A stretch of DNA of 64,000 nt from Gorillibacterium timonense (GTDB lineage Bacteria; Bacillota; Bacilli; Paenibacillales; NBRC-103111), in NCBI RefSeq assembly GCF_001457415.1, contig NZ_LN881723.1:405246-469245 (forward strand), read 5' to 3'. Positions within the stretch are counted from its first letter, which is position 1. The number at the start of each line of letters is the position of its first letter. Below, piece by piece: positions 1 through 64,000 of this stretch. The notes under the pieces were generated by a model. That model searched no databases. It was not told the origin of the DNA and worked only from the letters and a program-made list of their open reading frames with translations. The position numbers and the translations under genes are program-made.

Positions 1-1236
1 GATTCTCACAAGTGCGGTGATGAGCAGAGCTCCCAGATAGAGCATAAAGCCGTGAACCAGCAGTCGGAGAAGCGTATATCCATAAGCATCCTCATAAAGG
101 GACAAGCGTGTATAGGCAGAGCCGAGCATGACGAGGGTACAGCCCACGAGCAAACTGAGCAGCACCTTGCGCAGCCGATCGAGACCCGCGCTTCCCGGGC
201 GAACTACGTGAAGGCCGATCAACAGAATGCCCAGGTTGATCAGAGCTACCAGCACCAGCTGAGCGAAGCCCTGCCGGGCATAATCCGCATAATTGACGCC
301 GTCCGGAAGCAGCCCTTGCGCCGCTCCAAACAGGTAGGTGAACTGGACGAAGGCAAACAGCACATACAAAGCGTTCATGCACACCAGGAAAGTAGCTGCG
401 GCCAGCGGATCGAGCCGGAACGGCTCGGACAGCCGTGCCCCTGGTCTTGGTTTAAGCGGATCTGCGGACAGCTCCCCGCTATGTACCGTTTGGAGCTCTC
501 GATCCATTCGATTATGCGAATCACCCAACCGATCCACAACAAGCGCCCATAAAAAGCAGAACGTATATAGAGCGATGACCAAAGCGAATAGAAGCCGGGC
601 AATCCCTTCGCCTATCGAGATCTTTTGCAAGGTGTCTGGAATCCAGCTGATCCAGGAGAGAAAAATACGGTCAGCAGAAGCCAGCAACAGGAGCGAGATG
701 AACAGAACCGGCAAGGCCATGAGGATTCCAAGTGCGACAGGGCGCAGCCGCTTCGCGGTTGGACTATCCAGCTTCTTGACCTTCAGGCGGTCCGATAGGA
801 GCCGGAACGGAACCGGAAGCCGCTCCAAGGGAGCGCCAACGCCCGCATAGGCAATCGCTCCGATCCAGCCGCCGGTTTCTCTGCGCGGGGCTGTTCCCTG
901 CCTCATAAGAATCGGGTGTAGCACGAGAAGCACGGAGAGTGCGGGAACATTGAGCACCCGGAACAACTCGTTGTCATAAAACAGGTAAGGCAATGTCAGC
1001 AAGGCCACGAAGATCAGCGGCGCATAGAGCAGAATTGGATGGCTCTTAAGCGGCTCTCCTCGTTCGGTCTTTCCCTTGCTGAAGCAAAGAAACAATCCGT
1101 AGTAAGAGGTAACCATAACCGGCACCGATGCGCCTAAGGTTTGGTCGACTAACAGGTATTGGATCAAAGCTCCAAACAGCAGGACAAGCAGACCCCAGAG
1201 CGGGGCTTCTTCTTTGTGCAAGGATAGATCGTTCAA
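1..1236 (-). CDS. DUF4173-family membrane protein, 3' end cut by the window edge
   Basis: The frame is open from a TTG at 1236 to the left edge, giving 412 codons without a stop. The TTG is preceded by an AAGGAGGG ribosome site at about 7 bases. The product is mostly hydrophobic, with many probable membrane spans (for example FVALLTLPYLF and LFISLLLLAS). A conserved late block reads FVQFTYLFG, then NYADYARQGF, which I associate with the DUF4153/DUF4173 family of uncharacterised integral membrane proteins. Its function is unknown. It is divergent from the SgrR-like gene and the two share a 138-base intergenic region. ORFs on the other strand here are shadows. The C-terminus is outside the window. 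Confidence 0.75.
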   Translation of the reverse strand, partial: MNDLSLHKEEAPLWGLLVLLFGALIQYLLVDQTLGASVPVMVTSYYGLFLCFSKGKTERGEPLKSHPILLYAPLIFVALLTLPYLFYDNELFRVLNVPALSVLLVLHPILMRQGTAPRRETGGWIGAIAYAGVGAPLERLPVPFRLLSDRLKVKKLDSPTAKRLRPVALGILMALPVLFISLLLLASADRIFLSWISWIPDTLQKISIGEGIARLLFALVIALYTFCFLWALVVDRLGDSHNRMDRELQTVHSGELSADPLKPRPGARLSEPFRLDPLAAATFLVCMNALYVLFAFVQFTYLFGAAQGLLPDGVNYADYARQGFAQLVLVALINLGILLIGLHVVRPGSAGLDRLRKVLLSLLVGCTLVMLGSAYTRLSLYEDAYGYTLLRLLVHGFMLYLGALLITALVRI

Positions 1237-1374
1237 GGGATGCACCCTCCTTAACCGAATTTGATCGTTGTGTCCTCTCTCTTTTCATTGTATCCTCAAA
1301 AATAAGAAGAAAAAGTGCAAGTTTTAAACTGGAAATTTCATATTAATGATTTAAAGGAGCGTGTAACCCGTCCC

Positions 1375-3177
1375 ATGAAGCTGCGCAAGCAATTCGGAGA
1401 GCTTCGAAGCCGTTTTCAATCGGTTCCGGAGCATACTCCGCTGGAAATTACCACGGCAGAGCTGGCGGAAATGCTGCAATGCACCCCGCGTACGATGATC
1501 ACTCTCCTGCAGAGGATGCAGGAGGAAGGCTGGCTGAGCTGGGTGCCAAAGAGAGGGCGGGCGAACCGGTCGGAGCTCGTCTTTACCGTTCCGCTTCAAC
1601 GGGTCATTCTGGAAGAAGCCGAGGAACTGGTGGAAAAGAACAATATGCAGGCGGCGTTGGAGCTGCTCCGCTCCACAGAGATGGGGCCGGGGTCCCTCAC
1701 CCAGGAATGGCTGGCTCGGCAGTTTGGCGTCCAAACCGTGCGGGACGGACACCGCCGCTCCGACATGCTGCGTTTCCCGCTGCCGCAAATCATCCATACG
1801 CTCGACCCGGCGAAGATTCTCTTCTCGGGAGAGTCCCATCTGGTTCAACAGCTGTTCGACGGGCTCGTTCGCTCGGACAGCAAGGGCGGCCTACACCCTC
1901 ATGCAGCTCACGCTTGGGAGGCGGATTCCGGGCGGACCCAGTGGACCTTTTACCTGCGCAAAGGCATTCGGTTTCAGCATGGCCGGGAGCTCACGTCCGA
2001 GGATGTCCGCTATACGCTGGATAGACTCATCCGCCTCGCTCCCCACGGGTTATTCAGCTGGGTTTATCGCGGGATCGAAAAGATGGAAACGCCCGATGAA
2101 TATACCGTGCGAATCAAGCTGGATCGGCCGAACGAGCTGTTTCCCGCTTTTCTTGCCAGCAGCCGTGCTTCGCTTGTACCAAAGGATCTATGCGAGGAGC
2201 TCGGAGACCAATTCGGTCAGCATCCGACCGGAACAGGACCGTACCGGCTTGCCGAGCGATATGGGGATGTCTGGAGCCTGGTGGCATTCGAGGATTATTT
2301 TCAGGGGAGGGGGTTCTTGGATCGGATCGAAGTCTGGACCTTCTCGGAAGAAAAGCTGCGACTCCAGTCGGTACCGGCGCCTTCCTTTCAGCTCATGCAC
2401 AATGTCCGCCTGCCCGAGAGAGAAGCCGGAAGCTGGCAGGAAATCCGCCAAACCGGCATGACCTGCAAGTTTCTGACGGTGCCGCACAAGCCGGAAGGTG
2501 TCCTGACGGATCCGGTGCTCCGCGCCGCATTCAACCGGCTGCTGAACCGGGAGCTGCTGCTCGAACGGCTCTCGGGTGACGTCGTGGACAGCGTGGACAG
2601 CTTCTGGCCGGTGCGAACCATCGGGGAAGCGAATGCCGTTTGTCGGGAGGAAGGGAATGCATGTGGCTCGGAGGACCCGAAGCTCGGTATGGAACCTGGC
2701 CTGCCCCCGCTGAAGCTGATCACGATTCCGGAATATGAGAAGGACGCCAAGCTCATCCGTGAGGTTTGCGCCGAAGTCGGCGTTTCCATAGAGCTAGAGT
2801 TGCTTTCAGCAGAAGATTTCAATAGCGAGAAACGGCTCACCGCCGATCTTCTCTTGTTTGCCGTAACCCTGGATGAACAACGAGAACTCCGGCTGATCGA
2901 CCTGTTCACAAGCATCCGCCAGCATGCGGATCACGAGCTCGGACGAGAAATGACAAGTTTGATGAACGAGATTCGCTGCGAGGTGGACCCGGAGATCCGC
3001 ATTGATCTCTTTCTGGAGATCGAGGAGCTTCTGGACCAAAGCCACACCCTTTTGTTTCTCTATCGAAAAAGCCTCAAAACCGCCTTTCATCCGTCCATTC
3101 GCGGAGTCTCCCTGGAATCCCTGGGCTGGGTCCGGTTCCGCGACATCTGGTTTACGGATAAGAAGGACTGGCTTTGA
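1375..3177 (+). CDS. SgrR-like transcriptional regulator with peptide/sugar-binding domain
   Basis: The 600-residue product joins an N-terminal winged helix (residues about 1-80, ITTAELAEMLQCTPRTM) to an extracellular solute-binding protein family 5 domain (from about residue 140). Typical family-5 segments are VQQLFDGLVR, WTFYLRKGIRF, SEDVRYTLDRL and HPTGTGPYRL. There is no signal peptide, so it is cytoplasmic, as in SgrR/YbaE proteins, which use the binding-protein fold as a ligand sensor. I prefer ATG 1375 to the GTG at 1315 because the family usually starts directly at the LRxxFxxLR helix. AAGGAG lies rather far upstream (about 15 bases). The ligand and targets are unknown. Confidence 0.8.
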   Translation: MKLRKQFGELRSRFQSVPEHTPLEITTAELAEMLQCTPRTMITLLQRMQEEGWLSWVPKRGRANRSELVFTVPLQRVILEEAEELVEKNNMQAALELLRSTEMGPGSLTQEWLARQFGVQTVRDGHRRSDMLRFPLPQIIHTLDPAKILFSGESHLVQQLFDGLVRSDSKGGLHPHAAHAWEADSGRTQWTFYLRKGIRFQHGRELTSEDVRYTLDRLIRLAPHGLFSWVYRGIEKMETPDEYTVRIKLDRPNELFPAFLASSRASLVPKDLCEELGDQFGQHPTGTGPYRLAERYGDVWSLVAFEDYFQGRGFLDRIEVWTFSEEKLRLQSVPAPSFQLMHNVRLPEREAGSWQEIRQTGMTCKFLTVPHKPEGVLTDPVLRAAFNRLLNRELLLERLSGDVVDSVDSFWPVRTIGEANAVCREEGNACGSEDPKLGMEPGLPPLKLITIPEYEKDAKLIREVCAEVGVSIELELLSAEDFNSEKRLTADLLLFAVTLDEQRELRLIDLFTSIRQHADHELGREMTSLMNEIRCEVDPEIRIDLFLEIEELLDQSHTLLFLYRKSLKTAFHPSIRGVSLESLGWVRFRDIWFTDKKDWL

Positions 3178-3234
3178 GGCTGCTCGGATGATTCGAATGA
3201 TTTGAATCGTTAGAGGATCTTGATAATCTACAGC

Positions 3235-4485
3235 TTACTCGGCAGCAGCGGCTTCCGCTTGTCGGGATAAGCGAGGCAAGGTCAAAGCAAACCATACGAA
3301 TGCGGCGAGAATGAATCCGGCTAACAGCAAGTAGATGAACTGCAGCGAGACGGTTCCCGGATACAGCAGCGAAATCAAACCGAGCGTAATCGATTGGCCG
3401 AGCATGAGCACCGGATCGTTCCAAGCGGTCACCCTGCCCATCATGGTGGGCTCGACGATGCTCGGAATCCAACCGCCGATGGCCACATTGATCGGAGCGA
3501 TGATGAGCCCCAGCAGCAGGACGAGGCTGAGATACAACCAAGGATTGTCGATAAAGCTGAGGACGATGATGAACCCTCCGGTGAAGAATAGCGCTACGAT
3601 CATCGTCCAATGCGGTTTAAACCGTTTTACGACCATGGGAGCAAGTGCGCTTCCGATCAAGAGCCCGATCCCGAGAAAGACGGCGAAGAGCGACGAGAAG
3701 GTTTTATAAGCATCGCCAGCGAGCTTGTATTTCATCGTGAACATGGGTAGAACCGCGAACCCTCCGTTCATAAACCCGAAGAGGAAGAATCCGCCGATGA
3801 GGGACAGCAGAAGCTTGTTGCGAAGCACATACGCAAGCCCCGCCCGAAAGTCCAGCAGAACGCTCTTTATTCCGAGCTCCCGCCATACGGCCGGGCCTCC
3901 CGGTTGCTTGACGGCTGCCGGAAACGCACAGGTCTCAAGCAGGAGGCCCGCAATGAGAAACCCTGCAGCATCGATGCCGACCGCTCCGTAGATCCCGATC
4001 GTCGTATAGGCGACTGCGCCGAGACCGACTCCGAAGAGCATGAACACCCCGAAGAGCATCTGGTTTAATCCTGAGGCCGTGACATATTGCTTTTCCTCCA
4101 AAATCCCTTGAAGCAGAGCGGTTTCCGCAGGTGCATAAAACTTCGCAACCGCACTGCGCAGAAACAGAATCACGAAGATAAGCGGCAAAACACCGACGAG
4201 GATAGCTCCGATCAGAACGGCGGTCAGCCCAAGGCGAATCCAGTTGCTGTTGGCCGCAATCCGCTGCCGGTCGAAGCGATCCGCCAATACCCCGACGAGA
4301 AAGAATACCAAGAGTGTAGGCAGCGAATACATCAGCTCCGCCAGAGAAGCATAGCGGGGCTGTGAGGCAAAATGATCCAGCAGATAGAAGGCGAAGGCCA
4401 TCGTTCCGATGATCGTGCTGAGCTGGGAAGCGAAGGAAGCGGCGAACAGGCGAACAAACAAGCGATTGCGGAATAAGTCTCTCAT
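3235..4485 (-). CDS. MFS transporter, probable drug efflux
   Basis: The 416-residue protein has about 12 hydrophobic segments and the major facilitator motif GVLADRFDRQRI (motif A) between spans 2 and 3, with a second half containing GLIIAPINVAIGGWIPS. The layout fits the MFS_3/BtlA-type exporters that often carry macrolides or other small molecules. It starts three bases downstream of the TetR gene's stop on the same strand, so the two are almost certainly cotranscribed, which suggests ligand-induced efflux. The substrate cannot be told from sequence. Confidence 0.85.
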   Translation of the reverse strand: MRDLFRNRLFVRLFAASFASQLSTIIGTMAFAFYLLDHFASQPRYASLAELMYSLPTLLVFFLVGVLADRFDRQRIAANSNWIRLGLTAVLIGAILVGVLPLIFVILFLRSAVAKFYAPAETALLQGILEEKQYVTASGLNQMLFGVFMLFGVGLGAVAYTTIGIYGAVGIDAAGFLIAGLLLETCAFPAAVKQPGGPAVWRELGIKSVLLDFRAGLAYVLRNKLLLSLIGGFFLFGFMNGGFAVLPMFTMKYKLAGDAYKTFSSLFAVFLGIGLLIGSALAPMVVKRFKPHWTMIVALFFTGGFIIVLSFIDNPWLYLSLVLLLGLIIAPINVAIGGWIPSIVEPTMMGRVTAWNDPVLMLGQSITLGLISLLYPGTVSLQFIYLLLAGFILAAFVWFALTLPRLSRQAEAAAAE

Positions 4486-4488
4486 GGA

Positions 4489-5112
4489 TTACTCTTCCTC
4501 CCTATTCTTCACTTGGAGCAGGTGATGGAGCATCATACTGAACCCTGCCGCTTGCTCGGATACCTTCAGAGGGCCTGTTCCAATAATCAGACTGTCGATA
4601 TGCACGCCTTCGCTGACACTGACAATCATCCGGGCGATCGTATCCACAGGCAGCAAGGGCTGGAACTCTCCACGCTCGACTCCTTTATTCAAAAAGGCGG
4701 AAACAAATGCAACAACCCGTTCATATCGCTTCTCCTGCACCCTTCGCTTTTCTTCATTCCTACCTTTATCCAGGTAATACTCCATCAAGGCTATGGTTAA
4801 GGAATCTTCAACCTCAGAAGCTCCCATCTGCCCAAGCAGCTGCTCAATCGCCTGCCAAGCCGCCCCGCCCCCCGCGATCGCCTGCTCGAAGAAGCGCTCA
4901 TCCCGCTCGTCGATCTGATCCAGGATTGCGTGCAGCATCTCCTCTGTACTGCCGAAGTAAAGATAGACACCGCCCCGGCTTAAGCCGGATTCTTCCACCA
5001 CATCCTTCATCGTTGCCGCTCGGTACCCCACTCGACCGAACACCTTCTGCGCCGCTTGCAGAATCAGCTGACGTTTGTCCTCACGGCGCTCCTCCGTTAT
5101 TTTTGGAGACAT
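4489..5112 (-). CDS. TetR/AcrR-family repressor of the adjacent MFS gene
   Basis: The 207-residue protein has an N-terminal TetR helix-turn-helix (residues about 12-58; AAQKVFGRVGYRAATMKDV, then SRGGVYLYF) followed by an all-helical ligand domain. I chose the ATG at 5112 (MSPKITEERR) because the upstream in-frame start at 5142 would lie inside the first operator. Its gene leads the efflux operon. Two inverted-repeat operators just upstream overlap the promoter, which indicates autorepression together with the exporter. Confidence 0.85.
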   Translation of the reverse strand: MSPKITEERREDKRQLILQAAQKVFGRVGYRAATMKDVVEESGLSRGGVYLYFGSTEEMLHAILDQIDERDERFFEQAIAGGGAAWQAIEQLLGQMGASEVEDSLTIALMEYYLDKGRNEEKRRVQEKRYERVVAFVSAFLNKGVERGEFQPLLPVDTIARMIVSVSEGVHIDSLIIGTGPLKVSEQAAGFSMMLHHLLQVKNREEE

Positions 5113-5136
5113 GGTACTCACCCCGCACCTATAAAA

Positions 5137-5174
5137 TGACACTCATGTCATTATAATAAATGACAGGAGTGTCG
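5137..5174 (-). promoter_or_regulatory. Twin TetR operator overlapping the tetR-MFS promoter
   Basis: Two related inverted repeats are separated by ten AT-rich bases: TGACACTCATGTCA at 5137-5150 and TGACAGGAGTGTCG at 5161-5174. On the minus strand TATTAT/TATAAT-like -10 hexamers fall between them. A TTTACA -35 candidate lies just upstream of the second repeat. Binding at either repeat would block RNA polymerase. Confidence 0.7.
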
Positions 5175-5312
5175 TTGTAAAGCATTTTCCATATGTTAGG
5201 GGCGCTAAGCTTTGATTAGCCATTTTGACATGCAGTTCTCAGCCACGATGCGATGCCCTGTTCCACTTATAACGCTACTAATCAGCTGGGCGTACCGTTT
5301 GGACCGTTCCGT

Positions 5313-5774
5313 TCACTCTTTGTTCCAACCGAAGCTGGTAAACCATTTTCCGCTCAGCGTATTATCAAGAGCCTTTCGGACGTACGGGATGACATTCGGC
5401 GGTAATTCGTCTTTATGTACCCAGCGCAATTCATCGCATTTGTCTGGCTCTTTATTCTGAATTTCGCCCTTCCAGCTCGAACAGTTCAAGAAGAAATCGA
5501 TCCGCTCTTCATCCGATCTCCGGTGCATCACACCTGCTACTTCGAGGTTATCCGGTTCAATGACAATGCCGGCCTCTTCCCAGGCTTCACGGATCATTGC
5601 GGCCTTCACCTCTTCCTCACCATCCAAATGCCCTGCGACTACGCTGTAGTTGCCATCCTCGTAGCCGGTTTGAAATCTTCGTAACAGAAGAATCTCTTCT
5701 CCGCGCCATAAAAACAAATGAACCGCGCAGGGCACCCTGTGCCGCTTACGCAGTTCTGCTTGATCGCTCGCCAT
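5313..5774 (-). CDS. Nudix hydrolase
   Basis: The 153-residue protein contains a full Nudix box (GHLDGEE, then REAWEEAG) at about residues 55-77, which binds the catalytic magnesium in nucleoside-diphosphate-X hydrolases. The start at 5774 (MASDQAEL) is set by AGGAGG seven bases upstream; a longer in-frame start at 5801 would run through that site. The substrate is not predictable. A decayed stretch resembling two parts of this gene lies directly upstream at 5821-5930. Confidence 0.85.
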   Translation of the reverse strand: MASDQAELRKRHRVPCAVHLFLWRGEEILLLRRFQTGYEDGNYSVVAGHLDGEEEVKAAMIREAWEEAGIVIEPDNLEVAGVMHRRSDEERIDFFLNCSSWKGEIQNKEPDKCDELRWVHKDELPPNVIPYVRKALDNTLSGKWFTSFGWNKE

Positions 5775-5820
5775 GTGAATCCCTCCTGCTCTGCACATCA
5801 ATTATCCTTAATGCTGACAG

Positions 5821-5930
5821 TGCTAGCCTTCTCACAGGCTTCACGGATCACCGCATCCCATAGAACCGGATATTATCACAGCGAACCGACTTCATCCGTT
5901 TCTCGAAGCTGGTTTGAAATCTGTGGCTCG
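5821..5930 (-). pseudogene. Decayed fragment of a second Nudix gene
   Basis: Minus-strand reading in mixed frames gives RFQTSFEK and, further on, AVIREACEKAS. The first resembles RRFQTGYED and the second resembles AAMIREAWEEAG of the intact Nudix gene at 5313-5774. They occur in the same order but with the DNA between them unrelated or shortened, and the frame is broken by stops. The nucleotide match is best at 5835-5851 and 5908-5920. It looks like the remains of a tandem Nudix copy. Confidence 0.5.
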
Positions 5931-5932
5931 AT

Positions 5933-6697
5933 TTAGACTCTCGCCGGGTCCCCTTTGAACGCGACGAAAAAAGCTCTTTCCGTCTCCTGACTCACCGGGT
6001 TCCAGGTGAAATCGGAATAGAGATCGACTCGGCTGAAGCCGGCTTTGAGCAGCTCCAATCGCAGCCAATCCAAGGGATAAGCCCGCTGCTCATGGGTCTC
6101 CTCAATCCGGATGAACCGATCGCTCTTCTCCTCTTGGGCGAAGATCGTCAGATCATGCGTGATCGTCATCGTCTCTTCTTCCAGGTCGCAATACCAGAGA
6201 TAAGCGACATCCTCCTCGTTGAGGAGAAAGGGCTGTTCCTCCGCATAAATGCGGTAGCGATGCTCCGTGTTCACATCAAAGATGAACAAGCCACCCGGAG
6301 CAAGCCCTTCCCAGGTCGCCCGAAAAGCAGCGGCGATGCCATCCTCTTCGGTCAAGTAATTCAAGCAGTCGCAGAGAGAGAGCACGGCATCGACCTTACC
6401 CGGCAGCTCCCATTCGCGCATGTCCTGTTCGAGCCAGGTAATCCCGGCCAGTCCTTTGCTCTCGGCCTTCCGCCGTGCCATTGCCAGCATGTCGGCGGAC
6501 AGGTCGATCCCTGTAACCGGATAGCCGCGCTCCGCAAGCGGTAGAGAGAGCGTCCCCGTCCCGCAGCCGAGATCGACTACTTGCGAGGGTTGAATCCCGT
6601 ACAGCCTCCAGCACTCCTCTACGAAGGCCAGCCAGTCGCTGTAAGGCATGTCTTCCATAAGCCGGTCATATACCGAAGCAAAATGTCCATACGCCAC
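5933..6697 (-). CDS. yqeM: YqeM-type SAM-dependent methyltransferase
   Basis: The product of about 254 residues is a class I methyltransferase. The S-adenosylmethionine loop is VVDLGCGTGT at about residues 40-50, followed by TGIDLSADML and WLEQDMREW. The family usually opens with YxxFAxVYDxLM, which matches AYGHFASVYDRLM, so I chose the GTG at 6697, which has GGAGGG about nine bases upstream, over the ATG at 6724. In Bacillus this gene ends the yqe cluster after rsfS. Here cvfB and a terminator separate it from rsfS, so it may have its own promoter. The substrate is unknown. Confidence 0.85.
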   Translation of the reverse strand: MAYGHFASVYDRLMEDMPYSDWLAFVEECWRLYGIQPSQVVDLGCGTGTLSLPLAERGYPVTGIDLSADMLAMARRKAESKGLAGITWLEQDMREWELPGKVDAVLSLCDCLNYLTEEDGIAAAFRATWEGLAPGGLFIFDVNTEHRYRIYAEEQPFLLNEEDVAYLWYCDLEEETMTITHDLTIFAQEEKSDRFIRIEETHEQRAYPLDWLRLELLKAGFSRVDLYSDFTWNPVSQETERAFFVAFKGDPARV

Positions 6698-6728
6698 CCG
6701 GCGTCTCCCTCCAATCGTATGCAAACAC

Positions 6729-6772
6729 GAAAAAGAACGGTCTTCGCCACATCCGCGCTCCGTTCCTTTTTC
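6729..6772 (-). terminator. Terminator downstream of the yqe-cvfB cluster
   Basis: A stem of GGAACGG pairing with CCGTTC, extended by A/T runs on both sides, encloses a loop of about 19 bases and ends on the minus strand in TTTTTC. It lies between the cvfB stop and the yqeM start and should close the upstream cluster. The A/T symmetry means it could act in both directions. Confidence 0.65.
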
Positions 6773-6863
6773 GCCGTAATCAGCAAACGCACATGTTCCG
6801 CATGACAGCTAGTCGCTCATCAGCACGGCTTAACGAACGCCCGCGCCTATTCCTCCGACGAGA

Positions 6864-7778
6864 TTACTCCTGCCGAGTCTCGCTCTCCACAAGCTTTTTC
6901 CCGGCTGCGGTCAGGTACGTCCAGTTCTCGCGCTGTTCGATTAGGCCATCCTTCATGAGCTTGCCGAGCGCTCGCTTGAAGGCTCCCTTGCTGATTCCGA
7001 ACTTGGTCATGATGATATCCGCCTGCGTGCTGTCCGAATAGGGCATCGCTCCGCCCGGACGCGCCTTCAACAGCTCCAGCACCTTGGTGGAATCCTCTTC
7101 GCGGCCTTTTTCCTTGGATTCGCGCATGGACACATTCGCCCGGCCATCCTCGCGAATGAATACGGGGCGGACCTTAACGGCTTCACCCACCCGCAGCATC
7201 CGAGTCCGTTCGCTGGTATGAATCATCCCGATCGCTCCAAAGCCCGCAACCCCGCCATCGATCACGACGAAGGTTCCCATCTGCAGCGGTTTATACACCC
7301 GCGCGTCCAACCATTTGTTCAACCAGGAGGTCGGCGCGGGAATGGACAGCGGGATCAGCTCCTTTTCCCCGGCCAGCTTGGCAACCAACCGGCCTTGCCG
7401 ATCATGCGCCAGCACGACCCATACTCGGTCGCCTTTGAGTGGGCGCAGCTCCACAAGCTCTGGCTGCTCCGAAAAAGGCAGCAGCAGATTGCGTCCGAGC
7501 CCCATATCCAGGAAGGTGCCGATGCGAGGATGGATGTCCACAACCGTGAGAAGCGCCACCTCATTCAAACGAATGAGAGGCTCCTTCATGGTCGCGGAGA
7601 GGCGGTCCTCGGTATCATAATAGAGGAACACCTTCACCGACTCACCCGGCTTGATGTCTCTTGTCTTCTCCGTATAGTGCAGGAGCACCTCACGGGTTCC
7701 GTCCGTGACAAAATAACCGTAAGGCGGTACTTCCTTGGCAACGCGCAGCGTGAGAACCTGCCCCGCTTCTATGGTCAT
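6864..7778 (-). CDS. cvfB: CvfB-family S1 RNA-binding protein
   Basis: The 304-residue protein has the CvfB/YitL layout: tandem S1-like OB folds (LRVAKEVPPYGYFV at the N-terminus, IHPRIGTFLDMGL at about 82-95, GGVAGFGAIGMI in the middle) and a C-terminal winged helix (MTKFGISKGAFKRALGKLMKDGLI). CvfB affects virulence and RNA metabolism in staphylococci; the biochemical role is poorly defined. Its start overlaps the rsfS stop by four bases, so it is translated with the yqe cluster. In Bacillus subtilis it is not in this cluster. Confidence 0.85.
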   Translation of the reverse strand: MTIEAGQVLTLRVAKEVPPYGYFVTDGTREVLLHYTEKTRDIKPGESVKVFLYYDTEDRLSATMKEPLIRLNEVALLTVVDIHPRIGTFLDMGLGRNLLLPFSEQPELVELRPLKGDRVWVVLAHDRQGRLVAKLAGEKELIPLSIPAPTSWLNKWLDARVYKPLQMGTFVVIDGGVAGFGAIGMIHTSERTRMLRVGEAVKVRPVFIREDGRANVSMRESKEKGREEDSTKVLELLKARPGGAMPYSDSTQADIIMTKFGISKGAFKRALGKLMKDGLIEQRENWTYLTAAGKKLVESETRQE

Positions 7779-8116
7779 ACCCGCTCCACCGCTTTAGCGT
7801 CGGACCAAAGCTTTTCGAGCCGGTAATAATCCCGCTCGTCGCGATGAAAGACATGGGCGACTACATCTCCCAGGTCGATCAGCACCCAGCGGGCTTTGTC
7901 CATGCCTTCAAGGCCGCGCACCCGTACGCCGGACGCTTCGGCTTTCTTACGGATTTCCGTTGCAATGGCTTGTACCTGCGTCTCCGAATTCCCGTGGCAG
8001 ATGACAAAGTAATCCGCAATGAGTGAAACCCCTCGGAGATCGAGGGCGATCAGGTCCATCGCTTTCTTGCTGTCCGCGGCATCCCATACGAGATCCAGCA
8101 GTTGTTGTTCGTTCAT
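7775..8116 (-). CDS. rsfS: Ribosome silencing factor RsfS
   Basis: The 113-residue protein matches the RsfS/YqeL/DUF143 family. It binds ribosomal protein L14 on the 50S subunit and prevents subunit joining under starvation. Visible family features are ADYFVICHGNSETQVQAIA and WVLIDLGDVVAHVF. It overlaps yqeK by four bases and cvfB by four bases within the minus-strand cluster. Confidence 0.93.
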   Translation of the reverse strand: MNEQQLLDLVWDAADSKKAMDLIALDLRGVSLIADYFVICHGNSETQVQAIATEIRKKAEASGVRVRGLEGMDKARWVLIDLGDVVAHVFHRDERDYYRLEKLWSDAKAVERV

Positions 8117-8694
8117 CGGTTGTCCCTCCTGTCCCGGATCTCGTCGATCAGGGCGTTTCTCGATAGCAAAGTGAGTGGGTAGATTTTCTCTCCCTTGGTT
8201 AACAAATAGCGCATGGTGGAATCGAAACCGGCGACAAGCGCTTTCTCCACACTCGTCTCCGCGAGCTTACGGATGGCGACCACCTCGGGATAATCCCGGC
8301 CCGGTTCGATGTAATCGGCCAGGCAAACGACCTTTTCCAGCATGGTCATGCCCACTCGGCCCGAGGTATGATAGCGGATGGCGTTCAGCACATCCTCGTC
8401 CTCGATCCCGAACTCCTTGCTCACCACATAAGCTCCCACTGGAGCATGCCAAAGCGGCTTGTCGTACTGCAGCAGCTCGTTCGAAAGCTCGCTCTCCAAC
8501 ACGACGAGCCGCTGCCGTTCCGTCGGCCAATATTTGCAATAATCGTGCAGCAATCCGGCGAGCTCCGCCTTGTCTGGGTCGGCCCCATTCTTCTTCGCCA
8601 GCTCCTTCGCCGATTGCATGACGCCGAGCGTATGTTGCCAGCGTTTCGCCGGCAGCTCCCGACGGACCGCTTCCATCAGTTCTTCACGTCTCAT
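8113..8694 (-). CDS. yqeK: HD-domain phosphohydrolase YqeK (diadenosine tetraphosphatase)
   Basis: The 193-residue protein is an HD-domain hydrolase with the metal-binding set RWQHTLGVMQSA, LLHDYCKYW, LWHAPVGA and IRYHTSGR. YqeK proteins cleave Ap4A symmetrically to two ADP. The gene lies between nadD (11-base overlap) and rsfS (4-base overlap), the standard Bacilli position. Confidence 0.93.
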   Translation of the reverse strand: MRREELMEAVRRELPAKRWQHTLGVMQSAKELAKKNGADPDKAELAGLLHDYCKYWPTERQRLVVLESELSNELLQYDKPLWHAPVGAYVVSKEFGIEDEDVLNAIRYHTSGRVGMTMLEKVVCLADYIEPGRDYPEVVAIRKLAETSVEKALVAGFDSTMRYLLTKGEKIYPLTLLSRNALIDEIRDRRDNR

Positions 8695-9271
8695 AAAGAC
8701 GGTTCACCTCCATGTAATCCAGCACCGGAGCGCTGACGAGATAGCGAACGGATAAGCCCTCCCGTATCCGCTCGCGGATATCCGTTGAGGAAATATCCAT
8801 TTGCGGCATAGGCACGATGGTGATCCGCTCCTGCAGCATCGGCTCGAGTTCATCCACACGCAGGACAAAACCGGGTCTCGCCACCCCGATGAATTGGACG
8901 AGCTTAGCTAAATCCCCGATGCGATGCCATTTGGGCAAATACATGATCATGTCCGCCCCCATGATGTAGGAAAACTCCGTACCGGGATAAAGCTGCATCA
9001 ATTCCGTGACCGTATCCACCGTATAGGAAGTGCCGCCTTTGACCAGCTCGTAGTCCATGACACGAAAGCGGGGATTGTTGTCTGCCGCTCGTTTCACCAT
9101 TTCAAGCCGATGCTCGGCTGATGCGAGGGGAGCATGAAGCTTATGCGGAGGGATACTTGCCGGCATGAGCCAGACTTCGTCCAGCGAGCAAGCTTCTCCG
9201 ACTCGTTCCGCCGCAAGAAGATGTCCGAGATGGATAGGGTCGAAGGTCCCTCCCATGATGCCGATCTTCAT
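8684..9271 (-). CDS. nadD: Nicotinate-nucleotide adenylyltransferase NadD
   Basis: The 195-residue enzyme makes nicotinic acid adenine dinucleotide from NaMN and ATP in NAD synthesis. The nucleotidyltransferase motif GGTFDPIHLGHL is at residues 7-18 and the ISSTDIRERI signature is near residue 160. The start ATG at 9271 gives MKIGIMGG, the usual family start. It overlaps yqeK by eleven bases. A separate salvage operon with pnuC and nadR lies at 42-45 kb. Confidence 0.95.
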   Translation of the reverse strand: MKIGIMGGTFDPIHLGHLLAAERVGEACSLDEVWLMPASIPPHKLHAPLASAEHRLEMVKRAADNNPRFRVMDYELVKGGTSYTVDTVTELMQLYPGTEFSYIMGADMIMYLPKWHRIGDLAKLVQFIGVARPGFVLRVDELEPMLQERITIVPMPQMDISSTDIRERIREGLSVRYLVSAPVLDYMEVNRLYET

Positions 9272-9289
9272 GCCAGAGTCCCTCCCGAT

Positions 9290-9580
9290 TTACGGCAGCT
9301 CAATGGTCTTGTTCTCCCGGGATTCTTTGTAGAGGACGATGGTCTTGCCGATCACCTGCACAAGCTCGGCTTCCGCTCCGCTCGCCAGCTCTTCCGCTAC
9401 CTCGCGGGCATCGTCGGAATTGTTGTTCAGGATCGACACCTTGATCAGCTCCCGGACCTCCAAGGCTTCATCAATATGACGAATCAAATGATCGTTTACG
9501 CCGCCCTTCCCGACTTGAAAAATCGGAGTGAGATGATGGGCGAGCGAGCGCAGATGGCGCTTTTGTTTACCGGTTAACAT
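9290..9580 (-). CDS. yhbY: YhbY/YqeI ribosome-associated RNA-binding protein
   Basis: The 96-residue CRM-domain protein begins MLTGKQKRHLRSLAH and contains the VGKGGVN loop and the ELIKVSIL and VIGKTIVLYK strands. YhbY binds pre-50S particles. I chose the ATG at 9580 because the longer in-frame extension runs into the aroE coding end and has no family similarity. It sits between aroE and nadD as in Bacillus. Confidence 0.93.
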   Translation of the reverse strand: MLTGKQKRHLRSLAHHLTPIFQVGKGGVNDHLIRHIDEALEVRELIKVSILNNNSDDAREVAEELASGAEAELVQVIGKTIVLYKESRENKTIELP

Positions 9581-9591
9581 AATTTTACCCT

Positions 9592-10479
9592 CTATTCTTT
9601 TGAAATAACATCGGTTTTTGCGGCGAGCGCCGACTCCACTTCCTCGCGCATCGCATCGACAGGCGCCGGTTGGCCGGTCCACAGCTCAAAGGCGTAAGCG
9701 CCCTGATGGATGAACATGCCGAGGCCGCCGTGAATGGCGCAGCCCTTCTTCTCCGCCTCCGCGAGAAACAGCGTTTTGCGCGGATTGTAGACAATGTCGC
9801 TTACGAGGAGCCTTGGATTCAGCAGCTCCGGAGGTAATGGACTTTCGCCTACATAGGGATGCATGCCTGCTCTTGTCGTATTCACAACGAGATCGGCCTC
9901 GCAGAGCGCTTCCTCGGCTCCCTCTAGACCCGTTCCCTTCAAACGTGCGGGATCTGGAAAAGCCGCTGCAAGTTCAACCGCGCGTTCCGCCGTACGGTTG
10001 ACGATGATGATCTCCGCTGTCCCCTCGCGGTGCAAGGCCCATACGATCCCACGTGCAGCCCCACCGGCACCGAGTACCACAACCCGTTTGCCGGCAGGAT
10101 CGAAGCCGGTCTCTTCCTTTAGAGACCGGACATACCCGATCCCGTCTGTATTATAGCCCGTCAGACGGCCTCCATCGTTCACGATGGTATTGACCGCACC
10201 GATCAGGCGAGCACTCTCGTCCACGGCATCCAAATGCTCCATCACGTCCACTTTATGCGGAATCGTGACATTCACTCCACGAATGCCAAGCGCGCGAATG
10301 CCCTTCACGGCATCCGGCAGCTGTGCTGGAGTGACATGAAACGCCGTATAGACAGCGGCCAATCCCGTCTCGGCAAAAGCCCGGTTCAGCATCCGCGGAG
10401 ACTGCGAATGTGCCACCGGGTCGCCGAATACGCCATAAAGAACGGAACGAGAATCAATCGGTCGTGGCTCCTTCGTCAA
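9592..10479 (-). CDS. aroE: Shikimate dehydrogenase
   Basis: The 295-residue enzyme reduces 3-dehydroshikimate with NADPH in aromatic amino acid synthesis. Seen are the substrate-binding SQSPRMLNRAF near residue 24, the catalytic lysine in VTIPHK, NTDGIGY, and the nucleotide loop GAGGAARG at about 137-144. It lies between yqeH and yhbY, a conserved position in Bacilli. The protein is slightly longer than average because of its first residues (MTKEPRPIDSRS). Confidence 0.95.
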   Translation of the reverse strand: MTKEPRPIDSRSVLYGVFGDPVAHSQSPRMLNRAFAETGLAAVYTAFHVTPAQLPDAVKGIRALGIRGVNVTIPHKVDVMEHLDAVDESARLIGAVNTIVNDGGRLTGYNTDGIGYVRSLKEETGFDPAGKRVVVLGAGGAARGIVWALHREGTAEIIIVNRTAERAVELAAAFPDPARLKGTGLEGAEEALCEADLVVNTTRAGMHPYVGESPLPPELLNPRLLVSDIVYNPRKTLFLAEAEKKGCAIHGGLGMFIHQGAYAFELWTGQPAPVDAMREEVESALAAKTDVISKE

Positions 10480-10528
10480 CAGTCATTCCCCCTTGGATGT
10501 AAGCCATGCTTTTTATGTTGGCAGCGTA

Positions 10529-11674
10529 CTAGATTAAAGCGGGCCGCTGCGCGACCTTAACGCCCTTCGGCGCCCATATCACGAGCTCGGCGCCGGATTC
10601 TCCATTGGCGGTGATCCAGCCAAGCCCCGAGATCAGCACATCGGTTTTGCTTCCCCTTTGAATCCGCACCGCATGCTTGACCAGAGGAGGCAGCTCCTCC
10701 AAGTGTTCGAGAGCGGGAGGCTGCAGTAGTGTTCCTTTATGCTCGGCATAGAGCTCGTCCGCCCTCTCCAGCTTGGTCCGATGCAGCTTAAGCGCATCTG
10801 AGACGTAACAGGTGAAGGATTGACGGTCTCCCCGAACGAAATCCATGCGGGCTAGCGCCCCGAAAAACAGCGTCTGTTCTTCGTTCAATTGGTATACCAT
10901 CGGCTTCAATGCCGCATTCGGCAAAATGACCGGCAGCTCCTTTTTGTTCACAAGCTCCGTTACCCGATGTTGGTAAACGATCCCCGGCGTATCGATGATC
11001 GCCTTGCCGTAATCGAGCGGGATGCGGACGAGATCGAGCGTCGTCCCGGGATAAGGCGAGGTGGTCAATTCCGCATTCAAATCGCTGTAATCCCGGATGA
11101 GACGGTTGATCAGGGTAGACTTGCCCACATTGGTCGCACCTACCACATAGACGTCCCGTCCTTTGCGGTGAGCGTCCATCCGTTCAAGCAGCTGATCAAA
11201 GCCCGTGTTCTTCTTGGCGCTGACCAGCACGATATCAACCGTCTTCAACCCGAACTCCTTCGCCTGCCTCTGCGCCCAGTTCAGGATACGGTTCGGATTG
11301 GTCGCTTTTGGAAGAAGATCCGTCTTGTTGACGGCAAGCAGCACCGGATTGTTGCCGATAAAACGCTGCAGACCGGGGATCAGGCTTCCTTCGAAGTCAA
11401 ACAAATCGACGATGTGCACGACCAGGCTGCTCGTATTGGCAATGCCGCTGAGTATGTTCAGGAAGTCGTCCTGGTTAAGGGTCGCTCCGGACAAATCATT
11501 GTAATGCTTGATGCGGAAGCAGCGCTGACAGATCACCGGCTCCTTCCGAAGCGCCTGCTCTGGCACAAACCCAAGCTTAGCCGGATCCTCGGTCTGCAGC
11601 TTAACTCCGCAGCCTTCGCATTTAAGCGGCTCATTCTCCTGCCGTACGGGTGAAACGTCTTCACGCGAATTCAT
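10529..11674 (-). CDS. yqeH: Ribosome biogenesis GTPase YqeH
   Basis: The 381-residue protein is a circularly permuted GTPase needed for 30S assembly. An N-terminal zinc finger (CEGC, later CQRC) is followed by the G4 motif NKTDLL, then G1 GATNVGKST at about 175-183 and G3 DTPG, which is the permuted order diagnostic of the family. A C-terminal RNA-binding part follows. It is between yqeG and aroE on the minus strand. Confidence 0.95.
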   Translation of the reverse strand: MNSREDVSPVRQENEPLKCEGCGVKLQTEDPAKLGFVPEQALRKEPVICQRCFRIKHYNDLSGATLNQDDFLNILSGIANTSSLVVHIVDLFDFEGSLIPGLQRFIGNNPVLLAVNKTDLLPKATNPNRILNWAQRQAKEFGLKTVDIVLVSAKKNTGFDQLLERMDAHRKGRDVYVVGATNVGKSTLINRLIRDYSDLNAELTTSPYPGTTLDLVRIPLDYGKAIIDTPGIVYQHRVTELVNKKELPVILPNAALKPMVYQLNEEQTLFFGALARMDFVRGDRQSFTCYVSDALKLHRTKLERADELYAEHKGTLLQPPALEHLEELPPLVKHAVRIQRGSKTDVLISGLGWITANGESGAELVIWAPKGVKVAQRPALI

Positions 11675-11718
11675 CTGTCAGTCCTCCTGGGAGAGCCCAG
11701 CATACGGGCGAGCTCTCC

Positions 11719-12216
11719 TCATGTGTTTTTGTTTAAGAGCCGGACGAGCTTCTCGATCTGGCGGTTCACTCGCGTGAAGAAGCCTTCTTCCTGCAAAGCG
11801 ATCGGTTGAACGAGCACGGTGTAAAGGCCGAGACGATTGCCTCCCAGTACATCCGTCAGCATCTGGTCTCCCAGCACGAGCACCTGCTCCGGTTCCAGAT
11901 CGAGAAGAGAGAGTGCGCGATGAAAAGCGGCGCTACGCGGCTTGCGAGCGCCATATACGAAGGGAATGCCGAGCGGAGTGGCAAACTTGCTCACCCTCGC
12001 CTCCCCATTATTGGAGAGCACGACGACCTTGAAGCCAAGATCCTGAAGCTCGCTCAGCCATTTGATCAGCTCCGGCGTCGCCAGCGGAGTCCTTGCGCTC
12101 ACTAAAGTATTATCCAAATCCGTAATGATTCCCCGGATTCCTTGCTCCCACAGCTCGGTTAAAACCAGCTCATAAATGGTTGCAATCTGCTGCCGGGGAA
12201 TCAGCTTGTTCAGCAA
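11719..12216 (-). CDS. yqeG: YqeG-family HAD-type phosphatase
   Basis: The product of about 165 residues belongs to the YqeG subfamily of haloacid-dehalogenase phosphatases. The nucleophile motif is ITDLDNTLV (the first Asp is catalytic), then VLSNNGE and VLGDQMLTDVLGGN for the later HAD motifs. I chose the TTG at 12216, giving LLNKLIP, which aligns with the Bacillus N-terminus; GAGGTG lies six bases upstream. A longer start at 12249 is possible. It is the first gene of the yqe cluster here. Confidence 0.88.
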   Translation of the reverse strand: MLNKLIPRQQIATIYELVLTELWEQGIRGIITDLDNTLVSARTPLATPELIKWLSELQDLGFKVVVLSNNGEARVSKFATPLGIPFVYGARKPRSAAFHRALSLLDLEPEQVLVLGDQMLTDVLGGNRLGLYTVLVQPIALQEEGFFTRVNRQIEKLVRLLNKNT

Positions 12217-12305
12217 TCCGTTCACCTCAAATGCTTCATAGTACACCAAACTATACCATACAAGTCCATTTTAGCGCAAAATCAACTTTTTACCGCCCAG
12301 AACGG

Positions 12306-12330
12306 AAAAACCGCCCGCAGAAGCGAGCGG
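12306..12330 (-). terminator. Terminator of the MoxR-DUF58-transglutaminase operon
   Basis: On the minus strand CCGCTCGC pairs with GCGGGCGG around a TTCT loop and is followed by TTTTT. It is 30 bases past the stop of the 12362-14653 gene. Confidence 0.85.
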
Positions 12331-12361
12331 CGAAATGAATTCCGGTCAGGGATATGCTCCC

Positions 12362-14653
12362 TTACATCTCCTTGCGGAGCTTGCGAACAATGCCTGCGGC
12401 TCGGGCCGCTTCTTCCTCGGTGACGACTCGAGAGCTGTACTTGGCTTTCTCGAACAGGGCGATCAGCTTGTCGAAATCCTGCGAGAGCCACGCGTCCTTC
12501 ACCCTCCACCGGTTCAAGGTTTCCCTGGCTGTCTCATGATCGAGTACGGGGAACCCACGGCGGCGGAAATAACGCAGCAGCTTCTCAAATTCTTTGATCA
12601 ATTGGCGGTTATAATTCGTTTCCGCACGATTGCGGAATGAGGAGAAGCTCCCCTTGCGCAGAATCCAGCGTCCCCGCCGATAACCGGCATAGTACCAAAT
12701 GCCGGCAGCGGCAACCAGCAATAGGATCGTTGCGCTCGTTATCCAAAGCCCGATATGTCCATTCGTTTGCTCCGTCGGATTGGTCGTCGTTTCATCGATC
12801 GGCGTATCGTCCACTACGGGATCATTCGCGGCTTGGGTCGAATCGACAGCATACGGCACCGAGAAACCGGAAGTCGGGTCAAAGGGGATCCAGCCATATC
12901 CGCTGAAATAGACTTCCACCCAGGAGTGAGCATTGGAATTGTGCACCGTGTATCGGCCCGCTCCATTCGGGTCCCGATCGACCATCCGGCTCATCATTTC
13001 CTGCGGTGACATTTCATCGAAGGGACTTGACCCAGATGTATAGCCCTTGACCCAGCGCGAAGGCAAACCGATAGATCGCGTCAGAACAGCCATGGCGGTC
13101 GAATAGTAATCGCAATAGCCTTCCTTGGTTTCAAATAGGAAGCGATCGACGAAATCCTTGCTGCTGCTGTTGCTTTCATCGGGTTGGTTGTTGTAAGGAA
13201 AGGTCGTCTGGAGATACCGTTCAATCGCTTTTGCTTTGGCGTAGGGATTGACCTCATCCTTTGTAAGCTCCACCGCCAATTGGCGTACGCGTTCCGGCAC
13301 ACTCTCAGGCAGCTCAAGATACTCGTCGAGCTCCTTCTTCTCCGGATACTCCGCTGGCGCTTCCTTAAGTCCCGCTTCATCAAGCACCGGCATTTCCGAG
13401 AGGATGGTATACGTCTTGGGCCTTCCATCCTCTCCCCAATGCATCTCCGACGAGCCCGGCTGCCAAACCGCCGGACTATACCCGATTTCCTTTTCATCGA
13501 CGCTCTCCAACGCTTTCAGCTCGAAAGCCCCGAACAGCACGGGATATTTCGGAGATTTATCCAAAAACGTCACCGTCTGCTTCACTTCAATCGTCTTCCG
13601 TTTGCTGATGTCAAGGCGCGAATCGGCCTTCAACAAGTCGTTCTTCCCGCCGATTTCGCTTGCGTTCGACCGATCGCCGCCACTGTCCTTCCAGCCCTGC
13701 CCCGTATAGACATCCTTCGTCTCTCCGCGCCAATAGCTGCGGTAGGTCGTATCTACGGTGAAGACGGTCGCGTAATCATACTCGAATCCGCCGCCAAGAG
13801 CGGAATCGTCGCGGCTGTAGCCCGAGGTGGTTTTAACGCTTGGAAGGATCGGACTCGTCAGCTCTTTGAGCTTACCGGGAACCGTCACCGGCTCCCCCTC
13901 CCATTTTTTGTAGAGGGTATAAGGGTCGGTGAGCACATTGGTCACATCCGGCGCGAGCGTGCTGAGTCCAACGGTGACCGTCAGAAGCAGAACGATCGGC
14001 GTGATGAAGGAGATGGGATAATCGGCAATGTATCCCCAGCCTTCTGGGCTCTTGTCCTTCAGGTTGCTGAAGTGCCGGACAACGAGGAGAAACAAGCCGC
14101 AGAGAATGAGCCACGCTGCCTCATCCCACAGATACACCAAGCTGAACGAGTCCCGAAGCGCCATAACCAGAACGCCTGCGATGAGCGCGCTGACGATGCG
14201 CTTCTTGTTCCCCATCCACCAGATGGTAAACAAGTAGATGATCCACGCGCCGATACCGAACCACAAGTAAGGGAATAGCTGCTCCGCATTATAAAGGAAC
14301 AGCTGGAACAACTGCCGGGTATTGTCCGTTTCCGCCCATACGGGTGTGTAATCGAGTGAGATGGCATAGAAAACAAGCAAGATAAGAAACTGCAGAGCTC
14401 TCTGCAAAAACCGGTTTTTCAGCCGGGCCGCTTCGGTCAGGAATACGATGGCAAGCGTTGAATACAAGAGAAGGATCGTTTTCGGCAAAAACCCTCCGTC
14501 CTCTTCGCCGAACCAATGAATGAACGAGATGAGAAACATACCGCTGAACAAAGCGGTAAAAATGCGCTGCCAATCCGCGGCAATCCCGCTGATGATTACG
14601 CGGCGCAGCGACCTTTTGGCGGGCCGCGACGCCTTCCATTCCATTTGCCGCAT
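12362..14653 (-). CDS. Membrane transglutaminase-like protein (TgpA/DUF4129 type)
   Basis: The 763-residue protein has several N-terminal membrane spans (residues about 20-235), a large extracytoplasmic region with a transglutaminase-like core, one more span near 655-675 and a cytoplasmic DUF4129-like tail. The catalytic triad can be read as Cys in EGYCDYYSTAM, His in NAHSWVEVY and Asp in FDPTSGF. Such proteins come with MoxR and DUF58 partners and are thought to act in cell-surface protein crosslinking or proteolysis; the substrate is unknown. Its ATG overlaps the DUF58 stop by one base (TAATG), so translation is coupled. Confidence 0.88.
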   Translation of the reverse strand: MRQMEWKASRPAKRSLRRVIISGIAADWQRIFTALFSGMFLISFIHWFGEEDGGFLPKTILLLYSTLAIVFLTEAARLKNRFLQRALQFLILLVFYAISLDYTPVWAETDNTRQLFQLFLYNAEQLFPYLWFGIGAWIIYLFTIWWMGNKKRIVSALIAGVLVMALRDSFSLVYLWDEAAWLILCGLFLLVVRHFSNLKDKSPEGWGYIADYPISFITPIVLLLTVTVGLSTLAPDVTNVLTDPYTLYKKWEGEPVTVPGKLKELTSPILPSVKTTSGYSRDDSALGGGFEYDYATVFTVDTTYRSYWRGETKDVYTGQGWKDSGGDRSNASEIGGKNDLLKADSRLDISKRKTIEVKQTVTFLDKSPKYPVLFGAFELKALESVDEKEIGYSPAVWQPGSSEMHWGEDGRPKTYTILSEMPVLDEAGLKEAPAEYPEKKELDEYLELPESVPERVRQLAVELTKDEVNPYAKAKAIERYLQTTFPYNNQPDESNSSSKDFVDRFLFETKEGYCDYYSTAMAVLTRSIGLPSRWVKGYTSGSSPFDEMSPQEMMSRMVDRDPNGAGRYTVHNSNAHSWVEVYFSGYGWIPFDPTSGFSVPYAVDSTQAANDPVVDDTPIDETTTNPTEQTNGHIGLWITSATILLLVAAAGIWYYAGYRRGRWILRKGSFSSFRNRAETNYNRQLIKEFEKLLRYFRRRGFPVLDHETARETLNRWRVKDAWLSQDFDKLIALFEKAKYSSRVVTEEEAARAAGIVRKLRKEM

Positions 14654-15894
14654 TACCCTCTCCCTCCCAACTGGACGGGCAGATCCTGCAGGCTGGCTAC
14701 GGGATACGCAAGAAATCCCCGCGCCTGCATGAATTTAACCCAGGGCTGGTGGTCAAGTCCAGCTTCGGCGCCCGCAAGAATCTGGCAGCCGTTCAACTGC
14801 TTGTGATGAATCCAGTTCATAGCCTTCCATGCCCCCCCGTTCTTCTCAGGAGTGACCAGAACGGCGAGCATACCCGGTACGAGGCTGCGTCCATGCTCTT
14901 CCAGAATCCGGGCGAGCGGATAACTTCCATCGGCTTCGACCCCGATGAGATGGTCCATCATAGTCTTGAAGTGAAGGGAACCGGATTTCGGCTCGAATAG
15001 AGCGGCTTCTCTCCCGACGGACAAAAGCCCGACAGACAGCCTGCGCTTCTGACCGAATTCGAGCAGAGAAGCGGCTGTGGAGACTGCCAGCTCGAACGAT
15101 TCCTTATCCGGGTACCGATCGCTTTGACGATCGAGGATGATCAAGGTGCTGAGCTCCGATTCCCTCTCGAACTCCTTGGACTTCCACGTTCCGGTGCGTG
15201 CGGTCGCATTCCAGTGAATGCGGGACAGCCGATCGCCGTAATTGTATTCGCGCACCCCGTTGATCTGGGTCGTTTCCCGCTGGGCGCGGGTCGTGATGGA
15301 ATGATGCTGCACCCCTCGCATCATCTGCTTGAGACCGTTCCATTCCGAGATGGCAATCGTCTCGGGAAGTACGCTAAAGGAATGGGGGAGCTCGATGCGG
15401 CCGCGATGCTCGAAGACGCCGAAGACGTCGCCAGTGGTGCATTCCGTCCGTTCAAATCGGTAGTGCCCGCGGCGAAGCGGATGCGTTCGGTAGCTGACCT
15501 GGCCGTTTCGCTTCCAATCCGGAATTAAGGTCGTTTCAAATGTCGTGCTCCCTACTCCAAGATGGTGCAAGGTATCCCTCACGCCAACGTAAGGAAGCGG
15601 CCAGATGCCGGGTACGTGAACATCCACCGTGATGGCAAGCGATGTCCCGGCGCTCAGCATCTCCTTGCTTGCGCCCGAGACGCCGCGCTTTCCTTCCGCC
15701 TTCGCGATGCCGCTCCACCTTCCGAGAATAATATACACGCATAGAATCGCGACGATGATGAAGACCATATAAGCAAATTTGCCGCCCTGAAAAAGCAGAA
15801 ACAAGAGACTGATCAGAAAAAAGGCGAGAATGAGGCCATAACGTCGGGAGAAGCGAACTTTCTTCGGCTCGTCGCGCCGGTAGCTCAGATTCAA
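14653..15894 (-). CDS. DUF58 domain protein
   Basis: The 413-residue protein has two N-terminal membrane spans (about 22-58) and a C-terminal DUF58 domain. The signature REYNYGDRLSRIHWNATARTG at about 225-245 is followed by a von Willebrand-like part (LIILDRQSDRY). DUF58 proteins are obligate companions of MoxR ATPases. The gene lies 7 bases after moxR and overlaps the transglutaminase gene by one base. Confidence 0.9.
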   Translation of the reverse strand: MNLSYRRDEPKKVRFSRRYGLILAFFLISLLFLLFQGGKFAYMVFIIVAILCVYIILGRWSGIAKAEGKRGVSGASKEMLSAGTSLAITVDVHVPGIWPLPYVGVRDTLHHLGVGSTTFETTLIPDWKRNGQVSYRTHPLRRGHYRFERTECTTGDVFGVFEHRGRIELPHSFSVLPETIAISEWNGLKQMMRGVQHHSITTRAQRETTQINGVREYNYGDRLSRIHWNATARTGTWKSKEFERESELSTLIILDRQSDRYPDKESFELAVSTAASLLEFGQKRRLSVGLLSVGREAALFEPKSGSLHFKTMMDHLIGVEADGSYPLARILEEHGRSLVPGMLAVLVTPEKNGGAWKAMNWIHHKQLNGCQILAGAEAGLDHQPWVKFMQARGFLAYPVASLQDLPVQLGGRG

Positions 15895-15901
15895 CTTTTC
15901 A

Positions 15902-16861
15902 TCACCTCTGGAGCCGAACGGGAACCTTCACCTGTTCCAGCACGGAGTTCATGACGCTTTCCACGGTCAAGCCTTCCAGCCGGGCCTCCGAATGAAGCAG
16001 AAGCCGATGACCGATTACATGAGGGGCGAGAAACTTGATATCGTCCGGCAGAACAAAGTCGCGTCCGCGAAGGAAAGCGAGCGCCTTGGCTGCATGGCTG
16101 AGCGCCAACGTAGCCCGAGGGCTTGCACCGAGGAAGATTGCAGGATGCTCACGGGTGCGGCGAACGATGGCGATCGTGTACTTGCCAAGCTCTTCCTCCA
16201 AGTAAACCTGATTAACGCGCTCCTGAAGAGCGAGAACCTCTTCTACCTCCATGACTGGCTCCAGCGTCTCCACCGGGTGAACCTTGCTTTGGGAAGTGAG
16301 CATGCGGAACTCTGTCGCTTCATCGGGATAACCAAGGCTGAATTTCAGCATAAACCGGTCGAGCTGAGCTTCCGGAAGAACGTAGGTCCCCTCGAAATCG
16401 ATTGGATTTTGAGTCGCCAAGAGCAGAAACGGTTTCGGGAGCTCGTGCGCAACACCGTCCACCGTGACAAACCCTTCTTCCATCGCCTCGAGCAGAGCGG
16501 CTTGGGTCTTGGTTGTCGCCCGGTTGATTTCGTCTGTGAGCAGAATATGGGTCATGACAGGACCTGGCCGGAAGATAAACTCCTCCTGCTTCGGATGATA
16601 GATCGAAACGCCCGTTATATCAGTGGGCAGAAGGTCAGGGTTGCACTGGATGCGTCGGTATTGGCCGTGAATGGAACGGGCGAGCGCCTTGATGAGCACG
16701 GTCTTGCCGGTTCCCGGAACATCCTCCAGAAGGACGTGTCCGCCGGAAAAGAATGCCGTAAGCAGGAGCTCAATCTCTTCGCTCTTGCCGAGAATGCAGG
16801 ATTCCAAATTGCGCTTCAATCGCTCGATTGATGACGTTTCTTCCTTGCGTATTCCCTCCAT
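15902..16861 (-). CDS. MoxR-family AAA+ ATPase
   Basis: The 319-residue ATPase carries Walker A (GTGKT in EDVPGTGKT), Walker B (LLTDEINR) and the MoxR signatures GVFVLPEAQLDRF-like (GTYVLPEAQLDRF) and LGASPRATLAL. MoxR proteins act as chaperones for DUF58 and transglutaminase or VWA partners. I start at the ATG at 16861 because GGAGG lies seven bases upstream; a TTG two codons earlier is also in frame. It is the first gene of the three-gene operon. Confidence 0.92.
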   Translation of the reverse strand: MEGIRKEETSSIERLKRNLESCILGKSEEIELLLTAFFSGGHVLLEDVPGTGKTVLIKALARSIHGQYRRIQCNPDLLPTDITGVSIYHPKQEEFIFRPGPVMTHILLTDEINRATTKTQAALLEAMEEGFVTVDGVAHELPKPFLLLATQNPIDFEGTYVLPEAQLDRFMLKFSLGYPDEATEFRMLTSQSKVHPVETLEPVMEVEEVLALQERVNQVYLEEELGKYTIAIVRRTREHPAIFLGASPRATLALSHAAKALAFLRGRDFVLPDDIKFLAPHVIGHRLLLHSEARLEGLTVESVMNSVLEQVKVPVRLQR

Positions 16862-17034
16862 GAGCAATCCTCCAATAGGTTTTGTATGAGAACGGATACG
16901 AAAAATTCAAACAGGCTGTTGTCGAAACTTTGTCGCTACCAAGTAGTTTACAGGATTTGAGAGTGTTCGTACACCGTTGCCACCTATAAAAATGTTTGGA
17001 GATTGTTTCCGATCGCATCGCACGGCGGAATGCA

Positions 17035-17061
17035 AAAAACTGCCATCCCGCAGGAAGGCAG
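17035..17061 (-). terminator. Terminator of the spoVA operon
   Basis: On the minus strand CTGCCTTCC pairs with GGATGGCAG (one mismatch) around a four-base loop and is followed by TTTTTT. It is 28 bases past the spoVAE stop. Confidence 0.85.
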
Positions 17062-17088
17062 CCCATCCGTTTTATTCAGAAGAAGCCA

Positions 17089-17439
17089 TTAGCCCTTGGG
17101 CTTGCATACGAGGGCGGTCAAAAACGAGAAGATGATCGCCGCAGATATGCCTCCGCTCGTTACCTTGAAAATACCGGTTAGTATGCCGATCCAACCGTTT
17201 TCGTCGAATTCCACCAACGCGCCGTGCACGAGCGAGTTGCCGAAGCTGGTGATCGGGACCGTAGCCCCGGCCCCGGCAAACCGGATCAACGGATCGTACC
17301 ATCCGATGCCATCGACAATCGCTCCGATCACAACCAGAGTCGCCATCGTATGAGCAGGCGTCAGCTTGAACCCGTCAATCATCAACTGCCCAATCAAGCA
17401 TATGGCTCCTCCGACCAGAAAAGCCCACAAATAATCCAT
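17089..17439 (-). CDS. spoVAE: Stage V sporulation protein AE (SpoVAEb type)
   Basis: The 116-residue membrane protein matches SpoVAE(b), part of the inner-membrane channel that moves dipicolinic acid into the forming spore and out at germination. Seen are [33 protein letters not shown] and a C-terminal span. The start ATG at 17439 shares one base with the spoVAD stop (TAATG). It ends the operon. Confidence 0.93.
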
Positions 17440-18458
17440 TACCTCTCTCCTCCTTCCGCTTCGAATGCCACCGCGTGAGCGACACAAGGAATGCTCTCCC
17501 CCTGCTGATAAGACAGAGGCGACAATAGCGCTCCCGTCGCTACCACGAGAACTCGCTTCAGCTCTCCCCGGCTCATCCGGTTGAACAGATGCCCGTACGT
17601 TACGGTCGCACAGCAGCCGCAGCCGCTTCCTCCTGCTTGAACCTGCTGCCTCTCCCGGTCGAAGATGAGCAAGCCGCAGTCGGAGAACACCGTCTGATCG
17701 ATGGGGATCTGCCTTTCGGCGAAGAGATCGCGGGCCAGAGAATGGCCGATCTGAGCCAAATCTCCCGTGACAATTAAGTCATAATAGGAAGGCTCCAGCG
17801 CGAAATCTTCTAGATGCTGGGCGATCGTATCCACCGCTGCGGGGGCCATGGCCGCCCCCATGTTGAATGGATTCTTGATCCCCATGTCGATGATTTTGCC
17901 GATGGTCGCTCGCATCACCTTCGGCCCCTTCCCGGCAGCGCCGATGACGGCGGCACCTCCTCCGGTTACGGTAAATTGGGCGGTCGGCGGCTTTTGGGAG
18001 CCGTACTCGGTGGGATACCGGAACTGCTTCTCGGCGGTGCAGTTATGGCTGCCGGTGGCGGCGATCGCAAGATTGGCCGCGCCGGTGCTCACGAGCTGCG
18101 CTGCGACGGCTGCGCTCTCCATAGCGGTTGAACAGGCGCCGAAGACGCCGAGATACGGAATGCCGACGGTTCGGGCGACGAAGCTCGTGCTGGTGATTTG
18201 GTTCATCAAATCGCCGCCGACATAGAAATCGATCCGGCTTTTGTCCGCACCCGATTTCTCGATGGCCCGGTTGACGGCCCGCTCCAGAAATTGCTGCTCC
18301 GCCAGCTCCCAGCTCTTTTGTCCGAGTCGCAAGTCATCGTGCACCTGGTCAAAATCCGACGCAAGCGGTCCCTTTCCCTCTTCCGGCCCTACCACGGAGG
18401 CATAGCCGAGAACGACCGGAGGAGGTTCAAACCGCCAGCTTTGTTTGCCTTGCAGCAT
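17439..18458 (-). CDS. spoVAD: Stage V sporulation protein AD
   Basis: The 339-residue cytosolic protein has a thiolase-like fold and in Bacillus binds dipicolinic acid. Family segments seen are [23 protein letters not shown] and [14 protein letters not shown]. The start ATG at 18458 gives MLQGKQSW; the 68-residue upstream extension overlaps spoVAC and is not coding. There is a two-base gap to spoVAC. Confidence 0.94.
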
Positions 18459-18460
18459 CT

Positions 18461-18925
18461 TTATCCCCCCAGCGAAAACAATCCGTGTATGATCCCAACG
18501 AAGAAGGCGGCGACCGTGCCAAACACGATGACGGCTCCTGCTACCTTGAACATGTTTCCGCCGATTCCATAGACCAGCCCTTCGCTTCGGTGCTCCATGG
18601 CTGCGGAACAGATGGAATTGGCGAAGCCGGTTACCGGAACAGCGGTCCCGGCGCCCGCCCACTGGGCGATTTTATCGTAGACTCCGCACCCCGTAAGGAT
18701 ACAGGAGATGAGAATCAAGACGGCCACCGTCGGATCTCCCGCCGTCTTCTCGGTGAAACCCCAATCCTGAAAAAGCTTGCGCAGAAACTCACCCAATACG
18801 CAGATCAAGCCGCCCACCACAAACGCAATGATGGAGTTGCGAACAAGGGTTCGCGGCGGCTCTTTGGTTTTCGCCAGCTCCTGGTATTTTTTTTGAACAG
18901 GGGTCGTTTTCTTTTTATTAGCCAT
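18461..18925 (-). CDS. spoVAC: Stage V sporulation protein AC
   Basis: The 154-residue membrane protein matches SpoVAC, the subunit that behaves as a mechanosensitive channel for dipicolinic acid. Features are the basic N-terminus (MANKKKT), SIIAFVVGGLICVLGE and GAGTAVPVTGFANSI. The start could also be the ATG at 18934 (MNG). AAAGG lies about nine bases before the one chosen. Confidence 0.94.
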   Translation of the reverse strand: MANKKKTTPVQKKYQELAKTKEPPRTLVRNSIIAFVVGGLICVLGEFLRKLFQDWGFTEKTAGDPTVAVLILISCILTGCGVYDKIAQWAGAGTAVPVTGFANSICSAAMEHRSEGLVYGIGGNMFKVAGAVIVFGTVAAFFVGIIHGLFSLGG

Positions 18926-18930
18926 TCCAT

Positions 18931-19818
18931 TCATCCTTTCTGAGCGGGTTCAAGCTTCTTCATCAGAGGAGCGAGCTCCTGAAGAACCTGCGACAGGTCG
19001 TGGGAGCAGCGCTGATAGCCTTGCCGTTCCATATCGGTCTTGGCGGTAAGGGTGTACAACTCCAGATCGGCCTGGCATTTGCGCAGGAGAGTCGCAAGCA
19101 AGGTTTGGTCAGCGGCTGCAGGGAGGACTCGGCTGTCATCGTACAAGTCCAAATAGAGCATGCCATCCGAATCGACTTGGGCCAGATAAACTTCTTCGAG
19201 CGTCAGCTTGCGCTTCTCCAATTCCTTGCTCAGCCAGCGCTCAGACTTCTCCGAACGCCTCAGGGCCTCCGGAATCAGCTTGCCGTCCATGACAACAACC
19301 TGGGATTCGGGTTTTTTCTCCATTGGAAGAGAGATGTTCAGCAGTTTCGCCGTGAGCGGTCGGTTTTCTTTTTTGAGCAAAACATTCAGATCCCCGCTTG
19401 CCTCCAACACCGCGTACTCCACTTCATTCACATCGAAGACATCCTTCTTGCGCAGCTCCTCCATCAGCTCATCCGCCGAAAATCGTTCCTTGCGCAAATT
19501 CTTTTCGAGGATTTTGCCGTCCCGGATCACCTCGGTCATGGTCCCCTCCAGGATATTTCTCAGCTTGCGGTTGCGCATGCTTACGTATTCCAGCAGGAAC
19601 GGCACCGTAAACCAGATCAAGAGCGCCAGAACCCCGTGAAAAAAATGCGCCTCCATATCGGTCGAAATGAAGCCTGCAAGCTCTCCCAGGGTAATCCCCA
19701 GCACATATTCGAAAAGAGTCAGTTGAGAGATCTGCTTCTTTCCCAAAATGCGCGTCAGCACAAACAGAATCACGATTGCAAGCAGTGAACGCCATACAAT
19801 GTCCAGCCAGTTCCCCAT
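18931..19818 (-). CDS. DUF421 membrane protein of the spoVA operon
   Basis: The 295-residue protein has three N-terminal membrane spans and a DUF421 (YetF-like) cytoplasmic domain: VLTRILGKKQISQLTLFEYVLG, then GTMTEVIRDGKIL. A C-terminal helical extension (from about residue 225) ends the protein. DUF421 proteins are found beside spoVAC-D-E in the spoVA2mob operon of Bacillus, where they influence spore heat resistance and germination. Here it is the first gene, directly behind a sigma-G-type promoter, and nearly abuts spoVAC. AAGGGGGGAG provides the ribosome site. Confidence 0.88.
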   Translation of the reverse strand: MGNWLDIVWRSLLAIVILFVLTRILGKKQISQLTLFEYVLGITLGELAGFISTDMEAHFFHGVLALLIWFTVPFLLEYVSMRNRKLRNILEGTMTEVIRDGKILEKNLRKERFSADELMEELRKKDVFDVNEVEYAVLEASGDLNVLLKKENRPLTAKLLNISLPMEKKPESQVVVMDGKLIPEALRRSEKSERWLSKELEKRKLTLEEVYLAQVDSDGMLYLDLYDDSRVLPAAADQTLLATLLRKCQADLELYTLTAKTDMERQGYQRCSHDLSQVLQELAPLMKKLEPAQKG

Positions 19819-19852
19819 CCTTCTCCCCCCTTGTGGCTGTGGACGCTCCGAA

Positions 19853-19883
19853 TAGTATGAACCGAATTGGATATTCTTATGAA
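19853..19883 (-). promoter_or_regulatory. Sigma-G-type promoter of the spoVA operon
   Basis: On the minus strand CATACTA (plus 19853-19859) matches the forespore sigma-G -10 consensus CATWMTA. Exactly 18 bases upstream is TTCATA (plus 19878-19883), ending in CATA, which fits the HATR core of the -35. The start codon lies about 35 bases downstream. Forespore expression is the known pattern for spoVA. Confidence 0.8.
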
Positions 19884-19912
19884 AAAAAGAGCCCCCGCCA
19901 AGGCGAGAACCC
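19882..19912 (-). terminator. Terminator of the aldose epimerase gene
   Basis: On the minus strand GGGTTCTCGCC pairs with GGCGGGGGCTC, including a few G-T pairs, and is followed by seven T residues. It sits between the epimerase stop at 19981 and the spoVA promoter and insulates the two. Confidence 0.75.
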
Positions 19913-19980
19913 TTTGATAATCGCTATTCTTTTCTCATTCACGCCTTACTGTTACCCGATTCGGACGACTCTTACCCGCA

Positions 19981-20982
19981 TTACCCGATGAGATACAAGC
20001 GGCTCGTCTCCTCGAAGATTTCGCCTGGGGCGAGACCGATCAAGCCGATCTCGTCGGCAGGCAGATCTACCTTCGGAGCATTGACAAGATTCATTTGCGG
20101 CTCGGGGCAGAAGAAGCCCTCCGCTCCTCCGTTGTTCCAGATCATCCACTGCTTGTAGGAAGTACCTACGTCATAAACCAAGGTTACGCCGGCCTTGGTG
20201 TCCGTCAGCTCCATGCGGTTGCGACCGCCTTGGGGCTTCGCCGTGTAATGATTGTCCAGCGAAGCAAAGAAAGGATAGACGCCCCCGTCTCGAAGAAGGA
20301 CTTCTTCCAGAGTGAGCTCCTGATAGCGTCCGGTCGGCAGCATCCGATCGCTCAGCTCCCAGCGCTCTCCGATCGTCAGCTTCACCTTGCAATCCTTAGA
20401 TGTGCTGTCCGGGGCAAAGGGAGCGTTAACCGCCGTATGGAAGGCCAGCAGGCATGGCATGGTTTCCTCGCCTTTATTGCGGATCAGAACATGCTGCGAC
20501 AGGCCGAGCTGAGGGTGAAGCGTATATCGGAGCTGGAACACAAAGCTGAAGGGAAGATACCGGTAGATCGGATGCTGCTCGTCCACCGTGAGGGAAACCA
20601 CGACGAAGCTTTCCTCTCCATTGACGCCCATCTGATCCACATTCCATGCAGCGGTATGCAAAAACCCGTGAAGATGGTTGCTCGTGCGTTCTTCGTTGAC
20701 CGGAAAATCCAATTCGCGGCCGTTCCAAGGAAATTTGCCGTCCTCATAACGGTTTGGCGGGAACAAAACGGGAATGCCATACACCCCCGGGTTAGCCTTG
20801 AAGGTCTCCATTTCGTTCTCCGCGGGCTCACGCAGAATGCGGTAGTTCTTCTCGGTATCGCGGAAAGCGATAAGATTGCCGCCGATTTCTGGCAGGAGAA
20901 CGGCCTCATAGTGGTCGGCTTTCAGCCAAACGGCCTTTTCTCCCTGGTAATTGCCTAGGTATGCATCGGTTTTCGTGTTCAT
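19981..20982 (-). CDS. Aldose 1-epimerase family protein
   Basis: The 333-residue protein resembles the galactose mutarotase (GalM) superfamily: LLPEIGGNLIAFRD, then the histidine region NHLHGFLHTAAWN and a later LAFHTAVNAPF. These enzymes interconvert alpha and beta anomers of hexoses. The family is broad and the exact sugar is unknown. It appears to be a single-gene unit with its own terminator. Confidence 0.85.
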   Translation of the reverse strand: MNTKTDAYLGNYQGEKAVWLKADHYEAVLLPEIGGNLIAFRDTEKNYRILREPAENEMETFKANPGVYGIPVLFPPNRYEDGKFPWNGRELDFPVNEERTSNHLHGFLHTAAWNVDQMGVNGEESFVVVSLTVDEQHPIYRYLPFSFVFQLRYTLHPQLGLSQHVLIRNKGEETMPCLLAFHTAVNAPFAPDSTSKDCKVKLTIGERWELSDRMLPTGRYQELTLEEVLLRDGGVYPFFASLDNHYTAKPQGGRNRMELTDTKAGVTLVYDVGTSYKQWMIWNNGGAEGFFCPEPQMNLVNAPKVDLPADEIGLIGLAPGEIFEETSRLYLIG

Positions 20983-21050
20983 GGGTACAATTGCGCTCCT
21001 TCCTGACCGGCGAGTCTAAGCCACCGGCTGCCTGGGTATGTATTGCGATA

Positions 21051-21086
21051 GACCGGGCTTCTTTAGGTAGAGCGAAGAGCCCGGTC
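21051..21086. repeat. Perfect 9-bp inverted repeat (stem-loop)
   Basis: GACCGGGCT at 21051-21059 is the exact inverse of AGCCCGGTC at 21078-21086, with an 18-base loop. It lies just after the stop of the 26-residue minus-strand ORF and may end or stabilise that transcript. There is no T-run, so it is not a classic terminator. Confidence 0.55.
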
Positions 21087-21094
21087 TTGACGGT

Positions 21095-21175
21095 TTACCC
21101 CAGCAAGAACAAAACGATGACCAGAAGCAGGAATAACAACAAGAGGACGAGTAGCACCATTTCGTCAGTTATCAT
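21095..21175 (-). CDS. 26-residue hydrophobic peptide
   Basis: The ORF begins ATG at 21175 with GGGAGAG six bases upstream and encodes a short acidic start (MITDEM) followed by an unbroken run of Leu, Val, Ile and Phe, ending LLG. It looks like a single membrane span. Spore-formers carry many such tiny membrane proteins, some of them in the spore coat or membrane, but I do not recognise this one. It has a downstream stem-loop. Confidence 0.5.
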   Translation of the reverse strand: MITDEMVLLVLLLLFLLLVIVLFLLG

Positions 21176-21417
21176 AGTGGCTCTCCCATCGGAATGTATC
21201 ATTGCCTATAGCATATTCCGATTCAAGCCGCATGGTACGGGCGTGTGCCCTGTTGTTCGATCTTCACGTACCGTTTGTCTACTGTTGTTTACCGAATAAG
21301 GCGATGTCGATAGCTCGACTGGTCGTCAGCATGGACCCCACTCGACAACGCGATGCCTGCCGGTATCCATCCCAATCAACGCCATTTTGTGTCCTCACGG
21401 GTAACGTTAATCATGCA

Positions 21418-22218
21418 TTACTCGCGAAATCCATTCTGCTTCAGCCAGCTTGCGCACTGGTCGGTCCAGGTTCGAGCATGCTCGTTATCTTCCGCCAATC
21501 CGAGACCGTGATGCCCTTTCTCGTAGACGTGAAGATCAAAGAAAATGCCGTTCCGTTTCAAGGCGGAGGCAAACAGCAGGCTGTTGATTGCGCTAACGAG
21601 CCCATCTTCTGAGGTATGCCAAAGAAAAGTGGGCGGGGTATCCGCCGTGACGTTCTCCTCACAGCTGAAACGGGCGATCAGGCTTTCGTCGGGATTCGGC
21701 CCGAGCAGATTGTTGCGCGAGCCTTCATGGGTGATGCCTTCCCTCATGCTGATCACCGGATAACAGAAAATGGCCAAATCAGGCCGGCTGGACTGGCGAT
21801 CCACCGGATCCTCCGCGTCGGTTGCTCCCCGATCGTACAAGGTGGCGGCAGTTGCAGCCAAATGCCCGCCAGCGGAAAAGCCGAGGACTCCGACTCGTTG
21901 CGGGTCGATATTCCATTCGTCCGCACGATGCCGCACATAACGGATCGCTCGCTGCACATCCGTAAGCGGAACGGGATTCCGATACGGCGCTACCCGATAC
22001 CGGAGAACAAAGGCGGAGATGCCCAGCGTGTTCATCCAGAGGGCGATCGGCTCTCCTTCATGGTCGGCGCGCATCTCATAGCCGCCTCCCGGACAAACGA
22101 CCACTGCGGCCGTCTTGCTCTCCTTGTTAGAAGCCAAATAGGGAGTGACGGCGGGCTTGTCCTCATCGCCCGTTCCGGTGGCGAAAGGCGCTCCTTGCGG
22201 CCAAAGCAGTTCTTCCAT
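21418..22218 (-). CDS. Alpha/beta-hydrolase, acetyl-xylan esterase/lipase-like
   Basis: The 266-residue protein is an alpha/beta hydrolase of the BD-FAE/Aes type. The oxyanion motif is CPGGGYE, the nucleophile motif is GFSAGGHLA (Ser about residue 118), the acid is in SEDGLVSAINS and the histidine in KGHHGLGL. Such enzymes remove acetyl groups from plant polysaccharides. I chose the ATG at 22218 because AGGAGGT is about nine bases upstream. It stands alone, downstream of the siderophore esterase's terminator. Confidence 0.87.
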   Translation of the reverse strand: MEELLWPQGAPFATGTGDEDKPAVTPYLASNKESKTAAVVVCPGGGYEMRADHEGEPIALWMNTLGISAFVLRYRVAPYRNPVPLTDVQRAIRYVRHRADEWNIDPQRVGVLGFSAGGHLAATAATLYDRGATDAEDPVDRQSSRPDLAIFCYPVISMREGITHEGSRNNLLGPNPDESLIARFSCEENVTADTPPTFLWHTSEDGLVSAINSLLFASALKRNGIFFDLHVYEKGHHGLGLAEDNEHARTWTDQCASWLKQNGFRE

Positions 22219-22382
22219 TTGTACGCGACCTCCTGCACATGCATCCATCTGATGAAGACGCTTTCGAATCCCTCAGCCGAATCAACCGAAGACCGGGTTC
22301 GAAAGCACACTCTTGCAATCTTCCTTCACCTTAACGCAAATCAGTTTCTCTGACAAGCAAAGGATTTCACTGGAGGAAAGCC

Positions 22383-22404
22383 AAAAAAGCGCTCATGAGA
22401 GCGC
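22383..22404 (-). terminator. Terminator of the siderophore uptake operon
   Basis: On the minus strand GCGCTC pairs with GAGCGC around TCAT, then TTTTTT. It is 23 bases after the esterase stop. Confidence 0.85.
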
Positions 22405-22426
22405 CTCTTTACTCGTTCGTGATCTA

Positions 22427-24112
22427 TCAAATGCATAGCTCCGCTCCATCTTCAGCGAGAAGAAAACGCAGCATCGGGCTGATCAAGGGATGCAGCACCG
22501 AAACATGCCCTTCGCCCTCGAAGCTGCGGTAGAGGAGTCGGGTGCCTTCCTTGTTCTGATACGGCTCCAGGCGGGTATAGAATTCCTTGGCATCCGCAAT
22601 CATCGAATCCTTCTCTTCCGTTCCGATTCCGATCATGAGCCGGATGCCGGTTTCACCAAGATCCAGCCGCTTTGTAAGCATGGGAAGCAGGTCGAACAGC
22701 GCCCGCTCCTTCCACCAGAACGATGGACTTCCGGCAATGTAGGACTGAAACAGCTTCGTCCGGGTGATCAAGGTGTAGAGAGTGAAGAAGCCGCCAAGCG
22801 AGTGGCCGAATAAGGCCTGTTGTCCGGCATCCGCCCTGTATCTGCGGCCGATCTCCGGCATGAGCTCTTTTTCGATGAAATCAAGGAACGCGTCGGCCCC
22901 GCCGTTCACCGGCCAGACCGTTTCATCCGGACGGAGCCCTTCCTGCTTCGCAGGAATCGTCAGGTCATAGAAGCGACGGTCCGACACGAAAGGTTCGTCG
23001 GAGGGATAACCGATTCCGACGATCAACCCCGAAGGCAGCCCGCGGGGGTGGCGGGTTTGCAGCCGCATGGCCTCTGCCAGCGAAGCGAAGTAGGCGTTGC
23101 CGTCCACCGCATACAACACCGGATATCCGGCATCCGGCGCCGGCTTCACCGGGATGTGCACGAAGATGCGGTAGAGCAGGCCCGTGATTCCGGAGCGCAT
23201 CTCGAACTGATCGGTTCCTGGAACCGAATAGCGGTTCGAAGGAAGCGGCTGTGGCTCCTCGACTTTCCTTCGCTCTTCTGCTACTCTCTGCTCTTCTGCT
23301 ACTCTCTGCTCTTCGGCTTCCTTCCACTCTTCCGCTCCTCCAGCGTTCCCTCCTTGCTTGGCCGCATAGCGGTCCACATAGGGATACAGCCAGGCAAGCG
23401 CTTCGGGAAAATGCTTGGCCATGAACAGGAAGTCATGCGTCCCGCCGTCCTCGATCGCAAGCTTCATGCGTCCGGTCGGGAAGCCCTTCGTTGTCCACTC
23501 CCGGCACATGGCCAAGGTATGGGTCACCATATGGCGCTGAGCGTTCGGCTTGTCCAAGCCCTCCCGGTTACCGACGGAAACGTATAGGCGCAAATCGGAA
23601 TTCGGCGCTTCCTCGGCCCGGATGTGCTCCAGTACTCCTTCGTACCAGAGCGAGGCCGACAACAGGCCGATTTTGCCAAAGACCTCAGGCCTCCAGTATG
23701 CGCCGAAGAGCGCCGCCAATCCGCCGAGAGAGCCACCGATCAACCCGGTATGAGCCCGCTCGGGCCGGGTGCGGTACTGGGAATCGATCCAGGGCTTGAC
23801 GGTATCCGCAATTTCATCGAGATAGGACCGGCCTTGTCCGCCAAAATGTGGTCGTCCTTCCACAAGAGCCTCTGCAGGCCAAGGCGTGTACTCGCTCATG
23901 CGATCCTCGGTGTGGATGCCGACTACGATCAGCTCATTCACCTTTTCCTCGCGAAAGAACCTCTCCATATAACGATAACAGCTCTCCATCAGCTTGCCCC
24001 CGTCCTGGACATAAACGACGGGGTAATCTCTCTTGGACCATGCATAGGACGGCGGCAAAAACACCGTCAGCTTTCGTCCGTTGCATACCAGTCGATCGAC
24101 GGATGCCATCAT
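22427..24112 (-). CDS. Two-domain siderophore esterase (YbbA/Fes-like tandem)
   Basis: The 561-residue protein contains two alpha/beta-hydrolase esterase domains. The first (about 1-255) has the nucleophile motif GGSLGGLAALFGAY and a histidine in DGGTHDFLF. The second (about 290-555) has GHSLGGFFTLY and a histidine in EGEGHVSVLHP. A charged linker of EEQRVA repeats joins them. Homologues such as YbbA, IroE and Fes hydrolyse the ester bonds of iron-loaded siderophores in the cytoplasm to release iron. It follows the two permease genes in the order of the Bacillus feuABC-ybbA locus. The usual family member has only one such domain. Confidence 0.85.
   Translation of the reverse strand: MMASVDRLVCNGRKLTVFLPPSYAWSKRDYPVVYVQDGGKLMESCYRYMERFFREEKVNELIVVGIHTEDRMSEYTPWPAEALVEGRPHFGGQGRSYLDEIADTVKPWIDSQYRTRPERAHTGLIGGSLGGLAALFGAYWRPEVFGKIGLLSASLWYEGVLEHIRAEEAPNSDLRLYVSVGNREGLDKPNAQRHMVTHTLAMCREWTTKGFPTGRMKLAIEDGGTHDFLFMAKHFPEALAWLYPYVDRYAAKQGGNAGGAEEWKEAEEQRVAEEQRVAEERRKVEEPQPLPSNRYSVPGTDQFEMRSGITGLLYRIFVHIPVKPAPDAGYPVLYAVDGNAYFASLAEAMRLQTRHPRGLPSGLIVGIGYPSDEPFVSDRRFYDLTIPAKQEGLRPDETVWPVNGGADAFLDFIEKELMPEIGRRYRADAGQQALFGHSLGGFFTLYTLITRTKLFQSYIAGSPSFWWKERALFDLLPMLTKRLDLGETGIRLMIGIGTEEKDSMIADAKEFYTRLEPYQNKEGTRLLYRSFEGEGHVSVLHPLISPMLRFLLAEDGAELCI
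23272..23316. repeat. 18-bp tandem repeat in the esterase linker
   Basis: The 18-base unit at 23272-23289 is repeated exactly at 23290-23307 and partly again to about 23316. It encodes the EEQRVA repeats of the linker between the two esterase domains. Such in-frame repeats can change copy number without breaking the gene. Confidence 0.85.
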
Positions 24113-24140
24113 TCCAACCGCCTCCTTTCATCCGCACCAG

Positions 24141-25172
24141 CTACCGGCTGTGCGGCGTACGTTGTTTGATCAGCAAAAGGACAAAGTAAGGCGCTCCGAT
24201 GATCGAAATCACAATGCCGACAGGCAGCTGCGCCGGTGAAAAGGCGGTTCGTCCGATAAAATCGCCTGCCAGCACCAAGCCCATTCCCAGCAGTCCGCTT
24301 AAGGGAAGCGCCCGCTTATGAGCCGAACCGGCAAGCCGGTAGGCCAGATGAGGGGCAATCAAGCCGACGAAGCTGATGCTTCCCGCGACGGCGACGCTCG
24401 AAGCCACCAAACCGACGCTGAGGAACAGGAGCTGATTGCGGGCGCGAGAGAGCGGAACGCCGAGGCTGATCAAGCTCTCATCATTCAGCCTCATCAGGTC
24501 GAGCAGCCTCGACTTCATCCATAGAATCGGAGTGAGGATCAGTACCCAAGGGAGGGTAGCCTTGACATACACCCAATTGGCCGAATTCAGATTGCCCGAC
24601 AACCACCTCGTTGCCCGTTCAAAATCTTGCGGATTCATCTTGAGCGAAGCGTAGAGAGTAACGGCTCCGAAGCCTGAGGTGACGGCGATTCCTACCAGAA
24701 TGAGGCGTTGGGGATTGAACGTGCCCCTTTGTTGAGCAAGCAAAAAGATCAGCGTTACGGACAGCAGACCTCCAACGATGCCGAACAGCGGCATCAGAAG
24801 AATCCCGGCGGTTCCGGTCACGTTGATCTCGCCCTGCAGAAGAAACATGAACAGGACGACGAACATGCCCGCACCAGAATTGATCCCGAGGATACCCGGA
24901 TCGGCAAGCGCATTGCGCGTGAGGGTTTGTACGGCTGCTCCGGCGGTTCCGAGCGCAAAGCCGACGATCGCGCCTAGCAGAATGCGCGGTAGACGGAACT
25001 GGAAGACAACCAGTTCAAAATCGGGATTATCCCCCATGCGCAGCAGGGTTCGAATCACATCTTGAACGGACAATTGGAATTCGCCGTTCGTCATCCCCAA
25101 ATAAAGGAGAAGCGCTGACAAGGCCACAGCCCCGACAAAGGCGGGCCACACCCGTTTGCGAGCGTTACCCAT
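24141..25172 (-). CDS. FecCD-family siderophore ABC permease (FeuC-like)
   Basis: The 343-residue permease has about nine or ten spans and the BtuC/FecCD motifs GAIVGFALGTAGAAVQTLTRNALADPGILG and GLIAPHLAYRLAGS. It moves ferric siderophore across the membrane with its partner permease. I start at the ATG at 25172 (MGNARKRV); it overlaps the upstream permease by eight bases. No ATPase gene is present, as in feu, which borrows one encoded elsewhere. Confidence 0.92.
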   Translation of the reverse strand: MGNARKRVWPAFVGAVALSALLLYLGMTNGEFQLSVQDVIRTLLRMGDNPDFELVVFQFRLPRILLGAIVGFALGTAGAAVQTLTRNALADPGILGINSGAGMFVVLFMFLLQGEINVTGTAGILLMPLFGIVGGLLSVTLIFLLAQQRGTFNPQRLILVGIAVTSGFGAVTLYASLKMNPQDFERATRWLSGNLNSANWVYVKATLPWVLILTPILWMKSRLLDLMRLNDESLISLGVPLSRARNQLLFLSVGLVASSVAVAGSISFVGLIAPHLAYRLAGSAHKRALPLSGLLGMGLVLAGDFIGRTAFSPAQLPVGIVISIIGAPYFVLLLIKQRTPHSR

Positions 25173-26172
25173 TGCCGCTCCCTCCCTTCCTGCGGATGAG
25201 ATACAGGAAGAACGGCACGCCAAAGAGCGCCGTCACGACACCGATCGGAGTCTCGAAGGGCGCGTTCACGAAACGGGCCAGAATGTCGCAAAAGGCTAGG
25301 AACAAGCCGCCGAGCACAGCCGATATCGGTATGATCCAGCGGTAATCACTGCCGGTAAGCTTGCGAGCGATGTGAGGCACAATCAAGCCGATAAACGCGA
25401 TTTTCCCGGCGAGAGCAACCGTAATGCCTGACAGAAGCGTTACGCCAAGCATCGCCAGAACTTTCACCGGCCCTACGCGCACCCCGAGTCCGAGCGCCTG
25501 TTCTTCTCCCAGAGACAGGATGGAGATCCGTTTGGACAGAAAGAGCACCAGGATGAGTCCCATCACGGCAAAAGGCAGAGCGAGTCGGATCAGCTCCGGG
25601 TCCATCTGGTACAGACGCGAGTTATACCAATAGCTGATTTTTTGCGGGATGTGGTAATAGAGCGAGAGCGCATCCGCTACCCCGTTCAGGAACATCCCTG
25701 TGAGGGTGCCGAGAATCGCCAATGTGACCGGGCTGCCGCTTCCCGGGATCAGCCAGAGCAGCCCGAATACGAGCAGCGTCCCGAGAGCCGAGCCGATGAG
25801 GGAAGCTCCGATCAAGCCAAGCCCGCTGATATGCGGAAAATACACCATGCACACCGTCACCGCAAATACGGAGCCGTCCAGGACTCCGAGCAGAGAAGGC
25901 GAAGCGAGGTCGTTGCGGGTGATGCCCTGCATCACCGCACCGGACACGGCGAGGCAAGCCCCGAGCAATAGCGCTCCGAGAGCGCGCGGCAGCCGTGAAT
26001 GGCGAATGACCTGGTGGTCCACATTGCCCGGATCGAAATGGGCGATCGCTTGCCAGACGTCTGAAGCCTGAATGGATTTCGCGCCGTATAAGACCGACAT
26101 TACGGCCAAGAGTAGAGCGATTACCGGGGCCATCGCAAGGAGGACCACCGGCAATCGGTTCGTCATACGCAT
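25165..26172 (-). CDS. FecCD-family siderophore ABC permease (FeuB-like)
   Basis: The 335-residue permease shows LLGACLAVSGAVMQGITRNDLASPSLLG and the late GLIVPHIARKLTGS block typical of FecCD permeases. It forms the heterodimer with the next gene product. It lies 21 bases downstream of the binding-protein gene. Confidence 0.92.
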   Translation of the reverse strand: MRMTNRLPVVLLAMAPVIALLLAVMSVLYGAKSIQASDVWQAIAHFDPGNVDHQVIRHSRLPRALGALLLGACLAVSGAVMQGITRNDLASPSLLGVLDGSVFAVTVCMVYFPHISGLGLIGASLIGSALGTLLVFGLLWLIPGSGSPVTLAILGTLTGMFLNGVADALSLYYHIPQKISYWYNSRLYQMDPELIRLALPFAVMGLILVLFLSKRISILSLGEEQALGLGVRVGPVKVLAMLGVTLLSGITVALAGKIAFIGLIVPHIARKLTGSDYRWIIPISAVLGGLFLAFCDILARFVNAPFETPIGVVTALFGVPFFLYLIRRKGGSGNG

Positions 26173-26193
26173 ATCAAGGACATCCGTTCTTGG

Positions 26194-27210
26194 TTAGTTC
26201 TGCACATGCTCAAGGAAGGCTTTCAGGAACTGTGTCTTGCTGTACGCCGTTCCGCCTTGGGCGAGAGGATCAACAACGTTGACGAACATTTGATTGTTCT
26301 TCACCGCATTCACGCTCTTGAAGATCGGGTTGGCCTTGAGCTTGTCCAAGGCGTCCGTTGCATTCGCGTTTTCATCCTCGGAGAACTGGACATACAGCAC
26401 ATCGGGATTCATTTCGGCCAGCTTCTCGATCGACAGCGTCTCCTGCGTCTTAGCCGCGGCAATTTCGGCAGGCGGTGTCAGACCGAGATCGCTGTACAAA
26501 ATGGGATTGAAGTACAGCGCAGGGCCATAAATGCAGATTTCACCTTGGCGAATTCGCACGACCACGACCTTTTTATCCGCGAGGGAGCTCTCCACCTTGC
26601 CTTTGGCGGTTTGGAGATCCGCTTTGAACTGTTCGGTGAGCTTCTTCGCGTCCTCCGATTTGCCGCTTAGCTCTCCGAGCAAGGCCAAATTCGCTTCCCA
26701 GTTCGTCGCCACATGCGAGTAAGGAATGGTCACGGCAATTTGCTTCAGCTTCTCGATCACCGCTGCATCGAATTTGGTCGTGGCCAGAATCACATCCGGC
26801 TTGAGCGACAGGATCTTCTCGAAATTCGGTTCCGTCTTCTCGCCGATGCCTTCCGCTTGATCGGCAATCGGAGCAAAGAGCGCCGGGAATTTGCCTGTGA
26901 AGGAGATCATGCCGACCGGGTGGATGTCGAGGAGAATGGAATCCTCCATCGCTTCGAGCGCTCCCGTGATGACAATGCGCTGGGCTGTAACGGGGACGAC
27001 ATATTCGGCATCCAGATATTTGATCGTCTTCGTGCCCGCTTCTGCGGGGGCTGCGGTCGGCGAAGCTGCGGCTGCGGATGGTTCAGTCGATGCCGCTCCT
27101 GCCGCAGATGGGGATGGGCTTGCAGAAGCCCCCTCTTTTGATTTTTCACCGCAGCCGGCCATAACCGCCAGCATGAGGACGAGAACGACGCTGATGAGAC
27201 TCTTTTTCAT
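26194..27210 (-). CDS. Siderophore-binding lipoprotein (FeuA-like)
   Basis: The 338-residue protein has a lipoprotein signal ending in AVMAGC (Cys at about 20), a low-complexity Ala/Ser/Pro linker to about residue 60 and a periplasmic-binding fold with an iron-hydroxamate/catecholate layout (VPVTAQRIVITG, LKPDVILATT). It captures ferric siderophore outside the cell. A Fur box lies upstream at 27241 and a Btr-like regulator gene precedes it. Confidence 0.92.
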   Translation of the reverse strand: MKKSLISVVLVLMLAVMAGCGEKSKEGASASPSPSAAGAASTEPSAAAASPTAAPAEAGTKTIKYLDAEYVVPVTAQRIVITGALEAMEDSILLDIHPVGMISFTGKFPALFAPIADQAEGIGEKTEPNFEKILSLKPDVILATTKFDAAVIEKLKQIAVTIPYSHVATNWEANLALLGELSGKSEDAKKLTEQFKADLQTAKGKVESSLADKKVVVVRIRQGEICIYGPALYFNPILYSDLGLTPPAEIAAAKTQETLSIEKLAEMNPDVLYVQFSEDENANATDALDKLKANPIFKSVNAVKNNQMFVNVVDPLAQGGTAYSKTQFLKAFLEHVQN

Positions 27211-27240
27211 TTCTCTCCGGACTCCCTTTCTTTTTTATAC

Positions 27241-27259
27241 TGAGAATCATTATCAGTGA
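27241..27259. promoter_or_regulatory. Fur box upstream of the siderophore uptake operon
   Basis: TGAGAATCATTATCA at 27241-27255 matches the 7-1-7 Fur consensus TGATAATNATTATCA with one mismatch, and a few more matching bases follow. It is 31 bases upstream of the feuA-like start, fitting iron repression. Confidence 0.85.
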
Positions 27260-27379
27260 TAAGCATAGGGAATCCGCCGCCTTTCTTCCATAGACAAATC
27301 ATCCGAAAGGCATGGACAATTTGGACGCCATCACCTTTCCAGATTCACCTCCAGCTCGACGATCATCTCCGATCCAGAC

Positions 27380-29089
27380 TCAGCACCGCCAAGCCTCCAC
27401 AGCCGGTCTCGTGTCCACGGATTCGGCAATGACCGGCCGCCCGAGCAGCTCGACCAGATTTTCACGAATGCGGTCTAGGGCAACGGGCGAATACTCCCGC
27501 CACGGGCTGGATGAGATCAGCCGGACCCGATTGCGCCGAACGGCGGGAATGGCCTGCCACTCAGCGGTTTGCCTCAGCTTCCTCCATTGCTCAAGAGTCG
27601 AGGAATCCTGCCGAACCAGAATCAGGATGAAGTCGACATCTGCGGCCGTCAACTGCTTCATCCAAACACGGGCAGACGGGTCGCTGTCGGATGGAGCAAC
27701 CGCTGGCCTTCTCAATCCGAGCGAACGGTACACATAATCCAGAGTGCCCGCAGAGCCCAAGCTGAACAAGCCCTCGTTCGTCATGCGCGCGAACAGCACT
27801 GAAGGCGCGATTCCACCCCCGGCAGCTTGGATTCGCCTGCTGGCGAGCAACGTTCTCTCTTCAAATTGCCGAATCCATCGGTCAGCCTTCGGTTGAAGCT
27901 CAAGCCGTTCGGCTAGCCTGCGCAGTCCGGTCTTCCAGCTGTCGGGCTCTTCCTTCGGCAGGAGGGCAATGGGAGCGACCGCTTCCAGCTTTTCCCGTTC
28001 CCAGCAGGAAGTCTCCGCTGGACAGACGATGAGGCGGGGTTGAGAATCCGCTAAATGAGCGAAGCTGGCATCGTCGGGAGATTCCGCCCTTCCGTAATCC
28101 AAATGATGAGGAATATCGGACCCGTAACGTTCCAGATAGTACCCTGTCCATTTGGGATGAATCGGCGCTGCTTGAGGGATGATGTCGAGCGCCAGCAAAT
28201 AACCAAGCCCTGAAGCGCAGGCATAGGCGGACACCCTGTGCTTCCGCTCCGCTATGTATTGAGAGGGAGAAATTCCGTATTCCTTCTTAAAAAGTCGACT
28301 GAAGTAAAACTCGTCTTCGTATCCGACGGCATGCGCGACATCCTTAAGTCTCCTCCCCGGGCGGAGCATGAGCCGCACAGCTCGGTTCAGGCGGGAACGG
28401 GTCATGTAATCATGTGCGCTGACGCCGAATCGCTTCTTGAACAGCTCGGTAAACCGCTTGGTGCTGAATCCCGCCATTTCGGACAGCTTCTCCGTGGTCA
28501 GCGGCTCATCGACATGCTCATCGATATACTGCCGGACGCATTCAATCGCATCCGGAGCCGCATGGCGGCTTTTGCCATGTCCGGCAGCCACGTCCAGCAA
28601 TAGCTCCATGGTTTCAATCTGTGCCCGACAGCGAAGCAGCGGATCATTGCAGCCGCTCAAGCTGCAGATCGTGCGGCAGCGGTCCGACGGTTTGCCAGGC
28701 GTCACCAGCGAGGCTTCCTCCGGCAGCGGAAAAGGCTCCCCAGCGGTTAACGGCTTCAAATGCCCGTTGGCCTCGGGTGAAGCTTTGTACATGGCGATGC
28801 GCAGGATGGCGACAGACGCCGGTTCTTGCTCCGCGCTGAGCGAAATCGTGCTTCCCGGCTTGCAGACGTAGACGGTATCCGGCTTCATCGGGCTGACCCG
28901 GTTAGCCCTCCGCAAGTGGCATGCGCCTTCTAACAGGACGAGAATGGTCGGGTGGATCAGCAGCTGTTGGGTATAGAGGTCCTGTTCATCGCGGCCCACC
29001 CGTTTCAATTCCGCATCGTGAAGCTGGATCGTCAGTTCGCTCGGATCAAAAGGGGATTGCCATTGAGGTTTGGGGGATTTGGGGGACAT
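27380..29089 (-). CDS. AraC regulator with siderophore-binding domain (Btr-like)
   Basis: The 569-residue protein has an N-terminal sensing part, an AraC double helix-turn-helix (residues about 175-275; LTTEKLSEMAGFSTKRF, then VAHAVGYEDEFYFSRLFKKEYG) and a C-terminal periplasmic-binding-like domain (about 290-565). That order matches Btr of Bacillus, which binds iron-bacillibactin and activates feuABC-ybbA. The ATG at 29089 has AGGAG eight bases upstream. It lies immediately before the feuA-like gene on the same strand and is itself behind a strong Fur box. Confidence 0.9.
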   Translation of the reverse strand: MSPKSPKPQWQSPFDPSELTIQLHDAELKRVGRDEQDLYTQQLLIHPTILVLLEGACHLRRANRVSPMKPDTVYVCKPGSTISLSAEQEPASVAILRIAMYKASPEANGHLKPLTAGEPFPLPEEASLVTPGKPSDRCRTICSLSGCNDPLLRCRAQIETMELLLDVAAGHGKSRHAAPDAIECVRQYIDEHVDEPLTTEKLSEMAGFSTKRFTELFKKRFGVSAHDYMTRSRLNRAVRLMLRPGRRLKDVAHAVGYEDEFYFSRLFKKEYGISPSQYIAERKHRVSAYACASGLGYLLALDIIPQAAPIHPKWTGYYLERYGSDIPHHLDYGRAESPDDASFAHLADSQPRLIVCPAETSCWEREKLEAVAPIALLPKEEPDSWKTGLRRLAERLELQPKADRWIRQFEERTLLASRRIQAAGGGIAPSVLFARMTNEGLFSLGSAGTLDYVYRSLGLRRPAVAPSDSDPSARVWMKQLTAADVDFILILVRQDSSTLEQWRKLRQTAEWQAIPAVRRNRVRLISSSPWREYSPVALDRIRENLVELLGRPVIAESVDTRPAVEAWRC

Positions 29090-29183
29090 ACAGCGCGCTC
29101 CTATCTGAAATTGAATCAAAGGATGTCGGATCTCTGTTGGATGAAAACAGGAAGGAAATCATGAGCTGTTTCATCAATTCAAA

Positions 29184-29204
29184 TGATATTGATTATCATT
29201 ATCA
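29184..29204. promoter_or_regulatory. Overlapping Fur boxes upstream of the Btr-like regulator
   Basis: The 19-base segment at 29185-29203 matches the classic Fur box GATAATGATAATCATTATC closely. Two overlapping 7-1-7 units can be read, at 29184-29198 and 29190-29204. It lies about 95 bases upstream of the regulator start and also in the region shared with the divergent beta-galactosidase gene. Confidence 0.88.
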
Positions 29205-29328
29205 TTATAGCATGAAGCGATGACTCTACTCGTGATCTTTTTTTGAATTTGCGGAAATTTCGGGACAAATTCGTTACAATGATCAGGAATGCACTCGATT
29301 CAATCTTGCGATCCAAGGAGGCATGACC

Positions 29329-31446
29329 ATGACAAACCTGCAAGCGCTTCCTCCCTTCCGCCTCGGTGTGTGCTATTATCCCGAACACTGGCCGGAATCC
29401 ATGTGGGATGACGACTTTTCCCGTATGAAGGAATTGGGATTCTCCATCGTTCGCATGGCGGAATTCGCATGGGCGATCTTCGAGCCGGAAGAAGGCGTTT
29501 TTGACTTCAGTCTCTTCGACCGCGCTCTCGATTCCGCTCACCGCCACGGCCTTCAAGTCATTCTCGGAACACCGACAGCAACTCCGCCCGCATGGTTGAC
29601 GCAAACCTATCCCGAGTCGTTGAACGTCACGCTTGAGGGGGTCACTCTCCAGCATGGCATGCGGCAGCATACCAATCACACGAGTCCGATCTTTCTGGAG
29701 TTGTGCGCCAGGATCACCCTGAAGCTCGCCGAGCATTACAAGGATCATCCGGCACTCGCAGGCTGGCAGCTCGATAATGAGCTAAACTGCGAGATGGCCG
29801 TCTTTTATTCGGAGTCCGATCATCAAGCATTCCGTCTCTGGCTGCAAAAGAAATACGAAACGCTGGACCGACTTAATGAGGCATGGGGAACCGTCTTTTG
29901 GAGTCAGACCTATTCCGACTGGTCGCAGGTCCATTTGAGCCGGCCCACCGCCAGCCCGAAGCAGCCCAATCCCCATCTCGCCCTGGATGAAAAGCGATTT
30001 ATCTCCGACAGCACCATTGCCTTTGCCAAGCGTCAGGCGGATATCATCCGCGAGATATGCCCCCACCATTGGATCACCACGAATGGATTGTTCGGGCATC
30101 TGGACAGCCATCGGCTAACCGATGAACTGCTGGACTTTTTCAGCTATGACTCCTATCCGCAATTCTCTTCGATCTTCTATGACGAAAAGGAAGAAGCCCC
30201 TCTCTACGACCGCAATTGGAGCCTGACCTTGACAGCGGTGCGTTCCATCTCGTCGAATTTCGGTGTCATGGAGCAGCAATCCGGACCGGGCGGCTGGGTC
30301 AACCGGATGGACATGCCGTCGCCAAGACCCGGACAAATGCGGTTATGGACTTATCAATCCATCGCTCACGGGGCCGATATGGTTCTCTATTTCCGCTGGC
30401 GGACTGCCACGGTCGGCAACGAAATTTATTGGCACGGCATCAACGATTATCACAACAAGCCGAACCGAAGGGTTCGCGAAGCCGGACAGATCGGCGGAGA
30501 GCTTGCCCGAATCGGGGACTTCATCGCAGGTACGCGCAATCAGGCGTCCATCGCGCTTGTACGCGATTATGATAACGAATGGGACGGCGAATACGACGTC
30601 TGGCACGGCCCCTTCAGCTGGCAGAGTGGCAAAGCCTGGTTCAAGGCGATGCAGCGCCGCCACATTCCGAATGATATCCTCTACCTTCGGGAATCCAACG
30701 AGCTAGCTGACCTGCTCGCCTATAAGATTCTGATCTACCCGCATCCGGCCATTCTTCGCGAGGAGACGGCAGCGCTGCTCGAAGAGTATGTCCGTGCCGG
30801 CGGGACACTCATCTTCGGCTGCCGCACCGGCTACAAGGACGAACGCGGCCACTGCTACATGCTGCCTTTTCCGGGAACGGCCGCATCTCTGACCGGGATT
30901 AGCGTAGACGATTTCACCCGGATTAAGGGTACTCGCAAGCCGGTAGACATGCGCTGGCATCCGACGGTTCCTGACGCGAATGGAGCATCAAAGCCGAGTC
31001 TCGCAGAAGGTCAAGCGGAAGACGTAGCCGCGATCCTGACCCGAGCGGATGAATTTAACGAAATTCTGCAAGTGGAAGCCGATGAAGTAACGGTAGAAGC
31101 GGTTTATGCAAGCGACTACTACGCAGGAAAACCTGCTGTAACCCGTCGTCGGGTTGGATTAGGCGAGGTGTGGTACTTCGGCGCCGTCTTCAATCCGGAA
31201 TCGGCCGGACATCTACTGGACCGCCTTCATGCTGAATCTCCGACTGAGGAATGGCTCCGGCTGCCGGCTGCTGTCGAACTGACGCTCCGGTCCGGGAATA
31301 GCGGCACCTATGCCTTCGTACTGAACTTCGGGGATGAACCCGCTGCAATCACCGTTCTCACTCCAAAGGTGGATCTTCTCAGCGGCAGCACCATCCACGG
31401 AGAATACAAGCTGGCTCCTTACGATGTGTTGATTCTGATGGCTTAA
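29329..31446 (+). CDS. Beta-galactosidase, glycoside hydrolase family 42
   Basis: The 705-residue cytoplasmic enzyme has the GH42 catalytic acid Glu in GWQLDNELNC (about residue 150) and the nucleophile Glu in FGVMEQQSGPGGW (about residue 310). The start FRLGVCYYPEHWPES is typical. An AAGGAGG site seven bases before ATG 29329 decides against the first ATG at 29323. It releases galactose from small galactosides. With the alpha-galactosidase and AraC regulator nearby it forms a galactoside-use locus. Confidence 0.93.
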   Translation: MTNLQALPPFRLGVCYYPEHWPESMWDDDFSRMKELGFSIVRMAEFAWAIFEPEEGVFDFSLFDRALDSAHRHGLQVILGTPTATPPAWLTQTYPESLNVTLEGVTLQHGMRQHTNHTSPIFLELCARITLKLAEHYKDHPALAGWQLDNELNCEMAVFYSESDHQAFRLWLQKKYETLDRLNEAWGTVFWSQTYSDWSQVHLSRPTASPKQPNPHLALDEKRFISDSTIAFAKRQADIIREICPHHWITTNGLFGHLDSHRLTDELLDFFSYDSYPQFSSIFYDEKEEAPLYDRNWSLTLTAVRSISSNFGVMEQQSGPGGWVNRMDMPSPRPGQMRLWTYQSIAHGADMVLYFRWRTATVGNEIYWHGINDYHNKPNRRVREAGQIGGELARIGDFIAGTRNQASIALVRDYDNEWDGEYDVWHGPFSWQSGKAWFKAMQRRHIPNDILYLRESNELADLLAYKILIYPHPAILREETAALLEEYVRAGGTLIFGCRTGYKDERGHCYMLPFPGTAASLTGISVDDFTRIKGTRKPVDMRWHPTVPDANGASKPSLAEGQAEDVAAILTRADEFNEILQVEADEVTVEAVYASDYYAGKPAVTRRRVGLGEVWYFGAVFNPESAGHLLDRLHAESPTEEWLRLPAAVELTLRSGNSGTYAFVLNFGDEPAAITVLTPKVDLLSGSTIHGEYKLAPYDVLILMA

Positions 31447-31493
31447 TCAAGGCTATCGCTTGAAACTCACCAGCCGTTCGGGCAGCTCCAGTC

Positions 31494-32348
31494 TCATTCC
31501 GGAGATTCGGTTCGCAGCCGTTTTTGCCGCAGCTTGGCCGGGGCTTCTCCCATCACCTTGCGGAACATCTTGGAGAACAAAAAAGGATCCTCGTACCCGA
31601 CCGAACGGGCGATATCGCCTACTTGAAGCCGGGGAAGGCGCAGCATCTCCGTGGCGATCTCCATCCGATACCGGATGAGGAACTGCTGCGGAGACAGCAG
31701 CATTTTGCGTTTGAAGACCGCATGAAGATGCTTGCGGTCCACCCCCGCGTACCGGGCGATATCCGTTACCGTTATCTTCCGCGAGTAATTTTTGTGAATG
31801 AACTCCACCGCTCTTCGGACGTATTCGTCCGCCGCGCTCTGCTCCGGTGTGGGTGCCTGTCCCTTTGAGCCGGTTTCGATCATGCTCCAGATCAAGTTGT
31901 ACAGGAGGCCGGTCCATTTCAGATCGTCATTGGGCTGAGGAACGAACGCCTCCATGAAATGATTCAGCCGCTCGTTCGAGATCAGCGATTCCGGATAATC
32001 AAACACCGGATGGCTGGGATCGAGCCCTGCCCGCTGCAGAAACTCGCCAGCCTTTAGTCCGCTGAAGCCAATCCAGACATAATGCCATGGTTTTTGGGCA
32101 TCGGCCTCATAGTAGGCAAGCGTCTCCGGGAACAGCACGAAGCCCTGCCCTTTTGTAAGCTCGTATGTGTTCTCCTCCAGGGTGAAGCTCCCTTTGCCCT
32201 CCAGGATATAATGAATGACATAATGATCGCGTAGACCGGGTCCCCAGCTGTGCTCCGGTCGACAGCTGTCATACCCGCTGTAATAGTAGATCAGCTCGCT
32301 GTTTGTACCCAAACGGCTTGCAAGGGGAATATCCAAGCGTTCGACCAA
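31494..32348 (-). CDS. AraC-family transcriptional regulator
   Basis: The 284-residue protein has a cupin-like N-terminal sugar-sensing domain (residues about 10-150, YVIHYILEGKGSFTLEE) and a C-terminal AraC helix-turn-helix pair (ITVTDIARYAGVDRKHLHAVFKR, then DIARSVGYEDPFLFSKMFRK). It starts with TTG at 32348; AAAGGAG lies ten bases upstream. It is divergent from the alpha-galactosidase gene and convergent with the beta-galactosidase, and probably controls one or both. Confidence 0.9.
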   Translation of the reverse strand: MVERLDIPLASRLGTNSELIYYYSGYDSCRPEHSWGPGLRDHYVIHYILEGKGSFTLEENTYELTKGQGFVLFPETLAYYEADAQKPWHYVWIGFSGLKAGEFLQRAGLDPSHPVFDYPESLISNERLNHFMEAFVPQPNDDLKWTGLLYNLIWSMIETGSKGQAPTPEQSAADEYVRRAVEFIHKNYSRKITVTDIARYAGVDRKHLHAVFKRKMLLSPQQFLIRYRMEIATEMLRLPRLQVGDIARSVGYEDPFLFSKMFRKVMGEAPAKLRQKRLRTESPE

Positions 32349-32377
32349 CGTTTCTCGGCTCCTTTCCGAATACAGAC

Positions 32378-32436
32378 ATTATACCATGCCCATCCGATAT
32401 CAGGACATGTCTTTACCCGCCTTCGACGGGGTATAA
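32378..32436. promoter_or_regulatory. Divergent -10 elements for the AraC and alpha-galactosidase genes
   Basis: On the minus strand TGGTATAAT (plus 32378-32383 for TATAAT) is an extended -10 for the AraC gene. On the plus strand TATAAT at 32431-32436 lies 27 bases before the alpha-galactosidase start and 15 bases before its GGAGG site. The -35 hexamers are weak on both sides, which fits activator control. Confidence 0.6.
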
Positions 32437-32463
32437 TGAAGGCATTCAAAGGAGGCAAGTCCC

Positions 32464-34566
32464 ATGTCCATTCAATACCTGTCCAATGAACGCATTTGGA
32501 TTATCGAAACGGCTCGCACCTCATATGCGATGGCTAAGGCCGAGAATAACATGCTTGTTCATCTGTATTGGGGAGAACGCCTGCCGTTCGCATCCGATTA
32601 TAGCTGCCCGCCTGTGCTTGAAGTGAACTCTCAGGAGTCCGTGCTGGATATCCTCAATCCGGAATATCCCGGATGGGGAGGCATCTTCTATGCCGAGCCC
32701 TGTCTGAAAGCAACCTTTTCGGATGGAGTTCGCGACGTCGTTCTGGAGGTTGCCGGCCATTCGATTCAGGAAGGCCGTTTGCCCGAGCTCTGCATCGAGT
32801 TAAAGGACGTCCATTACGGGCTTTCCGTTGACCTTCATTACCGTGTAGTCGAAGAGCTTGATCTCATTGAACGCTGGGCTGTTGTCCGTAACACCGGCGA
32901 CTCCGCCATTACCATCGAGAGCGCCCAATCCGCTCAGTGGAGCGTTCCCGGCAACCATTCGTACCGCTTCACCCATCTGGCCGGCAAGTATTTTCAAGAG
33001 ATGCAGCTTCGCCAAACCTCACTCACCGAGGGCAAAAAGACGATCGAAAGCCGCCGCTCCAACACGAGTAACCACAACAATCCCTGGTTCGCCCTCGATC
33101 GCGGCAACGCCACGGAAGCGGCTGGTAATGTCTGGTTTGGCGCCCTTGCCTGGAGCGGAAGCTGGAAGATCACGGCGGAGGTGACCCCCTTCTACGAAGT
33201 GCGCGTTACCGGGGGCATGAACGACTTTGACTTCGGCTTCAAGCTCGCGCCGGGCGAACAGCTGGAAACTCCTCCGTTCATCGGAGGCTTTACCACGGAA
33301 GGCTTTGGCGGCGGCAGCCGACACTTGCACCGGTATCAGCTGGACCACATTCTTCCGCGCGAGCATGCAGGCAGCCTGCGCAAGGTTCTCTACAATTCCT
33401 GGGAAGCCACCTTCTTCGATGTGAACGAGAACGATCAGGGCCGTATTGCGGAAAAAGCTGCCGCGATGGGTGTCGAGCTGTTCGTTGTAGACGATGGCTG
33501 GTTCGGCCAACGCAAGAATGACGCCAGCGGACTCGGCGACTGGTACGTCAACCCGGTGAAGTTCCCGAACGGACTGAAACCGTTGATCGACCACGTGCAT
33601 GCTCTCGGCATGGACTTCGGCATCTGGGTCGAACCTGAAATGGTCAACCCGGACAGCGATCTGTATCGGGAACACCCGGACTGGGTCATTCATTTCCCGA
33701 ATCGCGCCCGTTCGGAAGCACGCAATCAGCTGATGCTGAACTTGGCTCGTCGGGATGTTCGGGAGTATATCTTCGACTTCATGAACCGTCTGCTCGGCGA
33801 TCACGAGATCGAATTCATTAAATGGGATATGAATCGCCCGATCAGCGAGCCCGGCTGGCCCGAGCTGCCGATCGACCGGCAGCGGGAAATCTGGGTGGAA
33901 TACGTGCGCGGCCTCTATGAAATCGTGGATCGGCTGAAAGCCGCTCACCCCACCGTCATTTTTGAAAGCTGCTCCAGCGGCGGCGGTCGGGTTGACATGG
34001 GCATCCTCAAGCGTACGGATCAAACCTGGCCGAGCGACAACACCAACGCGCTCGAACGGCTCAAGATCCAGGAAGGGTACGCGCACGGCTATGCACCTAA
34101 GACGATGATGGCCTGGGTAACGGACAATGCGGACAGCTGGTTGCCGCTGTCTTACCGTTTCCACTGTGCCATGATGGGGTCGCTCGGGATCGGCGGCAAC
34201 CTCCATCACTGGAGCGAGGAGAAGCTGGCTGAAGCCTCCCGCCACATCGCAGAGTACAAGACGATCCGCCACCTCATCCAGGAGGGGCTGCAATACCGTC
34301 TCCTCTCGCCGCGCGAGGGCAACCTGACGGCCGTGCAATACGTCTCGCCGGATCAAAACGAGGCCGTGCTGTTCGTCTTCTCCGTTCACCAATCGAATGC
34401 CGATCCGATCCCTCCGGTCTATCTGCAAGGCTTGCAGCCGGATCAGCTTTACAAGCTGGATGGATACGACCGGCCGATGAGCGGACGCAGCCTGATGAGC
34501 CAAGGACTTCCGGTTGCGTTTCAAGGGGTCTTCCAAAGCCGGCTGATCAAGATTGCCAAAGCCTAA
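32464..34566 (+). CDS. Alpha-galactosidase, glycoside hydrolase family 36
   Basis: The 700-residue enzyme has the GH36 layout: an N-terminal beta-sandwich, a catalytic barrel from about residue 320 (LYNSWEATFFDV, VDDGWFG) and a C-terminal sheet. The nucleophile Asp is in FIKWDMNR (about 457) and the acid/base Asp in WPSDNTNALER (about 527). The SCSSGGGRVD loop is also family-specific. It removes alpha-1,6-galactose from raffinose-type sugars in the cytoplasm. GGAGGCAAG precedes ATG 32464. Confidence 0.94.
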   Translation: MSIQYLSNERIWIIETARTSYAMAKAENNMLVHLYWGERLPFASDYSCPPVLEVNSQESVLDILNPEYPGWGGIFYAEPCLKATFSDGVRDVVLEVAGHSIQEGRLPELCIELKDVHYGLSVDLHYRVVEELDLIERWAVVRNTGDSAITIESAQSAQWSVPGNHSYRFTHLAGKYFQEMQLRQTSLTEGKKTIESRRSNTSNHNNPWFALDRGNATEAAGNVWFGALAWSGSWKITAEVTPFYEVRVTGGMNDFDFGFKLAPGEQLETPPFIGGFTTEGFGGGSRHLHRYQLDHILPREHAGSLRKVLYNSWEATFFDVNENDQGRIAEKAAAMGVELFVVDDGWFGQRKNDASGLGDWYVNPVKFPNGLKPLIDHVHALGMDFGIWVEPEMVNPDSDLYREHPDWVIHFPNRARSEARNQLMLNLARRDVREYIFDFMNRLLGDHEIEFIKWDMNRPISEPGWPELPIDRQREIWVEYVRGLYEIVDRLKAAHPTVIFESCSSGGGRVDMGILKRTDQTWPSDNTNALERLKIQEGYAHGYAPKTMMAWVTDNADSWLPLSYRFHCAMMGSLGIGGNLHHWSEEKLAEASRHIAEYKTIRHLIQEGLQYRLLSPREGNLTAVQYVSPDQNEAVLFVFSVHQSNADPIPPVYLQGLQPDQLYKLDGYDRPMSGRSLMSQGLPVAFQGVFQSRLIKIAKA

Positions 34567-34693
34567 TCAGTTGTAACAGGAGCTTGCAGAGCCTGGCCTT
34601 GTACGTGAGCAGGAACAGGAACGGGTATTGACCCGGCCCGACAGCTCTGAATCGCTTAGTCCCTCTGTGATAACGTAAGTCCATGTAAGTTAA

Positions 34694-34740
34694 AAATACG
34701 CTTCCTAGCACACTCGATAAGAGGGCTTGGAAGCGTATTT
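34694..34740. terminator. Bidirectional terminator between converging operons
   Basis: AAATACGCTTCC pairs with GGAAGCGTATTT across a loop of about 23 bases. A/T runs flank both sides. The alpha-galactosidase ends before it on the plus strand and the DUF4129 gene ends after it on the minus strand. Confidence 0.8.
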
Positions 34741-34794
34741 GTTTGGGATGGAGATATGGGTATCGAGAGGATCCTTGTCAATCGATTATGGCCG

Positions 34795-36096
34795 CTATTG
34801 CTTCCGCTCCTTGCCTTGCTCAGCCGGTTTGCCCGTGAACGCCGCTAGCATTCGTTCTACGAACTGCTTAGCCTGAGTTAACGGCAAGCGGACTCCCTGT
34901 TTCGATTCATCGTCCTCATCCAGAATCGCTCCGTACCGGACTTCTTCGTACTGTTCTACGAGCGAATCGAATTGATCGCCGCTCTCCCCCTGAAGAGACA
35001 GCTCCTGTTTCAAGCGACGGGAATATTCGCGCGGGGTTTCCTGTTCTCGGACTGGCAGCCCCCTATCCTCCATCCCCCTGAGCAGCGTTCGGTAAATCGG
35101 TCGGATTCCCTTTCCTTCCGAGGAATAGCGGAGCTTCACAGAGGCCGTATCGATTGCCCGGGACCGCTTGATCTGCACGGGTACCTTTGTCGGAGCACTG
35201 CCGCGAACCGTCCGGTTCTTAACGAATAGCACAAGTACCGCTAGCGCGATCAGGATGAAAATTCCGATCCAAACCGTGCTAGGAATTTGGAAATGCGCGC
35301 CTGATGTTTCCCATGGATAGTCATCCGGGTTTACCTCCCCGATTTCGACTTCGGTTTCTTTCCGATGCATCGGTCTCAGCCGAATCATTCCCCCGAGCCA
35401 TACGAGCAGCCGAAGTACAGGGGTGCCGAGGTAGGCTAGCACGAGAAGCAGACGGGGAAAAACAAACAGGAGCGGAAGCACGATCGCAACAATGCCAATC
35501 AGGACCAGCGCGCCGCGCATACGAAAGCTCCAGCCCCCGCTCGCCATGCGTTGGGCGTAAACCATGGAAAAGCCCCGCAGAACCAAATAGATGACCACTG
35601 CCGCGATCACAAGCGAAGCGTCCGGAGCTTGCCGGAAGCCGATGATGACAAGCACCGGAACCGCGATACATTCGATGAGAAAGTACCCGCGAAATCGCTC
35701 TTCAGGCGAGATGGAATCGTCAAGCCAAAGCCCGAACCGTCCGATAAGCACGAAACCGAGCACCGCTTCCCAGATCAGAAAGCTAGTATCCGCAATACCG
35801 GCGAGAACACCATAGGAGAGGGCCGCCATGATTCCAGCCCCAGTACCGAATGCCGCCTTAAGCCCGAAGCGGCGATACATTCGCAGCATCAGCATCCCCG
35901 TCACTAGAGCAATCGGAAGAAACAGCAGCATCGCCCATCGCTCGACCGGTTTCACAGCGAGCCCGGAGAAGAGCAGCAGTCCGCTCGTCAGCACGCTGCC
36001 TTCAAGCAAAAGATAAACGAAAGGCGGCATGGCTTGTCGCTTGGCTTCGGGCTGCCTCCCTGCCGAATATTCCGTTCGATCATCAAGGTTATTCAA
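34795..36096 (-). CDS. Membrane protein with C-terminal DUF4129 domain
   Basis: The 433-residue protein has about eight membrane spans in its first 260 residues, another at about 275-295, and a cytoplasmic tail (REYSRRLKQEL, then LVEQYEEVRYG) typical of DUF4129. It resembles the transglutaminase of the 12-17 kb operon without the transglutaminase core. Its start overlaps the DUF58 stop by four bases, and it is the last gene of the second MoxR operon. Its function is unknown. Confidence 0.82.
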   Translation of the reverse strand: MNNLDDRTEYSAGRQPEAKRQAMPPFVYLLLEGSVLTSGLLLFSGLAVKPVERWAMLLFLPIALVTGMLMLRMYRRFGLKAAFGTGAGIMAALSYGVLAGIADTSFLIWEAVLGFVLIGRFGLWLDDSISPEERFRGYFLIECIAVPVLVIIGFRQAPDASLVIAAVVIYLVLRGFSMVYAQRMASGGWSFRMRGALVLIGIVAIVLPLLFVFPRLLLVLAYLGTPVLRLLVWLGGMIRLRPMHRKETEVEIGEVNPDDYPWETSGAHFQIPSTVWIGIFILIALAVLVLFVKNRTVRGSAPTKVPVQIKRSRAIDTASVKLRYSSEGKGIRPIYRTLLRGMEDRGLPVREQETPREYSRRLKQELSLQGESGDQFDSLVEQYEEVRYGAILDEDDESKQGVRLPLTQAKQFVERMLAAFTGKPAEQGKERKQ

Positions 36097-37211
36097 AGGA
36101 CGACCGCCTCCTCTCGAACCGGATCGGACAGCTCCGATTTCCGTTCTCCGGTAAAGCCGCCATTCCCCATAACCGGATACACGTACACGGCGCGATGGCT
36201 TCGCCGCAATTCCGCCAGTGCCCGCCTTCCCGCTTCATCCTGATAATCCGTAATCAGCACGATCGTCTCTCCCGGATGCACCGATCGTCCGGCGGATCGG
36301 ATCAGCTCCGCCAAGGAGTATGCTGGATGTCGCGATAACGAGCCAAGGCGATTGGCAATCCTCTCTCTCTGAACAAGGCCCGAGTCGGGAGACACGTACT
36401 TCCCTCCGCTCAAGCTGTCCAGCAGATTCGTCAGGAATCCGACCGTCGCCCGCTCCTCAACGAGTTTGTCCGTAAGCTGGAGAGCCTGTTCGCATAGAAT
36501 GTCCAAGCGCTCTCGGTGAGCAATCATCCAGAAAGCATCGGACATCTGGCCGTTCAAGAGCAGCAATACCCGAGATTCGGTCGTGTGGCCGAACTGCTTG
36601 ATCATCAAATTACCCGTGCGAGCCGTAGCGAACCAACTGACCGCACGCATCGAATCTCCGCTCTGATACGGCCTCACCCCGGTAAATAGACTCGGGTCCT
36701 CCTGATCGTATCGCTTCGTGCGAATATCGCCGACCAGCTCATTCATCAGCCTCTCTGCTTGTCTGGGGGGTATCCGCTTGGGGCGGACAATGACTTGAGC
36801 TTTGGGATAAACCGTCCGGCTGTCTTTGCGCAAGCCGAACATATCGGTACATTCCATCTCCGCTTGATTCCAGCGCGCAACACCGCGCCTAGCCGTGTAC
36901 ACAGTTAAGATGAGCTCCGCCGTCTGCCTGGGCAGCAGGTAGGTTTCCAGCTGCAGCTGTCGTTCTTCTCCCCCCGCTGTAACGGAGAGCTCATCAGGAA
37001 GCAGAATAAGCAGCCTCACGCGCGGACAAGGCAGTCTGCTCGGATTCGTGATCTGGCAGCGAATCTGGACCGCATCCCCTACATCGGCGATGTCGTGGGA
37101 GAAATTCGCCTCCATCGTGATCCGGGGATAGACCTTGTGCTGCCAATATTCAGGTGCCAGCCAGAACGCCGCTAGCAGCACCACCAATCCAAACCACAAT
37201 AGCGTCCACAT
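36093..37211 (-). CDS. DUF58 domain protein (second copy)
   Basis: The 372-residue protein has one N-terminal membrane span and a DUF58 domain whose signature reads VRPYQSGDSMRAVSWFATARTG-like around residues 180-200 (SGDSMRAVSWFATA). A von Willebrand-like second half follows (LLLLNGQM). It lies between the moxR and DUF4129 genes and belongs with them. Sequence identity to the copy at 14653 is limited to the motifs. Confidence 0.87.
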   Translation of the reverse strand: MWTLLWFGLVVLLAAFWLAPEYWQHKVYPRITMEANFSHDIADVGDAVQIRCQITNPSRLPCPRVRLLILLPDELSVTAGGEERQLQLETYLLPRQTAELILTVYTARRGVARWNQAEMECTDMFGLRKDSRTVYPKAQVIVRPKRIPPRQAERLMNELVGDIRTKRYDQEDPSLFTGVRPYQSGDSMRAVSWFATARTGNLMIKQFGHTTESRVLLLLNGQMSDAFWMIAHRERLDILCEQALQLTDKLVEERATVGFLTNLLDSLSGGKYVSPDSGLVQRERIANRLGSLSRHPAYSLAELIRSAGRSVHPGETIVLITDYQDEAGRRALAELRRSHRAVYVYPVMGNGGFTGERKSELSDPVREEAVVL

Positions 37212-37292
37212 CCCGATGACCTCCCTTCTGATCAGCGGGAGGAGCTTCTCCTGCGCGCTCTATGCGGAATCTCTCCGGCTTCATTCGGCCGC

Positions 37293-38246
37293 TCACGCCT
37301 TCAGCTCCAGCTCGGACGGAACCGGGATCCGCTCGAGAAGATCGGTGAGGGCGTTCTCCTCGGTTGTCCCTCTGGCGCGCGATTCCGGGGTCAGTTGAAC
37401 TCGATGGGCGAACACCGGAACGACTCCCTGCTTCACATCGTCCGGCGTGACGAAATCCCGACCGTCCAGCCAGGCGAAGGCCTGAGCAATCGCCAATAGG
37501 GCAAGGCTGGCACGGGGGCTGGCACCGAACAGGAACGCCTCCTGCTCCCGCGTGGCGCGGACGATGTCGAGGAGATAAGCTTCCACATCGGAGGAGAGCT
37601 TCACCTGCCGGCATTCCTGGCGACATGTCGCCAGTAGCTCCGAGGTGATAACGGCCGCTGGCTGCTCTCCCGCCTTATCGGACCGGAAGCGGCGCAGGAT
37701 ACGGGCTTCTTGCTCTCGGTCCGGATAGCCGAGCCGCACCTTCACCAAGAAGCGGTCAAGCTGGGCTTCCGGAAGCGGAAAAACCCCCTGCGACTCAATA
37801 GGATTTTGCGTCGCGATGACAAAGAAAGGATAGTCCAGCTTTTCGGTCAAGCCATCCAGACTGACCTGGCCCTCGGCCATCGCTTCGAGAAGCGCGGAAG
37901 CCGTGCGCGGCGTGGAACGGTTAATTTCATCGAACAGCAGAAATTGCGTGAAGATCGGTCCTTTGCGGAGCGTAAACTCTCCAGTCTGCGGCTGATAGAC
38001 CAATCCGCCGAGCAGATCCTGTGGAAGCAGGTCTGGCGTCGCCTGTACCCGGTTAAACCGAGCTTCAAAGGTCTGCGCAAGCGCTTTGGCAAGCGTCGTC
38101 TTGCCCGTTCCCGGCACATCCTCCAGCAGAACATGTCCTTCCGCCAAAAGGGCTGCGACGATCAAGCGAATCGGTTCCTCCTGGCCAACGACCTGCTTGC
38201 CTACTTCCGTGCAAATGCGCTGAAAAAACTCGTTTGTTCTCCCCAT
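37293..38246 (-). CDS. MoxR-family AAA+ ATPase (second copy)
   Basis: The 317-residue ATPase has Walker A (EDVPGTGKTTLAKAL), Walker B (FLLFDEINRS) and the MoxR block PLPEAQLDRFLVKVRLGYP. It is a paralogue of the ATPase at 15902. Here it leads a second moxR-DUF58-DUF4129 operon, with 81 bases to the next gene. Confidence 0.92.
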   Translation of the reverse strand: MGRTNEFFQRICTEVGKQVVGQEEPIRLIVAALLAEGHVLLEDVPGTGKTTLAKALAQTFEARFNRVQATPDLLPQDLLGGLVYQPQTGEFTLRKGPIFTQFLLFDEINRSTPRTASALLEAMAEGQVSLDGLTEKLDYPFFVIATQNPIESQGVFPLPEAQLDRFLVKVRLGYPDREQEARILRRFRSDKAGEQPAAVITSELLATCRQECRQVKLSSDVEAYLLDIVRATREQEAFLFGASPRASLALLAIAQAFAWLDGRDFVTPDDVKQGVVPVFAHRVQLTPESRARGTTEENALTDLLERIPVPSELELKA

Positions 38247-38435
38247 TGGATCCCTTCTCTTTCTCTTTGTTTGTTTTGTCTAGTATACCAGTCCTAGCAA
38301 GGGGAGGAAATGTGACACGTCTTTTTTTGCATCAAAGGTAGGATTGCCCTCCCTTGATCTCCAATTTTTTGCAGGTTCTCCATGAAGTAAAATGATATAA
38401 TTTGCTCAAATAGGAACCCTCGACACGGATGGTGC

Positions 38436-39710
38436 ATGAGAATGAAAGAAAAGCTTCATATTCAGGCCGCGATCAAAGCGATCGAACTTAGCCTTGCCGA
38501 CGATTTCAAGATCGATCAAATCGCCCGGTTGAGCCACGTTTCCCCGATGCAGCTGTACCGAGACTTTTATCAGCTGACCGGCCATTCGGTAAAAGAATAC
38601 ATTCGCAAGCGGCGGCTATCCAACGCCCTTTCCCTCGTGAAGCACTCGGATCGAAGCTTTGCCGATATCGCTTATGAATACGGTTACAGCTCTCAGCAGT
38701 CCTTCTGCCGCTCTGTTAAAGCCGCTACCGGTTTGTCGCCTATGAAATACAAAGAGAGCGACAGCCATTATTACTTCCCCATGTTCAATAGCGAGCACAA
38801 AAGGCAAATTCAACTCGCGACCGAGACGATCCCCGAGACCTTGCGCTTGACCTTCATGCACAGCCAGCTTCGCGGGTTCGAGACTCGCGCCGTCGCCGCT
38901 CTCCTCTCCCTCCTGCCCGGCTATGACGGGCGATTGTTCGGCAGAAACGGCAGTCAGCAGCACCGCCGCTTTTGCTACGAGTTGTATATTCCATGCGACG
39001 AATCGATCCGATCGCGGCTTACGGGCAGTGTTTTTACCGATATCGCCGTCGTCCCTGAAGCGACCGCTTGCTTCGCAAAAACATGCGCGAACTACCGCGA
39101 AGATGATATCAATGCCGCATGGGATTATCTATACACGGATTGGCTGAAGACCAGCATGTTCAAGCAGGCGGATATGCCGTATTTCGAGGAATACCTGTTA
39201 AGGAGCGGCGAGATCAAGAAGCTTGTCTTGTTTATGCCCGTCAGCAAGCGGGACGATTATCCACCGATTCGCCTTTCTCACTGTGAGGAAAGACGGTTTC
39301 TGGTCGCGCGAAAGACGGGTAGGAACGCCGAAGAGAATGCTTCAAAAGCCGTTCTGGACTACCTCTTGGCCCGCTATCCTACTCTCTTGAAATCCACAGA
39401 CCGATTCTATGTTGCCAAGAAAGGGTCGGAGTACACCTGCGGTGTCCAATTGAACGAAGAGCTTCCTCTCCCGCCGGACAGCGGGCTTGAGCTGCTAAGG
39501 ATCGGTCGCGGGAATTACGCGATTCTGGATGGAGATTGCTGCGGGGAAAGCCGAGTCTATGAGTCGACTCTCCAAGCATGGATCGAAGATAACGGTCTAA
39601 CGCGCGGCCACACCCCAACCTTCTCCGTCTATGAAACCTGCGGCAATTATTCTCAAGATAGCATTCGAACCAAGATTTACATCCGTTTGAATAATGGTAT
39701 AAACGGATAA
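38436..39710 (+). CDS. AraC-family regulator with GyrI-like effector domain
   Basis: The 424-residue protein starts with an AraC helix-turn-helix pair (residues about 10-110; IDQIARLSHVSPMQLYRDFY, then DIAYEYGYSSQQSFCRSVK). A long C-terminal region follows that looks like two GyrI/BmrR-type ligand-binding domains, ending in the GNYAILDGDC and KIYIRLNN strands. Proteins of this type sense small hydrophobic ligands. A GyrI-like gene follows 60 bases later on the same strand. Confidence 0.82.
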   Translation: MRMKEKLHIQAAIKAIELSLADDFKIDQIARLSHVSPMQLYRDFYQLTGHSVKEYIRKRRLSNALSLVKHSDRSFADIAYEYGYSSQQSFCRSVKAATGLSPMKYKESDSHYYFPMFNSEHKRQIQLATETIPETLRLTFMHSQLRGFETRAVAALLSLLPGYDGRLFGRNGSQQHRRFCYELYIPCDESIRSRLTGSVFTDIAVVPEATACFAKTCANYREDDINAAWDYLYTDWLKTSMFKQADMPYFEEYLLRSGEIKKLVLFMPVSKRDDYPPIRLSHCEERRFLVARKTGRNAEENASKAVLDYLLARYPTLLKSTDRFYVAKKGSEYTCGVQLNEELPLPPDSGLELLRIGRGNYAILDGDCCGESRVYESTLQAWIEDNGLTRGHTPTFSVYETCGNYSQDSIRTKIYIRLNNGING

Positions 39711-39770
39711 TACGCATCCCCGTCAAGTCGGTTAGGATGAAGCTATCAATCGAACAAGGAGTGTGTATTC

Positions 39771-40940
39771 ATGAGTACAGCCCCCAACCCCAAGCCTTCC
39801 CCAGAGCCGAATCCAGGAAGTTACAGCCCGAAGGACAAGCCCATGATCGTGTCCATGACGGAAAAGGCGGTGAGCGCCCTTCCAAAGGAACTTCATGTGG
39901 AACAGATTCATGAGCTTGCGTCGATTGTCGATCGAACGGAGACCCACATTATCGGCTACGGCATGCCCGTCAGCTTCGAGAACCGTGGTTACGGAAGCGA
40001 TCATTATGGATTTCCAAACGGCTCCTTCAGCGATGCCTTCTTCGCAAGGAAAGTCATTTCGGAAGGTGAAGTCGCCCTGCTCGCTCAAGTGATCGGCATC
40101 GATTTAACGGCGACAGAAATCGTGAGCGCCCGTTACGATGTGGAAGGCGACGGGAATTACAAGGTGATCGTCGGCATCGAGGTCGAGAGCTTTGCCAATC
40201 TGCCGGAGGAGCTGCCGGAGAATATTGTGACGCTGACCGTTCCTGCTTGCCGGTATGCCAAGATGCTCATCAACGAAAGGAAGCAGGAAAGCCGAATCGG
40301 GTATGAGGAGCGGATGAAGGCGGACGAATACTTTATCAATGCATTCCGTCAGGATACCCCTTACGTGTACAACAAGCGAAGCTACCCAATGAATACCTAT
40401 GATCCGACCGGTGATATTCTGACCAAATACGAGCCTGTCAAAATCCCCGCAGATGATGCCGAGCGCTTCGATACGATGAAATTCAAGGTCGTAACCCTTC
40501 CCGAGCTCAAAATCGCCTGCTGCGTCACTCCGCCCGATTCCGAGGATTTTGTCATCTTCAAATACTTTGAAGTCGAGCAGCAGGTATACAAATGCGCGTC
40601 TGCAAGCTATTACCTTCACGATTATTACGGCTTTCCGACAAATGCAGGCGAGGGTAAGATCAACAGCTGCTTCGGAACGCGTGTCAGCACCTTTGACGAT
40701 CTGCCGGATTGTGTGGAAAAGATAACCGTTCCAGGGGGCTTATACGTCCATATCACCCAATTGGAGTTCAATGGAGACGACCCCTCCATGCCCTACGACA
40801 TTGCTTTTAACCATTTGGATTCGCTGTTTCTGGCGACGCATCCGAGCTACGAGCGGGACTGGAGCCGACATGTGGTCGCCCGCTTCCGCCAAGCCAATTG
40901 CGCCTCGGTGTTCGTTCCGTTGAACCGGAAGAAGTTGTAA
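39771..40940 (+). CDS. Stand-alone tandem GyrI-like effector-binding protein
   Basis: The 389-residue protein has no DNA-binding domain. After a Pro-rich start (about 1-25) it shows two repeats of a GyrI-like fold, each with a YDV-type or YEV-like strand and a final stretch that reads like the family's closing GGLYVHITQLEF strand. The repeats start near residues 55 and 230. Such proteins bind or hydrolyse small ligands; the function here is unknown. GAACAAGGAG precedes ATG 39771. It follows the AraC/GyrI-like regulator and precedes an acetyltransferase gene. Confidence 0.65.
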   Translation: MSTAPNPKPSPEPNPGSYSPKDKPMIVSMTEKAVSALPKELHVEQIHELASIVDRTETHIIGYGMPVSFENRGYGSDHYGFPNGSFSDAFFARKVISEGEVALLAQVIGIDLTATEIVSARYDVEGDGNYKVIVGIEVESFANLPEELPENIVTLTVPACRYAKMLINERKQESRIGYEERMKADEYFINAFRQDTPYVYNKRSYPMNTYDPTGDILTKYEPVKIPADDAERFDTMKFKVVTLPELKIACCVTPPDSEDFVIFKYFEVEQQVYKCASASYYLHDYYGFPTNAGEGKINSCFGTRVSTFDDLPDCVEKITVPGGLYVHITQLEFNGDDPSMPYDIAFNHLDSLFLATHPSYERDWSRHVVARFRQANCASVFVPLNRKKL

Positions 40941-40962
40941 GCTCGAGAGGAGAGACGTTTCC

Positions 40963-41625
40963 ATGAATCCAGCGAAAAAGCTAGTTGTTGAGCAACTGCC
41001 GCAAGGCTTCACGCCGAAATCTCTGCCGGAAATCATCCGACTCGCGAAAAACATGAACAAAGAGACGGCTGTTGTCCATCAGAATGCCGAAGGTCCGGTT
41101 CTCTTTGAAACCGATCGGCTTATCATCCGCCGCTTTACCGACGAAGACGGAGAAGCGGTATGCGTTCTGGCTAACGACAAGGAAGCTTCACCGCTCGCCG
41201 GGCGCGACCACAAATGGCCGACCGATCAAGACGGCTGCAGGGAAGCCGCCCGTTATTTTGCAAGTGAGGATTCCTTCTGGGCGGTCTGTTTGAAGCCCGA
41301 TTATGAAATGATCGGCATGATTACCTTCAATTCGGTCGACGAGTTCAACCGGATTGACCTCGGGCATGTGTGGCGCATGCCGTTCATGCGAGATGAACTG
41401 GATTCGGAAGCGATCGCGCTCATGATCCAGTATGCTTTCGAGAAGAAGAACGCGGATGGCGTATACGCCTATAATCCGCTAGACTACGAAGCACAGCTCC
41501 ACCCGCTGAAGCAGAGCGGCATGGAGGTGGTCGAGGTGTTCGAGAACGCTTCGTTCCCTAGCGATGCGGAAGATACCCCTCCTACCTTCACCGGATGCAA
41601 GATGATGATCACCCGAAAAGCTTGA
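40963..41625 (+). CDS. GNAT-family N-acetyltransferase
   Basis: The 220-residue protein has a helical N-terminal part (about 1-40) and a RimJ/RimL-type acetyltransferase domain from about residue 45 (LFETDRLIIRRFTDEDGEAV, then YEMIGMITFN and LGHVWRMPFMRDE). These enzymes move acetyl groups from acetyl-CoA to protein N-termini or small molecules. It is 22 bases after the GyrI-like gene and likely cotranscribed with it. The substrate is unknown. Confidence 0.82.
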   Translation: MNPAKKLVVEQLPQGFTPKSLPEIIRLAKNMNKETAVVHQNAEGPVLFETDRLIIRRFTDEDGEAVCVLANDKEASPLAGRDHKWPTDQDGCREAARYFASEDSFWAVCLKPDYEMIGMITFNSVDEFNRIDLGHVWRMPFMRDELDSEAIALMIQYAFEKKNADGVYAYNPLDYEAQLHPLKQSGMEVVEVFENASFPSDAEDTPPTFTGCKMMITRKA

Positions 41626-41651
41626 GATTCGCCAGCGGGAGAAGCAGTAAA

Positions 41652-41702
41652 GGGCAGAACCAAAAGTGGTTGATGGTCCACTTTTGGCTCTGCCCCTTTT
41701 TT
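41652..41702 (+). terminator. Terminator after the acetyltransferase gene
   Basis: A long near-perfect stem (GGGCAGAACCAAAAGTGG with CCACTTTTGGCTCTGCCC) is followed on the plus strand by six T residues. It closes the AraC-GyrI-GNAT group. Confidence 0.92.
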
Positions 41703-41744
41703 CCCATAGGCTTATTCCTAACATTCTTCAACGAGCCTGTCGTT

Positions 41745-42305
41745 TTACCGGATTCCTGACTCCTTAAGCCTCCATGCCTGAAGCGACTTCAGCACGACGT
41801 TCGTCCCTTCGGTGAAGAAGTGGACTCCCCGACTTTCCTTGTCGGGATAAATCCGGTTTGTGATCGTTCGTACGCCGTCATTCGCGAACAACTCAACGGA
41901 TGAAGCATCCACGAATAGACGGAGCTTAACCGTCCCCTCCGCCAGCGGCACAAGCGGAGCGGTGCTGATCCCTCCAGCCCCCGCCCCGGAATGGTCGCGG
42001 TTCATCATCACCACGCCAAGCGCCGAGCTATAAGAGATTTCGGTGTACTCGGAGCCGTCCGCCGAAGTGCGAACGCGCAGCCCGAACACGGCATCCGGCG
42101 ATGCCGCCGCGTCAAAAACCGCTTCGATCTCCAGCGCTTCCCCGTGAAGACCGGGAACAGCAAACGCAGCAGCTTCTTCAAGAGATACGTTAGAAGCTTC
42201 ATAATGCTCACCGCGTAGCGCCTCAAGCTCGGCAACTGGAACAAAACGCACGCTACCGTCTGCTTCGCGAAGCAATTCTCTCGGCACGGTGAAAGCGCCC
42301 ATCCA
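41745..42305 (-). pseudogene. C-terminal fragment of a glycoside hydrolase family 32 gene
   Basis: The open frame of 185 residues matches the C-terminal beta-sandwich of GH32 sucrases/levanases: GAFTVPREL near the start, DASSVELFANDG and TNRIYPDKES near the end. The catalytic five-bladed propeller is missing. In frame, a Trp codon extends the motif to WMGAFTVPREL, but a stop lies directly before it. In another frame the preceding codons read SLDGW, which suggests the frame was lost at the GATGGATGG run. A terminator for the neighbouring operon lies only 90 bases upstream, so little room remains for the rest of the gene. Confidence 0.7.
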
Positions 42306-42394
42306 TCAAGTGATTTATTTGGAGACGAGCCTGGTGAAGCGCGGATCGACCCATTGATCGACACGTGAATTTCGTCTTTACGAGACACAAAATA

Positions 42395-42440
42395 GAGCGG
42401 TTCCCAGAAAGCCTATCACGGGCTAGACTGGGAACCGCTC
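42395..42440 (-). terminator. Terminator of the pnuC-nadR-nudix operon
   Basis: GAGCGGTTCCCAG pairs with CTGGGAACCGCTC across a 20-base loop, then TATTTTGT on the minus strand. It is 28 bases after the Nudix stop. Confidence 0.9.
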
Positions 42441-42467
42441 GTCTTCTATCAAGCATGAAGTTCGGGT

Positions 42468-43352
42468 TCAATCGAGATTTCTACGGTACAGGCGGGACGG
42501 CCGATGACCGGCATTATCCCGATAGTGATCCGTTTCTTCCACGAGCTCGGCAACTTTTCGGCGAAAAGCAGCCTTCAGCAGCTCTTTATCGAGAATGACC
42601 TCGTACACCTGCTGCAGCTCCGTCAACGTAAACAGCTTGGGCATAAGATGGAAGGCTATGGAGGAATCATTCACCTTGTTCCGCAGCCTCTCGATGGCAT
42701 AGGCGATGATCTTTGCGTGATCAAAAGCCAGCCCGTCGTTGGACACGATCGCATAGTGGACCGCGGCAGAAGCTTCCGTCATCCGTTCGGTCCGTTCGAT
42801 GACCGCCGTCAGCTCCTCCTGTTCGGCTGTCAGTCTCAGCTCATACTCCAGCGTCTTGACATAGCCGTCCTCCATCATATCCTTCCTCTCGCGCAGCAGC
42901 CGATACGCGACCTTGAACCAAGCGGTGTTAGCGGCATCATCCCCCGCCTGAAGCTGAAGCTGGCTGCTATCGATCAGAGCCAGGTAAGAGCAGCTCATCA
43001 CCCATGTGCGGGGATCGCGGCCGACGTCGCTGAAGGTGTACAACTGCTCCAGGTAGACGCGGTCCACTCCAGTCTCCTCCCTCAGCTCCCTCTCGGCCGC
43101 CTGCTCCGTCGTTTCATCGGAGCGGACAAAGCCTCCCGGCAGCGCCCATTTGCCGAGAAATGGATGTCCGCCTCGCTGGATGAGCAGCACACGCAGCTCT
43201 TTCTCCGGGAGCTTGCGGTAATTCCCTTCTTCCTTCTCCCCTACCGTGAAAATGACCATATCCGCTGCAACGGAAGGCCTCTCGTATTCATCCGCCCGGT
43301 ACTGTTCCAGAAACTCCCGTTCGGTCAACCCGTCCCGATCTCGCTTTTCCAT
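42468..43352 (-). CDS. NrtR-like Nudix regulator of NAD metabolism
   Basis: The 294-residue protein has an N-terminal Nudix domain (GGFVRSDETTEQAAERELREETGV at about 85-108) and a C-terminal winged-helix-like region (FTLTELQQVYEVIL, then FRRKVAELVEET). This combination defines NrtR regulators, which bind ADP-ribose and repress NAD genes. The Nudix box keeps the catalytic REXXEE core, so it may also hydrolyse. It lies 53 bases downstream of nadR, in one operon with pnuC. ATG 43352 has AAGGTG six bases upstream. Confidence 0.85.
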   Translation of the reverse strand: MEKRDRDGLTEREFLEQYRADEYERPSVAADMVIFTVGEKEEGNYRKLPEKELRVLLIQRGGHPFLGKWALPGGFVRSDETTEQAAERELREETGVDRVYLEQLYTFSDVGRDPRTWVMSCSYLALIDSSQLQLQAGDDAANTAWFKVAYRLLRERKDMMEDGYVKTLEYELRLTAEQEELTAVIERTERMTEASAAVHYAIVSNDGLAFDHAKIIAYAIERLRNKVNDSSIAFHLMPKLFTLTELQQVYEVILDKELLKAAFRRKVAELVEETDHYRDNAGHRPSRLYRRNLD

Positions 43353-43405
43353 TCTTGTCACCTTCCCTTCTGCATTAAGTATTCCAATAGCTTGGTTGAT
43401 TCGGC

Positions 43406-44413
43406 TTACGCAAGCTCTCCATAATAATTCGAGTACGGCGTATAGCGAGCCAGCACTTCCTCCACCCTCTGAATCCGTTCTTCGAGGCTTCCTCGCAGCA
43501 CGATATATGGGATGCGTCGCTCGCGCAAATCCGCGATAATCTGCTTATGGAAGACATGTCGCTTCTGGTCTCCACTTCGGTCCCATGTATCGTCGTATGG
43601 AATATCGTCGTCGCACAGGAAGAACAAGTCATACCGCTGCGCATTCTCCAGCGCGATCTGCGTCAACAGCTCGGGAGCTCGACCGTGATAATCCAGTGCA
43701 TACATGTAAGTGGTAATCGCATTGGTGTCGATGAACAGATACCGATTCGCCTCCAGCAAGGCTTTCTCTTCCCGTTCCAAATGGCCGACGGCAATCTCAT
43801 CGAAGGCGGCCAGGCCGATCCTGCGGTCCACCTGATGCTCCGCCCAATAATCCCGTCCGTATTCGCTGGCGAATGTCGTTTGATAACGGTGTGCCAGCTC
43901 TTCGGTGATCGTGGATTTACCTGTTGACATCGCGCCTACGAACACGACTTTCGTTATCAGATCGCGATAGACGATATCGCTGACGAACTCTCGATAGGCA
44001 TGCGGATTGGAGCGGATCATCGTCGCCGAGATCGGAACCTGCTTGCGATCCTCGTCCACCCGCCGGTCCACGGCGCCTAGAGCACGGCTCATATGCTCGC
44101 CGTAAAACTCGCTGGAGTAAAAATGCGTCACCTGCTCGCCTCCGAGCAAGCCGAGTATATAGGTTTCCTCGCGGATCTCGTGCTCCCGGTCGTTCGAGTA
44201 CCCGTCGGGGCCATCCCAGGCCTCGATCACTCGGACCGTCGGATAGAGCGTGCGAATCCAATTGGCGCGCACATGCAGCGGAATCGTCGTCACCCCTGTA
44301 TCGTAGATGACAACGATCAGCTCCTCAACTTCCTGTAAAGCCGTCTCCATCATGAATTGATGCCCCTTATGCAGCGGAGCGAACTTCCCGAGCGTGAGTC
44401 CCAGCGTCTTCAT
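43406..44413 (-). CDS. nadR: NadR-type NMN adenylyltransferase / nicotinamide riboside kinase
   Basis: The 335-residue protein has an N-terminal nucleotidyltransferase domain (LGKFAPLHKGHQF, with the HxGH motif at about 16-19) and a C-terminal kinase with the P-loop GAMSTGKST (about 163-171). NadR phosphorylates nicotinamide riboside and adenylates the product to NAD. The helix-turn-helix of enterobacterial NadR is absent. The start ATG at 44413 overlaps the pnuC stop by four bases; the longer frame upstream overlaps pnuC. Confidence 0.92.
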   Translation of the reverse strand: MKTLGLTLGKFAPLHKGHQFMMETALQEVEELIVVIYDTGVTTIPLHVRANWIRTLYPTVRVIEAWDGPDGYSNDREHEIREETYILGLLGGEQVTHFYSSEFYGEHMSRALGAVDRRVDEDRKQVPISATMIRSNPHAYREFVSDIVYRDLITKVVFVGAMSTGKSTITEELAHRYQTTFASEYGRDYWAEHQVDRRIGLAAFDEIAVGHLEREEKALLEANRYLFIDTNAITTYMYALDYHGRAPELLTQIALENAQRYDLFFLCDDDIPYDDTWDRSGDQKRHVFHKQIIADLRERRIPYIVLRGSLEERIQRVEEVLARYTPYSNYYGELA

Positions 44414-45087
44414 TTCATTCCCTCCTTGGCCCCTCTGTTCCACGTCCAATAGCCATAGATCGCATTGATCAGATAGGCGCTCCACATCACGATCATCAGC
44501 AGGCCGTCCGGACTTCCGTGTATCGTGCGAATGACCCACAGCAGAACCGTAAACATGTTCAGAACGATGTACACCAGCCACTGTTCCTTGTATCTTCTTA
44601 CCATTAGTATCGTCGCCACAATCGACAATACGGTCGTGATCGCATCGATATAAGGAGAGTTCTGCGAAGGGATGAACGACAGCCCGAAGCCGAGTGCCAA
44701 GCTTCCCAATAAGCAAATGACAGCAACGGCGAACAGCCCGGTTCGTTTCATCTGGCGCATCTCCAGTTTGTCTTCATGCAGATGCTTCTTCCACATCACA
44801 AATCCGACCACATTCATCGGGACGAAAAAGAGCAAATTCAGCATCAGCTCTCCGAACAACCCATTGGTGTAAGCAAGATAGGCATAGCCGAACGTATTGT
44901 ACATCCCGAAAATATAAGTCCACAGATTCCCCTTGGCCGCCAGAACTACGCACAAGACCCCCGTAAGAAATACGGTAAATCCAAACACCGTATCCTTCAT
45001 GATCACGGTCAACGTAACGGCGACTCCGGAAAACAACCCGAGCCATAATAGTTCGTACAAGCTCCATCCTCTGAACGCTGTCTTCAT
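44410..45087 (-). CDS. pnuC: PnuC nicotinamide riboside transporter
   Basis: The 225-residue protein has about seven membrane spans and PnuC features: WTYIFGMYNTFGYAYLAY, VGFVMWKKHL and NMFTVLLWVIRTI. PnuC lets nicotinamide riboside diffuse in, and NadR traps it by phosphorylation. The gene starts the operon and lies behind a palindromic operator candidate at 45170. Confidence 0.93.
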   Translation of the reverse strand: MKTAFRGWSLYELLWLGLFSGVAVTLTVIMKDTVFGFTVFLTGVLCVVLAAKGNLWTYIFGMYNTFGYAYLAYTNGLFGELMLNLLFFVPMNVVGFVMWKKHLHEDKLEMRQMKRTGLFAVAVICLLGSLALGFGLSFIPSQNSPYIDAITTVLSIVATILMVRRYKEQWLVYIVLNMFTVLLWVIRTIHGSPDGLLMIVMWSAYLINAIYGYWTWNRGAKEGMK

Positions 45088-45169
45088 TCCATTCCCCTCC
45101 GTCGTGCATCCGAACCGTGTACCGGGTTCTACATTCGGACGTTCTTATTTACTTTTTGTTATTATCACC

Positions 45170-45182
45170 TTGATACTATCAA
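45170..45182. promoter_or_regulatory. Palindrome upstream of pnuC, candidate NrtR operator
   Basis: TTGATACTATCAA is a perfect 6-1-6 palindrome 83 bases before the pnuC start. The nearby TTATTATCACC adds a second imperfect half. The NrtR-like gene in the same operon is the natural candidate to bind it. There is no experimental or motif-database support here. Confidence 0.5.
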
Positions 45183-45257
45183 CTATAGCAGATGATTTCG
45201 GTTTTGCCAATAGCGAAAATCGCCGCACCTCAAGGGGGTCCTATCCTCCTTATCACG

Positions 45258-45297
45258 AAAAAGCGGTCCCTGAGCAGACGCGCCGCTCAAGAACCGC
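45258..45297 (-). terminator. Terminator downstream of the GH2 gene
   Basis: On the minus strand GCGGTTCTTGAGC pairs with GCTCAGGGACCGC (two internal mismatches) across a nine-base loop and is followed by TTTTT. It is about 200 bases past the GH2 stop. The intervening 45298-45498 holds no ORF I can support; a minus-strand stretch ending at 45311 (TGSAVFGAFIALKLG) looks protein-like but has no start. Confidence 0.75.
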
Positions 45298-45498
45298 ACA
45301 ACCAATTCTTTCATCCATTCGGCCGAGATCGAAGCCAGCGGTACAGATCGCATTTTCCCAATTTGAGGGCGATGAACGCTCCGAAGACCGCTGACCCTGT
45401 GAAGCATTCTCTCTAAATGACGATCCGTGTTCGGCGTCCCTACCAAAAATGCTCGAACGCGATCGCCACGATCTTACTTGGAATGCTCGATTGGGAGA

Positions 45499-48315
45499 CT
45501 ACAGCCTGTTTCGAAGCTCGGATAAGCGAATTTCCACTTGAGGCTGGAATTCAGATGATTGGACATAGTTCATGATACTGAACAAAAATTGCTTTCCTTC
45601 CACCGACTCCATCGCCTTCTCCGCATCCAGCGAGCATACGAGCAGCTTGCCCTTCCCGACGCGGCATTCAAAGAGAAGCCCGAGCTTATGGTTCCGCTCG
45701 AAGTTATCGATCGTCTGCACGATGGGGCTAAGCTCCTTCGGCAGATCGTCCAAAATGATCGAACTGGAATGGGTTACCACGTTCCACCAAGGATAGGTGG
45801 AATACCGTTCACTGGGAAAATCACGAAGTGCTGGGTGATCCTTGTCGATGTAGAGCCCCATGGTCCCGACAGGCACCGGCTTGTTCATGCTTTCTGATAT
45901 CGAACGGAACATCGGATAGCACCAGAAATCCGTGCTGTAGAACCCTTCTACCGCATGCTCAAGCCGATCTGGTTTGGGCATAAGCAGAACGTTCTCACCG
46001 TTCTCCAGCAGCGAAGCCGCTTCGTCGGTCAGGGCTTCGAATACATGCAGCCCCGTCCGGTCGATTTCGATGCCCTTCGGATAAAGCCATAGCTCATAGG
46101 ATTTCTGAATATCCGTCCCTTCGATGGACAAAGAAAGAACCGCATGGGTCATCTCGGATACGTTCGGGAGGTTCAGGTTCAACCGGCAAATGTCGATGTT
46201 GTTCCCCTTGCCTTCAACGGACGCATCGGCTTCTCCGCTCAAGAATACTTGGCCTGTTGTGGCCTCATGCAGCTCCCACTTCAATCGAATACGATCCAGT
46301 GGAACCGATCGGTAATAGCACAGCTCCACATCAGCCGCAAACGATTCCTGTGACACGTAATGGTATGTATCAAAACGCGCAAGAAGCACCGCATCCGAGC
46401 AAAAGCTGCGCCATTCTTCCGGCGTAACCAGCCCTTTGGAGTCCATGAAGGCATCCAGGACTCCGACCAGTGCCGTTCCTTGTCCGGGAAAATCTTGCAG
46501 ATCCAGCAGTTGAAAGCCTGCCAGCTTCTTGGAGCGGAAAGCCGCCTCCAATTCTTCTTTGTAGCAGGCTACCGCCAGCTTGCCGGAGCATTCGAAATAA
46601 GCAGCGGCCAGATGGCCAAGCCCCTTCTCCTCTAAGCGCTCCCGGAACACTTCATAATTTCTAGCTTTAATCGACCCGGTGAATTTCTCGATTTCAGCAA
46701 AGTTCGGGAAAGTGGAATACTGCCCGATTTCATGGGATACGACGGGGACATGCGGCACCAGCTCGTCGTTGCGGTCGGAGGCTCGCACCGTCACGGCTTC
46801 CGTGCCGAATTGAATCTGAACGGTATCGCTGCCCTCCACTCCGGCTTCACCCGCAGCGGAGTATGTGGACGGAATGATCTGTTCGTCGTAATCCTTCCTC
46901 GTGTTCGGCTGGTCCGTCTGGACGTGACCGAGCGGAGCATCGCACATGGCATAAGAACCCCGGAATAATCGGTCTCGCGAAAAGCGAACGCCGCAGTAGA
47001 AATCGTCATGCTCCAGAATGTCCGGCATGAACTGGAAGTTGTTCGACCCTTGGGTGTACAGATGGCGGTCGTCACACTCCTTGTACGCCTTCAGGATCGC
47101 ATCCAGCCTCGGCTTGCTGCCCCAAAGCTCATTGCCAAGAGACATCATTACGAAGGAAGGATGATTGCCGAAGGCTTTGAGAATGGCGTACCCTTCGCGG
47201 ATGAGGTACTCCTGCTCGGCCTGATTATGTTGTTCATACGTTTCATCGGTGATGGTCCCCCAGAACGGAAGCTCCGGCTCCATGTAGATGCCGAGCCGGT
47301 CTGCCGCTTCAAACGCCGCAGCCGGCGGGCAGCAGGTGTGGAAGCGGTAATGGTTGATTCCGTATGACTTGGCGATTCCCATAATCCGCAGCCATTCATC
47401 CACAGTCGTGGGAGCATAACCGGTGAGCGGGAAGATCAAGCCGTCGTGCTTGCCCCGCAGGAAGGTTTTGATGCCGTTGATCTCGAACTTGTCTCCGGCT
47501 ACCTTGAATTCGCGCAGGCCGGCCGTCAGCTCGTAGGTATCCTGCACCTCACCCGAGCCGTCGATCAGCTCCATTCGAAGTTTATACAGGTTGGGTGCTT
47601 GGTCGCTCCACAGGAGCGCGTCGCTGCCCAATGGAAACCGAAGCTCGATCTTGTCCGATTCAACCGGGAACTTCTGCATCGGAACGGCATGCTCCTCTTC
47701 GCCGTTGAAGCTTACGGCCGATACGGCTACGACAGCGCCGCTCTGATCGCCTGCAACGCTTGCCTTGATCGTGAACGCTTTGTCCGCCACTTCCGGGTAA
47801 ACCTGAACCTCCTGCAAATAGGCATCTCCAAAGAACCTCAGCTCCATCTGCCCGGTAATCCCGTTCCAGTTCGTTTGAGTATCCTTTGAGGTGAGGTGGC
47901 CGCCTTTGGTCGGATAGTCCGTATTATCCACCCGGATCGTCAGCGTATGCTTCGTCTTCTCGAGGCTCCCGGTCAGGTCATAGACATGCGGAGCGTTCAG
48001 GCTGTTCTGCGTTCCGAGCTCCCGTCCGTCCACCCAAACCGTTGTGACCCGCGTCCGCTCCAAAACCAGTTGACACGGCCGTCCTACCAAATGCTCTGGA
48101 ATCTCTACTTCTTTGGAAAACCATGCATAGCCCTCGAAAGCGTATTCATCTGTCAAAGCACCAAGCTCAATTTCCTCGTTCTTCTTTCCTTTGCGGGCGA
48201 AGGAGGTGGTGCCAGGCAGCGCAATGGTGTCGGAATAGGTACGCGGCAGACCAGGCCGCTTATCGCTATCTAGCTGCAGCCCCCAATCCCCTTCTAAATG
48301 GATGGTTGTTAACAT
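45499..48315 (-). CDS. Glycoside hydrolase family 2 protein
   Basis: The 938-residue enzyme has the GH2 order: an N-terminal sugar-binding sandwich (residues about 1-185, EGYAWFSKEVEIP), an immunoglobulin-like domain, and a barrel from about 290 (GIKTFLRGKHDG). The acid/base Glu lies in MMSLGNELWG (about 400) and the nucleophile Glu in VVSHEIGQYS (about 520). A long C-terminal part (about 660-938) has no domain I recognise. The family includes beta-galactosidases, glucuronidases and mannosidases; the substrate is uncertain. It is last in the sugar importer operon and has its own AAGGAG site. Confidence 0.9.
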   Translation of the reverse strand: MLTTIHLEGDWGLQLDSDKRPGLPRTYSDTIALPGTTSFARKGKKNEEIELGALTDEYAFEGYAWFSKEVEIPEHLVGRPCQLVLERTRVTTVWVDGRELGTQNSLNAPHVYDLTGSLEKTKHTLTIRVDNTDYPTKGGHLTSKDTQTNWNGITGQMELRFFGDAYLQEVQVYPEVADKAFTIKASVAGDQSGAVVAVSAVSFNGEEEHAVPMQKFPVESDKIELRFPLGSDALLWSDQAPNLYKLRMELIDGSGEVQDTYELTAGLREFKVAGDKFEINGIKTFLRGKHDGLIFPLTGYAPTTVDEWLRIMGIAKSYGINHYRFHTCCPPAAAFEAADRLGIYMEPELPFWGTITDETYEQHNQAEQEYLIREGYAILKAFGNHPSFVMMSLGNELWGSKPRLDAILKAYKECDDRHLYTQGSNNFQFMPDILEHDDFYCGVRFSRDRLFRGSYAMCDAPLGHVQTDQPNTRKDYDEQIIPSTYSAAGEAGVEGSDTVQIQFGTEAVTVRASDRNDELVPHVPVVSHEIGQYSTFPNFAEIEKFTGSIKARNYEVFRERLEEKGLGHLAAAYFECSGKLAVACYKEELEAAFRSKKLAGFQLLDLQDFPGQGTALVGVLDAFMDSKGLVTPEEWRSFCSDAVLLARFDTYHYVSQESFAADVELCYYRSVPLDRIRLKWELHEATTGQVFLSGEADASVEGKGNNIDICRLNLNLPNVSEMTHAVLSLSIEGTDIQKSYELWLYPKGIEIDRTGLHVFEALTDEAASLLENGENVLLMPKPDRLEHAVEGFYSTDFWCYPMFRSISESMNKPVPVGTMGLYIDKDHPALRDFPSERYSTYPWWNVVTHSSSIILDDLPKELSPIVQTIDNFERNHKLGLLFECRVGKGKLLVCSLDAEKAMESVEGKQFLFSIMNYVQSSEFQPQVEIRLSELRNRL

Positions 48316-48339
48316 GGAACCGTCTCCTTCTCGTTCGAT

Positions 48340-49959
48340 TTACTCTTCGTAGCGATAATCGCGGAATTCCTGGGGGGTGCTGCCCGTCACCTTCTTGAAC
48401 AGGAACGTGAAGTAGGCCGCGGTTTGAAACCCGACTTGCTCGGCCACCTCATATACCTTGACGTTCGGGTCGCGAAGCAGCTCCTTGGCCTTGCTGATTC
48501 GGATCTCCTGGACATAATCGGAAATGGTGATGCCCATTTCTTTTTTGAACAGCACGCTCAAGTAGCTTGCATTGAAATGAAACTGCTCCGCGAGCTGTTT
48601 GACGGTGACATTGTCCTGAATATGCTCCTCGATGAACTGCGCGATATTATGGATGAGATGATGCTGCTGTACAGCCTGTTCCCCTTGCTCAAGTTGAGTA
48701 TACTTTGAAAAATACTCCAAGACTACCCCCCTGACTTCCTCGGCATTCGTACAAGCAATAACCCTTTGCCACATGTCGACGTTCATTTCTCCAACCGCTG
48801 TTCGGTACCGGCGGATCTTACGCGCCAATTCGCTGACAAGCCCCATTCCAAAAGCCTGAACGTAGGAAAAGGCGACCGTTTCCTGGGTCAAAAGCGCATC
48901 GAACGCATAGTTGAAATAAGCCTCGGCCTGCCCGCTATCCCCTTTTTCCATGAGCTTGACGATCTCCGGAATGTATTCGTCGCGCAGTCGATGATCCTGG
49001 TATTCGGTTTCCTCGACCCGATCGAAATACAAGATTTGCTCTTCTCCGGCAAGCCGGGCCTTCGCCATCATGTGCTTGACCTCTTTGTACAGCAGAGGGG
49101 CTTCCTCCCAGGAGCGGCACTCTCGGCTGACTCCGACCGTCACGGTAGAGCCGTATTTTTCCTTGATGATGTCCTGTATAAAGGGAAACTGCTTCTCCAT
49201 CTTCGCCCGCTCGCTCGGGGGTGGATTCAAGAGAAGGATCGCTGCTTCGTCCGCTCCCGTTTTCCCGCTGTACACCCCGGCATATTCGGATAAGCTCACC
49301 TTCACGGTTTTCATCAAACCGTCTCCCAGCAGAATCCGCTGCCGTGCGTCGTGCCCGTCGCTCGGAAGCAAGCGGTCGTAGCCAAACAGAAACAAGCTGA
49401 TCCTCCACTCCTTCTCTTCCCGCGGAAGGTCTAACAAACGGCACCAGGAGGCCAACAGTTCCTCGTTGTAGGCGCGACCTTCAAGGAGGTCGTTCACAAA
49501 CCGCTCCTGCAAAACGTCGAAGCTCCCGCTCAGCTTTTCCTTCAGCTCGCTCGTTTCCCGCTCGATTTGGTTCCTCTTGAGGATCGAATCCCGGATGGTC
49601 TTCAGCTTCTCCTCCAGCTCATCCGTTTTGATCGGCTTCAGCACGTATCCCTTGGCGCCAAGATGAATCGCTTCCTGCACGAATTCAAAATCATCGTACC
49701 CGCTGATGATCAGGGTCTGCAGAGACTGAAGGTGTGGTTGTTCGAGCTTGCATGCGGACAAAAGCTCGATGCCGGACATACCCGGCATCGTGACGTCCGT
49801 GATCAGTACGTCAACGGGCTCTCGGGCAAGGATTTCAAGGGCTTCCTCTCCGGAATCCGCCGTTATCGGCTTGGCGTAACCGAGAGAATCCCAGTGGACA
49901 TGACGGACAAGGCCGTCGATTTGGAGGGGCTCATCATCTACGATCAACGCTTGAATCAT
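48340..49959 (-). CDS. YesN-type response regulator with AraC output domain
   Basis: The 539-residue protein has an N-terminal receiver (IVDDEP at 6-11, phosphorylated Asp in VLITDVTMPGM, Lys in LKPIK), a long middle section and a C-terminal AraC helix-turn-helix pair (VTVKQLAEQFHFNASYLSVLFKK). It is paired with the sensor kinase that precedes it (four-base overlap). Such pairs sense oligosaccharide and activate the adjoining Lpl-type transporter genes. The start ATG at 49959 gives MIQALIVDDEP. Confidence 0.93.
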   Translation of the reverse strand: MIQALIVDDEPLQIDGLVRHVHWDSLGYAKPITADSGEEALEILAREPVDVLITDVTMPGMSGIELLSACKLEQPHLQSLQTLIISGYDDFEFVQEAIHLGAKGYVLKPIKTDELEEKLKTIRDSILKRNQIERETSELKEKLSGSFDVLQERFVNDLLEGRAYNEELLASWCRLLDLPREEKEWRISLFLFGYDRLLPSDGHDARQRILLGDGLMKTVKVSLSEYAGVYSGKTGADEAAILLLNPPPSERAKMEKQFPFIQDIIKEKYGSTVTVGVSRECRSWEEAPLLYKEVKHMMAKARLAGEEQILYFDRVEETEYQDHRLRDEYIPEIVKLMEKGDSGQAEAYFNYAFDALLTQETVAFSYVQAFGMGLVSELARKIRRYRTAVGEMNVDMWQRVIACTNAEEVRGVVLEYFSKYTQLEQGEQAVQQHHLIHNIAQFIEEHIQDNVTVKQLAEQFHFNASYLSVLFKKEMGITISDYVQEIRISKAKELLRDPNVKVYEVAEQVGFQTAAYFTFLFKKVTGSTPQEFRDYRYEE

Positions 49960-51749
49960 TTGTCTTCCCCCATCTTGATCTCGGGACGTTCCCAGCACGC
50001 GGGAATTTGGATCACCACGGAAGTCCACTCATTTTCAACGCTTTCGATCCTCATGAGGCCTTCTGATCCGAAATACAAGCGAAGCCTTTCCCGTATGTTG
50101 TTCATCCCGAATCCGTTTCTCGTTCCGGTGTATCGGCCGGCCTGTATTTGCTCCAATCGTTCGTTCGGGATGCCCTTTCCGTTATCTCGCACTTCAATAT
50201 GAACGGTATCTTCTAGGTGGCGGATGACAATCCATATCGTAGCTCCGCTCTTCTTGGTGATGTTCCCGTGCAGGTAGCTGTTCTCCACAATCGGCTGAAG
50301 CAGCAGCTTGATGGTGTACAAATCCAGTACCTCCGGTTCGATCTCCCATTGCACCTCTACCCGGCCCGGATAACGGAGCTGTTGAATCTCCACATAAGCT
50401 TTTAGATGCTCAAGCTCGTCGCGAATGCATACGACATTCACCCGGTTGTTCAGAGCGATCCGATAAAAGGTCGTCAGCGCATCAATGGTGCGGATTTGCG
50501 TTTCATCCTGCAGATCCATCGCCCGCCACCGAACCAGACTGAGCGAATTGTAGATAAAGTGAGGATTGATCTGCGCCTGCAAGGCCCGGAAGTACTGCTC
50601 TTTCTCTTTCAGGTGCGCTTGCATGTTCTCCTCCACCAGCTTCCTAAGCTGGCGCGACATCGAATTGAACAGCACTTCCAGCTCACCAAGCTCGTCCTGA
50701 TCCTGGTTTCGCACGGTGACGTCAAAATCCCCTTGCGAGATATCGGTCATCCGCGCTCCGAGCTTCCGAATCCGCCAAACGACGTTTTTCAAAACCGTCA
50801 AGATCATAAAGATCGAAACCATGAGGAAAAAAGCGACCCCGGCGGCGATGGAAACGAACACCCATTTCGACTGCTGTTCCATCCGATTGATATCCATGAG
50901 AGCGGCAACCGTCCACCCGGATGAGAGCTTTTGCTCGATCAGCAGCTTCCCGTTGATCGGAACCGGCTCGATCGTTTCCATGCCCCAATAAGGCTGCAGG
51001 GAGGAACCGTCTATTTTCTCGCTGATTTCATCCGTCACCGAGGATGCGATGATCCGGTCGTCCGAATCCACAATGTAGAGCTCCCCCGCTCCGTTGAACG
51101 GATGCTCGAACGAATCGGCAAAAACATCGTGGTAATCGAGCAGCAGGTAAACGAGCCCGAAAACCTCCCCATACGGGTCGATGATGTTTCGTGTAACGAC
51201 GATCTTCTCCTTGTCGTTTAGTGCGTTTGACCACATCAGCGCCTGGGCCGATTTCACCCTCAACTGGAACCAGTCGCGCTCGTTGACCCCGGAGAGCACC
51301 CGGTTCTCGGGCTTCCAGAGCAAGCCGCCGTCCTGAACGAGTGAAGCGTTTGCATGATAAATGCGAAAATCCTCGATTCCAGGCAGATACTTCTGCGTAT
51401 ACAGATAGGATCGGTCGACATATTCCACCGTCTCCAATTGCTCAAACATGCTTGAGTAACTGCGGGACAATCGGGAGATCAACTCCCCGTCGGTTGCGGT
51501 TCGATTGGCAAGCAGATCATAGCTCTGCTTCCGGAAATCAATGCTCTCCGCACTTTGTCGAACCGCTTCCTTCGCGGTGATCAAGTAATTCTCCCGGACA
51601 TGCTGTAGCGCCAGATAGCCGGCGCTGACAGCCAGCAAAATCGTTGGAATAAACACGATCAGGCTATAAAACACCACAATTTTTTTCCGTAAGCTCAAGG
51701 AACGGGTAACCCGCAAGATGGCTTTTTCAAATCGCTGCTTCAGCTTCAT
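49956..51749 (-). CDS. YesM-type membrane sensor histidine kinase
   Basis: The 597-residue kinase has a membrane span near 20-40, an extracellular Cache-like sensor (about 45-280), a second span near 290-315, a HAMP linker and a His_kinase domain. The phospho-acceptor His lies in QAQINPHFIYNSLS and the ATPase glycine box is RDNGKGIP. It partners the response regulator immediately downstream. ATG 51749 has GGGAG; the 32-residue upstream extension crosses a stem-loop and is unlikely to be coding. Confidence 0.93.
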   Translation of the reverse strand: MKLKQRFEKAILRVTRSLSLRKKIVVFYSLIVFIPTILLAVSAGYLALQHVRENYLITAKEAVRQSAESIDFRKQSYDLLANRTATDGELISRLSRSYSSMFEQLETVEYVDRSYLYTQKYLPGIEDFRIYHANASLVQDGGLLWKPENRVLSGVNERDWFQLRVKSAQALMWSNALNDKEKIVVTRNIIDPYGEVFGLVYLLLDYHDVFADSFEHPFNGAGELYIVDSDDRIIASSVTDEISEKIDGSSLQPYWGMETIEPVPINGKLLIEQKLSSGWTVAALMDINRMEQQSKWVFVSIAAGVAFFLMVSIFMILTVLKNVVWRIRKLGARMTDISQGDFDVTVRNQDQDELGELEVLFNSMSRQLRKLVEENMQAHLKEKEQYFRALQAQINPHFIYNSLSLVRWRAMDLQDETQIRTIDALTTFYRIALNNRVNVVCIRDELEHLKAYVEIQQLRYPGRVEVQWEIEPEVLDLYTIKLLLQPIVENSYLHGNITKKSGATIWIVIRHLEDTVHIEVRDNGKGIPNERLEQIQAGRYTGTRNGFGMNNIRERLRLYFGSEGLMRIESVENEWTSVVIQIPACWERPEIKMGEDK

Positions 51750-51796
51750 GTTCGTCTCCCGCCCCGTCTCGCCTCCGTGTGAAAAGAACGGCAAAG

Positions 51797-51823
51797 GGAG
51801 CAACCCCGAAAGGGGGCTGCTCC
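51797..51823. terminator. Stem-loop between the solute-binding protein and kinase genes
   Basis: GGAGCAACCCC pairs with GGGGCTGCTCC (one mismatch) around a short loop. A T-run follows on the plus strand only; the minus-strand tail is weak. It may partly stop transcription from the transporter genes, so that the kinase is made less than the binding protein. Confidence 0.55.
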
Positions 51824-51864
51824 TTTTTACCTCGTGCGCTGTCAACCGATCCTGTGGACCCTTT

Positions 51865-53541
51865 TTAAAATTCTCCGTTCGCTTGAATGTCCGCCTGATA
51901 GGTTTCGTTCCATTCCTTCTTCATATCGGTCCAATGGGCGCGTTTTTCGAGTGCATCCTGAAATGCCGTCCAGTTGGCTTCAAACTGCGCGTCGTCCTTT
52001 GCCATAATCAGCTTAGCCCGGAACTCCTTGCGGATGTTCTCCAGCTCAGGGGAATACTTTTCCCATACGCCCCCTTGCTTCGGCGAGACCAAATCGTAGG
52101 AATGCGCTTGCCGGACCGCGCCCATCTTGCCGACTTGTTCCGTATACGCGGACGTTTTCAAAGCGCCCTTCTTCTCAACTTCGCCTACGTTCCACCAAGG
52201 ATACCACTGATTGCTGTACGACGAAATCATGTACAGCTCCGGCGTAACTTTCGCCTTCTGAGCTTGGTCACCGGAATTTCGAGCCTGTTTGTAATTATCG
52301 TCGATATACTTCCATTTTCCAAGGGGCTGATCGATCCAATCCCAATACAGACCGGATGGGCCTTCGTTAATGACCTGCTGCATTTCCGGCTTCGCCTGGA
52401 GCGTGTAGTCAAAGAATTTCAGGATCGCGTCCAGGTTTTTCGTGTTTTTGCTGATGTACACATCGTAGCCAGGGTAAGGGTTTACAACTTGATTGATACC
52501 GACCTTCTCCACACCGTCAACCTTCGGGTAAGGAATGACTTGATAATACCAGCCCGGCTCCGTCGGTCCGTCCAACGTTTCCCACAGCGAAGTATCGATG
52601 TTGAAGAAGCTTCCGACGTTCAAAGCGACCCGTCCGGATTTGTTCTTCTCCTTGTACCGCTCTTTCTTGTCGGTGACGACTTCCGGATCGATCAGCTTAT
52701 CGCGATACATCTCGTTCATCCACTTATAAGCGGCTTTGTATTGGGGATCGTCATACGAGAAGACGAATTGATCGCCCTTCTTGTCGACGCCGGTGCCACT
52801 CGTGGATACGCCGAACGCGGTCAGGATAGCGTTTTCGTCATTCCAGCCCGCCGTATCGTTCGTGTCCATCAAGAACGACATGGGCAGAAGCGAATTGCCG
52901 GATGCATCCTTTTGCTCCGCCGCCTTCTTCAGGAACGTTTCTACGCCTTCCAACGTTGCCAAATCCTCTACCTTCATGCCGACCTTCTCGACGACATCGG
53001 TCCGAACCGTCCAGGCCTGCGAAGCCCAGCCCGGCCAAGGATCATTCGGGTTTTGGTCGTACCAGGTCGGGATGGACCAGATATGGCCGTCCTTGTCCTT
53101 CATCCGCTCCAGGTACTGCTTCGGAATGGCTGCGAGGTTCGGGTATTTGTCCGGCATGTCAAAATATTGCTCCAGCGATTGAATCTTCTTAGAGCGGTTC
53201 ATGGCGTTCTTCACCGTCTCGCTCCGCGAGAAGATGGCTGCATCCTTGAAGCCGTCCGTGTTCAGCCGCAGGTTCAAGGCCGTTACTGCGTCACCCTGCG
53301 TCGATTCGAGCTGGACAGCCACTCCCGGCTCTTTTTCCTTCCAATACTTTTGAACCAAGCTGTCATTGTTGATCGTTGCCGCCCACCCCAACCAGAGGTT
53401 GAATGAGGTGGAACCACTGCTTTCCGGGTTTGCCGCATCGCCTTTGTCCGTCTTGCCGCCCGAATTCGAGCAGCCAGCCATCACGGCGAGAGCAACCGCA
53501 AGTGTGACTGCTGCTCCGCGCTTTATCCCTTTCGAACCCAT
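51865..53541 (-). CDS. Extracellular sugar-binding lipoprotein (LplA/YtcQ-like)
   Basis: The 558-residue protein has a lipoprotein signal with VMAGC (Cys about residue 23) and a family 1 solute-binding fold with a long C-terminal part. Typical segments are FNLWLGWAATINND, YDQNPNDPWPGWASQAWTVR and PYPGYDVYISKNTKN. It delivers a complex carbohydrate to the two permeases encoded upstream on the same strand. The long ORF on the opposite strand is a shadow. No ATPase is nearby; LplB/C systems usually share MsmX. Confidence 0.93.
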   Translation of the reverse strand: MGSKGIKRGAAVTLAVALAVMAGCSNSGGKTDKGDAANPESSGSTSFNLWLGWAATINNDSLVQKYWKEKEPGVAVQLESTQGDAVTALNLRLNTDGFKDAAIFSRSETVKNAMNRSKKIQSLEQYFDMPDKYPNLAAIPKQYLERMKDKDGHIWSIPTWYDQNPNDPWPGWASQAWTVRTDVVEKVGMKVEDLATLEGVETFLKKAAEQKDASGNSLLPMSFLMDTNDTAGWNDENAILTAFGVSTSGTGVDKKGDQFVFSYDDPQYKAAYKWMNEMYRDKLIDPEVVTDKKERYKEKNKSGRVALNVGSFFNIDTSLWETLDGPTEPGWYYQVIPYPKVDGVEKVGINQVVNPYPGYDVYISKNTKNLDAILKFFDYTLQAKPEMQQVINEGPSGLYWDWIDQPLGKWKYIDDNYKQARNSGDQAQKAKVTPELYMISSYSNQWYPWWNVGEVEKKGALKTSAYTEQVGKMGAVRQAHSYDLVSPKQGGVWEKYSPELENIRKEFRAKLIMAKDDAQFEANWTAFQDALEKRAHWTDMKKEWNETYQADIQANGEF

Positions 53542-53608
53542 GGAACAACTCCCCTGTTCTTATGCAGATTTGGTATATGTGTGTTGCCTTATACCCGTCA
53601 TTTTACCG

Positions 53609-54505
53609 TCAACCTTTGACGGAGCCAACCAGCACGCCTTTGACGAAATACTTTTGCAGGAACGGATACACGCACAGGATCGGCAGAGCGCTGACCATCA
53701 CGACAGCCATCTTGATCGACATGAGGGTGATGTTCTGCATTTGCGAGCCCCGCGCCAACGCTTCCTGGTTGGTGTTCGAGCCGAGCACCACGGAGATGTC
53801 CTGCGCCGTTAGCAGCTGCTGCAGGAACGTCTGCACGGGGATGAGCGACTGCTTGCTCACATAAAACGCCCCTGCAAACCAGTCGTTCCAGTGCCCGACG
53901 GCCGTGAACAGCCCGAGAGCGGCCAGCATCGGCTTCGAGAGCGGAACGATGATCTGCCAGAGTACCCGGACCGGACCGGCTCCATCCAGCTCCGCCGATT
54001 CGATGAGCGCCTCCGGAATGCCCTGAATGAACTTCAACATGACAAACATGTTCCAGACCGAGAACAGCCCCGGGAAAATGTAAACCCAGAATGAATTGAG
54101 CAGCCCCAGGTTGTTCAGCTGAATGTAATAAGGAACGAGGCCTCCGCTGAACAGCATGGTGATCAGAATGTAGGTCAGAATCACTCCTCTAAGCGGAAGG
54201 GCTTTGTAAGAGAGACCATACGCGACTAGCAGAGTCACGATCAGCCCGGCGATCGTGCCAATGATGGTTCGGGCAATCGTAATGAGATAGGCATGCCGGA
54301 TCACCGCATTCCCCAGTACGATCTCATAATTGATGAGCGTAAATGCCCGCGGGATTAAGTAGACGCCACCTTTTGCCGCATCCGAGCCTTCGTTCAGCGA
54401 AATCGCCAGCATGTATGCAAACGGATACAAGACGGAGAAGCAAATGAGCGACAGCAGCAGAATCATCAGCCAGTTTGAGGCTTTTTCCGTAAAGGTCTGT
54501 TTCAT
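53609..54505 (-). CDS. Sugar ABC transporter permease (LplC/YtcP-like)
   Basis: The 298-residue permease has six spans and the EAA loop ALIESAELDGAGPVRVLWQIIVPLS (about 185-209). The start EKASNWLMILLLSLICFSVLYPF is typical of the LplC branch. It follows the partner permease by six bases and precedes the binding protein. Confidence 0.93.
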   Translation of the reverse strand: MKQTFTEKASNWLMILLLSLICFSVLYPFAYMLAISLNEGSDAAKGGVYLIPRAFTLINYEIVLGNAVIRHAYLITIARTIIGTIAGLIVTLLVAYGLSYKALPLRGVILTYILITMLFSGGLVPYYIQLNNLGLLNSFWVYIFPGLFSVWNMFVMLKFIQGIPEALIESAELDGAGPVRVLWQIIVPLSKPMLAALGLFTAVGHWNDWFAGAFYVSKQSLIPVQTFLQQLLTAQDISVVLGSNTNQEALARGSQMQNITLMSIKMAVVMVSALPILCVYPFLQKYFVKGVLVGSVKG

Positions 54506-54511
54506 TGTCGG

Positions 54512-55405
54512 TCACCACAATCCCTCGCCATTGATTTTGCGGGACAGCTTGTTCGTCGTCACGACCAGAACCAGACTGATGATCGACGAAAGCAGCCCTA
54601 TTGCGGTCGCCATGCCAAAGTATCCCTGTTGAAGACCGCTTCGGAGAACATACGTATCAAGAACATCCGCCACTTCCTGATTGGCTGAGTTCATCATCGG
54701 ATAGATTTGATCCATTCCGACCGTGATCAAGCTCGGAATGCTCAGAATGAGCACGATGGAAATCGTGGGCATGATGCCCGGCAGCGTGATGTGGCGGATC
54801 TGTGCCAGCTTGCCGGCGCCTTCCACCTTGGCAGCTTCATAAAGCTGCGGATCGATCGCCGTGATCGCCGCCAGGTAGAGGATGGTGTTCCACCCCGTCT
54901 CCTTCCACAAACCGCTTGATACCACCAGTGGACGGAACCATTCGGTCGAGCCCATGAAGAAAATCGGATCTCCTCCCGCCTTGGAGATCAGCTGATTGAC
55001 AAGCCCGCCGTCCAGGGTCAGAAAGGATTGCAAGATGTACACCACGACAATCCACGAGAAAAAGTGAGGCAAATAGCTGACCGATTGTACAAAGCGCTTA
55101 AAGCCCGAATGGGACACCTCATTAATCATCAGCGCCAAGAGAATCGGTGCCGGAAATCCAAAAATGAATTTCAACACGGAAATGAACAGTGTGTTTTCAA
55201 CGATTTTCCAAAATTGCGGCTCCTGCAAGAATGCAAAATTGTCCATCCCCACCCAGGGGCTGTCCCAAATGGATGAGCCGATTTGAAAGTCCCGGAATGC
55301 CACCTGAATCCCCGCCATCGGGATATAGCTGAAAAGCAAGAGCAGGACGACACCCGGTAAAATCATCAGATACTGCCATCGATACTTATAAAACTTAGCC
55401 AACAT
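54512..55405 (-). CDS. Sugar ABC transporter permease (LplB-like)
   Basis: The 297-residue permease has six spans and the EAA loop YEAAKVEGAGKLAQIRHITLPGI (about 200-222). The family start YKYRWQYLMILPGVVLLLLFSYIPM is present. I chose the ATG at 55405 because GAGGGGG lies six bases upstream; the in-frame start at 55453 lacks a site. It is the first gene of the importer group, with a possible catabolite site at 55497. Confidence 0.92.
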   Translation of the reverse strand: MLAKFYKYRWQYLMILPGVVLLLLFSYIPMAGIQVAFRDFQIGSSIWDSPWVGMDNFAFLQEPQFWKIVENTLFISVLKFIFGFPAPILLALMINEVSHSGFKRFVQSVSYLPHFFSWIVVVYILQSFLTLDGGLVNQLISKAGGDPIFFMGSTEWFRPLVVSSGLWKETGWNTILYLAAITAIDPQLYEAAKVEGAGKLAQIRHITLPGIMPTISIVLILSIPSLITVGMDQIYPMMNSANQEVADVLDTYVLRSGLQQGYFGMATAIGLLSSIISLVLVVTTNKLSRKINGEGLW

Positions 55406-55496
55406 ATGCATCCCCCTCTTGGTTTCATAGTAAAGGAGAAGCGGGTCGGCCACTACCCCACGGCGATTGGAATTCTATCGCTATGATTGGTCGTTA

Positions 55497-55511
55497 TGAA
55501 AGCGCTTGTCA
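55497..55511. promoter_or_regulatory. Imperfect cre-like site upstream of the sugar importer
   Basis: TGAAAGCGCTTGTCA resembles the CcpA palindrome TGAAAGCGCTTTCA with one extra base. It lies 92 bases upstream of the LplB-like start. The extra base weakens the case. The rest of 55406-55605 shows no gene. Confidence 0.35.
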
Positions 55512-55605
55512 GCTTTTCAAAAATGCAAAAGAAAACAGCCAGCTCTATGACTGGCCGCTTGCCTAGTTTTGGTAAACCTGATATTTGGTTCCATTAAATT
55601 AAAAA

Positions 55606-55768
55606 CTACCGCGATACATAGCTGCGGCTGATACCTAGCTCCTTGGTGATCTCCCGCCTCACCTTCTCGGCCAAATCGTCCGTCACTCTGTCAAAAAATG
55701 TCGATCAGGGTGATTTCATATTCGATCCAACGAGCGGCAAAGGTGGCGAACTTCACATCCTTATCGGG
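55606..55768 (-). pseudogene. Decayed sporulation sigma factor remnant (SigK-like)
   Basis: Minus-strand reading gives DKDVKFATFAARWIEYEITLIDIF, then after a one-base shift [24 protein letters not shown] and a stop. The first part resembles the SigK segment KLATYAARCIENEI; the second jumps to the ITLIDI, DDVAEKV and [16 protein letters not shown] blocks of the intact half at 55880. Two internal stretches are therefore missing. The first deletion joins at a GAAAT that occurs at both borders in the intact gene. It cannot encode a working sigma factor. Confidence 0.75.
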
Positions 55769-55818
55769 AGTGAAGCACTCAATCCACCTTCGCCTCACGA
55801 ATCACTTCATCACAAAAC

Positions 55819-55840
55819 GGACACCTATCGCTAGGTGTCC
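55819..55840 (-). terminator. Terminator of the sigK 3' half
   Basis: GGACACCTA pairs perfectly with TAGGTGTCC around a four-base loop, with GTTTT following on the minus strand. It is 40 bases after the sigK stop. Confidence 0.82.
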
Positions 55841-55879
55841 TCTTGTCGTTTTTCCACTTACATTCTGCTATTCGACCCG

Positions 55880-56236
55880 CTACCGCTTCTGCTTGTAAAA
55901 CTCATGATACAGCTTCATGAGCGCACGCTTCTCGATCCGTGACACATAGCTGCGGCTGATGCCCAGCTCCTTGGCGATCTCCCGCTGTGTCCGCTCCTCC
56001 CCGCCCGTATCGAGACCGAAGCGTCCGCGAATCACCTCTTGTTCGCGCGGGTCGAGAATATCCAGATGCGCATAGATTTTCGACTTCTCGATCTTGAGTT
56101 GTACCTTCTCGGCCACATCATCCGATTCACTTCCCAGGATATCGATCAGGGTAATTTCGTTGCCTTCCTTGTCCGTCCCGATGGGGTCATGAAGCGAGAC
56201 ATCCTTGCGCGTTTTTTTCAGGGATCGGAGGTGCAT
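55880..56236 (-). CDS. sigK: 3' half of sigK (SpoIIIC-like), interrupted by a skin-like element
   Basis: The 118-residue frame encodes only the C-terminal half of the late mother-cell sigma factor SigK: linker DVSLHDPIG, region 3, and region 4 with [15 protein letters not shown] and [24 protein letters not shown]. Intact SigK is about 235 residues, with regions 1 and 2 before the Met. Codons just upstream (EILMHLR) still match SigK, and homology stops at about 56228, as in Bacillus skin elements where spoIIIC and spoIVCB are fused by excision. A SpoIVCA-like recombinase gene lies 3.4 kb away. The N-terminal half is not in the window. Confidence 0.9.
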
Positions 56237-56240
56237 GAGG
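56222..56240. other. Probable element-sigK junction (attachment site)
   Basis: On the minus strand the sequence ACCGAAATCCTCATGCAC leads into sigK. GAAATCCTCATGCAC encodes the SigK residues EILMH, while bases further upstream do not match SigK and contain a TAG. The crossover of the Bacillus element lies in the same ENEILM codon region. The exact core cannot be set from one end. Confidence 0.65.
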
Positions 56241-56252
56241 ATTTCGGTTCTA

Positions 56253-56277
56253 ATGTCTATAGTGTTGCATGTCTATA
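56253..56277. repeat. Direct repeat ATGTCTATA just inside the junction
   Basis: ATGTCTATA occurs at 56253-56261 and again at 56269-56277, 16 bases apart in start position. Its place directly beside the sigK junction makes it a candidate recombinase-binding or spacer motif. It is short, so chance is possible. Confidence 0.45.
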
Positions 56278-56293
56278 CGTCCATGAATTAGAT

Positions 56294-56878
56294 CTATTCT
56301 AGGTGCTTCTCAACTTTCCTTACCCACTCAGGCAGCTCAGCAGATCGATAAATAACGCGTTTTTGGTCGGCTTCCATTACGATCTTACCATCTGACTCAC
56401 TATTGTCGACCAGAACCAAATGATCGATAAGATCAAGATGAGCAAGTAAATTCTCTATGGAGGTATGATGCCGCCTTATGATATCCTCAGATGGAATATG
56501 ATGACCGCCATTTTTCACCCGGGCGGCAACCCTTTCGATATTCAATCGATAGTCACCTAATCCAACATAGAACATGACAACCTCAAAGCCTTTATTCTTC
56601 GCTTCACGCATTTGGCGAATAACGTTACCGCCTGCCAAAGTCGTCTCGATTGAAAAATCACGTTTGTTACGAATACAATCTCTTACTATCTTAATTGCTT
56701 CTTTTCCGGCACTTACTTTGTAACGCTCGGGTTGTTCAGCATCAATCGCGCGAGCGAGTGCATCTGCATCAATATTTATACTAACACCAATACGATCCAC
56801 AATCAGATTGCGAATTGTACTTTTGCCACTGCCGTTATTACCAGCGAACACAAACATGGTTGCTAGTGGGCTATTCAT
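56294..56878 (-). CDS. Zeta-toxin-like P-loop kinase
   Basis: The 194-residue protein has a Walker A loop AGNNGSGKST at about 12-21, an INIDADALA motif, ETTLAGG and a late RVAARVKNGGHHIP block. This fits the zeta toxin/AAA kinase group, whose classic members phosphorylate UDP-N-acetylglucosamine and stop wall synthesis. Its start overlaps the preceding 65-residue gene by eight bases, the arrangement of toxin-antitoxin pairs. It is the element gene nearest sigK. Some family members are not toxins. Confidence 0.78.
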   Translation of the reverse strand: MNSPLATMFVFAGNNGSGKSTIRNLIVDRIGVSINIDADALARAIDAEQPERYKVSAGKEAIKIVRDCIRNKRDFSIETTLAGGNVIRQMREAKNKGFEVVMFYVGLGDYRLNIERVAARVKNGGHHIPSEDIIRRHHTSIENLLAHLDLIDHLVLVDNSESDGKIVMEADQKRVIYRSAELPEWVRKVEKHLE

Positions 56879-57068
56879 TGTAGAGCTCCAAATCCTCGAT
56901 ACGTTCTATTTTCCCATCGCTATATTCCCTAACCATATAACCTTCACTTGTTTTGTACACAATGTATGTGCCGTTAGCTTTTGCATCCAATTTCGCTCGA
57001 TCGCCTGTTAGTTTAATGAACTTATTTAAGTCCTGTATCCGGTTCACACGTATCACCGCCTGAGTCAT
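56871..57068 (-). CDS. Small partner of the zeta-like kinase, candidate antitoxin
   Basis: The 65-residue protein (MTQAVIRVNRIQDLNKF) is mixed alpha/beta with an acidic tail (RIEDLELYNE) and has no motif I recognise. Overlap with the kinase gene and order (small gene first) suggest an antitoxin. Epsilon-type antitoxins are helical, and this one does not clearly resemble them. Confidence 0.55.
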   Translation of the reverse strand: MTQAVIRVNRIQDLNKFIKLTGDRAKLDAKANGTYIVYKTSEGYMVREYSDGKIERIEDLELYNE

Positions 57069-57207
57069 TGTGTTATTCAGGAATTAGCCTCAACCATCTA
57101 TTCCTAAAATTATAACATAAGGACCTTTACACAAACAGCTAAGCTCATGATCTACCACTTGATGCCGACATTGCGGCGTCAATCACTTCAGTAACCATAG
57201 AGCATAA

Positions 57208-59634
57208 TTATAAGTTCATTCCGTGATATCCCATTGCAGCATAACCCTTGACACGTTTCTTGTACATGGCCATAAGCATCGGTACCTGCAAGTCTACATA
57301 ATCATAAATCTGCACATCAAGTTTATTGTGATGGGTTCGATGAAGACGTCCAGCATATTGCTGAAGCGTCCCCTTCCAAGAGATGGGATGGACCAGGAAT
57401 AACGTATCCAGCCGCGCATCGTCAAAACCCTCTCCGATCAGCTTTCCGGTAGCAATAAATACTCGTTCTTCGGAATCGGATATGGAAGCGATTTGCCCCC
57501 TTAAGGCTTCCCGTTGCTTTTTCCCCATACCACCACGCAGGACAACCACATTCTTTGCAAAATGCTTCAGGCGATTTTCAAAGTATTCCACATGAGCGGT
57601 ACGTTCCGTCAAAAGGATTGGTGATCGCCCTTGATCCAACGCCTTAAGCAAGTCATCAAAAATCATGTTATTTCGTTCTTCATCTTCGACCAATAGCTTA
57701 TAGATCTCTTGAATGCCCGGTGAAAATAGGGCTTGAGGTGTACGGAAACTGGTATAGCGAGGAATCACTTTTTGCTCCAACCCCCGAGATTGAGCCTGCG
57801 ACTTCGCATCTATTGACACGCGAATCGGACCGCATTGCATGAGAACGATCGGTTGATGTCCATCCTTCCTGGATGGGGTTGCAGTTAGACCCAGAACATA
57901 TTTGGCCTTAGCTTTTTTCAACACCTGCTCAAAGCTAAAAGCCGAAACATGGTGACATTCATCTACAATGATTTGGCCGTATTCCTCTATATATTCCTTA
58001 ATGGCGCCTTTATAGTTCAAGCTTTGTATAACCGCGATATCTACGATTCCAGTTCGTTTGTCCTTGCCTCCGCCGATGATGCCAATATTCTTCTTGTCCA
58101 TTTTCAAAAAAGCACCCAGCCGTTCTCTCCACTGATCCATGAGCTCTCTTCGGTGGACGAGTACCAAGGTGTTTACTTTTCTGGAGGCAATAATAGAAGC
58201 TGCAACGACGGTCTTGCCAAACGCGGTTGTGGCCGATAAGATCCCCGTTTCATGAGTAAGCATAGATCTTGTAGCACCATCCTGCAGCATGGAAAGTGTC
58301 CCATTGAAGTTAACATCAATCGGACAACCAGGATTACGTTCGTCCGATACAACCAGTTCAATTTGATTCGTTTTCATTAAGTCCGACATTTTTCCATGAC
58401 AACCTCTAGGTATCGCAAGATAGTTGTCGTAATCGTCAAAACAGCCGATAACCCGAGGCTTGCCGTAAGTCGGCAATCTCATGGCCTGTGTCTTATAGAA
58501 ATCAGGATTTTGAAACATAGCCAAAGCTTGCAGCCTCTGAATGAATGGCGAAGGAAGCCCATTTTTTTCGATATAGATCATGTTGGAAAGAACTACTCGA
58601 ACCCGTTCGGGGAGTTGTCCCATATCTAATGATGGATTGTGCATTCCACCATCTAACCAAGGTCGCTCGCTATTTTCATCTTCTGTTTCATTCCATACGT
58701 TTGTGCCAAGTGGGGACTCCCCTTTCGTCAACTCTAAGACTAGTCTTTGAGCTTCACCCAAGCTAATTTTCCCAAGACCCGACAAGAAGCTCCACTGGTC
58801 GTGATACGGTTGAAACCGTTCATCGATAAAGACGCTGTTGCCTTCTATGCGAGGTCCCCCCTGCAGAGGCAAAGCAATCAAATTCCCAAAACCACCTTTA
58901 GGCAGCGTGTCTTGGTTTGGAAATAATCGATCGTAGGAGTCTAAAGAGAGCTGATAATGGCGCTCCCTTGTTTTGGTTAATAAGGCACTTCCTAATTTTC
59001 TGGCGAGACTCGCTTCTACCGGCTGATCAAAGAACAACCAGACATGCCCCCCGTTTCCCGAACGTGAGCGTTCAAGAGCTGAAGGAATATGATGTGCCTT
59101 ACAAGTATCCATTACAGCAAAAGCATCTTGCTTCCAATTGTGTTTGTCAAAGTCCATGGCAAGAAACCAGCAGGTTTCATCTTTTAGCATGGGATAAACA
59201 CCTACGGTACGGTTTATCTTTGCATTCAGATGGCGGGCATAAATATCATCCGATACCATTTCGAAAGCTTGATAAGAACAATTAGAGCATTTAATCCGGG
59301 GCTTATTACAAACAGGTGACCGATCATTCTTACAAACAGGTGAATATCCCGATTTCCCCGTTTTGCTTGTCCATCTAACGGGATATACATCCTCCCTCCC
59401 TCGAAAAAGAGAACGGAATAAAGCGATTTTGTCCTCTGGTCTCGATTGGAGGTGGACCTGGCCCACGGGAGGCTGTTCGTGATCAATAGTAATTTCATTA
59501 GTGGGTGTACTCTCTTTGAAATCATCAAGCTCCAAATATTTAGACAACTGATGTCTTAAATGTTGGTTTTCTAATCGAAGCGATTCAATTTCTTTCAAAG
59601 CCTGAGCAAGCCGCTGCTCCAAATTCCGATCCAT
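57208..59634 (-). CDS. TOTE-type primase-helicase fusion
   Basis: The 808-residue protein begins with a coiled coil (about 1-35), then a zinc-knuckle region with paired cysteines (CKNDRSPVC, CSNC; about 110-135). An archaeo-eukaryotic-primase-like domain follows, with LAMDFDKHNW (acidic metal site, about 175) and SRSGNGGHVWLFF (about 205). The C-terminal half is a superfamily 2 helicase: FGKTVVAASII, IIVDECHH (about 600), GLTATPSRKDG and QYAGRLHR. This architecture is that of TOTE conflict-system proteins predicted to act against foreign nucleic acid. It starts 46 bases after the recombinase stop and may share its transcript. ATG 59634 has GGGAGG. Confidence 0.83.
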   Translation of the reverse strand: MDRNLEQRLAQALKEIESLRLENQHLRHQLSKYLELDDFKESTPTNEITIDHEQPPVGQVHLQSRPEDKIALFRSLFRGREDVYPVRWTSKTGKSGYSPVCKNDRSPVCNKPRIKCSNCSYQAFEMVSDDIYARHLNAKINRTVGVYPMLKDETCWFLAMDFDKHNWKQDAFAVMDTCKAHHIPSALERSRSGNGGHVWLFFDQPVEASLARKLGSALLTKTRERHYQLSLDSYDRLFPNQDTLPKGGFGNLIALPLQGGPRIEGNSVFIDERFQPYHDQWSFLSGLGKISLGEAQRLVLELTKGESPLGTNVWNETEDENSERPWLDGGMHNPSLDMGQLPERVRVVLSNMIYIEKNGLPSPFIQRLQALAMFQNPDFYKTQAMRLPTYGKPRVIGCFDDYDNYLAIPRGCHGKMSDLMKTNQIELVVSDERNPGCPIDVNFNGTLSMLQDGATRSMLTHETGILSATTAFGKTVVAASIIASRKVNTLVLVHRRELMDQWRERLGAFLKMDKKNIGIIGGGKDKRTGIVDIAVIQSLNYKGAIKEYIEEYGQIIVDECHHVSAFSFEQVLKKAKAKYVLGLTATPSRKDGHQPIVLMQCGPIRVSIDAKSQAQSRGLEQKVIPRYTSFRTPQALFSPGIQEIYKLLVEDEERNNMIFDDLLKALDQGRSPILLTERTAHVEYFENRLKHFAKNVVVLRGGMGKKQREALRGQIASISDSEERVFIATGKLIGEGFDDARLDTLFLVHPISWKGTLQQYAGRLHRTHHNKLDVQIYDYVDLQVPMLMAMYKKRVKGYAAMGYHGMNL

Positions 59635-59680
59635 ACATCCTCCCAGGCCACACTTGGTTTGTTCCTGAATCAATCCGGTA

Positions 59681-61186
59681 TTAAAACGTAAAAATCTCAA
59701 CCGAATCCTCATACACCCGTATTTCCCGTACAACCTGCCGGATTAAATCTCGCTTCTCTTCAAACGCCAGCTCGTTTTGCCCTTTTGACAGATAATACTG
59801 AACGGCTTCCATCAGGACGTTAATGTTGTACTCATTGTTCTGCGTAGAATTCAACATATCAGACAACTCGGCTAGTTGGTTGATCAGAGCTTCCTCTTTC
59901 TGAGTTAACTCCTTCAATTCCTGCCGAATTTCCTCTTCCCCAATAAAGTCTTCACTGGCTGCAAACAATTTGATTAGTTTTTTTCGGGCGTTTTTAGTTT
60001 TTTCGATTTCCTTTTCGATCCTGGCTATTTCTCCAGTTTCAAAAGGCTCTTTTGTCTTCTCCTGTTGCAACGCCGCGGCAATTTCGTCAGGATTATTTAA
60101 CCAACTTGCGACTTGCTCCCATACTTGATCTTCGATCATCTGGGCTTTGATTCTTCTACCGCAGCCTTTAAGTTTTGCACCTGCAGTATTTTTAATATCT
60201 GTATACTCAGGAACCTTTTTGCCCCAATTATTTGATAATCGCCCGGTCATTGTATTGCCGCAGTCTCCGCATCTAAGCAAGCCACTTAATAAATATGGAT
60301 GCTTACTCTTCTGTGCCCATCTTCGACGTGATTCTGAAAGCAGTCTCTGGGCGTGTTCAAACTGGGCCTCTTCGATAATGGGGGGGCAAGGTATCAGGAT
60401 CCAATCACTCTTTGGCCTCTCCCGCATTGGAACCTTTTCCTCATCTTTTCTATGCTTGTTGCCAAGCATCCCTTCGGTATTCCAACGATTCTGATAAAAC
60501 TCGCCAATATAGGCTCGATTCATTATGATTTGTCTAACGACTTGACGATGCCATACTGGAGCTCCTCGTTTGGTAGGTACACCTTTGCTAGTTAAATATA
60601 GTGCGATACCATTTAACCCTTGAACCATTGTGTTCGGCTGAGTAAATAAATCAAAAATCAATCTTACGATTGCGGCTTCGTCTTCATTGACAAGGAATTG
60701 CTCCGACTCTTTGTCATAACTATATCCGTAGACTTGAAAATCTCTCAACACTTTACCTTGTCGCGCTTTTTCTCGTCTGCCGCGGCTCATTCGTTCGTTA
60801 ATTTTGGATTTTTCAAATTCGGCTATCGCCCCACGCATAGAATAGAACAGGTTTCCTTCCGGGGTTTTGGAATACTCTCCATTAACGAATACCAGTTCTA
60901 TTCCTCTTCTATCGAATTCATCCGTTATGATTAATTGGTTCATTAATTTCCGCGATAAACGGTCGGGATCCAGACATATGATTTTGCTTATGATCCCTTC
61001 TCTAACATCTTCCCGTAATTTGGTTAAGGCTGGTCTATCTAGAAACTCTCCAGATATCCCATCGTCCACATATTCTTTAACTTTATTCGTCTCCGCTTTC
61101 ATCCGACACTGACGAATCTGATCGTTCAGGCTGAATCCATGTTTTGCTTGTTCTTCTGTGCTCACCCTGGCGTAAATAGCGATCAT
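59681..61186 (-). CDS. Large serine recombinase, SpoIVCA-like
   Basis: The 501-residue protein begins MIAIYARVSTEEQA, with the catalytic Ser at residue 9, and has the resolvase core (DPDRLSRKLMNQLI, VNGEYSKTPEG, GAIAEFEKSKI), a recombinase domain (VWHRQVVRQIIMN), a zinc-ribbon part and a long coiled coil (about 385-450). It closely resembles SpoIVCA, which excises the skin element from sigK in the Bacillus mother cell. In the zinc ribbon the first CGDCG pair and the last Cys (GCGR) are present, but the third ligand position reads YTDIKN where SpoIVCA has YTCRKN. It lies 3.4 kb inside the element. Confidence 0.93.
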   Translation of the reverse strand: MIAIYARVSTEEQAKHGFSLNDQIRQCRMKAETNKVKEYVDDGISGEFLDRPALTKLREDVREGIISKIICLDPDRLSRKLMNQLIITDEFDRRGIELVFVNGEYSKTPEGNLFYSMRGAIAEFEKSKINERMSRGRREKARQGKVLRDFQVYGYSYDKESEQFLVNEDEAAIVRLIFDLFTQPNTMVQGLNGIALYLTSKGVPTKRGAPVWHRQVVRQIIMNRAYIGEFYQNRWNTEGMLGNKHRKDEEKVPMRERPKSDWILIPCPPIIEEAQFEHAQRLLSESRRRWAQKSKHPYLLSGLLRCGDCGNTMTGRLSNNWGKKVPEYTDIKNTAGAKLKGCGRRIKAQMIEDQVWEQVASWLNNPDEIAAALQQEKTKEPFETGEIARIEKEIEKTKNARKKLIKLFAASEDFIGEEEIRQELKELTQKEEALINQLAELSDMLNSTQNNEYNINVLMEAVQYYLSKGQNELAFEEKRDLIRQVVREIRVYEDSVEIFTF

Positions 61187-61326
61187 GTTTCTCCCTCCTG
61201 AACTTCTCTAGGAGATAATCATAACAGGCCATGCGTATTTTGTCATTAGAGTCACCCACAATCAATTTCACATGCACCCGGCATCCCTCCTAATGGAGAA
61301 TATGCGGATACGGCTTGGACACTTGA

Positions 61327-61370
61327 TAAAAATAAACGCGACCATAAACATGTAACATGTCTATGATCGC
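61327..61370 (-). terminator. Terminator after the pPIWI-RE/YhaM-like genes
   Basis: GCGATCATAGACATG pairs with CATGTTTATGGTCGC (two G-T or mismatch positions) around TTA, followed on the minus strand by GTTTATTTTTATC. It separates the pPIWI-RE unit from the recombinase unit. Confidence 0.85.
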
Positions 61371-61414
61371 TTAAGTTAATAGGTGGATAATCCCTAAAAG
61401 TGTCAGCACTCACG

Positions 61415-61558
61415 TCAATGACTGTGATAATCGGCAAGCACGAGATCCAAATAATCTTTAGGTATAGAACTACTGGTCTGCTTTGCTTCTATTTCTTTGA
61501 TCAAATAATACCCGACGAATTCTTCACCATCTCTTAAGTTTTTGATTAATGAAGTCAT
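61415..61558 (-). CDS. 47-residue ORF resembling the N-terminus of YhaM-type nucleases
   Basis: The ORF begins ATG at 61558, overlapping the pPIWI-RE stop by four bases (ATGA), and encodes MTSLIKNLRDGEEFVGYYLI, then KQTSSSIPKDYLDLVLAD and a stop. That pattern is the start of the OB-fold of YhaM-family 3'-5' exoribonucleases, which normally continue for about 300 residues with an HD domain. Nothing like the HD part follows; a terminator does. It is either a truncated gene or a small OB-like partner of the pPIWI-RE protein. Confidence 0.55.
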   Translation of the reverse strand: MTSLIKNLRDGEEFVGYYLIKEIEAKQTSSSIPKDYLDLVLADYHSH

Positions 61559-64000
61559 GATGTCACCTCTACATAATCTTCCTCCGAGTCCATCTCCACT
61601 TCCTCTTCAAACTCAGCATCGTAATCATAATCGTCTTCATTACCGGTTATATATTTCGATAATGAGCTCAGTACACGCATCGTGTACGGAAAAATGGTGT
61701 GCTTATCATAAGTCAACCCTAATCGTCTTAGATGATCCGCTAGAAGAGCAAGTTCATCCGACTCGTTTTCATTCTCTGCTCCTAAGGGAATGTATTCCAC
61801 AGCCCGTTGTTGGAGCAATAATTTGGAAGGCGATGAAAACTTGATTGCATCGTTAGCGATTCCTTTCCATGCATTCGGTCTTCCGCCCACACCGTAATAA
61901 ATACCTGCAGGGTCCTTAAAAACTCCTAATGCTTTAGTAAACCTGTTCATCTCATCATCAATAATGATTCGATATTGAGGAATGTCATCCGTCGCGTTAA
62001 TGCGGATGAACCTTAATCGTGTCTCATTGGCCAAACGCTCATTAAGATAAGGAACACGATCGCATTGTATTTTTGAATTACCGATAGCCCCCAACCAACC
62101 GTGTCTTAATGTAGCGTTGATAAGCACAATGACTTGCCCCGAACTTCGTTCTAGTTCACTGTGAATCTCAGCTGTGATAAATGCTTTAAACACTTCGCTG
62201 CTTTTATTTTCTCTTCGAGGATTATCAAGAAATTTAGATTCATCCATTTTCAGTGCCGCTTCAGACAAAGTCATCCACCTATCATTACCTAATAGCTTAA
62301 CACTGAGATCCGTGCCGTCTAATCTTGAAATGGCAGGCAGATATTTTTTTCCAGCTTTTATGACAGATATAGATAACAACGTTCCAGACGCATTGATCTT
62401 ATTGACGTTATCACTAAATAGACCATAATCGTTGAAAAGGTCTACTACAGCATTCAGAATGCGGGATAAATCTCCTTTCTCATCACCTGTTAGTGGGTGA
62501 ATAAATTGCGATAGTCGCCCTGTCATCTTCAATCCTTCCCGAATAGCTTTCTTAGGGTCGGCCCCCTCTCTCCACTTACTCTTCTCTTCAATTTCTACAA
62601 GAGCTAATACCGAGTGGTTAGGTTGTTCAACTTTGGAAAGTTGCTTCACAATTTGATTAATACGCTTTTCTTGAGCAATCGAGTTATCCTTATATCTATC
62701 AATCTCTAATTCCGATGTTATGATGTCTGGATTACAATGGACAAGTTCAACAATGAACTCTTTATCCGAATTTAATCTGAAGACGGAGTCAGAAATCTCA
62801 TCAAGAATAGTTACGTTATCAATTGACTTTTGCGCTGTAGATAGTTCTTTTATTACTGCTTCAAACATCTCGGTAGAACTATAAATCTCGATAGTTATTC
62901 GCTCTTCCTTAGGAACAACGATTGGAAAGCGATTGTCATTCATACCTCTAAGAGAAATATCAGGAATAAGTTGAAGTTCTCTTGCACCATAATTCGTTAA
63001 GAACCCTTTGGCCAAGTTATACAAACCGCTTTTCTCTGGAAGGCCGATTCCCGCTTTCACACTATTTCCAGTAAATAGATTGTTGTTCACGACATAAGCC
63101 GTGATTTCTCCATCCCCATCGGAATAGACCTTGGGATTCACAAGCAACGAATCTGCCTCGAAAGACTCCCCATTCAGCACATCCCAATACAATTCGTCTA
63201 ATGCGCTCTCCCATGATGTATATGAAGAGTTGCGAGGACGTCTTTCAAATTTCAATTGGGAAAATGAACGATCTAAGCTCGTAACATATGGATTTTGAAC
63301 AGATACCAAAACCGAACAGTAATGCCCAGACCTCATGTAGCACTTGCCTTCTTTGATTTGTACATCGCTCAAATACCTTCTTGTCCCCAAGGAAACCGTT
63401 AGTATGGCTCGATCAGCATCTCCCCCACGAGTCTTCAATGCAAATCGAATGACATAAGAAAATGGATCATGACGATGAGATTTTCGAATCGGATTAGAAA
63501 TGCATTCGTGTTTATCATTAAAGATAACATGATAGAATTTCAGCTCTTCACGTAGCTCATTACCTAAATCAAGAAACTTTGATTCCTGGCAGAACTTGAC
63601 TGCTGCCATGCCGGGAACCCACTGGTAGTTATCAACGAATTCGTGAACATCACCAAACGTAGAAGAAGCCCAAACAAGCTCCGAATCTCTTACGTCTTGC
63701 GGTAAATCAGGAATCGAATAATCCTTTAAATGTGCTAGCCATCCAAGCGTCAAATGTTTTATATACGATGAATGAATAGGTTTTGTGGAAACTAGCCAAG
63801 GCTGATCATCGAGCAACACCTTGTTGTTTGAACATACGCTTACGATTTCAGGAAAAATACTTTTAAGCTTCTTTCCTAGAGGTTCTACTTTAAATGCAAG
63901 CTTAAAGCGATCTGTACGCTCTCTATTAAAGAAGTTTCTCCAGCTCTCCGGCATTTTCATATAATAGATAGTTTCGTTATAAAACAGCGTTTCATCAATC
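61555..64000 (-). CDS. pPIWI-RE family protein, 5' end cut by the window edge
   Basis: The frame runs open past the ATG at 63960 to the right edge (preceding residues read DETLFYNETIYYMKMP), so the true start is outside. The visible 815 residues fit the pPIWI-RE (DUF3962 plus RNase H/PIWI-like) family: an N-terminal DUF3962-type start (MPESWRNFF), a C-terminal fold with VIVLINATLRHGW, the Arg block LRFIRINATDD, GIYYGVGGRP and the Glu block RAVEYIPL, and the closing LADHLRRLG. It ends in a very acidic tail. These proteins are argonaute-like and occur with a DinG-type helicase and a nuclease; those partners are not in view. Recognition is from memory. Confidence 0.75.
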   Translation of the reverse strand, partial: IDETLFYNETIYYMKMPESWRNFFNRERTDRFKLAFKVEPLGKKLKSIFPEIVSVCSNNKVLLDDQPWLVSTKPIHSSYIKHLTLGWLAHLKDYSIPDLPQDVRDSELVWASSTFGDVHEFVDNYQWVPGMAAVKFCQESKFLDLGNELREELKFYHVIFNDKHECISNPIRKSHRHDPFSYVIRFALKTRGGDADRAILTVSLGTRRYLSDVQIKEGKCYMRSGHYCSVLVSVQNPYVTSLDRSFSQLKFERRPRNSSYTSWESALDELYWDVLNGESFEADSLLVNPKVYSDGDGEITAYVVNNNLFTGNSVKAGIGLPEKSGLYNLAKGFLTNYGARELQLIPDISLRGMNDNRFPIVVPKEERITIEIYSSTEMFEAVIKELSTAQKSIDNVTILDEISDSVFRLNSDKEFIVELVHCNPDIITSELEIDRYKDNSIAQEKRINQIVKQLSKVEQPNHSVLALVEIEEKSKWREGADPKKAIREGLKMTGRLSQFIHPLTGDEKGDLSRILNAVVDLFNDYGLFSDNVNKINASGTLLSISVIKAGKKYLPAISRLDGTDLSVKLLGNDRWMTLSEAALKMDESKFLDNPRRENKSSEVFKAFITAEIHSELERSSGQVIVLINATLRHGWLGAIGNSKIQCDRVPYLNERLANETRLRFIRINATDDIPQYRIIIDDEMNRFTKALGVFKDPAGIYYGVGGRPNAWKGIANDAIKFSSPSKLLLQQRAVEYIPLGAENENESDELALLADHLRRLGLTYDKHTIFPYTMRVLSSLSKYITGNEDDYDYDAEFEEEVEMDSEEDYVEVTS

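What the first reader, a model, noticed from the sequence alone, without database searches (positions are those of the whole stretch)
56294..64000. The element is packed with genome-defence genes: a developmentally excised defence island
Inside the sigK element and on one strand lie a zeta-like kinase pair, a TOTE-type primase-helicase and a pPIWI-RE protein. Known skin elements mostly carry phage remnants and, in some species, toxin or arsenic genes. If excision works as in Bacillus, the mother cell would lose this defence set while the forespore keeps it. A link between spore development and immunity carried by one element would be new to me.
Basis: inference. Interest (0 to 1): 0.9.

Follow-up and report, generated by a model that had tools for sequence, protein, structure and literature searches.

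The report
Skin-type sigK element carrying defence genes
In this Paenibacillus relative, a 52-kb mobile element that splits the essential late-sporulation gene sigK, and that must be cut out again in the mother cell, carries at least five anti-virus defence systems, and at least eight related species carry the same kind of element with different defence systems.

Summary
The genome's only sigK is split. The 3' half lies at window 55880-56245 and the 5' half 52.5 kb away, beyond the window; rejoining them at an 8-bp core gives an intact SigK. Between them lie TOTE, a complete pPIWI-RE triad, a McrBC-like pair, a six-gene BREX, DRT3, Fic and a zeta-like kinase. PADLOC matched 15 of 25 element proteins but 0 of 10 window proteins outside. 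The excision module is that of Bacillus skin: a SpoIVCA/XisF-type serine recombinase plus a 64-aa skr-like directionality gene overlapping it by exactly 101 nt. Nine species share this recombinase at 89% identity or more; all nine elements carry defence genes, with a shared core and swapped cargo. Recombinases at 56-64% identity sit in prophages or other cargo. In Paenibacillus sp. TCA20, sigK is intact and the element is a separate contig ending exactly at the crossover core, as expected if excision occurred. Precedents exist: restriction-modification genes in a Bacillus cereus biovar anthracis sigK insertion and in gerE gin elements. A multi-system defence island family at sigK appears new. 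Excision and phage resistance are untested.

The parts
55880..56245 (-). sigK 3' half (codons from about 113 to the stop); its 5' half is 52.5 kb further on, at C6:513975-514355, beyond the window
   Evidence: TIGR02846 positions 109-227 here and 6-117 at the 5' half; the rejoined protein reads [27 protein letters not shown]
56232..56257 (-). attR: crossover core GAAATCCT (56238-56245) with the arm GACATTAG, which pairs with CTAATGTC of attL to give an inverted repeat around the core in the predicted attP
   Evidence: the same arms occur in G107, TCA20, G105, G084, G277
56294..56878 (-). zeta-like kinase (194 aa, Walker A GNNGSGKS)
   Evidence: Pfam Zeta_toxin E=7e-10; 93-96% identical orthologue at the same end of the elements in G107, TCA20, G277, dN/dS 0.05-0.09
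56871..57068 (-). 65-aa ORF before the kinase, possible partner or antitoxin (inferred)
   Evidence: no Pfam hit; 83% identical in G107 at the same place
57208..59652 (-). TOTE primase-helicase (814 aa from the start shared with G277; the open frame reaches 59733)
   Evidence: AEP-TOTE E=1e-96, ResIII; AMDFD and DECH motifs; 91-92% orthologue in the G277 element, dN/dS 0.15
59681..61186 (-). large serine recombinase, the presumed excisionase/integrase of the element (SpoIVCA/XisF type, 501 aa)
   Evidence: Resolvase, Recombinase and Zn_ribbon_recom; NCBIfam best match XisF; most close relatives in genome contigs lie within about 11 kb of a sigK half
61083..61277 (-). skr-like recombination directionality ORF (64 aa), overlapping the recombinase gene by 101 nt in another frame
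   Evidence: same length and same 101-nt overlap as B. subtilis skr (PMC6957869); conserved in frame across Bacilli sigK elements
61286..61321 (-). conserved DNA block just upstream of the skr-like ORF, candidate mother-cell promoter region plus ribosome-binding site (tentative)
   Evidence: conserved as DNA in 8 elements; position; no clear sigma-E -35 box was found
61555..64000 (-). pPIWI-RE protein (824 aa; its start lies past the window end at C6:469274); the PprDinG and PprRE genes follow beyond the window
   Evidence: pPIWI_RE_X, MID_pPIWI_RE and RNaseH_pPIWI_RE; PprPIWI E=3e-104; partners

Best explanation
The region is the sigK-3' end of a 52.5-kb site-specific mobile element of the skin type. 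It sits in sigK at about codon 113 and is cut out by its own serine recombinase with the help of a small skr-like directionality factor, which restores sigK. By analogy with skin this happens in the mother cell only, so the forespore, the germ line, keeps the element. Instead of prophage genes this element family carries a defence island: in this genome TOTE, pPIWI-RE, a McrBC-like pair, a type-3-like BREX, DRT3, Fic and a zeta-like kinase. It is one member of a Paenibacillus-group family with a fixed frame (recombinase and skr, WYL-AddB-AddA, tyrosine recombinase genes) and cargo that is swapped between species. Shown by sequence: the interrupted gene and in-frame rejoining, the recombinase and skr-like module, the cargo, the family and the purifying selection. 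Inferred: mother-cell timing, excision in this strain, and activity against phages.
For: Split sigK with rejoining at GAAATCCT and no other sigK copy. Recombinase of the SpoIVCA/XisF kind next to sigK halves across Bacilli. A skr-like 64-aa ORF with the same 101-nt overlap reported for B. subtilis. Inverted repeat at the predicted attP. Complete multi-gene systems with catalytic motifs in most genes checked. PADLOC 15 of 25 inside, 0 of 10 outside. Nine species with recombinase identity of 89% or more, all with defence cargo; G277 and G217 were found by recombinase alone before their cargo was read. TCA20: sigK intact while the element is a 63,008-bp contig that ends exactly at the core on both sides. 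dN/dS 0.02-0.15 for TOTE, zeta, Fic, HD, BrxL, HsdR and the recombinase.
Against: No excision or phage-resistance experiment. The promoter upstream of skr has no convincing sigma-E -35 box. The TCA20 assembly is indirect evidence. Two of the nine elements no longer interrupt a needed sigK: G217 has intact sigK copies upstream, and P. filicis has an intact sigK elsewhere and a broken recombinase. pPIWI-RE is not confined to sigK: 3 of 11 carriers in the family survey lie in sigK elements.
Confidence: 0.85

Rival explanations
1. sigK is simply a convenient attachment site. The defence genes are ordinary island cargo, expressed in vegetative cells, and there is no functional connection between immunity and sporulation beyond the address.
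For: Other recombinase lineages put prophages (G150, G267, G275) or apparent germination genes (G110) in the same sigK site. A second group of insertions uses another sigK site with metabolic cargo. Most pPIWI-RE loci of the family lie elsewhere.
Against: The 89%-or-more recombinase lineage carries defence genes in 9 of 9 species with cargo turnover, so this lineage at least is specialised. That does not show a developmental function.
Confidence: 0.6
2. Developmental addiction: because sigK works only after the element's own recombinase cuts it out, imprecise loss or decay of the element abolishes sporulation, and this locks the defence island into the germ line.
For: The only sigK in the genome is interrupted. 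The recombinase is under strong purifying selection (dN/dS 0.08). Where intact sigK is present (P. filicis), the element has decayed: a stop in the recombinase and a broken PDC-S06.
Against: Precise excision would leave a sporulating, cured cell, and deletion of skin does not harm B. subtilis sporulation (stated in PMC10745906). G217 also has intact sigK copies yet keeps a full-length recombinase. Decay was seen in one species.
Confidence: 0.3
3. The element is a decaying prophage or composite of remnants, and its defence genes are inactive.
For: Several tyrosine recombinase genes and an IS110 insertion show a history of insertions. P. filicis has a decayed copy.
Against: No phage structural genes were found in this element. 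The defence genes are full length against their profiles and under purifying selection.
Confidence: 0.05

Closest known systems
skin element of Bacillus subtilis (sigK, spoIVCA, skr; PMC6957869)
   Same: Interrupts sigK, SpoIVCA-type serine recombinase, 64-aa skr overlapping it by 101 nt, sigK rejoined on excision
   Different: skin is a defective prophage; this element has no phage structural genes found and carries a multi-system defence island. Its core is GAAATCCT, next to but not the same as AATGA.
Island IV in sigK of Bacillus cereus biovar anthracis (22 kb, PMC10745906)
   Same: Non-prophage sigK insertion with a defence system (type I restriction-modification), excised late in sporulation as a circle
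   Different: One restriction-modification system in 22 kb and different att repeats; here 42-73 kb elements with several systems each, in nine species
gin elements in gerE of the Bacillus cereus group (PMC5595907)
   Same: Non-prophage element in a sporulation gene, excised during sporulation, carries restriction-modification genes and three recombinase genes
   Different: Different target gene; three serine recombinases, whereas here one serine recombinase plus one to three tyrosine recombinases
Type 3 BREX, pPIWI-RE three-gene system, DRT3, TOTE, McrBC-like (PADLOC and Pfam families)
   Same: Gene content of each system
   Different: Location inside a developmentally excised element; a DrmD-type SNF2 helicase takes the BrxHII place in the BREX operon
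XisF, fdxN element excision recombinase of heterocyst-forming cyanobacteria
   Same: Best NCBIfam relative of the recombinase (138 bits); also removes an element from a gene in a terminally differentiating cell
   Different: Far below the family cut-off of 375 bits; other phylum and other target gene

Membership tests
skin-type sigK-intervening element | sigK split by the element and restored in frame by recombination at a short core | tested here: met
   halves 6-117 and 109-227, core GAAATCCT, joined protein correct
skin-type sigK-intervening element | SpoIVCA-like large serine recombinase inside the element | tested here: met
skin-type sigK-intervening element | skr directionality factor overlapping the recombinase gene | tested here: met
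   64-aa ORF with a 101-nt overlap, conserved across Bacilli; not aligned directly with B. subtilis Skr
skin-type sigK-intervening element | excision during sporulation, in the mother cell only | not testable with these tools
   only indirect: TCA20 contig ends exactly at the core while its sigK is intact
skin-type sigK-intervening element | sigma-E/SpoIIID-dependent promoter for the recombinase | tested here: inconclusive
   conserved block upstream of skr with a CATA-containing -10-like motif but no clear -35
prophage | phage structural and packaging genes | tested here: not met
   none among the element proteins scanned; the sigK elements of G150, G267 and G275 look like prophages by contrast (read by eye)
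defence island | several distinct complete defence systems clustered well above background | tested here: met
   against control
pPIWI-RE system | three genes: pPIWI_RE, DinG-type helicase with RE_Z, REase | tested here: met
BREX (type 3-like) | BrxF, BrxC, PglXI, PglZ, BrxA and a SNF2-type helicase | tested here: met
   the helicase scores best as DrmD (1249 bits), BrxHI/HII 352 bits
DRT3 | two reverse transcriptases, Drt3a and Drt3b, with YxDD motifs | tested here: met
   the associated ncRNA was not tested
zeta toxin | zeta kinase with an epsilon antitoxin | tested here: inconclusive
   kinase fold and Walker A present; the 65-aa neighbour has no epsilon domain

The most novel reading that the evidence does not exclude
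A lineage of sigK elements has become a germline-kept immune reservoir: the host must excise it from the mother cell to sporulate, which makes imprecise loss lethal to sporulation and so stabilises a swappable set of defence systems in the forespore line; its conserved WYL-AddB-AddA core would be an undescribed defence or maintenance module.
Probability: 0.3. Interest if true: 0.85.

Novelty: new variant of a known kind. Interest (0 to 1): 0.72.

Why it matters
Sporulation-intervening elements are usually described as prophage remnants whose function is unclear. Here a whole lineage of them is a vehicle for multi-system anti-phage immunity, placed where the host must excise it in the dying mother cell and keep it in the spore. 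This gives a testable answer to why hosts keep such elements, shows a defence-island hot spot that a search for tRNA-anchored islands would miss, and offers a conserved uncharacterised module (WYL-AddB-AddA) worth testing for defence.

Tried and rejected
(1) Prophage or remnant: rejected, no structural genes found and the genes are intact and constrained. (2) A second intact sigK that would make the split irrelevant: none in this genome. (3) The tyrosine recombinase as main excisionase: less likely, because the serine recombinase with skr tracks sigK halves across Bacilli, while this genome's tyrosine gene is divergent and elsewhere belongs to a three-gene set. (4) pPIWI-RE as exclusive to sigK elements: rejected, 3 of 11 family carriers (the model misses the divergent copies in G010 and G105). 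(5) A sigma-E promoter by consensus search upstream of the recombinase: inconclusive. (7) Contig C20 of TCA20 was fetched by mistake in place of C13 and ignored. (8) Literature searches for sigK together with defence island, BREX or pPIWI-RE found no report of this element family; only open-licence papers were searchable.

Full report
What the window shows. The six window proteins are the sigK 3' half, a zeta-like kinase, a 65-aa ORF, an AEP-TOTE primase-helicase, a large serine recombinase and a pPIWI-RE protein, all on the minus strand. The window is C6:405246-469245 of a 5.26-Mb genome that is alone in its genus among the genomes held. It contains only about 7.7 kb of the element.

The element. 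TIGR02846 finds sigK in two pieces and nowhere else complete: positions 109-227 at C6:461140-461499 and 6-117 at C6:513975-514307, both on the minus strand. The pieces share GAAATCCT at the break. Joining them there gives ...[27 protein letters not shown].... The arms around the core form an inverted repeat in the predicted attP, GACATTAG...CTAATGTC. The element is therefore about 52.5 kb.

Cargo from the sigK-3' to the sigK-5' side (C6 coordinates in kb): zeta-like kinase, TOTE (462.5), serine recombinase (464.9), pPIWI-RE, PprDinG and PprRE (466.8-473.4), a McrBC-like pair (DUF2357-PDDEXK_7 and AAA/PDC-M26A, 473.8-477.5), a DrmD/BrxH-type helicase, BrxA, PglZ, PglX, BrxC and BrxF (478.4-491.3), AddA-like and AddB-like helicase-nucleases (491.4-497.6), VWA, a WYL regulator, Fic, IS110, Drt3b and Drt3a (504.8-508.3), GIY-YIG, HD, two bPH_2 proteins, and a tyrosine recombinase. 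The BREX set has the genes I know from type 3 BREX (own knowledge). Known or candidate defence genes cover roughly 31 of 52.5 kb by my sum of the coordinates. With PADLOC at E<=1e-8, 15 of 25 element proteins score and 0 of 10 proteins from the rest of the window. Both reverse transcriptases keep YxDD, and the helicases, zeta and BrxC keep Walker A or DEAH motifs; my simple patterns did not hit PglX, Fic and BrxF, so those three rest on profile matches only.

Excision module. The recombinase is of the SpoIVCA/XisF kind. Of its close relatives across Bacilli, most lie within about 11 kb of a sigK half. A 64-aa ORF starts upstream of the recombinase and runs 101 nt into it in another frame. Published work on B. 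subtilis skin describes skr as a 64-aa directionality factor overlapping spoIVCA by 101 nt (PMC6957869). The ORF is conserved as protein in its non-overlapping part in many Bacilli elements. I could not align it with B. subtilis Skr itself.

Relatives. In the family survey of 104 genomes, 84 have an intact sigK by the family cut-off. Species whose recombinase is 89% identical or more are: this genome; P. pasadenensis (G107, 54.5 kb: DarTG, type I RM, PDC-S06, SNF2 pair, McrBC, Mokosh MkoA/MkoB, HerA-like, zeta 96%); Paenibacillus sp. TCA20 (63.0 kb: six-gene BREX like that of P. mesophilus, Mokosh, a reverse transcriptase, zeta; its PglX reads as two ORFs); G277 (closed genome, 48 kb: DarTG, type I RM, PDC-S06, McrBC, TOTE 92%, zeta 93%); P. 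paeoniae (G105, 64 kb: pPIWI-RE, type IIG RM, two McrBC-like sets, dynamin-like); P. mesophilus (G010, two contigs, about 73 kb if they adjoin: BREX with BrxL, pPIWI-RE, McrBC-like, HerA-like); P. tyrfis (G084, 42 kb: type I RM, PDC-S06, pPIWI-RE, Fic); G217 (closed genome, 65 kb: pPIWI-RE 55-63%, McrBC-like, dynamin-like, an RM-like set); and P. filicis (decayed copy). Sources. G277 and G217 were found by recombinase alone and their cargo read afterwards. The pPIWI proteins of the different elements are only 21-55% identical outside two close pairs, so the same kind of system was acquired several times or has turned over. The shared frame is recombinase plus skr at the sigK-3' side, with WYL-AddB-AddA and tyrosine recombinase genes towards the sigK-5' side.

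Elements with more distant recombinases (56-64%) in the same sigK site carry other things: G150, G267 and G275 look like prophages and G110 seems to carry spore-germination genes (read from ORFs by eye, not scanned). Many other Bacilli elements are small, about 4-12 kb.

Signs of excision and of selection. In the TCA20 assembly sigK is whole, and the element is a separate 63,008-bp contig that begins CTAATGTCATAAG and ends GACATTAGAATCGAGAT, that is, exactly at the core on both sides. A purely integrated or purely circular element would not be expected to break there; a mixture of both states would. dN/dS between elements is 0.02-0.15 for TOTE, zeta, Fic, HD, BrxL, HsdR and the recombinase; pPIWI and DinG are too divergent to measure, and MkoA has almost no substitutions.

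What is known. B. cereus biovar anthracis has a 22-kb sigK insertion with a type I RM system and no phage proteins; it is excised late in sporulation as a circle, and its authors suggest phage protection (PMC10745906). The gin elements in gerE carry RM genes (PMC5595907). A temperate Alicyclobacillus phage integrates in sigK (PMC13141910). I found no report of a multi-system defence island family at sigK.

Judgement. That the element is a skin-type element and a defence island is close to certain from the sequence. That it leaves the mother cell and stays in the spore is very likely by analogy. That the genes protect against phages is likely family by family. That immunity and spore development are functionally connected is unproven; the simplest reading is a mobile island that uses sigK as its address, possibly stabilised because sigK depends on its recombinase. 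The prophage cargo of sister lineages favours the address reading for sigK elements in general; the 9-of-9 defence cargo shows specialisation of this lineage.

Noticed in passing
G017:C1:5079481-5239750 (L024-L032); G217:C1:1667029-1734571 (L157-L161); many genomes: sigK has a second insertion site near codon 60-67. Many genomes carry several displaced sigK 3' fragments (about residue 60 to the end) 15-60 kb apart on one strand beside an intact sigK, with metabolic rather than defence genes between them in G017. In G217 such an event seems to have re-supplied a whole sigK next to the remains of the copy interrupted by the defence element.
   Followed up: partly
L053, L064, L108, L109: A second serine recombinase (32-33% identical) lies directly upstream of a sigK fragment starting at about residue 71, a candidate integrase for the codon-60 site.
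   Followed up: no
G000 C6:491385-501293 and matching genes in G107, TCA20, G277, G105, G010, G084, G106, G217: A WYL regulator with AddB-like and AddA-like helicase-nuclease genes is present in all nine elements. It has no named defence system in PADLOC; it may be a new defence module or an element maintenance module.
   Followed up: partly
G107:C6:159887-163454 and matching genes in TCA20, G277, G105, G010, G084, G217: Three adjacent tyrosine recombinase genes lie near the sigK-5' end of most elements; this genome has only one divergent copy, next to two bPH_2 genes.
   Followed up: partly
G110:C11:730337-760622 (L130-L131), Fictibacillus nanhaiensis: A 30-kb sigK element seems to carry spore-germination receptor genes (read from ORF starts, not scanned), another kind of cargo in the same site.
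   Followed up: no
window 55661-55717: A 57-bp stretch 78% identical to part of the sigK 3' half lies about 220 bp beyond the sigK stop, perhaps the trace of an old displaced sigK fragment.
   Followed up: no
G106:C12:24042-60000 (L143-L144), Paenibacillus filicis: A decayed copy of the element (stop in the recombinase, broken PDC-S06) lies away from sigK, which is intact on another contig.
   Followed up: partly
G078:C1:4151105-4217713: In this one-contig genome a pPIWI-RE gene lies about 35 kb from displaced sigK fragments; not checked for an element.
   Followed up: no

Follow-up and report, generated by a model that had tools for sequence, protein, structure and literature searches.

A TOTE-type primase-helicase gene lies behind the large serine recombinase gene of a sigK-intervening (skin-type) element, and it is very probably acquired cargo of that element rather than part of its excision machinery. 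The window analysed is a stretch of 64,000 nucleotides (G000:C6:405246-469245) that contains one end of the element; the element itself (G000:C6:461490-513992, from window position 56245 to past the window end) is a defence island. On balance, we favor a reading in which TOTE is cargo of a skin-type element turned defence island, interferes with invading DNA and is dispensable for excision. Two things are new here: TOTE's residence in a sigK element that carries defence cargo, and evidence for an insertion as the origin of its adjacency to the recombinase. The features discussed are listed in Table 1.

Table 1. Features at the recombinase end of the sigK element (window positions unless a contig position is given).
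Feature	Position	Strand	Remarks
sigK C-terminal half, 118 aa	55880..56236	-	
Recombination core candidate GAAATCCT	56238..56245	-	common to N-half junction
Cargo insertion, approximate extent ~3.4 kb	56283..59680		between attachment arm and recombinase stop; L079, L080, L081, L083 and L085 lack it
Zeta-toxin-like P-loop kinase, 194 aa	56294..56878	-	PF06414, E 7e-10
65-aa ORF	56871..57068	-	overlaps zeta-like gene start by 8 bp
TOTE-type primase-helicase gene	57208..59634	-	ATG start, 808 aa, without internal stop
Gap between recombinase and TOTE, 46 bp	59635..59680	-	ribosome-binding-site-like GGGAGG just 5' of ATG (by eye)
Large serine recombinase, SpoIVCA-type, 501 aa	59681..61186	-	
Intrinsic terminator	61338..61370	-	15-bp stem and T-run; between pPIWI-RE and recombinase
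pPIWI-RE protein	61555..63960	-	801 aa inside window; 824 aa if start upstream of window edge
sigK N half	G000:C6:513975-514355		truncated sigma-70 region-2 gene; outside window

Domains, residues and predicted fold of the TOTE protein

The TOTE protein comprises a helix (residues 3-35), zinc-type cysteines (101-119), a PrimPol (67-305) and an XPB-like helicase (~341-800). Residues 68-295 match nearly the entire Pfam model AEP-TOTE, the TOTE conflict system primase domain (PF22548, E 8.9e-97), and the score of 323.6 bits against a gathering score of 27 places the protein in this family. The helicase part matches ResIII (E 3.2e-25, residues 460-589) and DEAD (E 1.1e-11); a match to Helicase_C falls slightly under the Pfam cut-off (E 1.3e-4, 22.7 bits vs 23.5). 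No nuclease domain was found in the protein. Full-length homologues in several phyla argue that the open reading frame is not a chance one. The AEP-TOTE and ResIII matches confirm the original prediction of a TOTE-type primase-helicase behind the recombinase.

The acidic site, the SGNGGH motif and the superfamily 2 helicase motifs, all predicted to be intact, are present. The primase part contains D161xD163, SGNGGH (192-197, including H197) and D235, and the helicase part contains GKT (473-475), DECH (558-561), R763 and R766. We take D161, D163, H197 and D235 to be the catalytic DxD, the SxH-type motif and the third acidic residue of an AEP. Across 22 aligned sequences, the catalytic motif residues are unchanged except G193, N194, G196, T475 and C560. 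The four cysteines of the proposed zinc-knuckle (C101, C109, C116 and C119) are also present; they are absent from three of the 22 aligned homologues (L095, L097, L132) and are thus dispensable for the family.

Structure prediction, proposed earlier as a check of the primase site, found the expected fold. In an AlphaFold2 model (16 sequences; mean pLDDT 82.2, pTM 0.68), residues 67-305 resemble the PrimPol domain of 7nqd_A, the CRISPR-associated Prim-Pol from Marinitoga (Z 24.5, rmsd 1.9 over 196 aa), so that the model has the CAPP catalytic fold. Residues 341-800 resemble archaeal XPB (5tnu_B, Z 25.0, rmsd 9.5; 6p4f_C, Z 23.4, rmsd 4.1 over 389), with further matches of the helicase part to T4 UvsW (Z ~22) and to RadD and SauUSI (Z ~17.5). 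A phmmer alignment pairs D161xD163 with the DxD of the Marinitoga Prim-Pol. Mutation of D177 and D179 abolishes activity of the Marinitoga enzyme, according to the available portion of its description (PMC8211822), and from the alignment offset these residues would correspond to D161 and D163. As judged from sequence and model, TOTE joins an intact PrimPol, with the fold of CRISPR-associated PrimPols, to an SF2 helicase resembling XPB and UvsW, and PrimPol plus translocase activity is predicted with high confidence.

This architecture is already published as helicase-type CAPP. In the accessible text of PMC8211822, CAPP_A type 3 carries a helicase and is the most prevalent architecture among non-CRISPR homologues, typically in mobile and transposable elements. 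The fold of its primase part links TOTE to CAPP, but the NCBIfam model of CAPP type A1 (NF040561) gives 94.5 bits for TOTE, below its cut-off of 200, and neither Cas1 nor Cas2 was found among the sigK element proteins scanned. The PF22548 match links TOTE to TOTE conflict systems; unlike these, it has no conserved partner that we could find beside it, and here it is located behind a recombinase. The term TOTE was not found in the literature searched, whose coverage was limited. Primases of another AEP supergroup are nearly exclusive to mobile elements, as stated in the part of PMC5862659 available.

The sigK element and the insertion beside its recombinase

The core GAAATCCT occurs at C6:461490 and C6:513992, a core-to-core distance of 52,502 bp, and joining the sigK halves at the core yields a single open frame of 248 codons. 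The Resolvase, Recombinase and Zn ribbon domains of the recombinase all score above their Pfam cut-offs. At 42%, the GC content of the element is lower than that of the window's first 55 kb (55%). The element encodes a three-gene pPIWI-RE system (PprPIWI, PprDinG, PprRE), an McrB-like protein (PDC-M26A), Drt3a and Drt3b (DRT3), a SoFic-type Fic protein, and BrxA, PglZ, PglXI, BrxC and BrxF, a set that we take to be type III BREX. Bacillus subtilis skin and Clostridioides difficile skinCd likewise have a large serine recombinase and a split sigK with a common core, whose joined frame restores sigK (PMC5025042, in the text available). Unlike skin and skinCd, the element described here carries several defence systems among its cargo and has two gene modules between recombinase and attachment arm.

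Defence-model matches other than generic helicases were also found in two of the three relatives with a ~91% identical recombinase (HerA-like in L079, PDC-S06 in L080); the defence-like genes of these relatives are different from those here. A 64-aa ORF (61083-61277, minus strand) overlaps the recombinase gene start, has a ribosome-binding-site-like stretch and is kept in L079-L083 at 47-80% identity. It could encode a small accessory protein, for example a directionality factor; alternatively, its conservation could simply follow from the overlap.

A search of 104 genomes of the host family gave recombinase matches at E 1e-60 in 17. The eight nearest recombinases besides the own copy (51-91% identity, at sigK) were fetched with their flanks and compared. 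The recombinase adjoins the sigK C half, as here, in six of these relatives and the N half in two (L084, L086). The coding distance from recombinase to sigK is 3,444 bp here vs 51 (L079), 55 (L080), 34 (L083) and 62 bp (L085). L081 has the same short layout at the DNA level, with a stop in the recombinase and a sigK half that looks degenerate. In these five same-end relatives the recombinase abuts the sigK half without TOTE; in the sixth, from another species, 1.1 kb of other cargo lies in between (L082:15739-16875), with a STAS-like ORF (by eye) and a small membrane ORF. TOTE is thus absent between recombinase and sigK in all six, and the attachment arm, which borders the insertion toward sigK, is conserved. 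The short recombinase-sigK spacing of the five relatives lacking TOTE argues that TOTE and the zeta-like kinase, together with the 65-aa ORF, form a 3.4-kb insertion. The L082 cargo suggests that this spot may take up cargo repeatedly.

The zeta-like kinase and the 65-aa ORF are arranged like a toxin-antitoxin pair, and a TATAAT box was noted by eye upstream of them. The 65-aa ORF has no family match in profile searches and is possibly the antitoxin partner of the kinase.

The 46-base spacing claimed at the outset is correct: the recombinase ends at 59681 and TOTE starts at 59634 on the same strand. This adjacency had raised the idea that TOTE helps the element by processing or replicating the excised circle, as proposed for SCCmec primase-helicase operons. 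The precedent is close in composition, since the Cch2/CCPol-MP operon places a primase-polymerase and a helicase next to a site-specific recombinase, upstream of its gene, in a chromosomal cassette (PMC7581432, in the sections available). TOTE genes on plasmids that lie between a Tn3 resolvase and a transposase (L089, L090) or beside RIT-like or TniQ modules also fit a helper. Unlike the SCCmec operon, however, TOTE is missing from close relatives of the element, being absent from five of the six same-end relatives, while the sixth carries other cargo. Nor did any of 39 Bacilli TOTE loci have a recombinase directly beside TOTE, as judged with a small panel of recombinases and transposases from which IS1595 and methylase rows were excluded, their frames being interrupted by stops, and with some flanks ending at contig ends; the nearest case is L130, where a 292-aa ORF resembling a serine recombinase lies 494 bp downstream of a shortened TOTE. 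The SCC-type conserved linkage of primase-helicase and recombinase is therefore lacking on both sides, and we rejected the recombinase-TOTE pair as a conserved unit. The helicase is also XPB/UvsW-like SF2 and not a hexameric initiator. Excised-circle processing by TOTE is unlikely, and a helper function, which we rank third, has little probability. As an insertion not common to close relatives, the adjacency loses most of its support for a circle-processing role.

Expression of TOTE may nevertheless depend on the recombinase gene. On the TOTE strand, the 46-bp gap contains no terminator-like or sigma-70-like site, so that recombinase and TOTE are plausibly made from one transcript and read-through from the recombinase transcript, the simplest reading, is probably the main source of TOTE protein. 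The best promoter match upstream of TOTE (6/12) stops 2 nt short of the ATG. Among 14 TOTE relatives, all but L040 and L050 have their best site ending 29-49 nt upstream, with scores that are individually weak, only two of the 14 beating shuffles at p<0.05. B. subtilis spoIVCA is controlled by sigma-E and SpoIIID, whereas constitutive expression is described for the recombinase of C. difficile (PMC5025042, portion available). Which type of control applies to the recombinase decides whether TOTE would be made in vegetative cells. A CATA-type site, sigK-like by a home-made pattern, is common to the recombinase upstream regions, and no sigma-E-like match was found there.

TOTE genes in Bacilli, plasmids and phages

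PF22548 matches occur in 27 of 104 genomes of the host family, and a stricter protein search of 398 genomes sampled from the class found TOTE in 21. At least eight of 20 family copies fetched with flanks are split or shortened (L047, L048, L051-L056), some of which may reflect misassembly or the end of a contig (L052), suggesting that selection to keep TOTE is not strong. These broken copies, together with the lack of a detectable promoter of its own here, would suit a neutral passenger that happened to land next to the recombinase and is heading for decay. The present copy is an uninterrupted open frame whose catalytic residues are all intact, which speaks against such a passenger and leaves it the least probable of the readings weighed here.

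No defence enrichment was found near TOTE in 38 Bacilli loci: 145 near ORFs matched 41 families and 127 more distant ORFs of these same loci matched 59 (PADLOC, E 1e-20), in a comparison that counts families matched, where one protein can match many and names come from the best 25 only. The commonest Pfam family near TOTE in Bacilli is DUF6155 (7 of 145 near ORFs); no other conserved neighbour and no conserved conflict-system partner were found. A DUF6155 protein of ~190 aa is encoded directly 3' of TOTE in a group of family genomes (L039, L040, L044, L046, L047).

TOTE homologues are present in 102 plasmid records. In 89 of these the match spans 80% or more of the query, and 44 of all 102 are classed as conjugative. 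This spread is what a general fork-rescue or DNA-establishment enzyme of plasmids and islands would show, one that re-primes and remodels stalled or single-stranded DNA without a role in defence. UvsW, RadD and XPB as nearest helicase folds and the lack of defence enrichment around TOTE in Bacilli point the same way. General repair is nonetheless a poor fit to patchy presence (the 27 family genomes) and frequent decay, and TOTE here shares its element with several named defence systems. We rank fork rescue second and regard it as rather unlikely.

Neighbours were counted by eye, as the next annotated CDS on either side, in 23 of the 102 plasmid regions, which were selected non-randomly from an incomplete PLSDB gene table. 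In 12 regions the next CDS on one side is a gene for recombination or transposition; in the other 11 it is not. Runs of tyrosine recombinases, presumably RIT-like, lie beside TOTE in six (L087, L098, L100, L145, L150, L151); the others have a Tn3 resolvase or transposase (L089, L090), TniQ (L144, L146), an IS5 transposase (L096) or another transposase (L149). Against a background of 11/153 such genes, counted in three stretches of 50 kb taken from three of these plasmids, Fisher p is 7e-7 for the raw count (12/23), 0.003 after collapsing by lineage (6/17) and 0.047 when IS elements are also left out (4/17). Given this non-random choice of regions, we treat the repeated finding of TOTE next to unrelated recombination modules as a lead. 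TOTE might on this basis be a module that repeatedly partners unrelated recombination machines (Tn3 resolvase/transposase, RIT-like trios, TniQ transposons, the sigK recombinase), rides their transcripts and repairs or primes DNA left by recombination, a proposal that we consider doubtful.

In L089 and L090, Pantoea and Escherichia albertii plasmids, TOTE lies between a Tn3-family resolvase (29 bp) and its transposase (22-23 bp); on Rhodobacterales plasmids (L087, L098, L100, L145, L151) a row of three tyrosine recombinase genes is found 39-70 bp away from it. No literature on RIT elements with a helicase was found.

We rejected the idea that TOTE is typically carried by phages. Although 43 phage records contain a match, none of these matches spans 80% of the query, and the matches among the best 25 of these 43 cover helicase residues only. 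Thirteen near-full-length copies are found in contigs labelled as viral (label as given). In two virus-labelled contigs (L156, L157) TOTE is near recombinase-like ORFs, recognized by eye from N-terminal sequence only.

Possible role and significance of TOTE in the sigK element

Defence is favored as the selected role of TOTE because the gene sits in an element with several named defence systems. This role, ranked first, is put forward tentatively: the lack of a defence neighbourhood in other Bacilli, the lack of a detectable nuclease domain and the broad plasmid spread count against it. In the defence reading, most TOTE protein would come from read-through of recombinase transcription. Its helicase would translocate on double-stranded or branched DNA and open it, and its PrimPol would lay DNA primers on the exposed strand. 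TOTE would thereby interfere with invading DNA, or with the replication of such DNA, in vegetative cells, and excision of the sigK element would proceed without need for it.

No paper describing a sigK-intervening element as a carrier of phage defence was found in a literature of limited coverage. The element described here carries several phage-defence systems in such a place: dividing cells keep the island, and the dying mother cell is expected to excise it. The recurrence of TOTE beside unrelated plasmid recombination modules in turn poses a testable question about the role of a widespread, little-studied enzyme.

Follow-up and report, generated by a model that had tools for sequence, protein, structure and literature searches.

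The window analysed here is a stretch of 64,000 nucleotides (C6:405246-469245 of G000, the Gorillibacterium timonense genome under study). At its high-numbered end and just beyond it lie the following features:

61338..61370, minus strand: terminator-like hairpin (15-pair stem, T-rich tail)
61415..61558, minus strand: 47-residue ORF, a remnant of the 5' end of a YhaM-like 3'-5' exoribonuclease gene; the ATG of this ORF overlaps the pPIWI-RE stop codon
61555..64000, minus strand: pPIWI-RE gene of 824 aa, running past the window edge (complete ORF at C6:466800-469274, window equivalent 61555-64029)
C6:469240-472353, minus strand: PprDinG helicase gene (1037 aa), with its 3' end at window 63995..64000
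C6:472350-473417, minus strand, upstream of the PprDinG gene: PprRE nuclease (REase) gene (355 aa)

A pPIWI-RE operon across the window edge

On the minus strand, the ORF that ends at 61555 is a genuine pPIWI-RE gene, as the preliminary description had proposed. Its product exceeds the Pfam cut-offs for all three domains, with 196 bits for PF13111 pPIWI_RE_X (cut-off 30.5), 73.9 bits for PF18157 MID_pPIWI_RE (cut-off 26.6), and 112.8 bits for PF13032 RNaseH_pPIWI_RE (cut-off 25), and the PADLOC PprPIWI model matches it with 348 bits. The start codon lies 29 bases outside the window edge. No relative of solved structure was detected by sequence at E values up to 0.01, and the AlphaFold model (built from 16 sequences) has a mean pLDDT of 39.6, too poor for judging the PIWI fold or the active site.

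The same description saw no sign of the usual helicase and nuclease, and offered as one possibility that they might lie upstream beyond the edge. This possibility is correct: reading upstream of 64000, DinG and REase genes are located directly upstream of pPIWI-RE, and the partners appeared lost because the window edge cuts the operon. Partner genes in this position are the finding which the description had itself named as refuting its proposal. The DinG protein matches pPIWI_RE_Z (77.3 bits) and the PprDinG model (393 bits), and the REase protein matches PF18154 pPIWI_RE_REase (65.2 bits) as well as the PprRE model. By eye, GAGKST and DEAD motifs can be recognised in the helicase, and a D...DVK motif at the end of the REase. 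All three genes are in one orientation, in the order RE-DinG-pPIWI, and overlap serially (4 bases between REase and DinG, 35 bases between DinG and pPIWI-RE). This is the arrangement of the pPIWI-RE three-gene system as outlined by Burroughs, Iyer and Aravind in 2013 (PMC3702460), in which REase, DinG helicase and pPIWI-RE genes follow each other in this order and overlap or are closely spaced; genes and order are identical in G. timonense, and the R/E signature is retained. With all three genes present, the pPIWI-RE operon is complete.

Trio order is kept in the loci of all 16 named relatives (15 Paenibacillus, 1 Brevibacillus) and in 13 of 14 further Bacilli loci (one of which, L095, apparently belongs to the same Brevibacillus genome as L069), the fourteenth being truncated by a contig end. 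The trios of P. sp. RC67 (95-97% identity to the one in G. timonense) and MAHUQ-63 (92-96%) both sit at sites unlinked to sigK.

Downstream of pPIWI-RE, the preliminary description saw only a 47-residue ORF and a terminator. Both are real, the hairpin being the single one found against a shuffle mean of 0.4, but the ORF is a broken YhaM-like gene rather than a lone small gene. It is 93% identical over 43 residues (E = 4e-23) to the N-terminus of the P. arenilitoris YhaM-like protein, whose gene adjoins the pPIWI-RE 3' end. DNA homology to the intact operon extends to about 61429, and from about 61371, where the hairpin is located, the sequence resembles the recombinase flank of related elements; a junction therefore severed the YhaM-like fourth gene. 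An intact YhaM-like gene is present at C6:509453-510412, and apart from this gene and the remnant, a genome search at E up to 1e-5 gave no YhaM-like match. The NCBIfam YhaM model gives the intact protein 253.5 bits, below its cut-off of 460.

A probable skin-like element in sigK

On the other side of the hairpin, the window contains a recombinase gene and, further on, one half of sigK. The second half was found by genome search beyond the trio. The preliminary description makes no mention of this split sigK. The features are:

55880..56236, minus strand: sigK 3' half (SigK residues about 109/115-233; SigK models score best)
56238..56245, minus strand: 8-bp core GAAATCCT, where the element borders the sigK 3' half
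56294..56878, minus strand: zeta-toxin-like P-loop kinase (194 aa)
56871..57068, minus strand: small ORF (65 aa, no family match over cut-off)
57208..59733, minus strand: TOTE-type primase (AEP) with SF2 helicase (841 aa)
59681..61186, minus strand: large serine recombinase of the SpoIVCA (skin) type (501 aa, full length)
C6:513985-513992: partner core GAAATCCT, at the sigK 5'-half end
about C6:513975-514355: sigK 5' half (residues 1-118)

The two cores are 52,502 bp apart, and joining the sigK halves at GAAATCCT yields a single 233-aa SigK with the frame restored. In the four relatives whose motif was read, no interruption of sigK occurs at this codon. No other sigK was found in the genome beyond the two halves, the third match being a 49%-identical sigE-like gene. 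The element-side arms are inverted copies of each other (AATGTC on one side, GACATT on the other), and at same-site split sigK genes of relatives they recur in 5 of 5 cases on the 5' side (once as AAGGTC) and in 4 of 6 on the 3' side. Synteny around sigK was uninformative in six relatives with an intact copy, as the flanking genes differ. Beside the sigK 5' half, a small conserved ORF (C6:513606-513893) has no family match over cut-off; we considered it as a candidate directionality factor.

The recombinase carries resolvase, recombinase and zinc-ribbon domains, and its assignment to the SpoIVCA type is based on these domains and on the sigK linkage of its relatives. Its identity is 91% with the recombinases of P. 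tyrfis (G084) and G010, located 20 and 22 bp away from the sigK 3' half, and 52-59% with those that G065, G007, and G001 carry near sigK pieces; orthologues (52-91%) adjoin codon-115 sigK splits in five genomes. Among the best 25 Bacilli matches (own copy included), a sigK match lies no more than 1.5 kb away in 18 cases, and in three of these it is a nearly full-length gene of 53-55% identity and not a half. The G. timonense copy itself counts as a miss because it lies 3.4 kb from the sigK 3' half: cargo intervenes here, unlike in the two close relatives. A crude pattern search for a sigma-E-like promoter upstream of the recombinase gave no match here and one match in one of eight relatives.

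A sigK split with a short frame-restoring core and an element-encoded SpoIVCA-type recombinase are the marks of sigK-intervening (skin) elements. As the pPIWI-RE trio lies between the sigK halves, with the recombinase inside, the trio is part of a skin-like element. Genes with matches to defence models make up 55% of this element (hand assignment, 33 ORFs). They include an McrBC-like pair (PDC-M26A and DUF2357/PDDEXK_7), Drt3a and Drt3b (DRT3), a Fic gene (SoFic model), and a type-3 BREX system with six components, namely BrxF, BrxC, PglXI, PglZ, BrxA, and a BrxH/DrmD-type helicase. The last of these matches DrmD best (1248.6 bits) and the BrxHI and BrxHII models as well, the other five being named directly; type-3 BREX is given in PMC12839542 as BrxF, BrxC, PglXI/BrxXI, PglZ, BrxA, and the BrxHII helicase. 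The TOTE protein combines an AEP-TOTE primase (PF22548, 323 bits) with SF2 helicase domains; its gene is located between the recombinase and the sigK 3' half. Relatives of the zeta-like kinase occur elsewhere near pPIWI-RE trios or near this type of recombinase. Further cargo comprises an AddAB-like pair, vWA, WYL, GIY-YIG and the intact YhaM-like gene, as well as a transposase (IS110-type by eye), a tyrosine recombinase, and two PH-type proteins (one of them scanned). No phage structural gene was recognised in the ORF lists or among the scanned proteins (five element proteins against PHROGs). The P. tyrfis element additionally carries a type I restriction system.

We thus consider it probable that the locus is a complete pPIWI-RE operon within a 52.5-kb skin-like sigK-intervening element whose cargo consists mainly of defence genes. 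An unlikely alternative is that the element is a decayed island which has simply destroyed sigK, with no regulated excision and no sigma-K made. The lack of an intact sigK elsewhere in the genome fits such decay, and the transposase gene and the truncated YhaM-like gene indicate cargo turnover. Yet joining at the common core restores the frame exactly, the two sigK halves have stayed open reading frames with 86-95% identity to intact copies, and the element has a full-length recombinase as well as element-side arms that match those of related elements, all features which decay would be expected to erode.

Intervening elements of this kind are known. The skin of Bacillus subtilis (PMC10745906, PMC13141910) is prophage-like, interrupts sigK, and has the large serine recombinase SpoIVCA and a 5-base core. 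The G. timonense element likewise interrupts sigK and has a large serine recombinase and a short core, but differs from skin, as described in these sources, in its 8-base core, and its mostly defence-related gene content, and no phage structural gene was recognised in it. Closer in content is island IV of B. cereus biovar anthracis (PMC10745906), a 22-kb insertion at base 195 of sigK which is excised in sporulation, contains one type I restriction system and no phage genes, and encodes a recombinase 31% identical to SpoIVCA. Both are sigK insertions that carry a restriction system and in which no phage genes were recognised; base 195 is near the codon-63 class of sigK splits seen in other genomes, whereas the G. 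timonense split is at codon 115, and neither pPIWI-RE nor BREX, both present here, is named for island IV in the parts of PMC10745906 cited. Since that work already describes sigK insertions carrying a type I restriction system, the G. timonense element is a variant of a known insertion type. Similarly, the gin element of B. cereus ATCC10987 (PMC5595907) is not of phage type and places restriction-modification genes within a sporulation gene, but it interrupts gerE and is described with three serine recombinases and different cargo.

Candidate active site and extended operon

In an alignment of the C-terminal part of 20 pPIWI-RE proteins, the invariant R and E (R676 and E745 in G. timonense) are kept in 20/20. 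Pseudomonas stutzeri PsPIWI-RE, an RNA-guided DNA cutter, also has the conserved R and E (PMC10991935); there R639 and E718 are dispensable, unlike D525 and D610, through which it cuts. The candidate equivalents of these two aspartates in G. timonense are S555 and N638, in columns which are uncertain, being placed by spacing and relatives in an alignment from which PsPIWI-RE is absent; Asp occurs at the first column in 4/20 proteins, at the second in 9/20, and at both in 0/20. All four members of the G. timonense clade in the alignment have S or T at the first column and N at the second. Loss of the PIWI catalytic aspartates is thus likely but unproven, and the G. timonense PIWI may bind guides without cutting.

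These residues could also be taken to mean that the trio, though present, is an inactive and decaying passenger, a reading which the reduction of the fourth (YhaM-like) gene to a remnant would also suit. We regard it as improbable: none of the three ORFs is broken, two other genomes carry copies of 92-97% identity, the replacements are common to the clade and therefore do not reflect local decay, and catalytic residues are retained by only a subset of the pPIWI-RE family according to PMC3702460. Far less credible still is the idea that a stand-alone or partner-swapped pPIWI-RE works with the nearby TOTE primase-helicase, since, real as that gene is (1.8 kb from pPIWI-RE) and even if several Bacillus species carry stand-alone pPIWI-RE genes (PMC3702460), intact DinG and REase genes overlap serially with the G. 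timonense pPIWI-RE gene, the TOTE gene lies on the far side of the recombinase, and tblastn found no TOTE in the loci of any of the 16 named relatives, all of which have the trio. We therefore rejected TOTE as a replacement helicase.

Relative to the three-gene system as outlined in PMC3702460, Paenibacillus relatives add a YhaM-like exoribonuclease gene 3' of pPIWI-RE, together with WYL and AddAB-like genes. In a second pPIWI-RE clade, about 31% identical to that of G. timonense, the YhaM-like gene lies directly 3' of pPIWI-RE in 8/8 named loci and in G078, and WYL, AddB-like, and AddA-like genes come after it in every locus. Several of the G078 copies of these genes are broken into pieces. 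Within the G. timonense clade, the YhaM-like gene directly follows pPIWI-RE in three loci (L065, L067, L068), follows after two inserted genes in two (L064, L066), and is reduced to a remnant in G. timonense and L070. It was not found in two Brevibacillus-type loci (L069/L095 and L096, the latter so classed through the genus label it has in common with L095), where WYL, AddB-like, and AddA-like genes adjoin pPIWI-RE instead.

In G. timonense, the WYL, AddB-like, and AddA-like genes are located in the element at 18-28 kb from the trio, and the island copy of AddA-like is the only one matched in the genome at E up to 1e-20. The corresponding P. oryzae (L075) genes are highly similar (WYL 96%, vWA 92%, Fic 98%, YhaM-like 93% identity), and there a trio sits between the PH and YhaM-like genes, a position without a trio in G. 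timonense. The simplest reading is that one trio was lost and another gained in G. timonense.

A full-text literature search (covering few subscription papers and no preprints) returned no title or abstract opening that described either the extended operon or a sigK element carrying pPIWI-RE. The trio itself is standard; its genomic place is unusual and its conserved extension is notable.

Distribution and proposed role

pPIWI-RE was detected in 11 of 104 family genomes and in 15 of 398 Bacilli. Its linkage to sigK was read in 19 distinct genomes (the 11 family genomes and 8 further ones). In five of these 19, an interrupted sigK shares a contig with pPIWI-RE, which lies between its pieces or next to them (G. 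timonense, P. tyrfis, G078, P. sediminis, and P. oryzae, the last with only the sigK 5' piece on the contig), and in one (P. filicis) it lies between sigK fragments. sigK is split on contigs other than that of pPIWI-RE in three genomes (P. naphthalenovorans, P. validus, and MSJ-34), and pPIWI-RE is unlinked to sigK in ten. Among the matches listed, sigK interruption is commoner in family genomes with pPIWI-RE (5/11) than in negative ones (9/93; Fisher p = 0.006), and also with the second pPIWI-RE clade (4/5 against 10/99; p = 0.001), genomes being classified by hand with the ambiguous G025, G026, G039, G040, G049, and G080 counted as uninterrupted. Both p values serve as a guide only, given the relatedness of the genomes and the choice of the second clade after inspection of the data.

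As the likely action of the operon, we propose that pPIWI-RE would bind a short guide through its MID pocket and locate matching invading DNA, which the DinG-type helicase would unwind. Cutting would fall to the separate PD-(D/E)XK nuclease (REase), an assignment made because the PIWI domain seems to lack catalytic aspartates. The YhaM-like exoribonuclease, WYL regulator, and AddAB-like helicase-nuclease of relatives might then take part in guide trimming or in degradation of the cut DNA. As for the island, the analogy with skin suggests that vegetative cells would retain it along with a split sigK, and that during sporulation the SpoIVCA-type recombinase would excise it in the mother cell, rejoining sigK so that sigma-K is made, with island and defence both kept in the forespore. 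Excision would probably be required for the cell to complete spore formation.

A wider generalisation, which we put forward tentatively and with slightly less than even confidence, is that sigK-intervening elements of Paenibacillus and its kin form a class of mobile defence islands, with the extended pPIWI-RE operon (REase, DinG, pPIWI-RE, YhaM-like, WYL, AddAB-like) as recurrent cargo. On this view the YhaM-like and AddAB-like proteins would function in a guide-directed restriction pathway with more steps than the known three-gene one, and the germline would retain the island while the dying mother cell excised it. If so, a sporulation gene would be a landing site for stacked defence systems, anti-phage islands would be tied to a developmental excision switch, and sigK elements would be a place to seek new defence systems. 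The conserved extra genes would also predict how pPIWI-RE works, with a guide trimmer and a degrader of marked DNA, and the replaced catalytic positions, if confirmed, would predict the separate nuclease as the cutter in this clade.

Our search for plasmid-borne relatives of the G. timonense pPIWI-RE found none; with the distant P. thalictri pPIWI-RE as query, four cyanobacterial plasmids were matched.

Additional sigK fragments and split sigK genes

In many genomes of the family set (G017, G048, G053 and others), an intact sigK is accompanied by additional pieces of the gene's 3' part, covering residues from about 61 to 233; several of these pieces lie tens of kb downstream on the same contig and strand. 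At all seven fragment starts read, sigK codon 63 adjoins a common junction motif, TGTTCACA or TGTTCATA, which is also the motif of sigK genes split at codon 63, and the stretches read contain metabolic cargo. By hand count among the matches listed, strong sigK-like matches number three or more in at least 49 of the 104 family genomes; in most cases one of them is sigE, and the count includes split genes. The pattern looks like the outcome of repeated site-specific cassette exchange at sigK.

Brevibacillus panacihumi (G109:C1:802613-862593) also carries a sigK split at codon 63. The recombinase found there shares 95% identity with the one in a Paenibacillus-family element (G078), which suggests a recent transfer between genera. 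At G087:C1:1750296-1781767, sigK is in two pieces, one on each strand, so that inversion, not excision, would restore the gene.

Genes associated with the pPIWI-RE trio

Several relatives have an McrBC-like pair adjoining the trio of REase, DinG helicase and pPIWI-RE genes, as does the window's element:

L066:1019-4766, McrBC-like pair
L067:1023-4766, McrBC-like pair
L065:1962-5694, McrBC-like pair
G078:C1:4225706-4229394, McrBC-like pair

Because of this recurrent adjacency, the five genes may move as a single cassette. The McrC-like protein of the window's element shows 92% identity in L066 and L067. Two relatives carry a Gabija-resembling pair between pPIWI-RE and the YhaM-like exoribonuclease gene (L064:12488-16473, L066:12488-16461). 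Named by eye, one member of the pair is an ATP-binding protein containing SGKSAALQ and the other is helicase-like.

Genes at sigK elements

Three consecutive genes recur together beside several sigK elements (L026:2678-6224, L052:4121-7703, L058:1274-5080). The third encodes a tyrosine-recombinase relative, and from their position we would guess that the first two are recombinases too. In the window's element, only one such gene was found (C6:512696-513550).

Immediately inside the sigK 5' half lies a 95-aa ORF (C6:513606-513893), for which no family match exceeded the cut-off. The ORF recurs at the equivalent position in G010 and in P. tyrfis (G084), and it also occurs near pPIWI-RE in L077 and in L078, the latter having the other sigK site. 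It is a possible candidate for a directionality factor.
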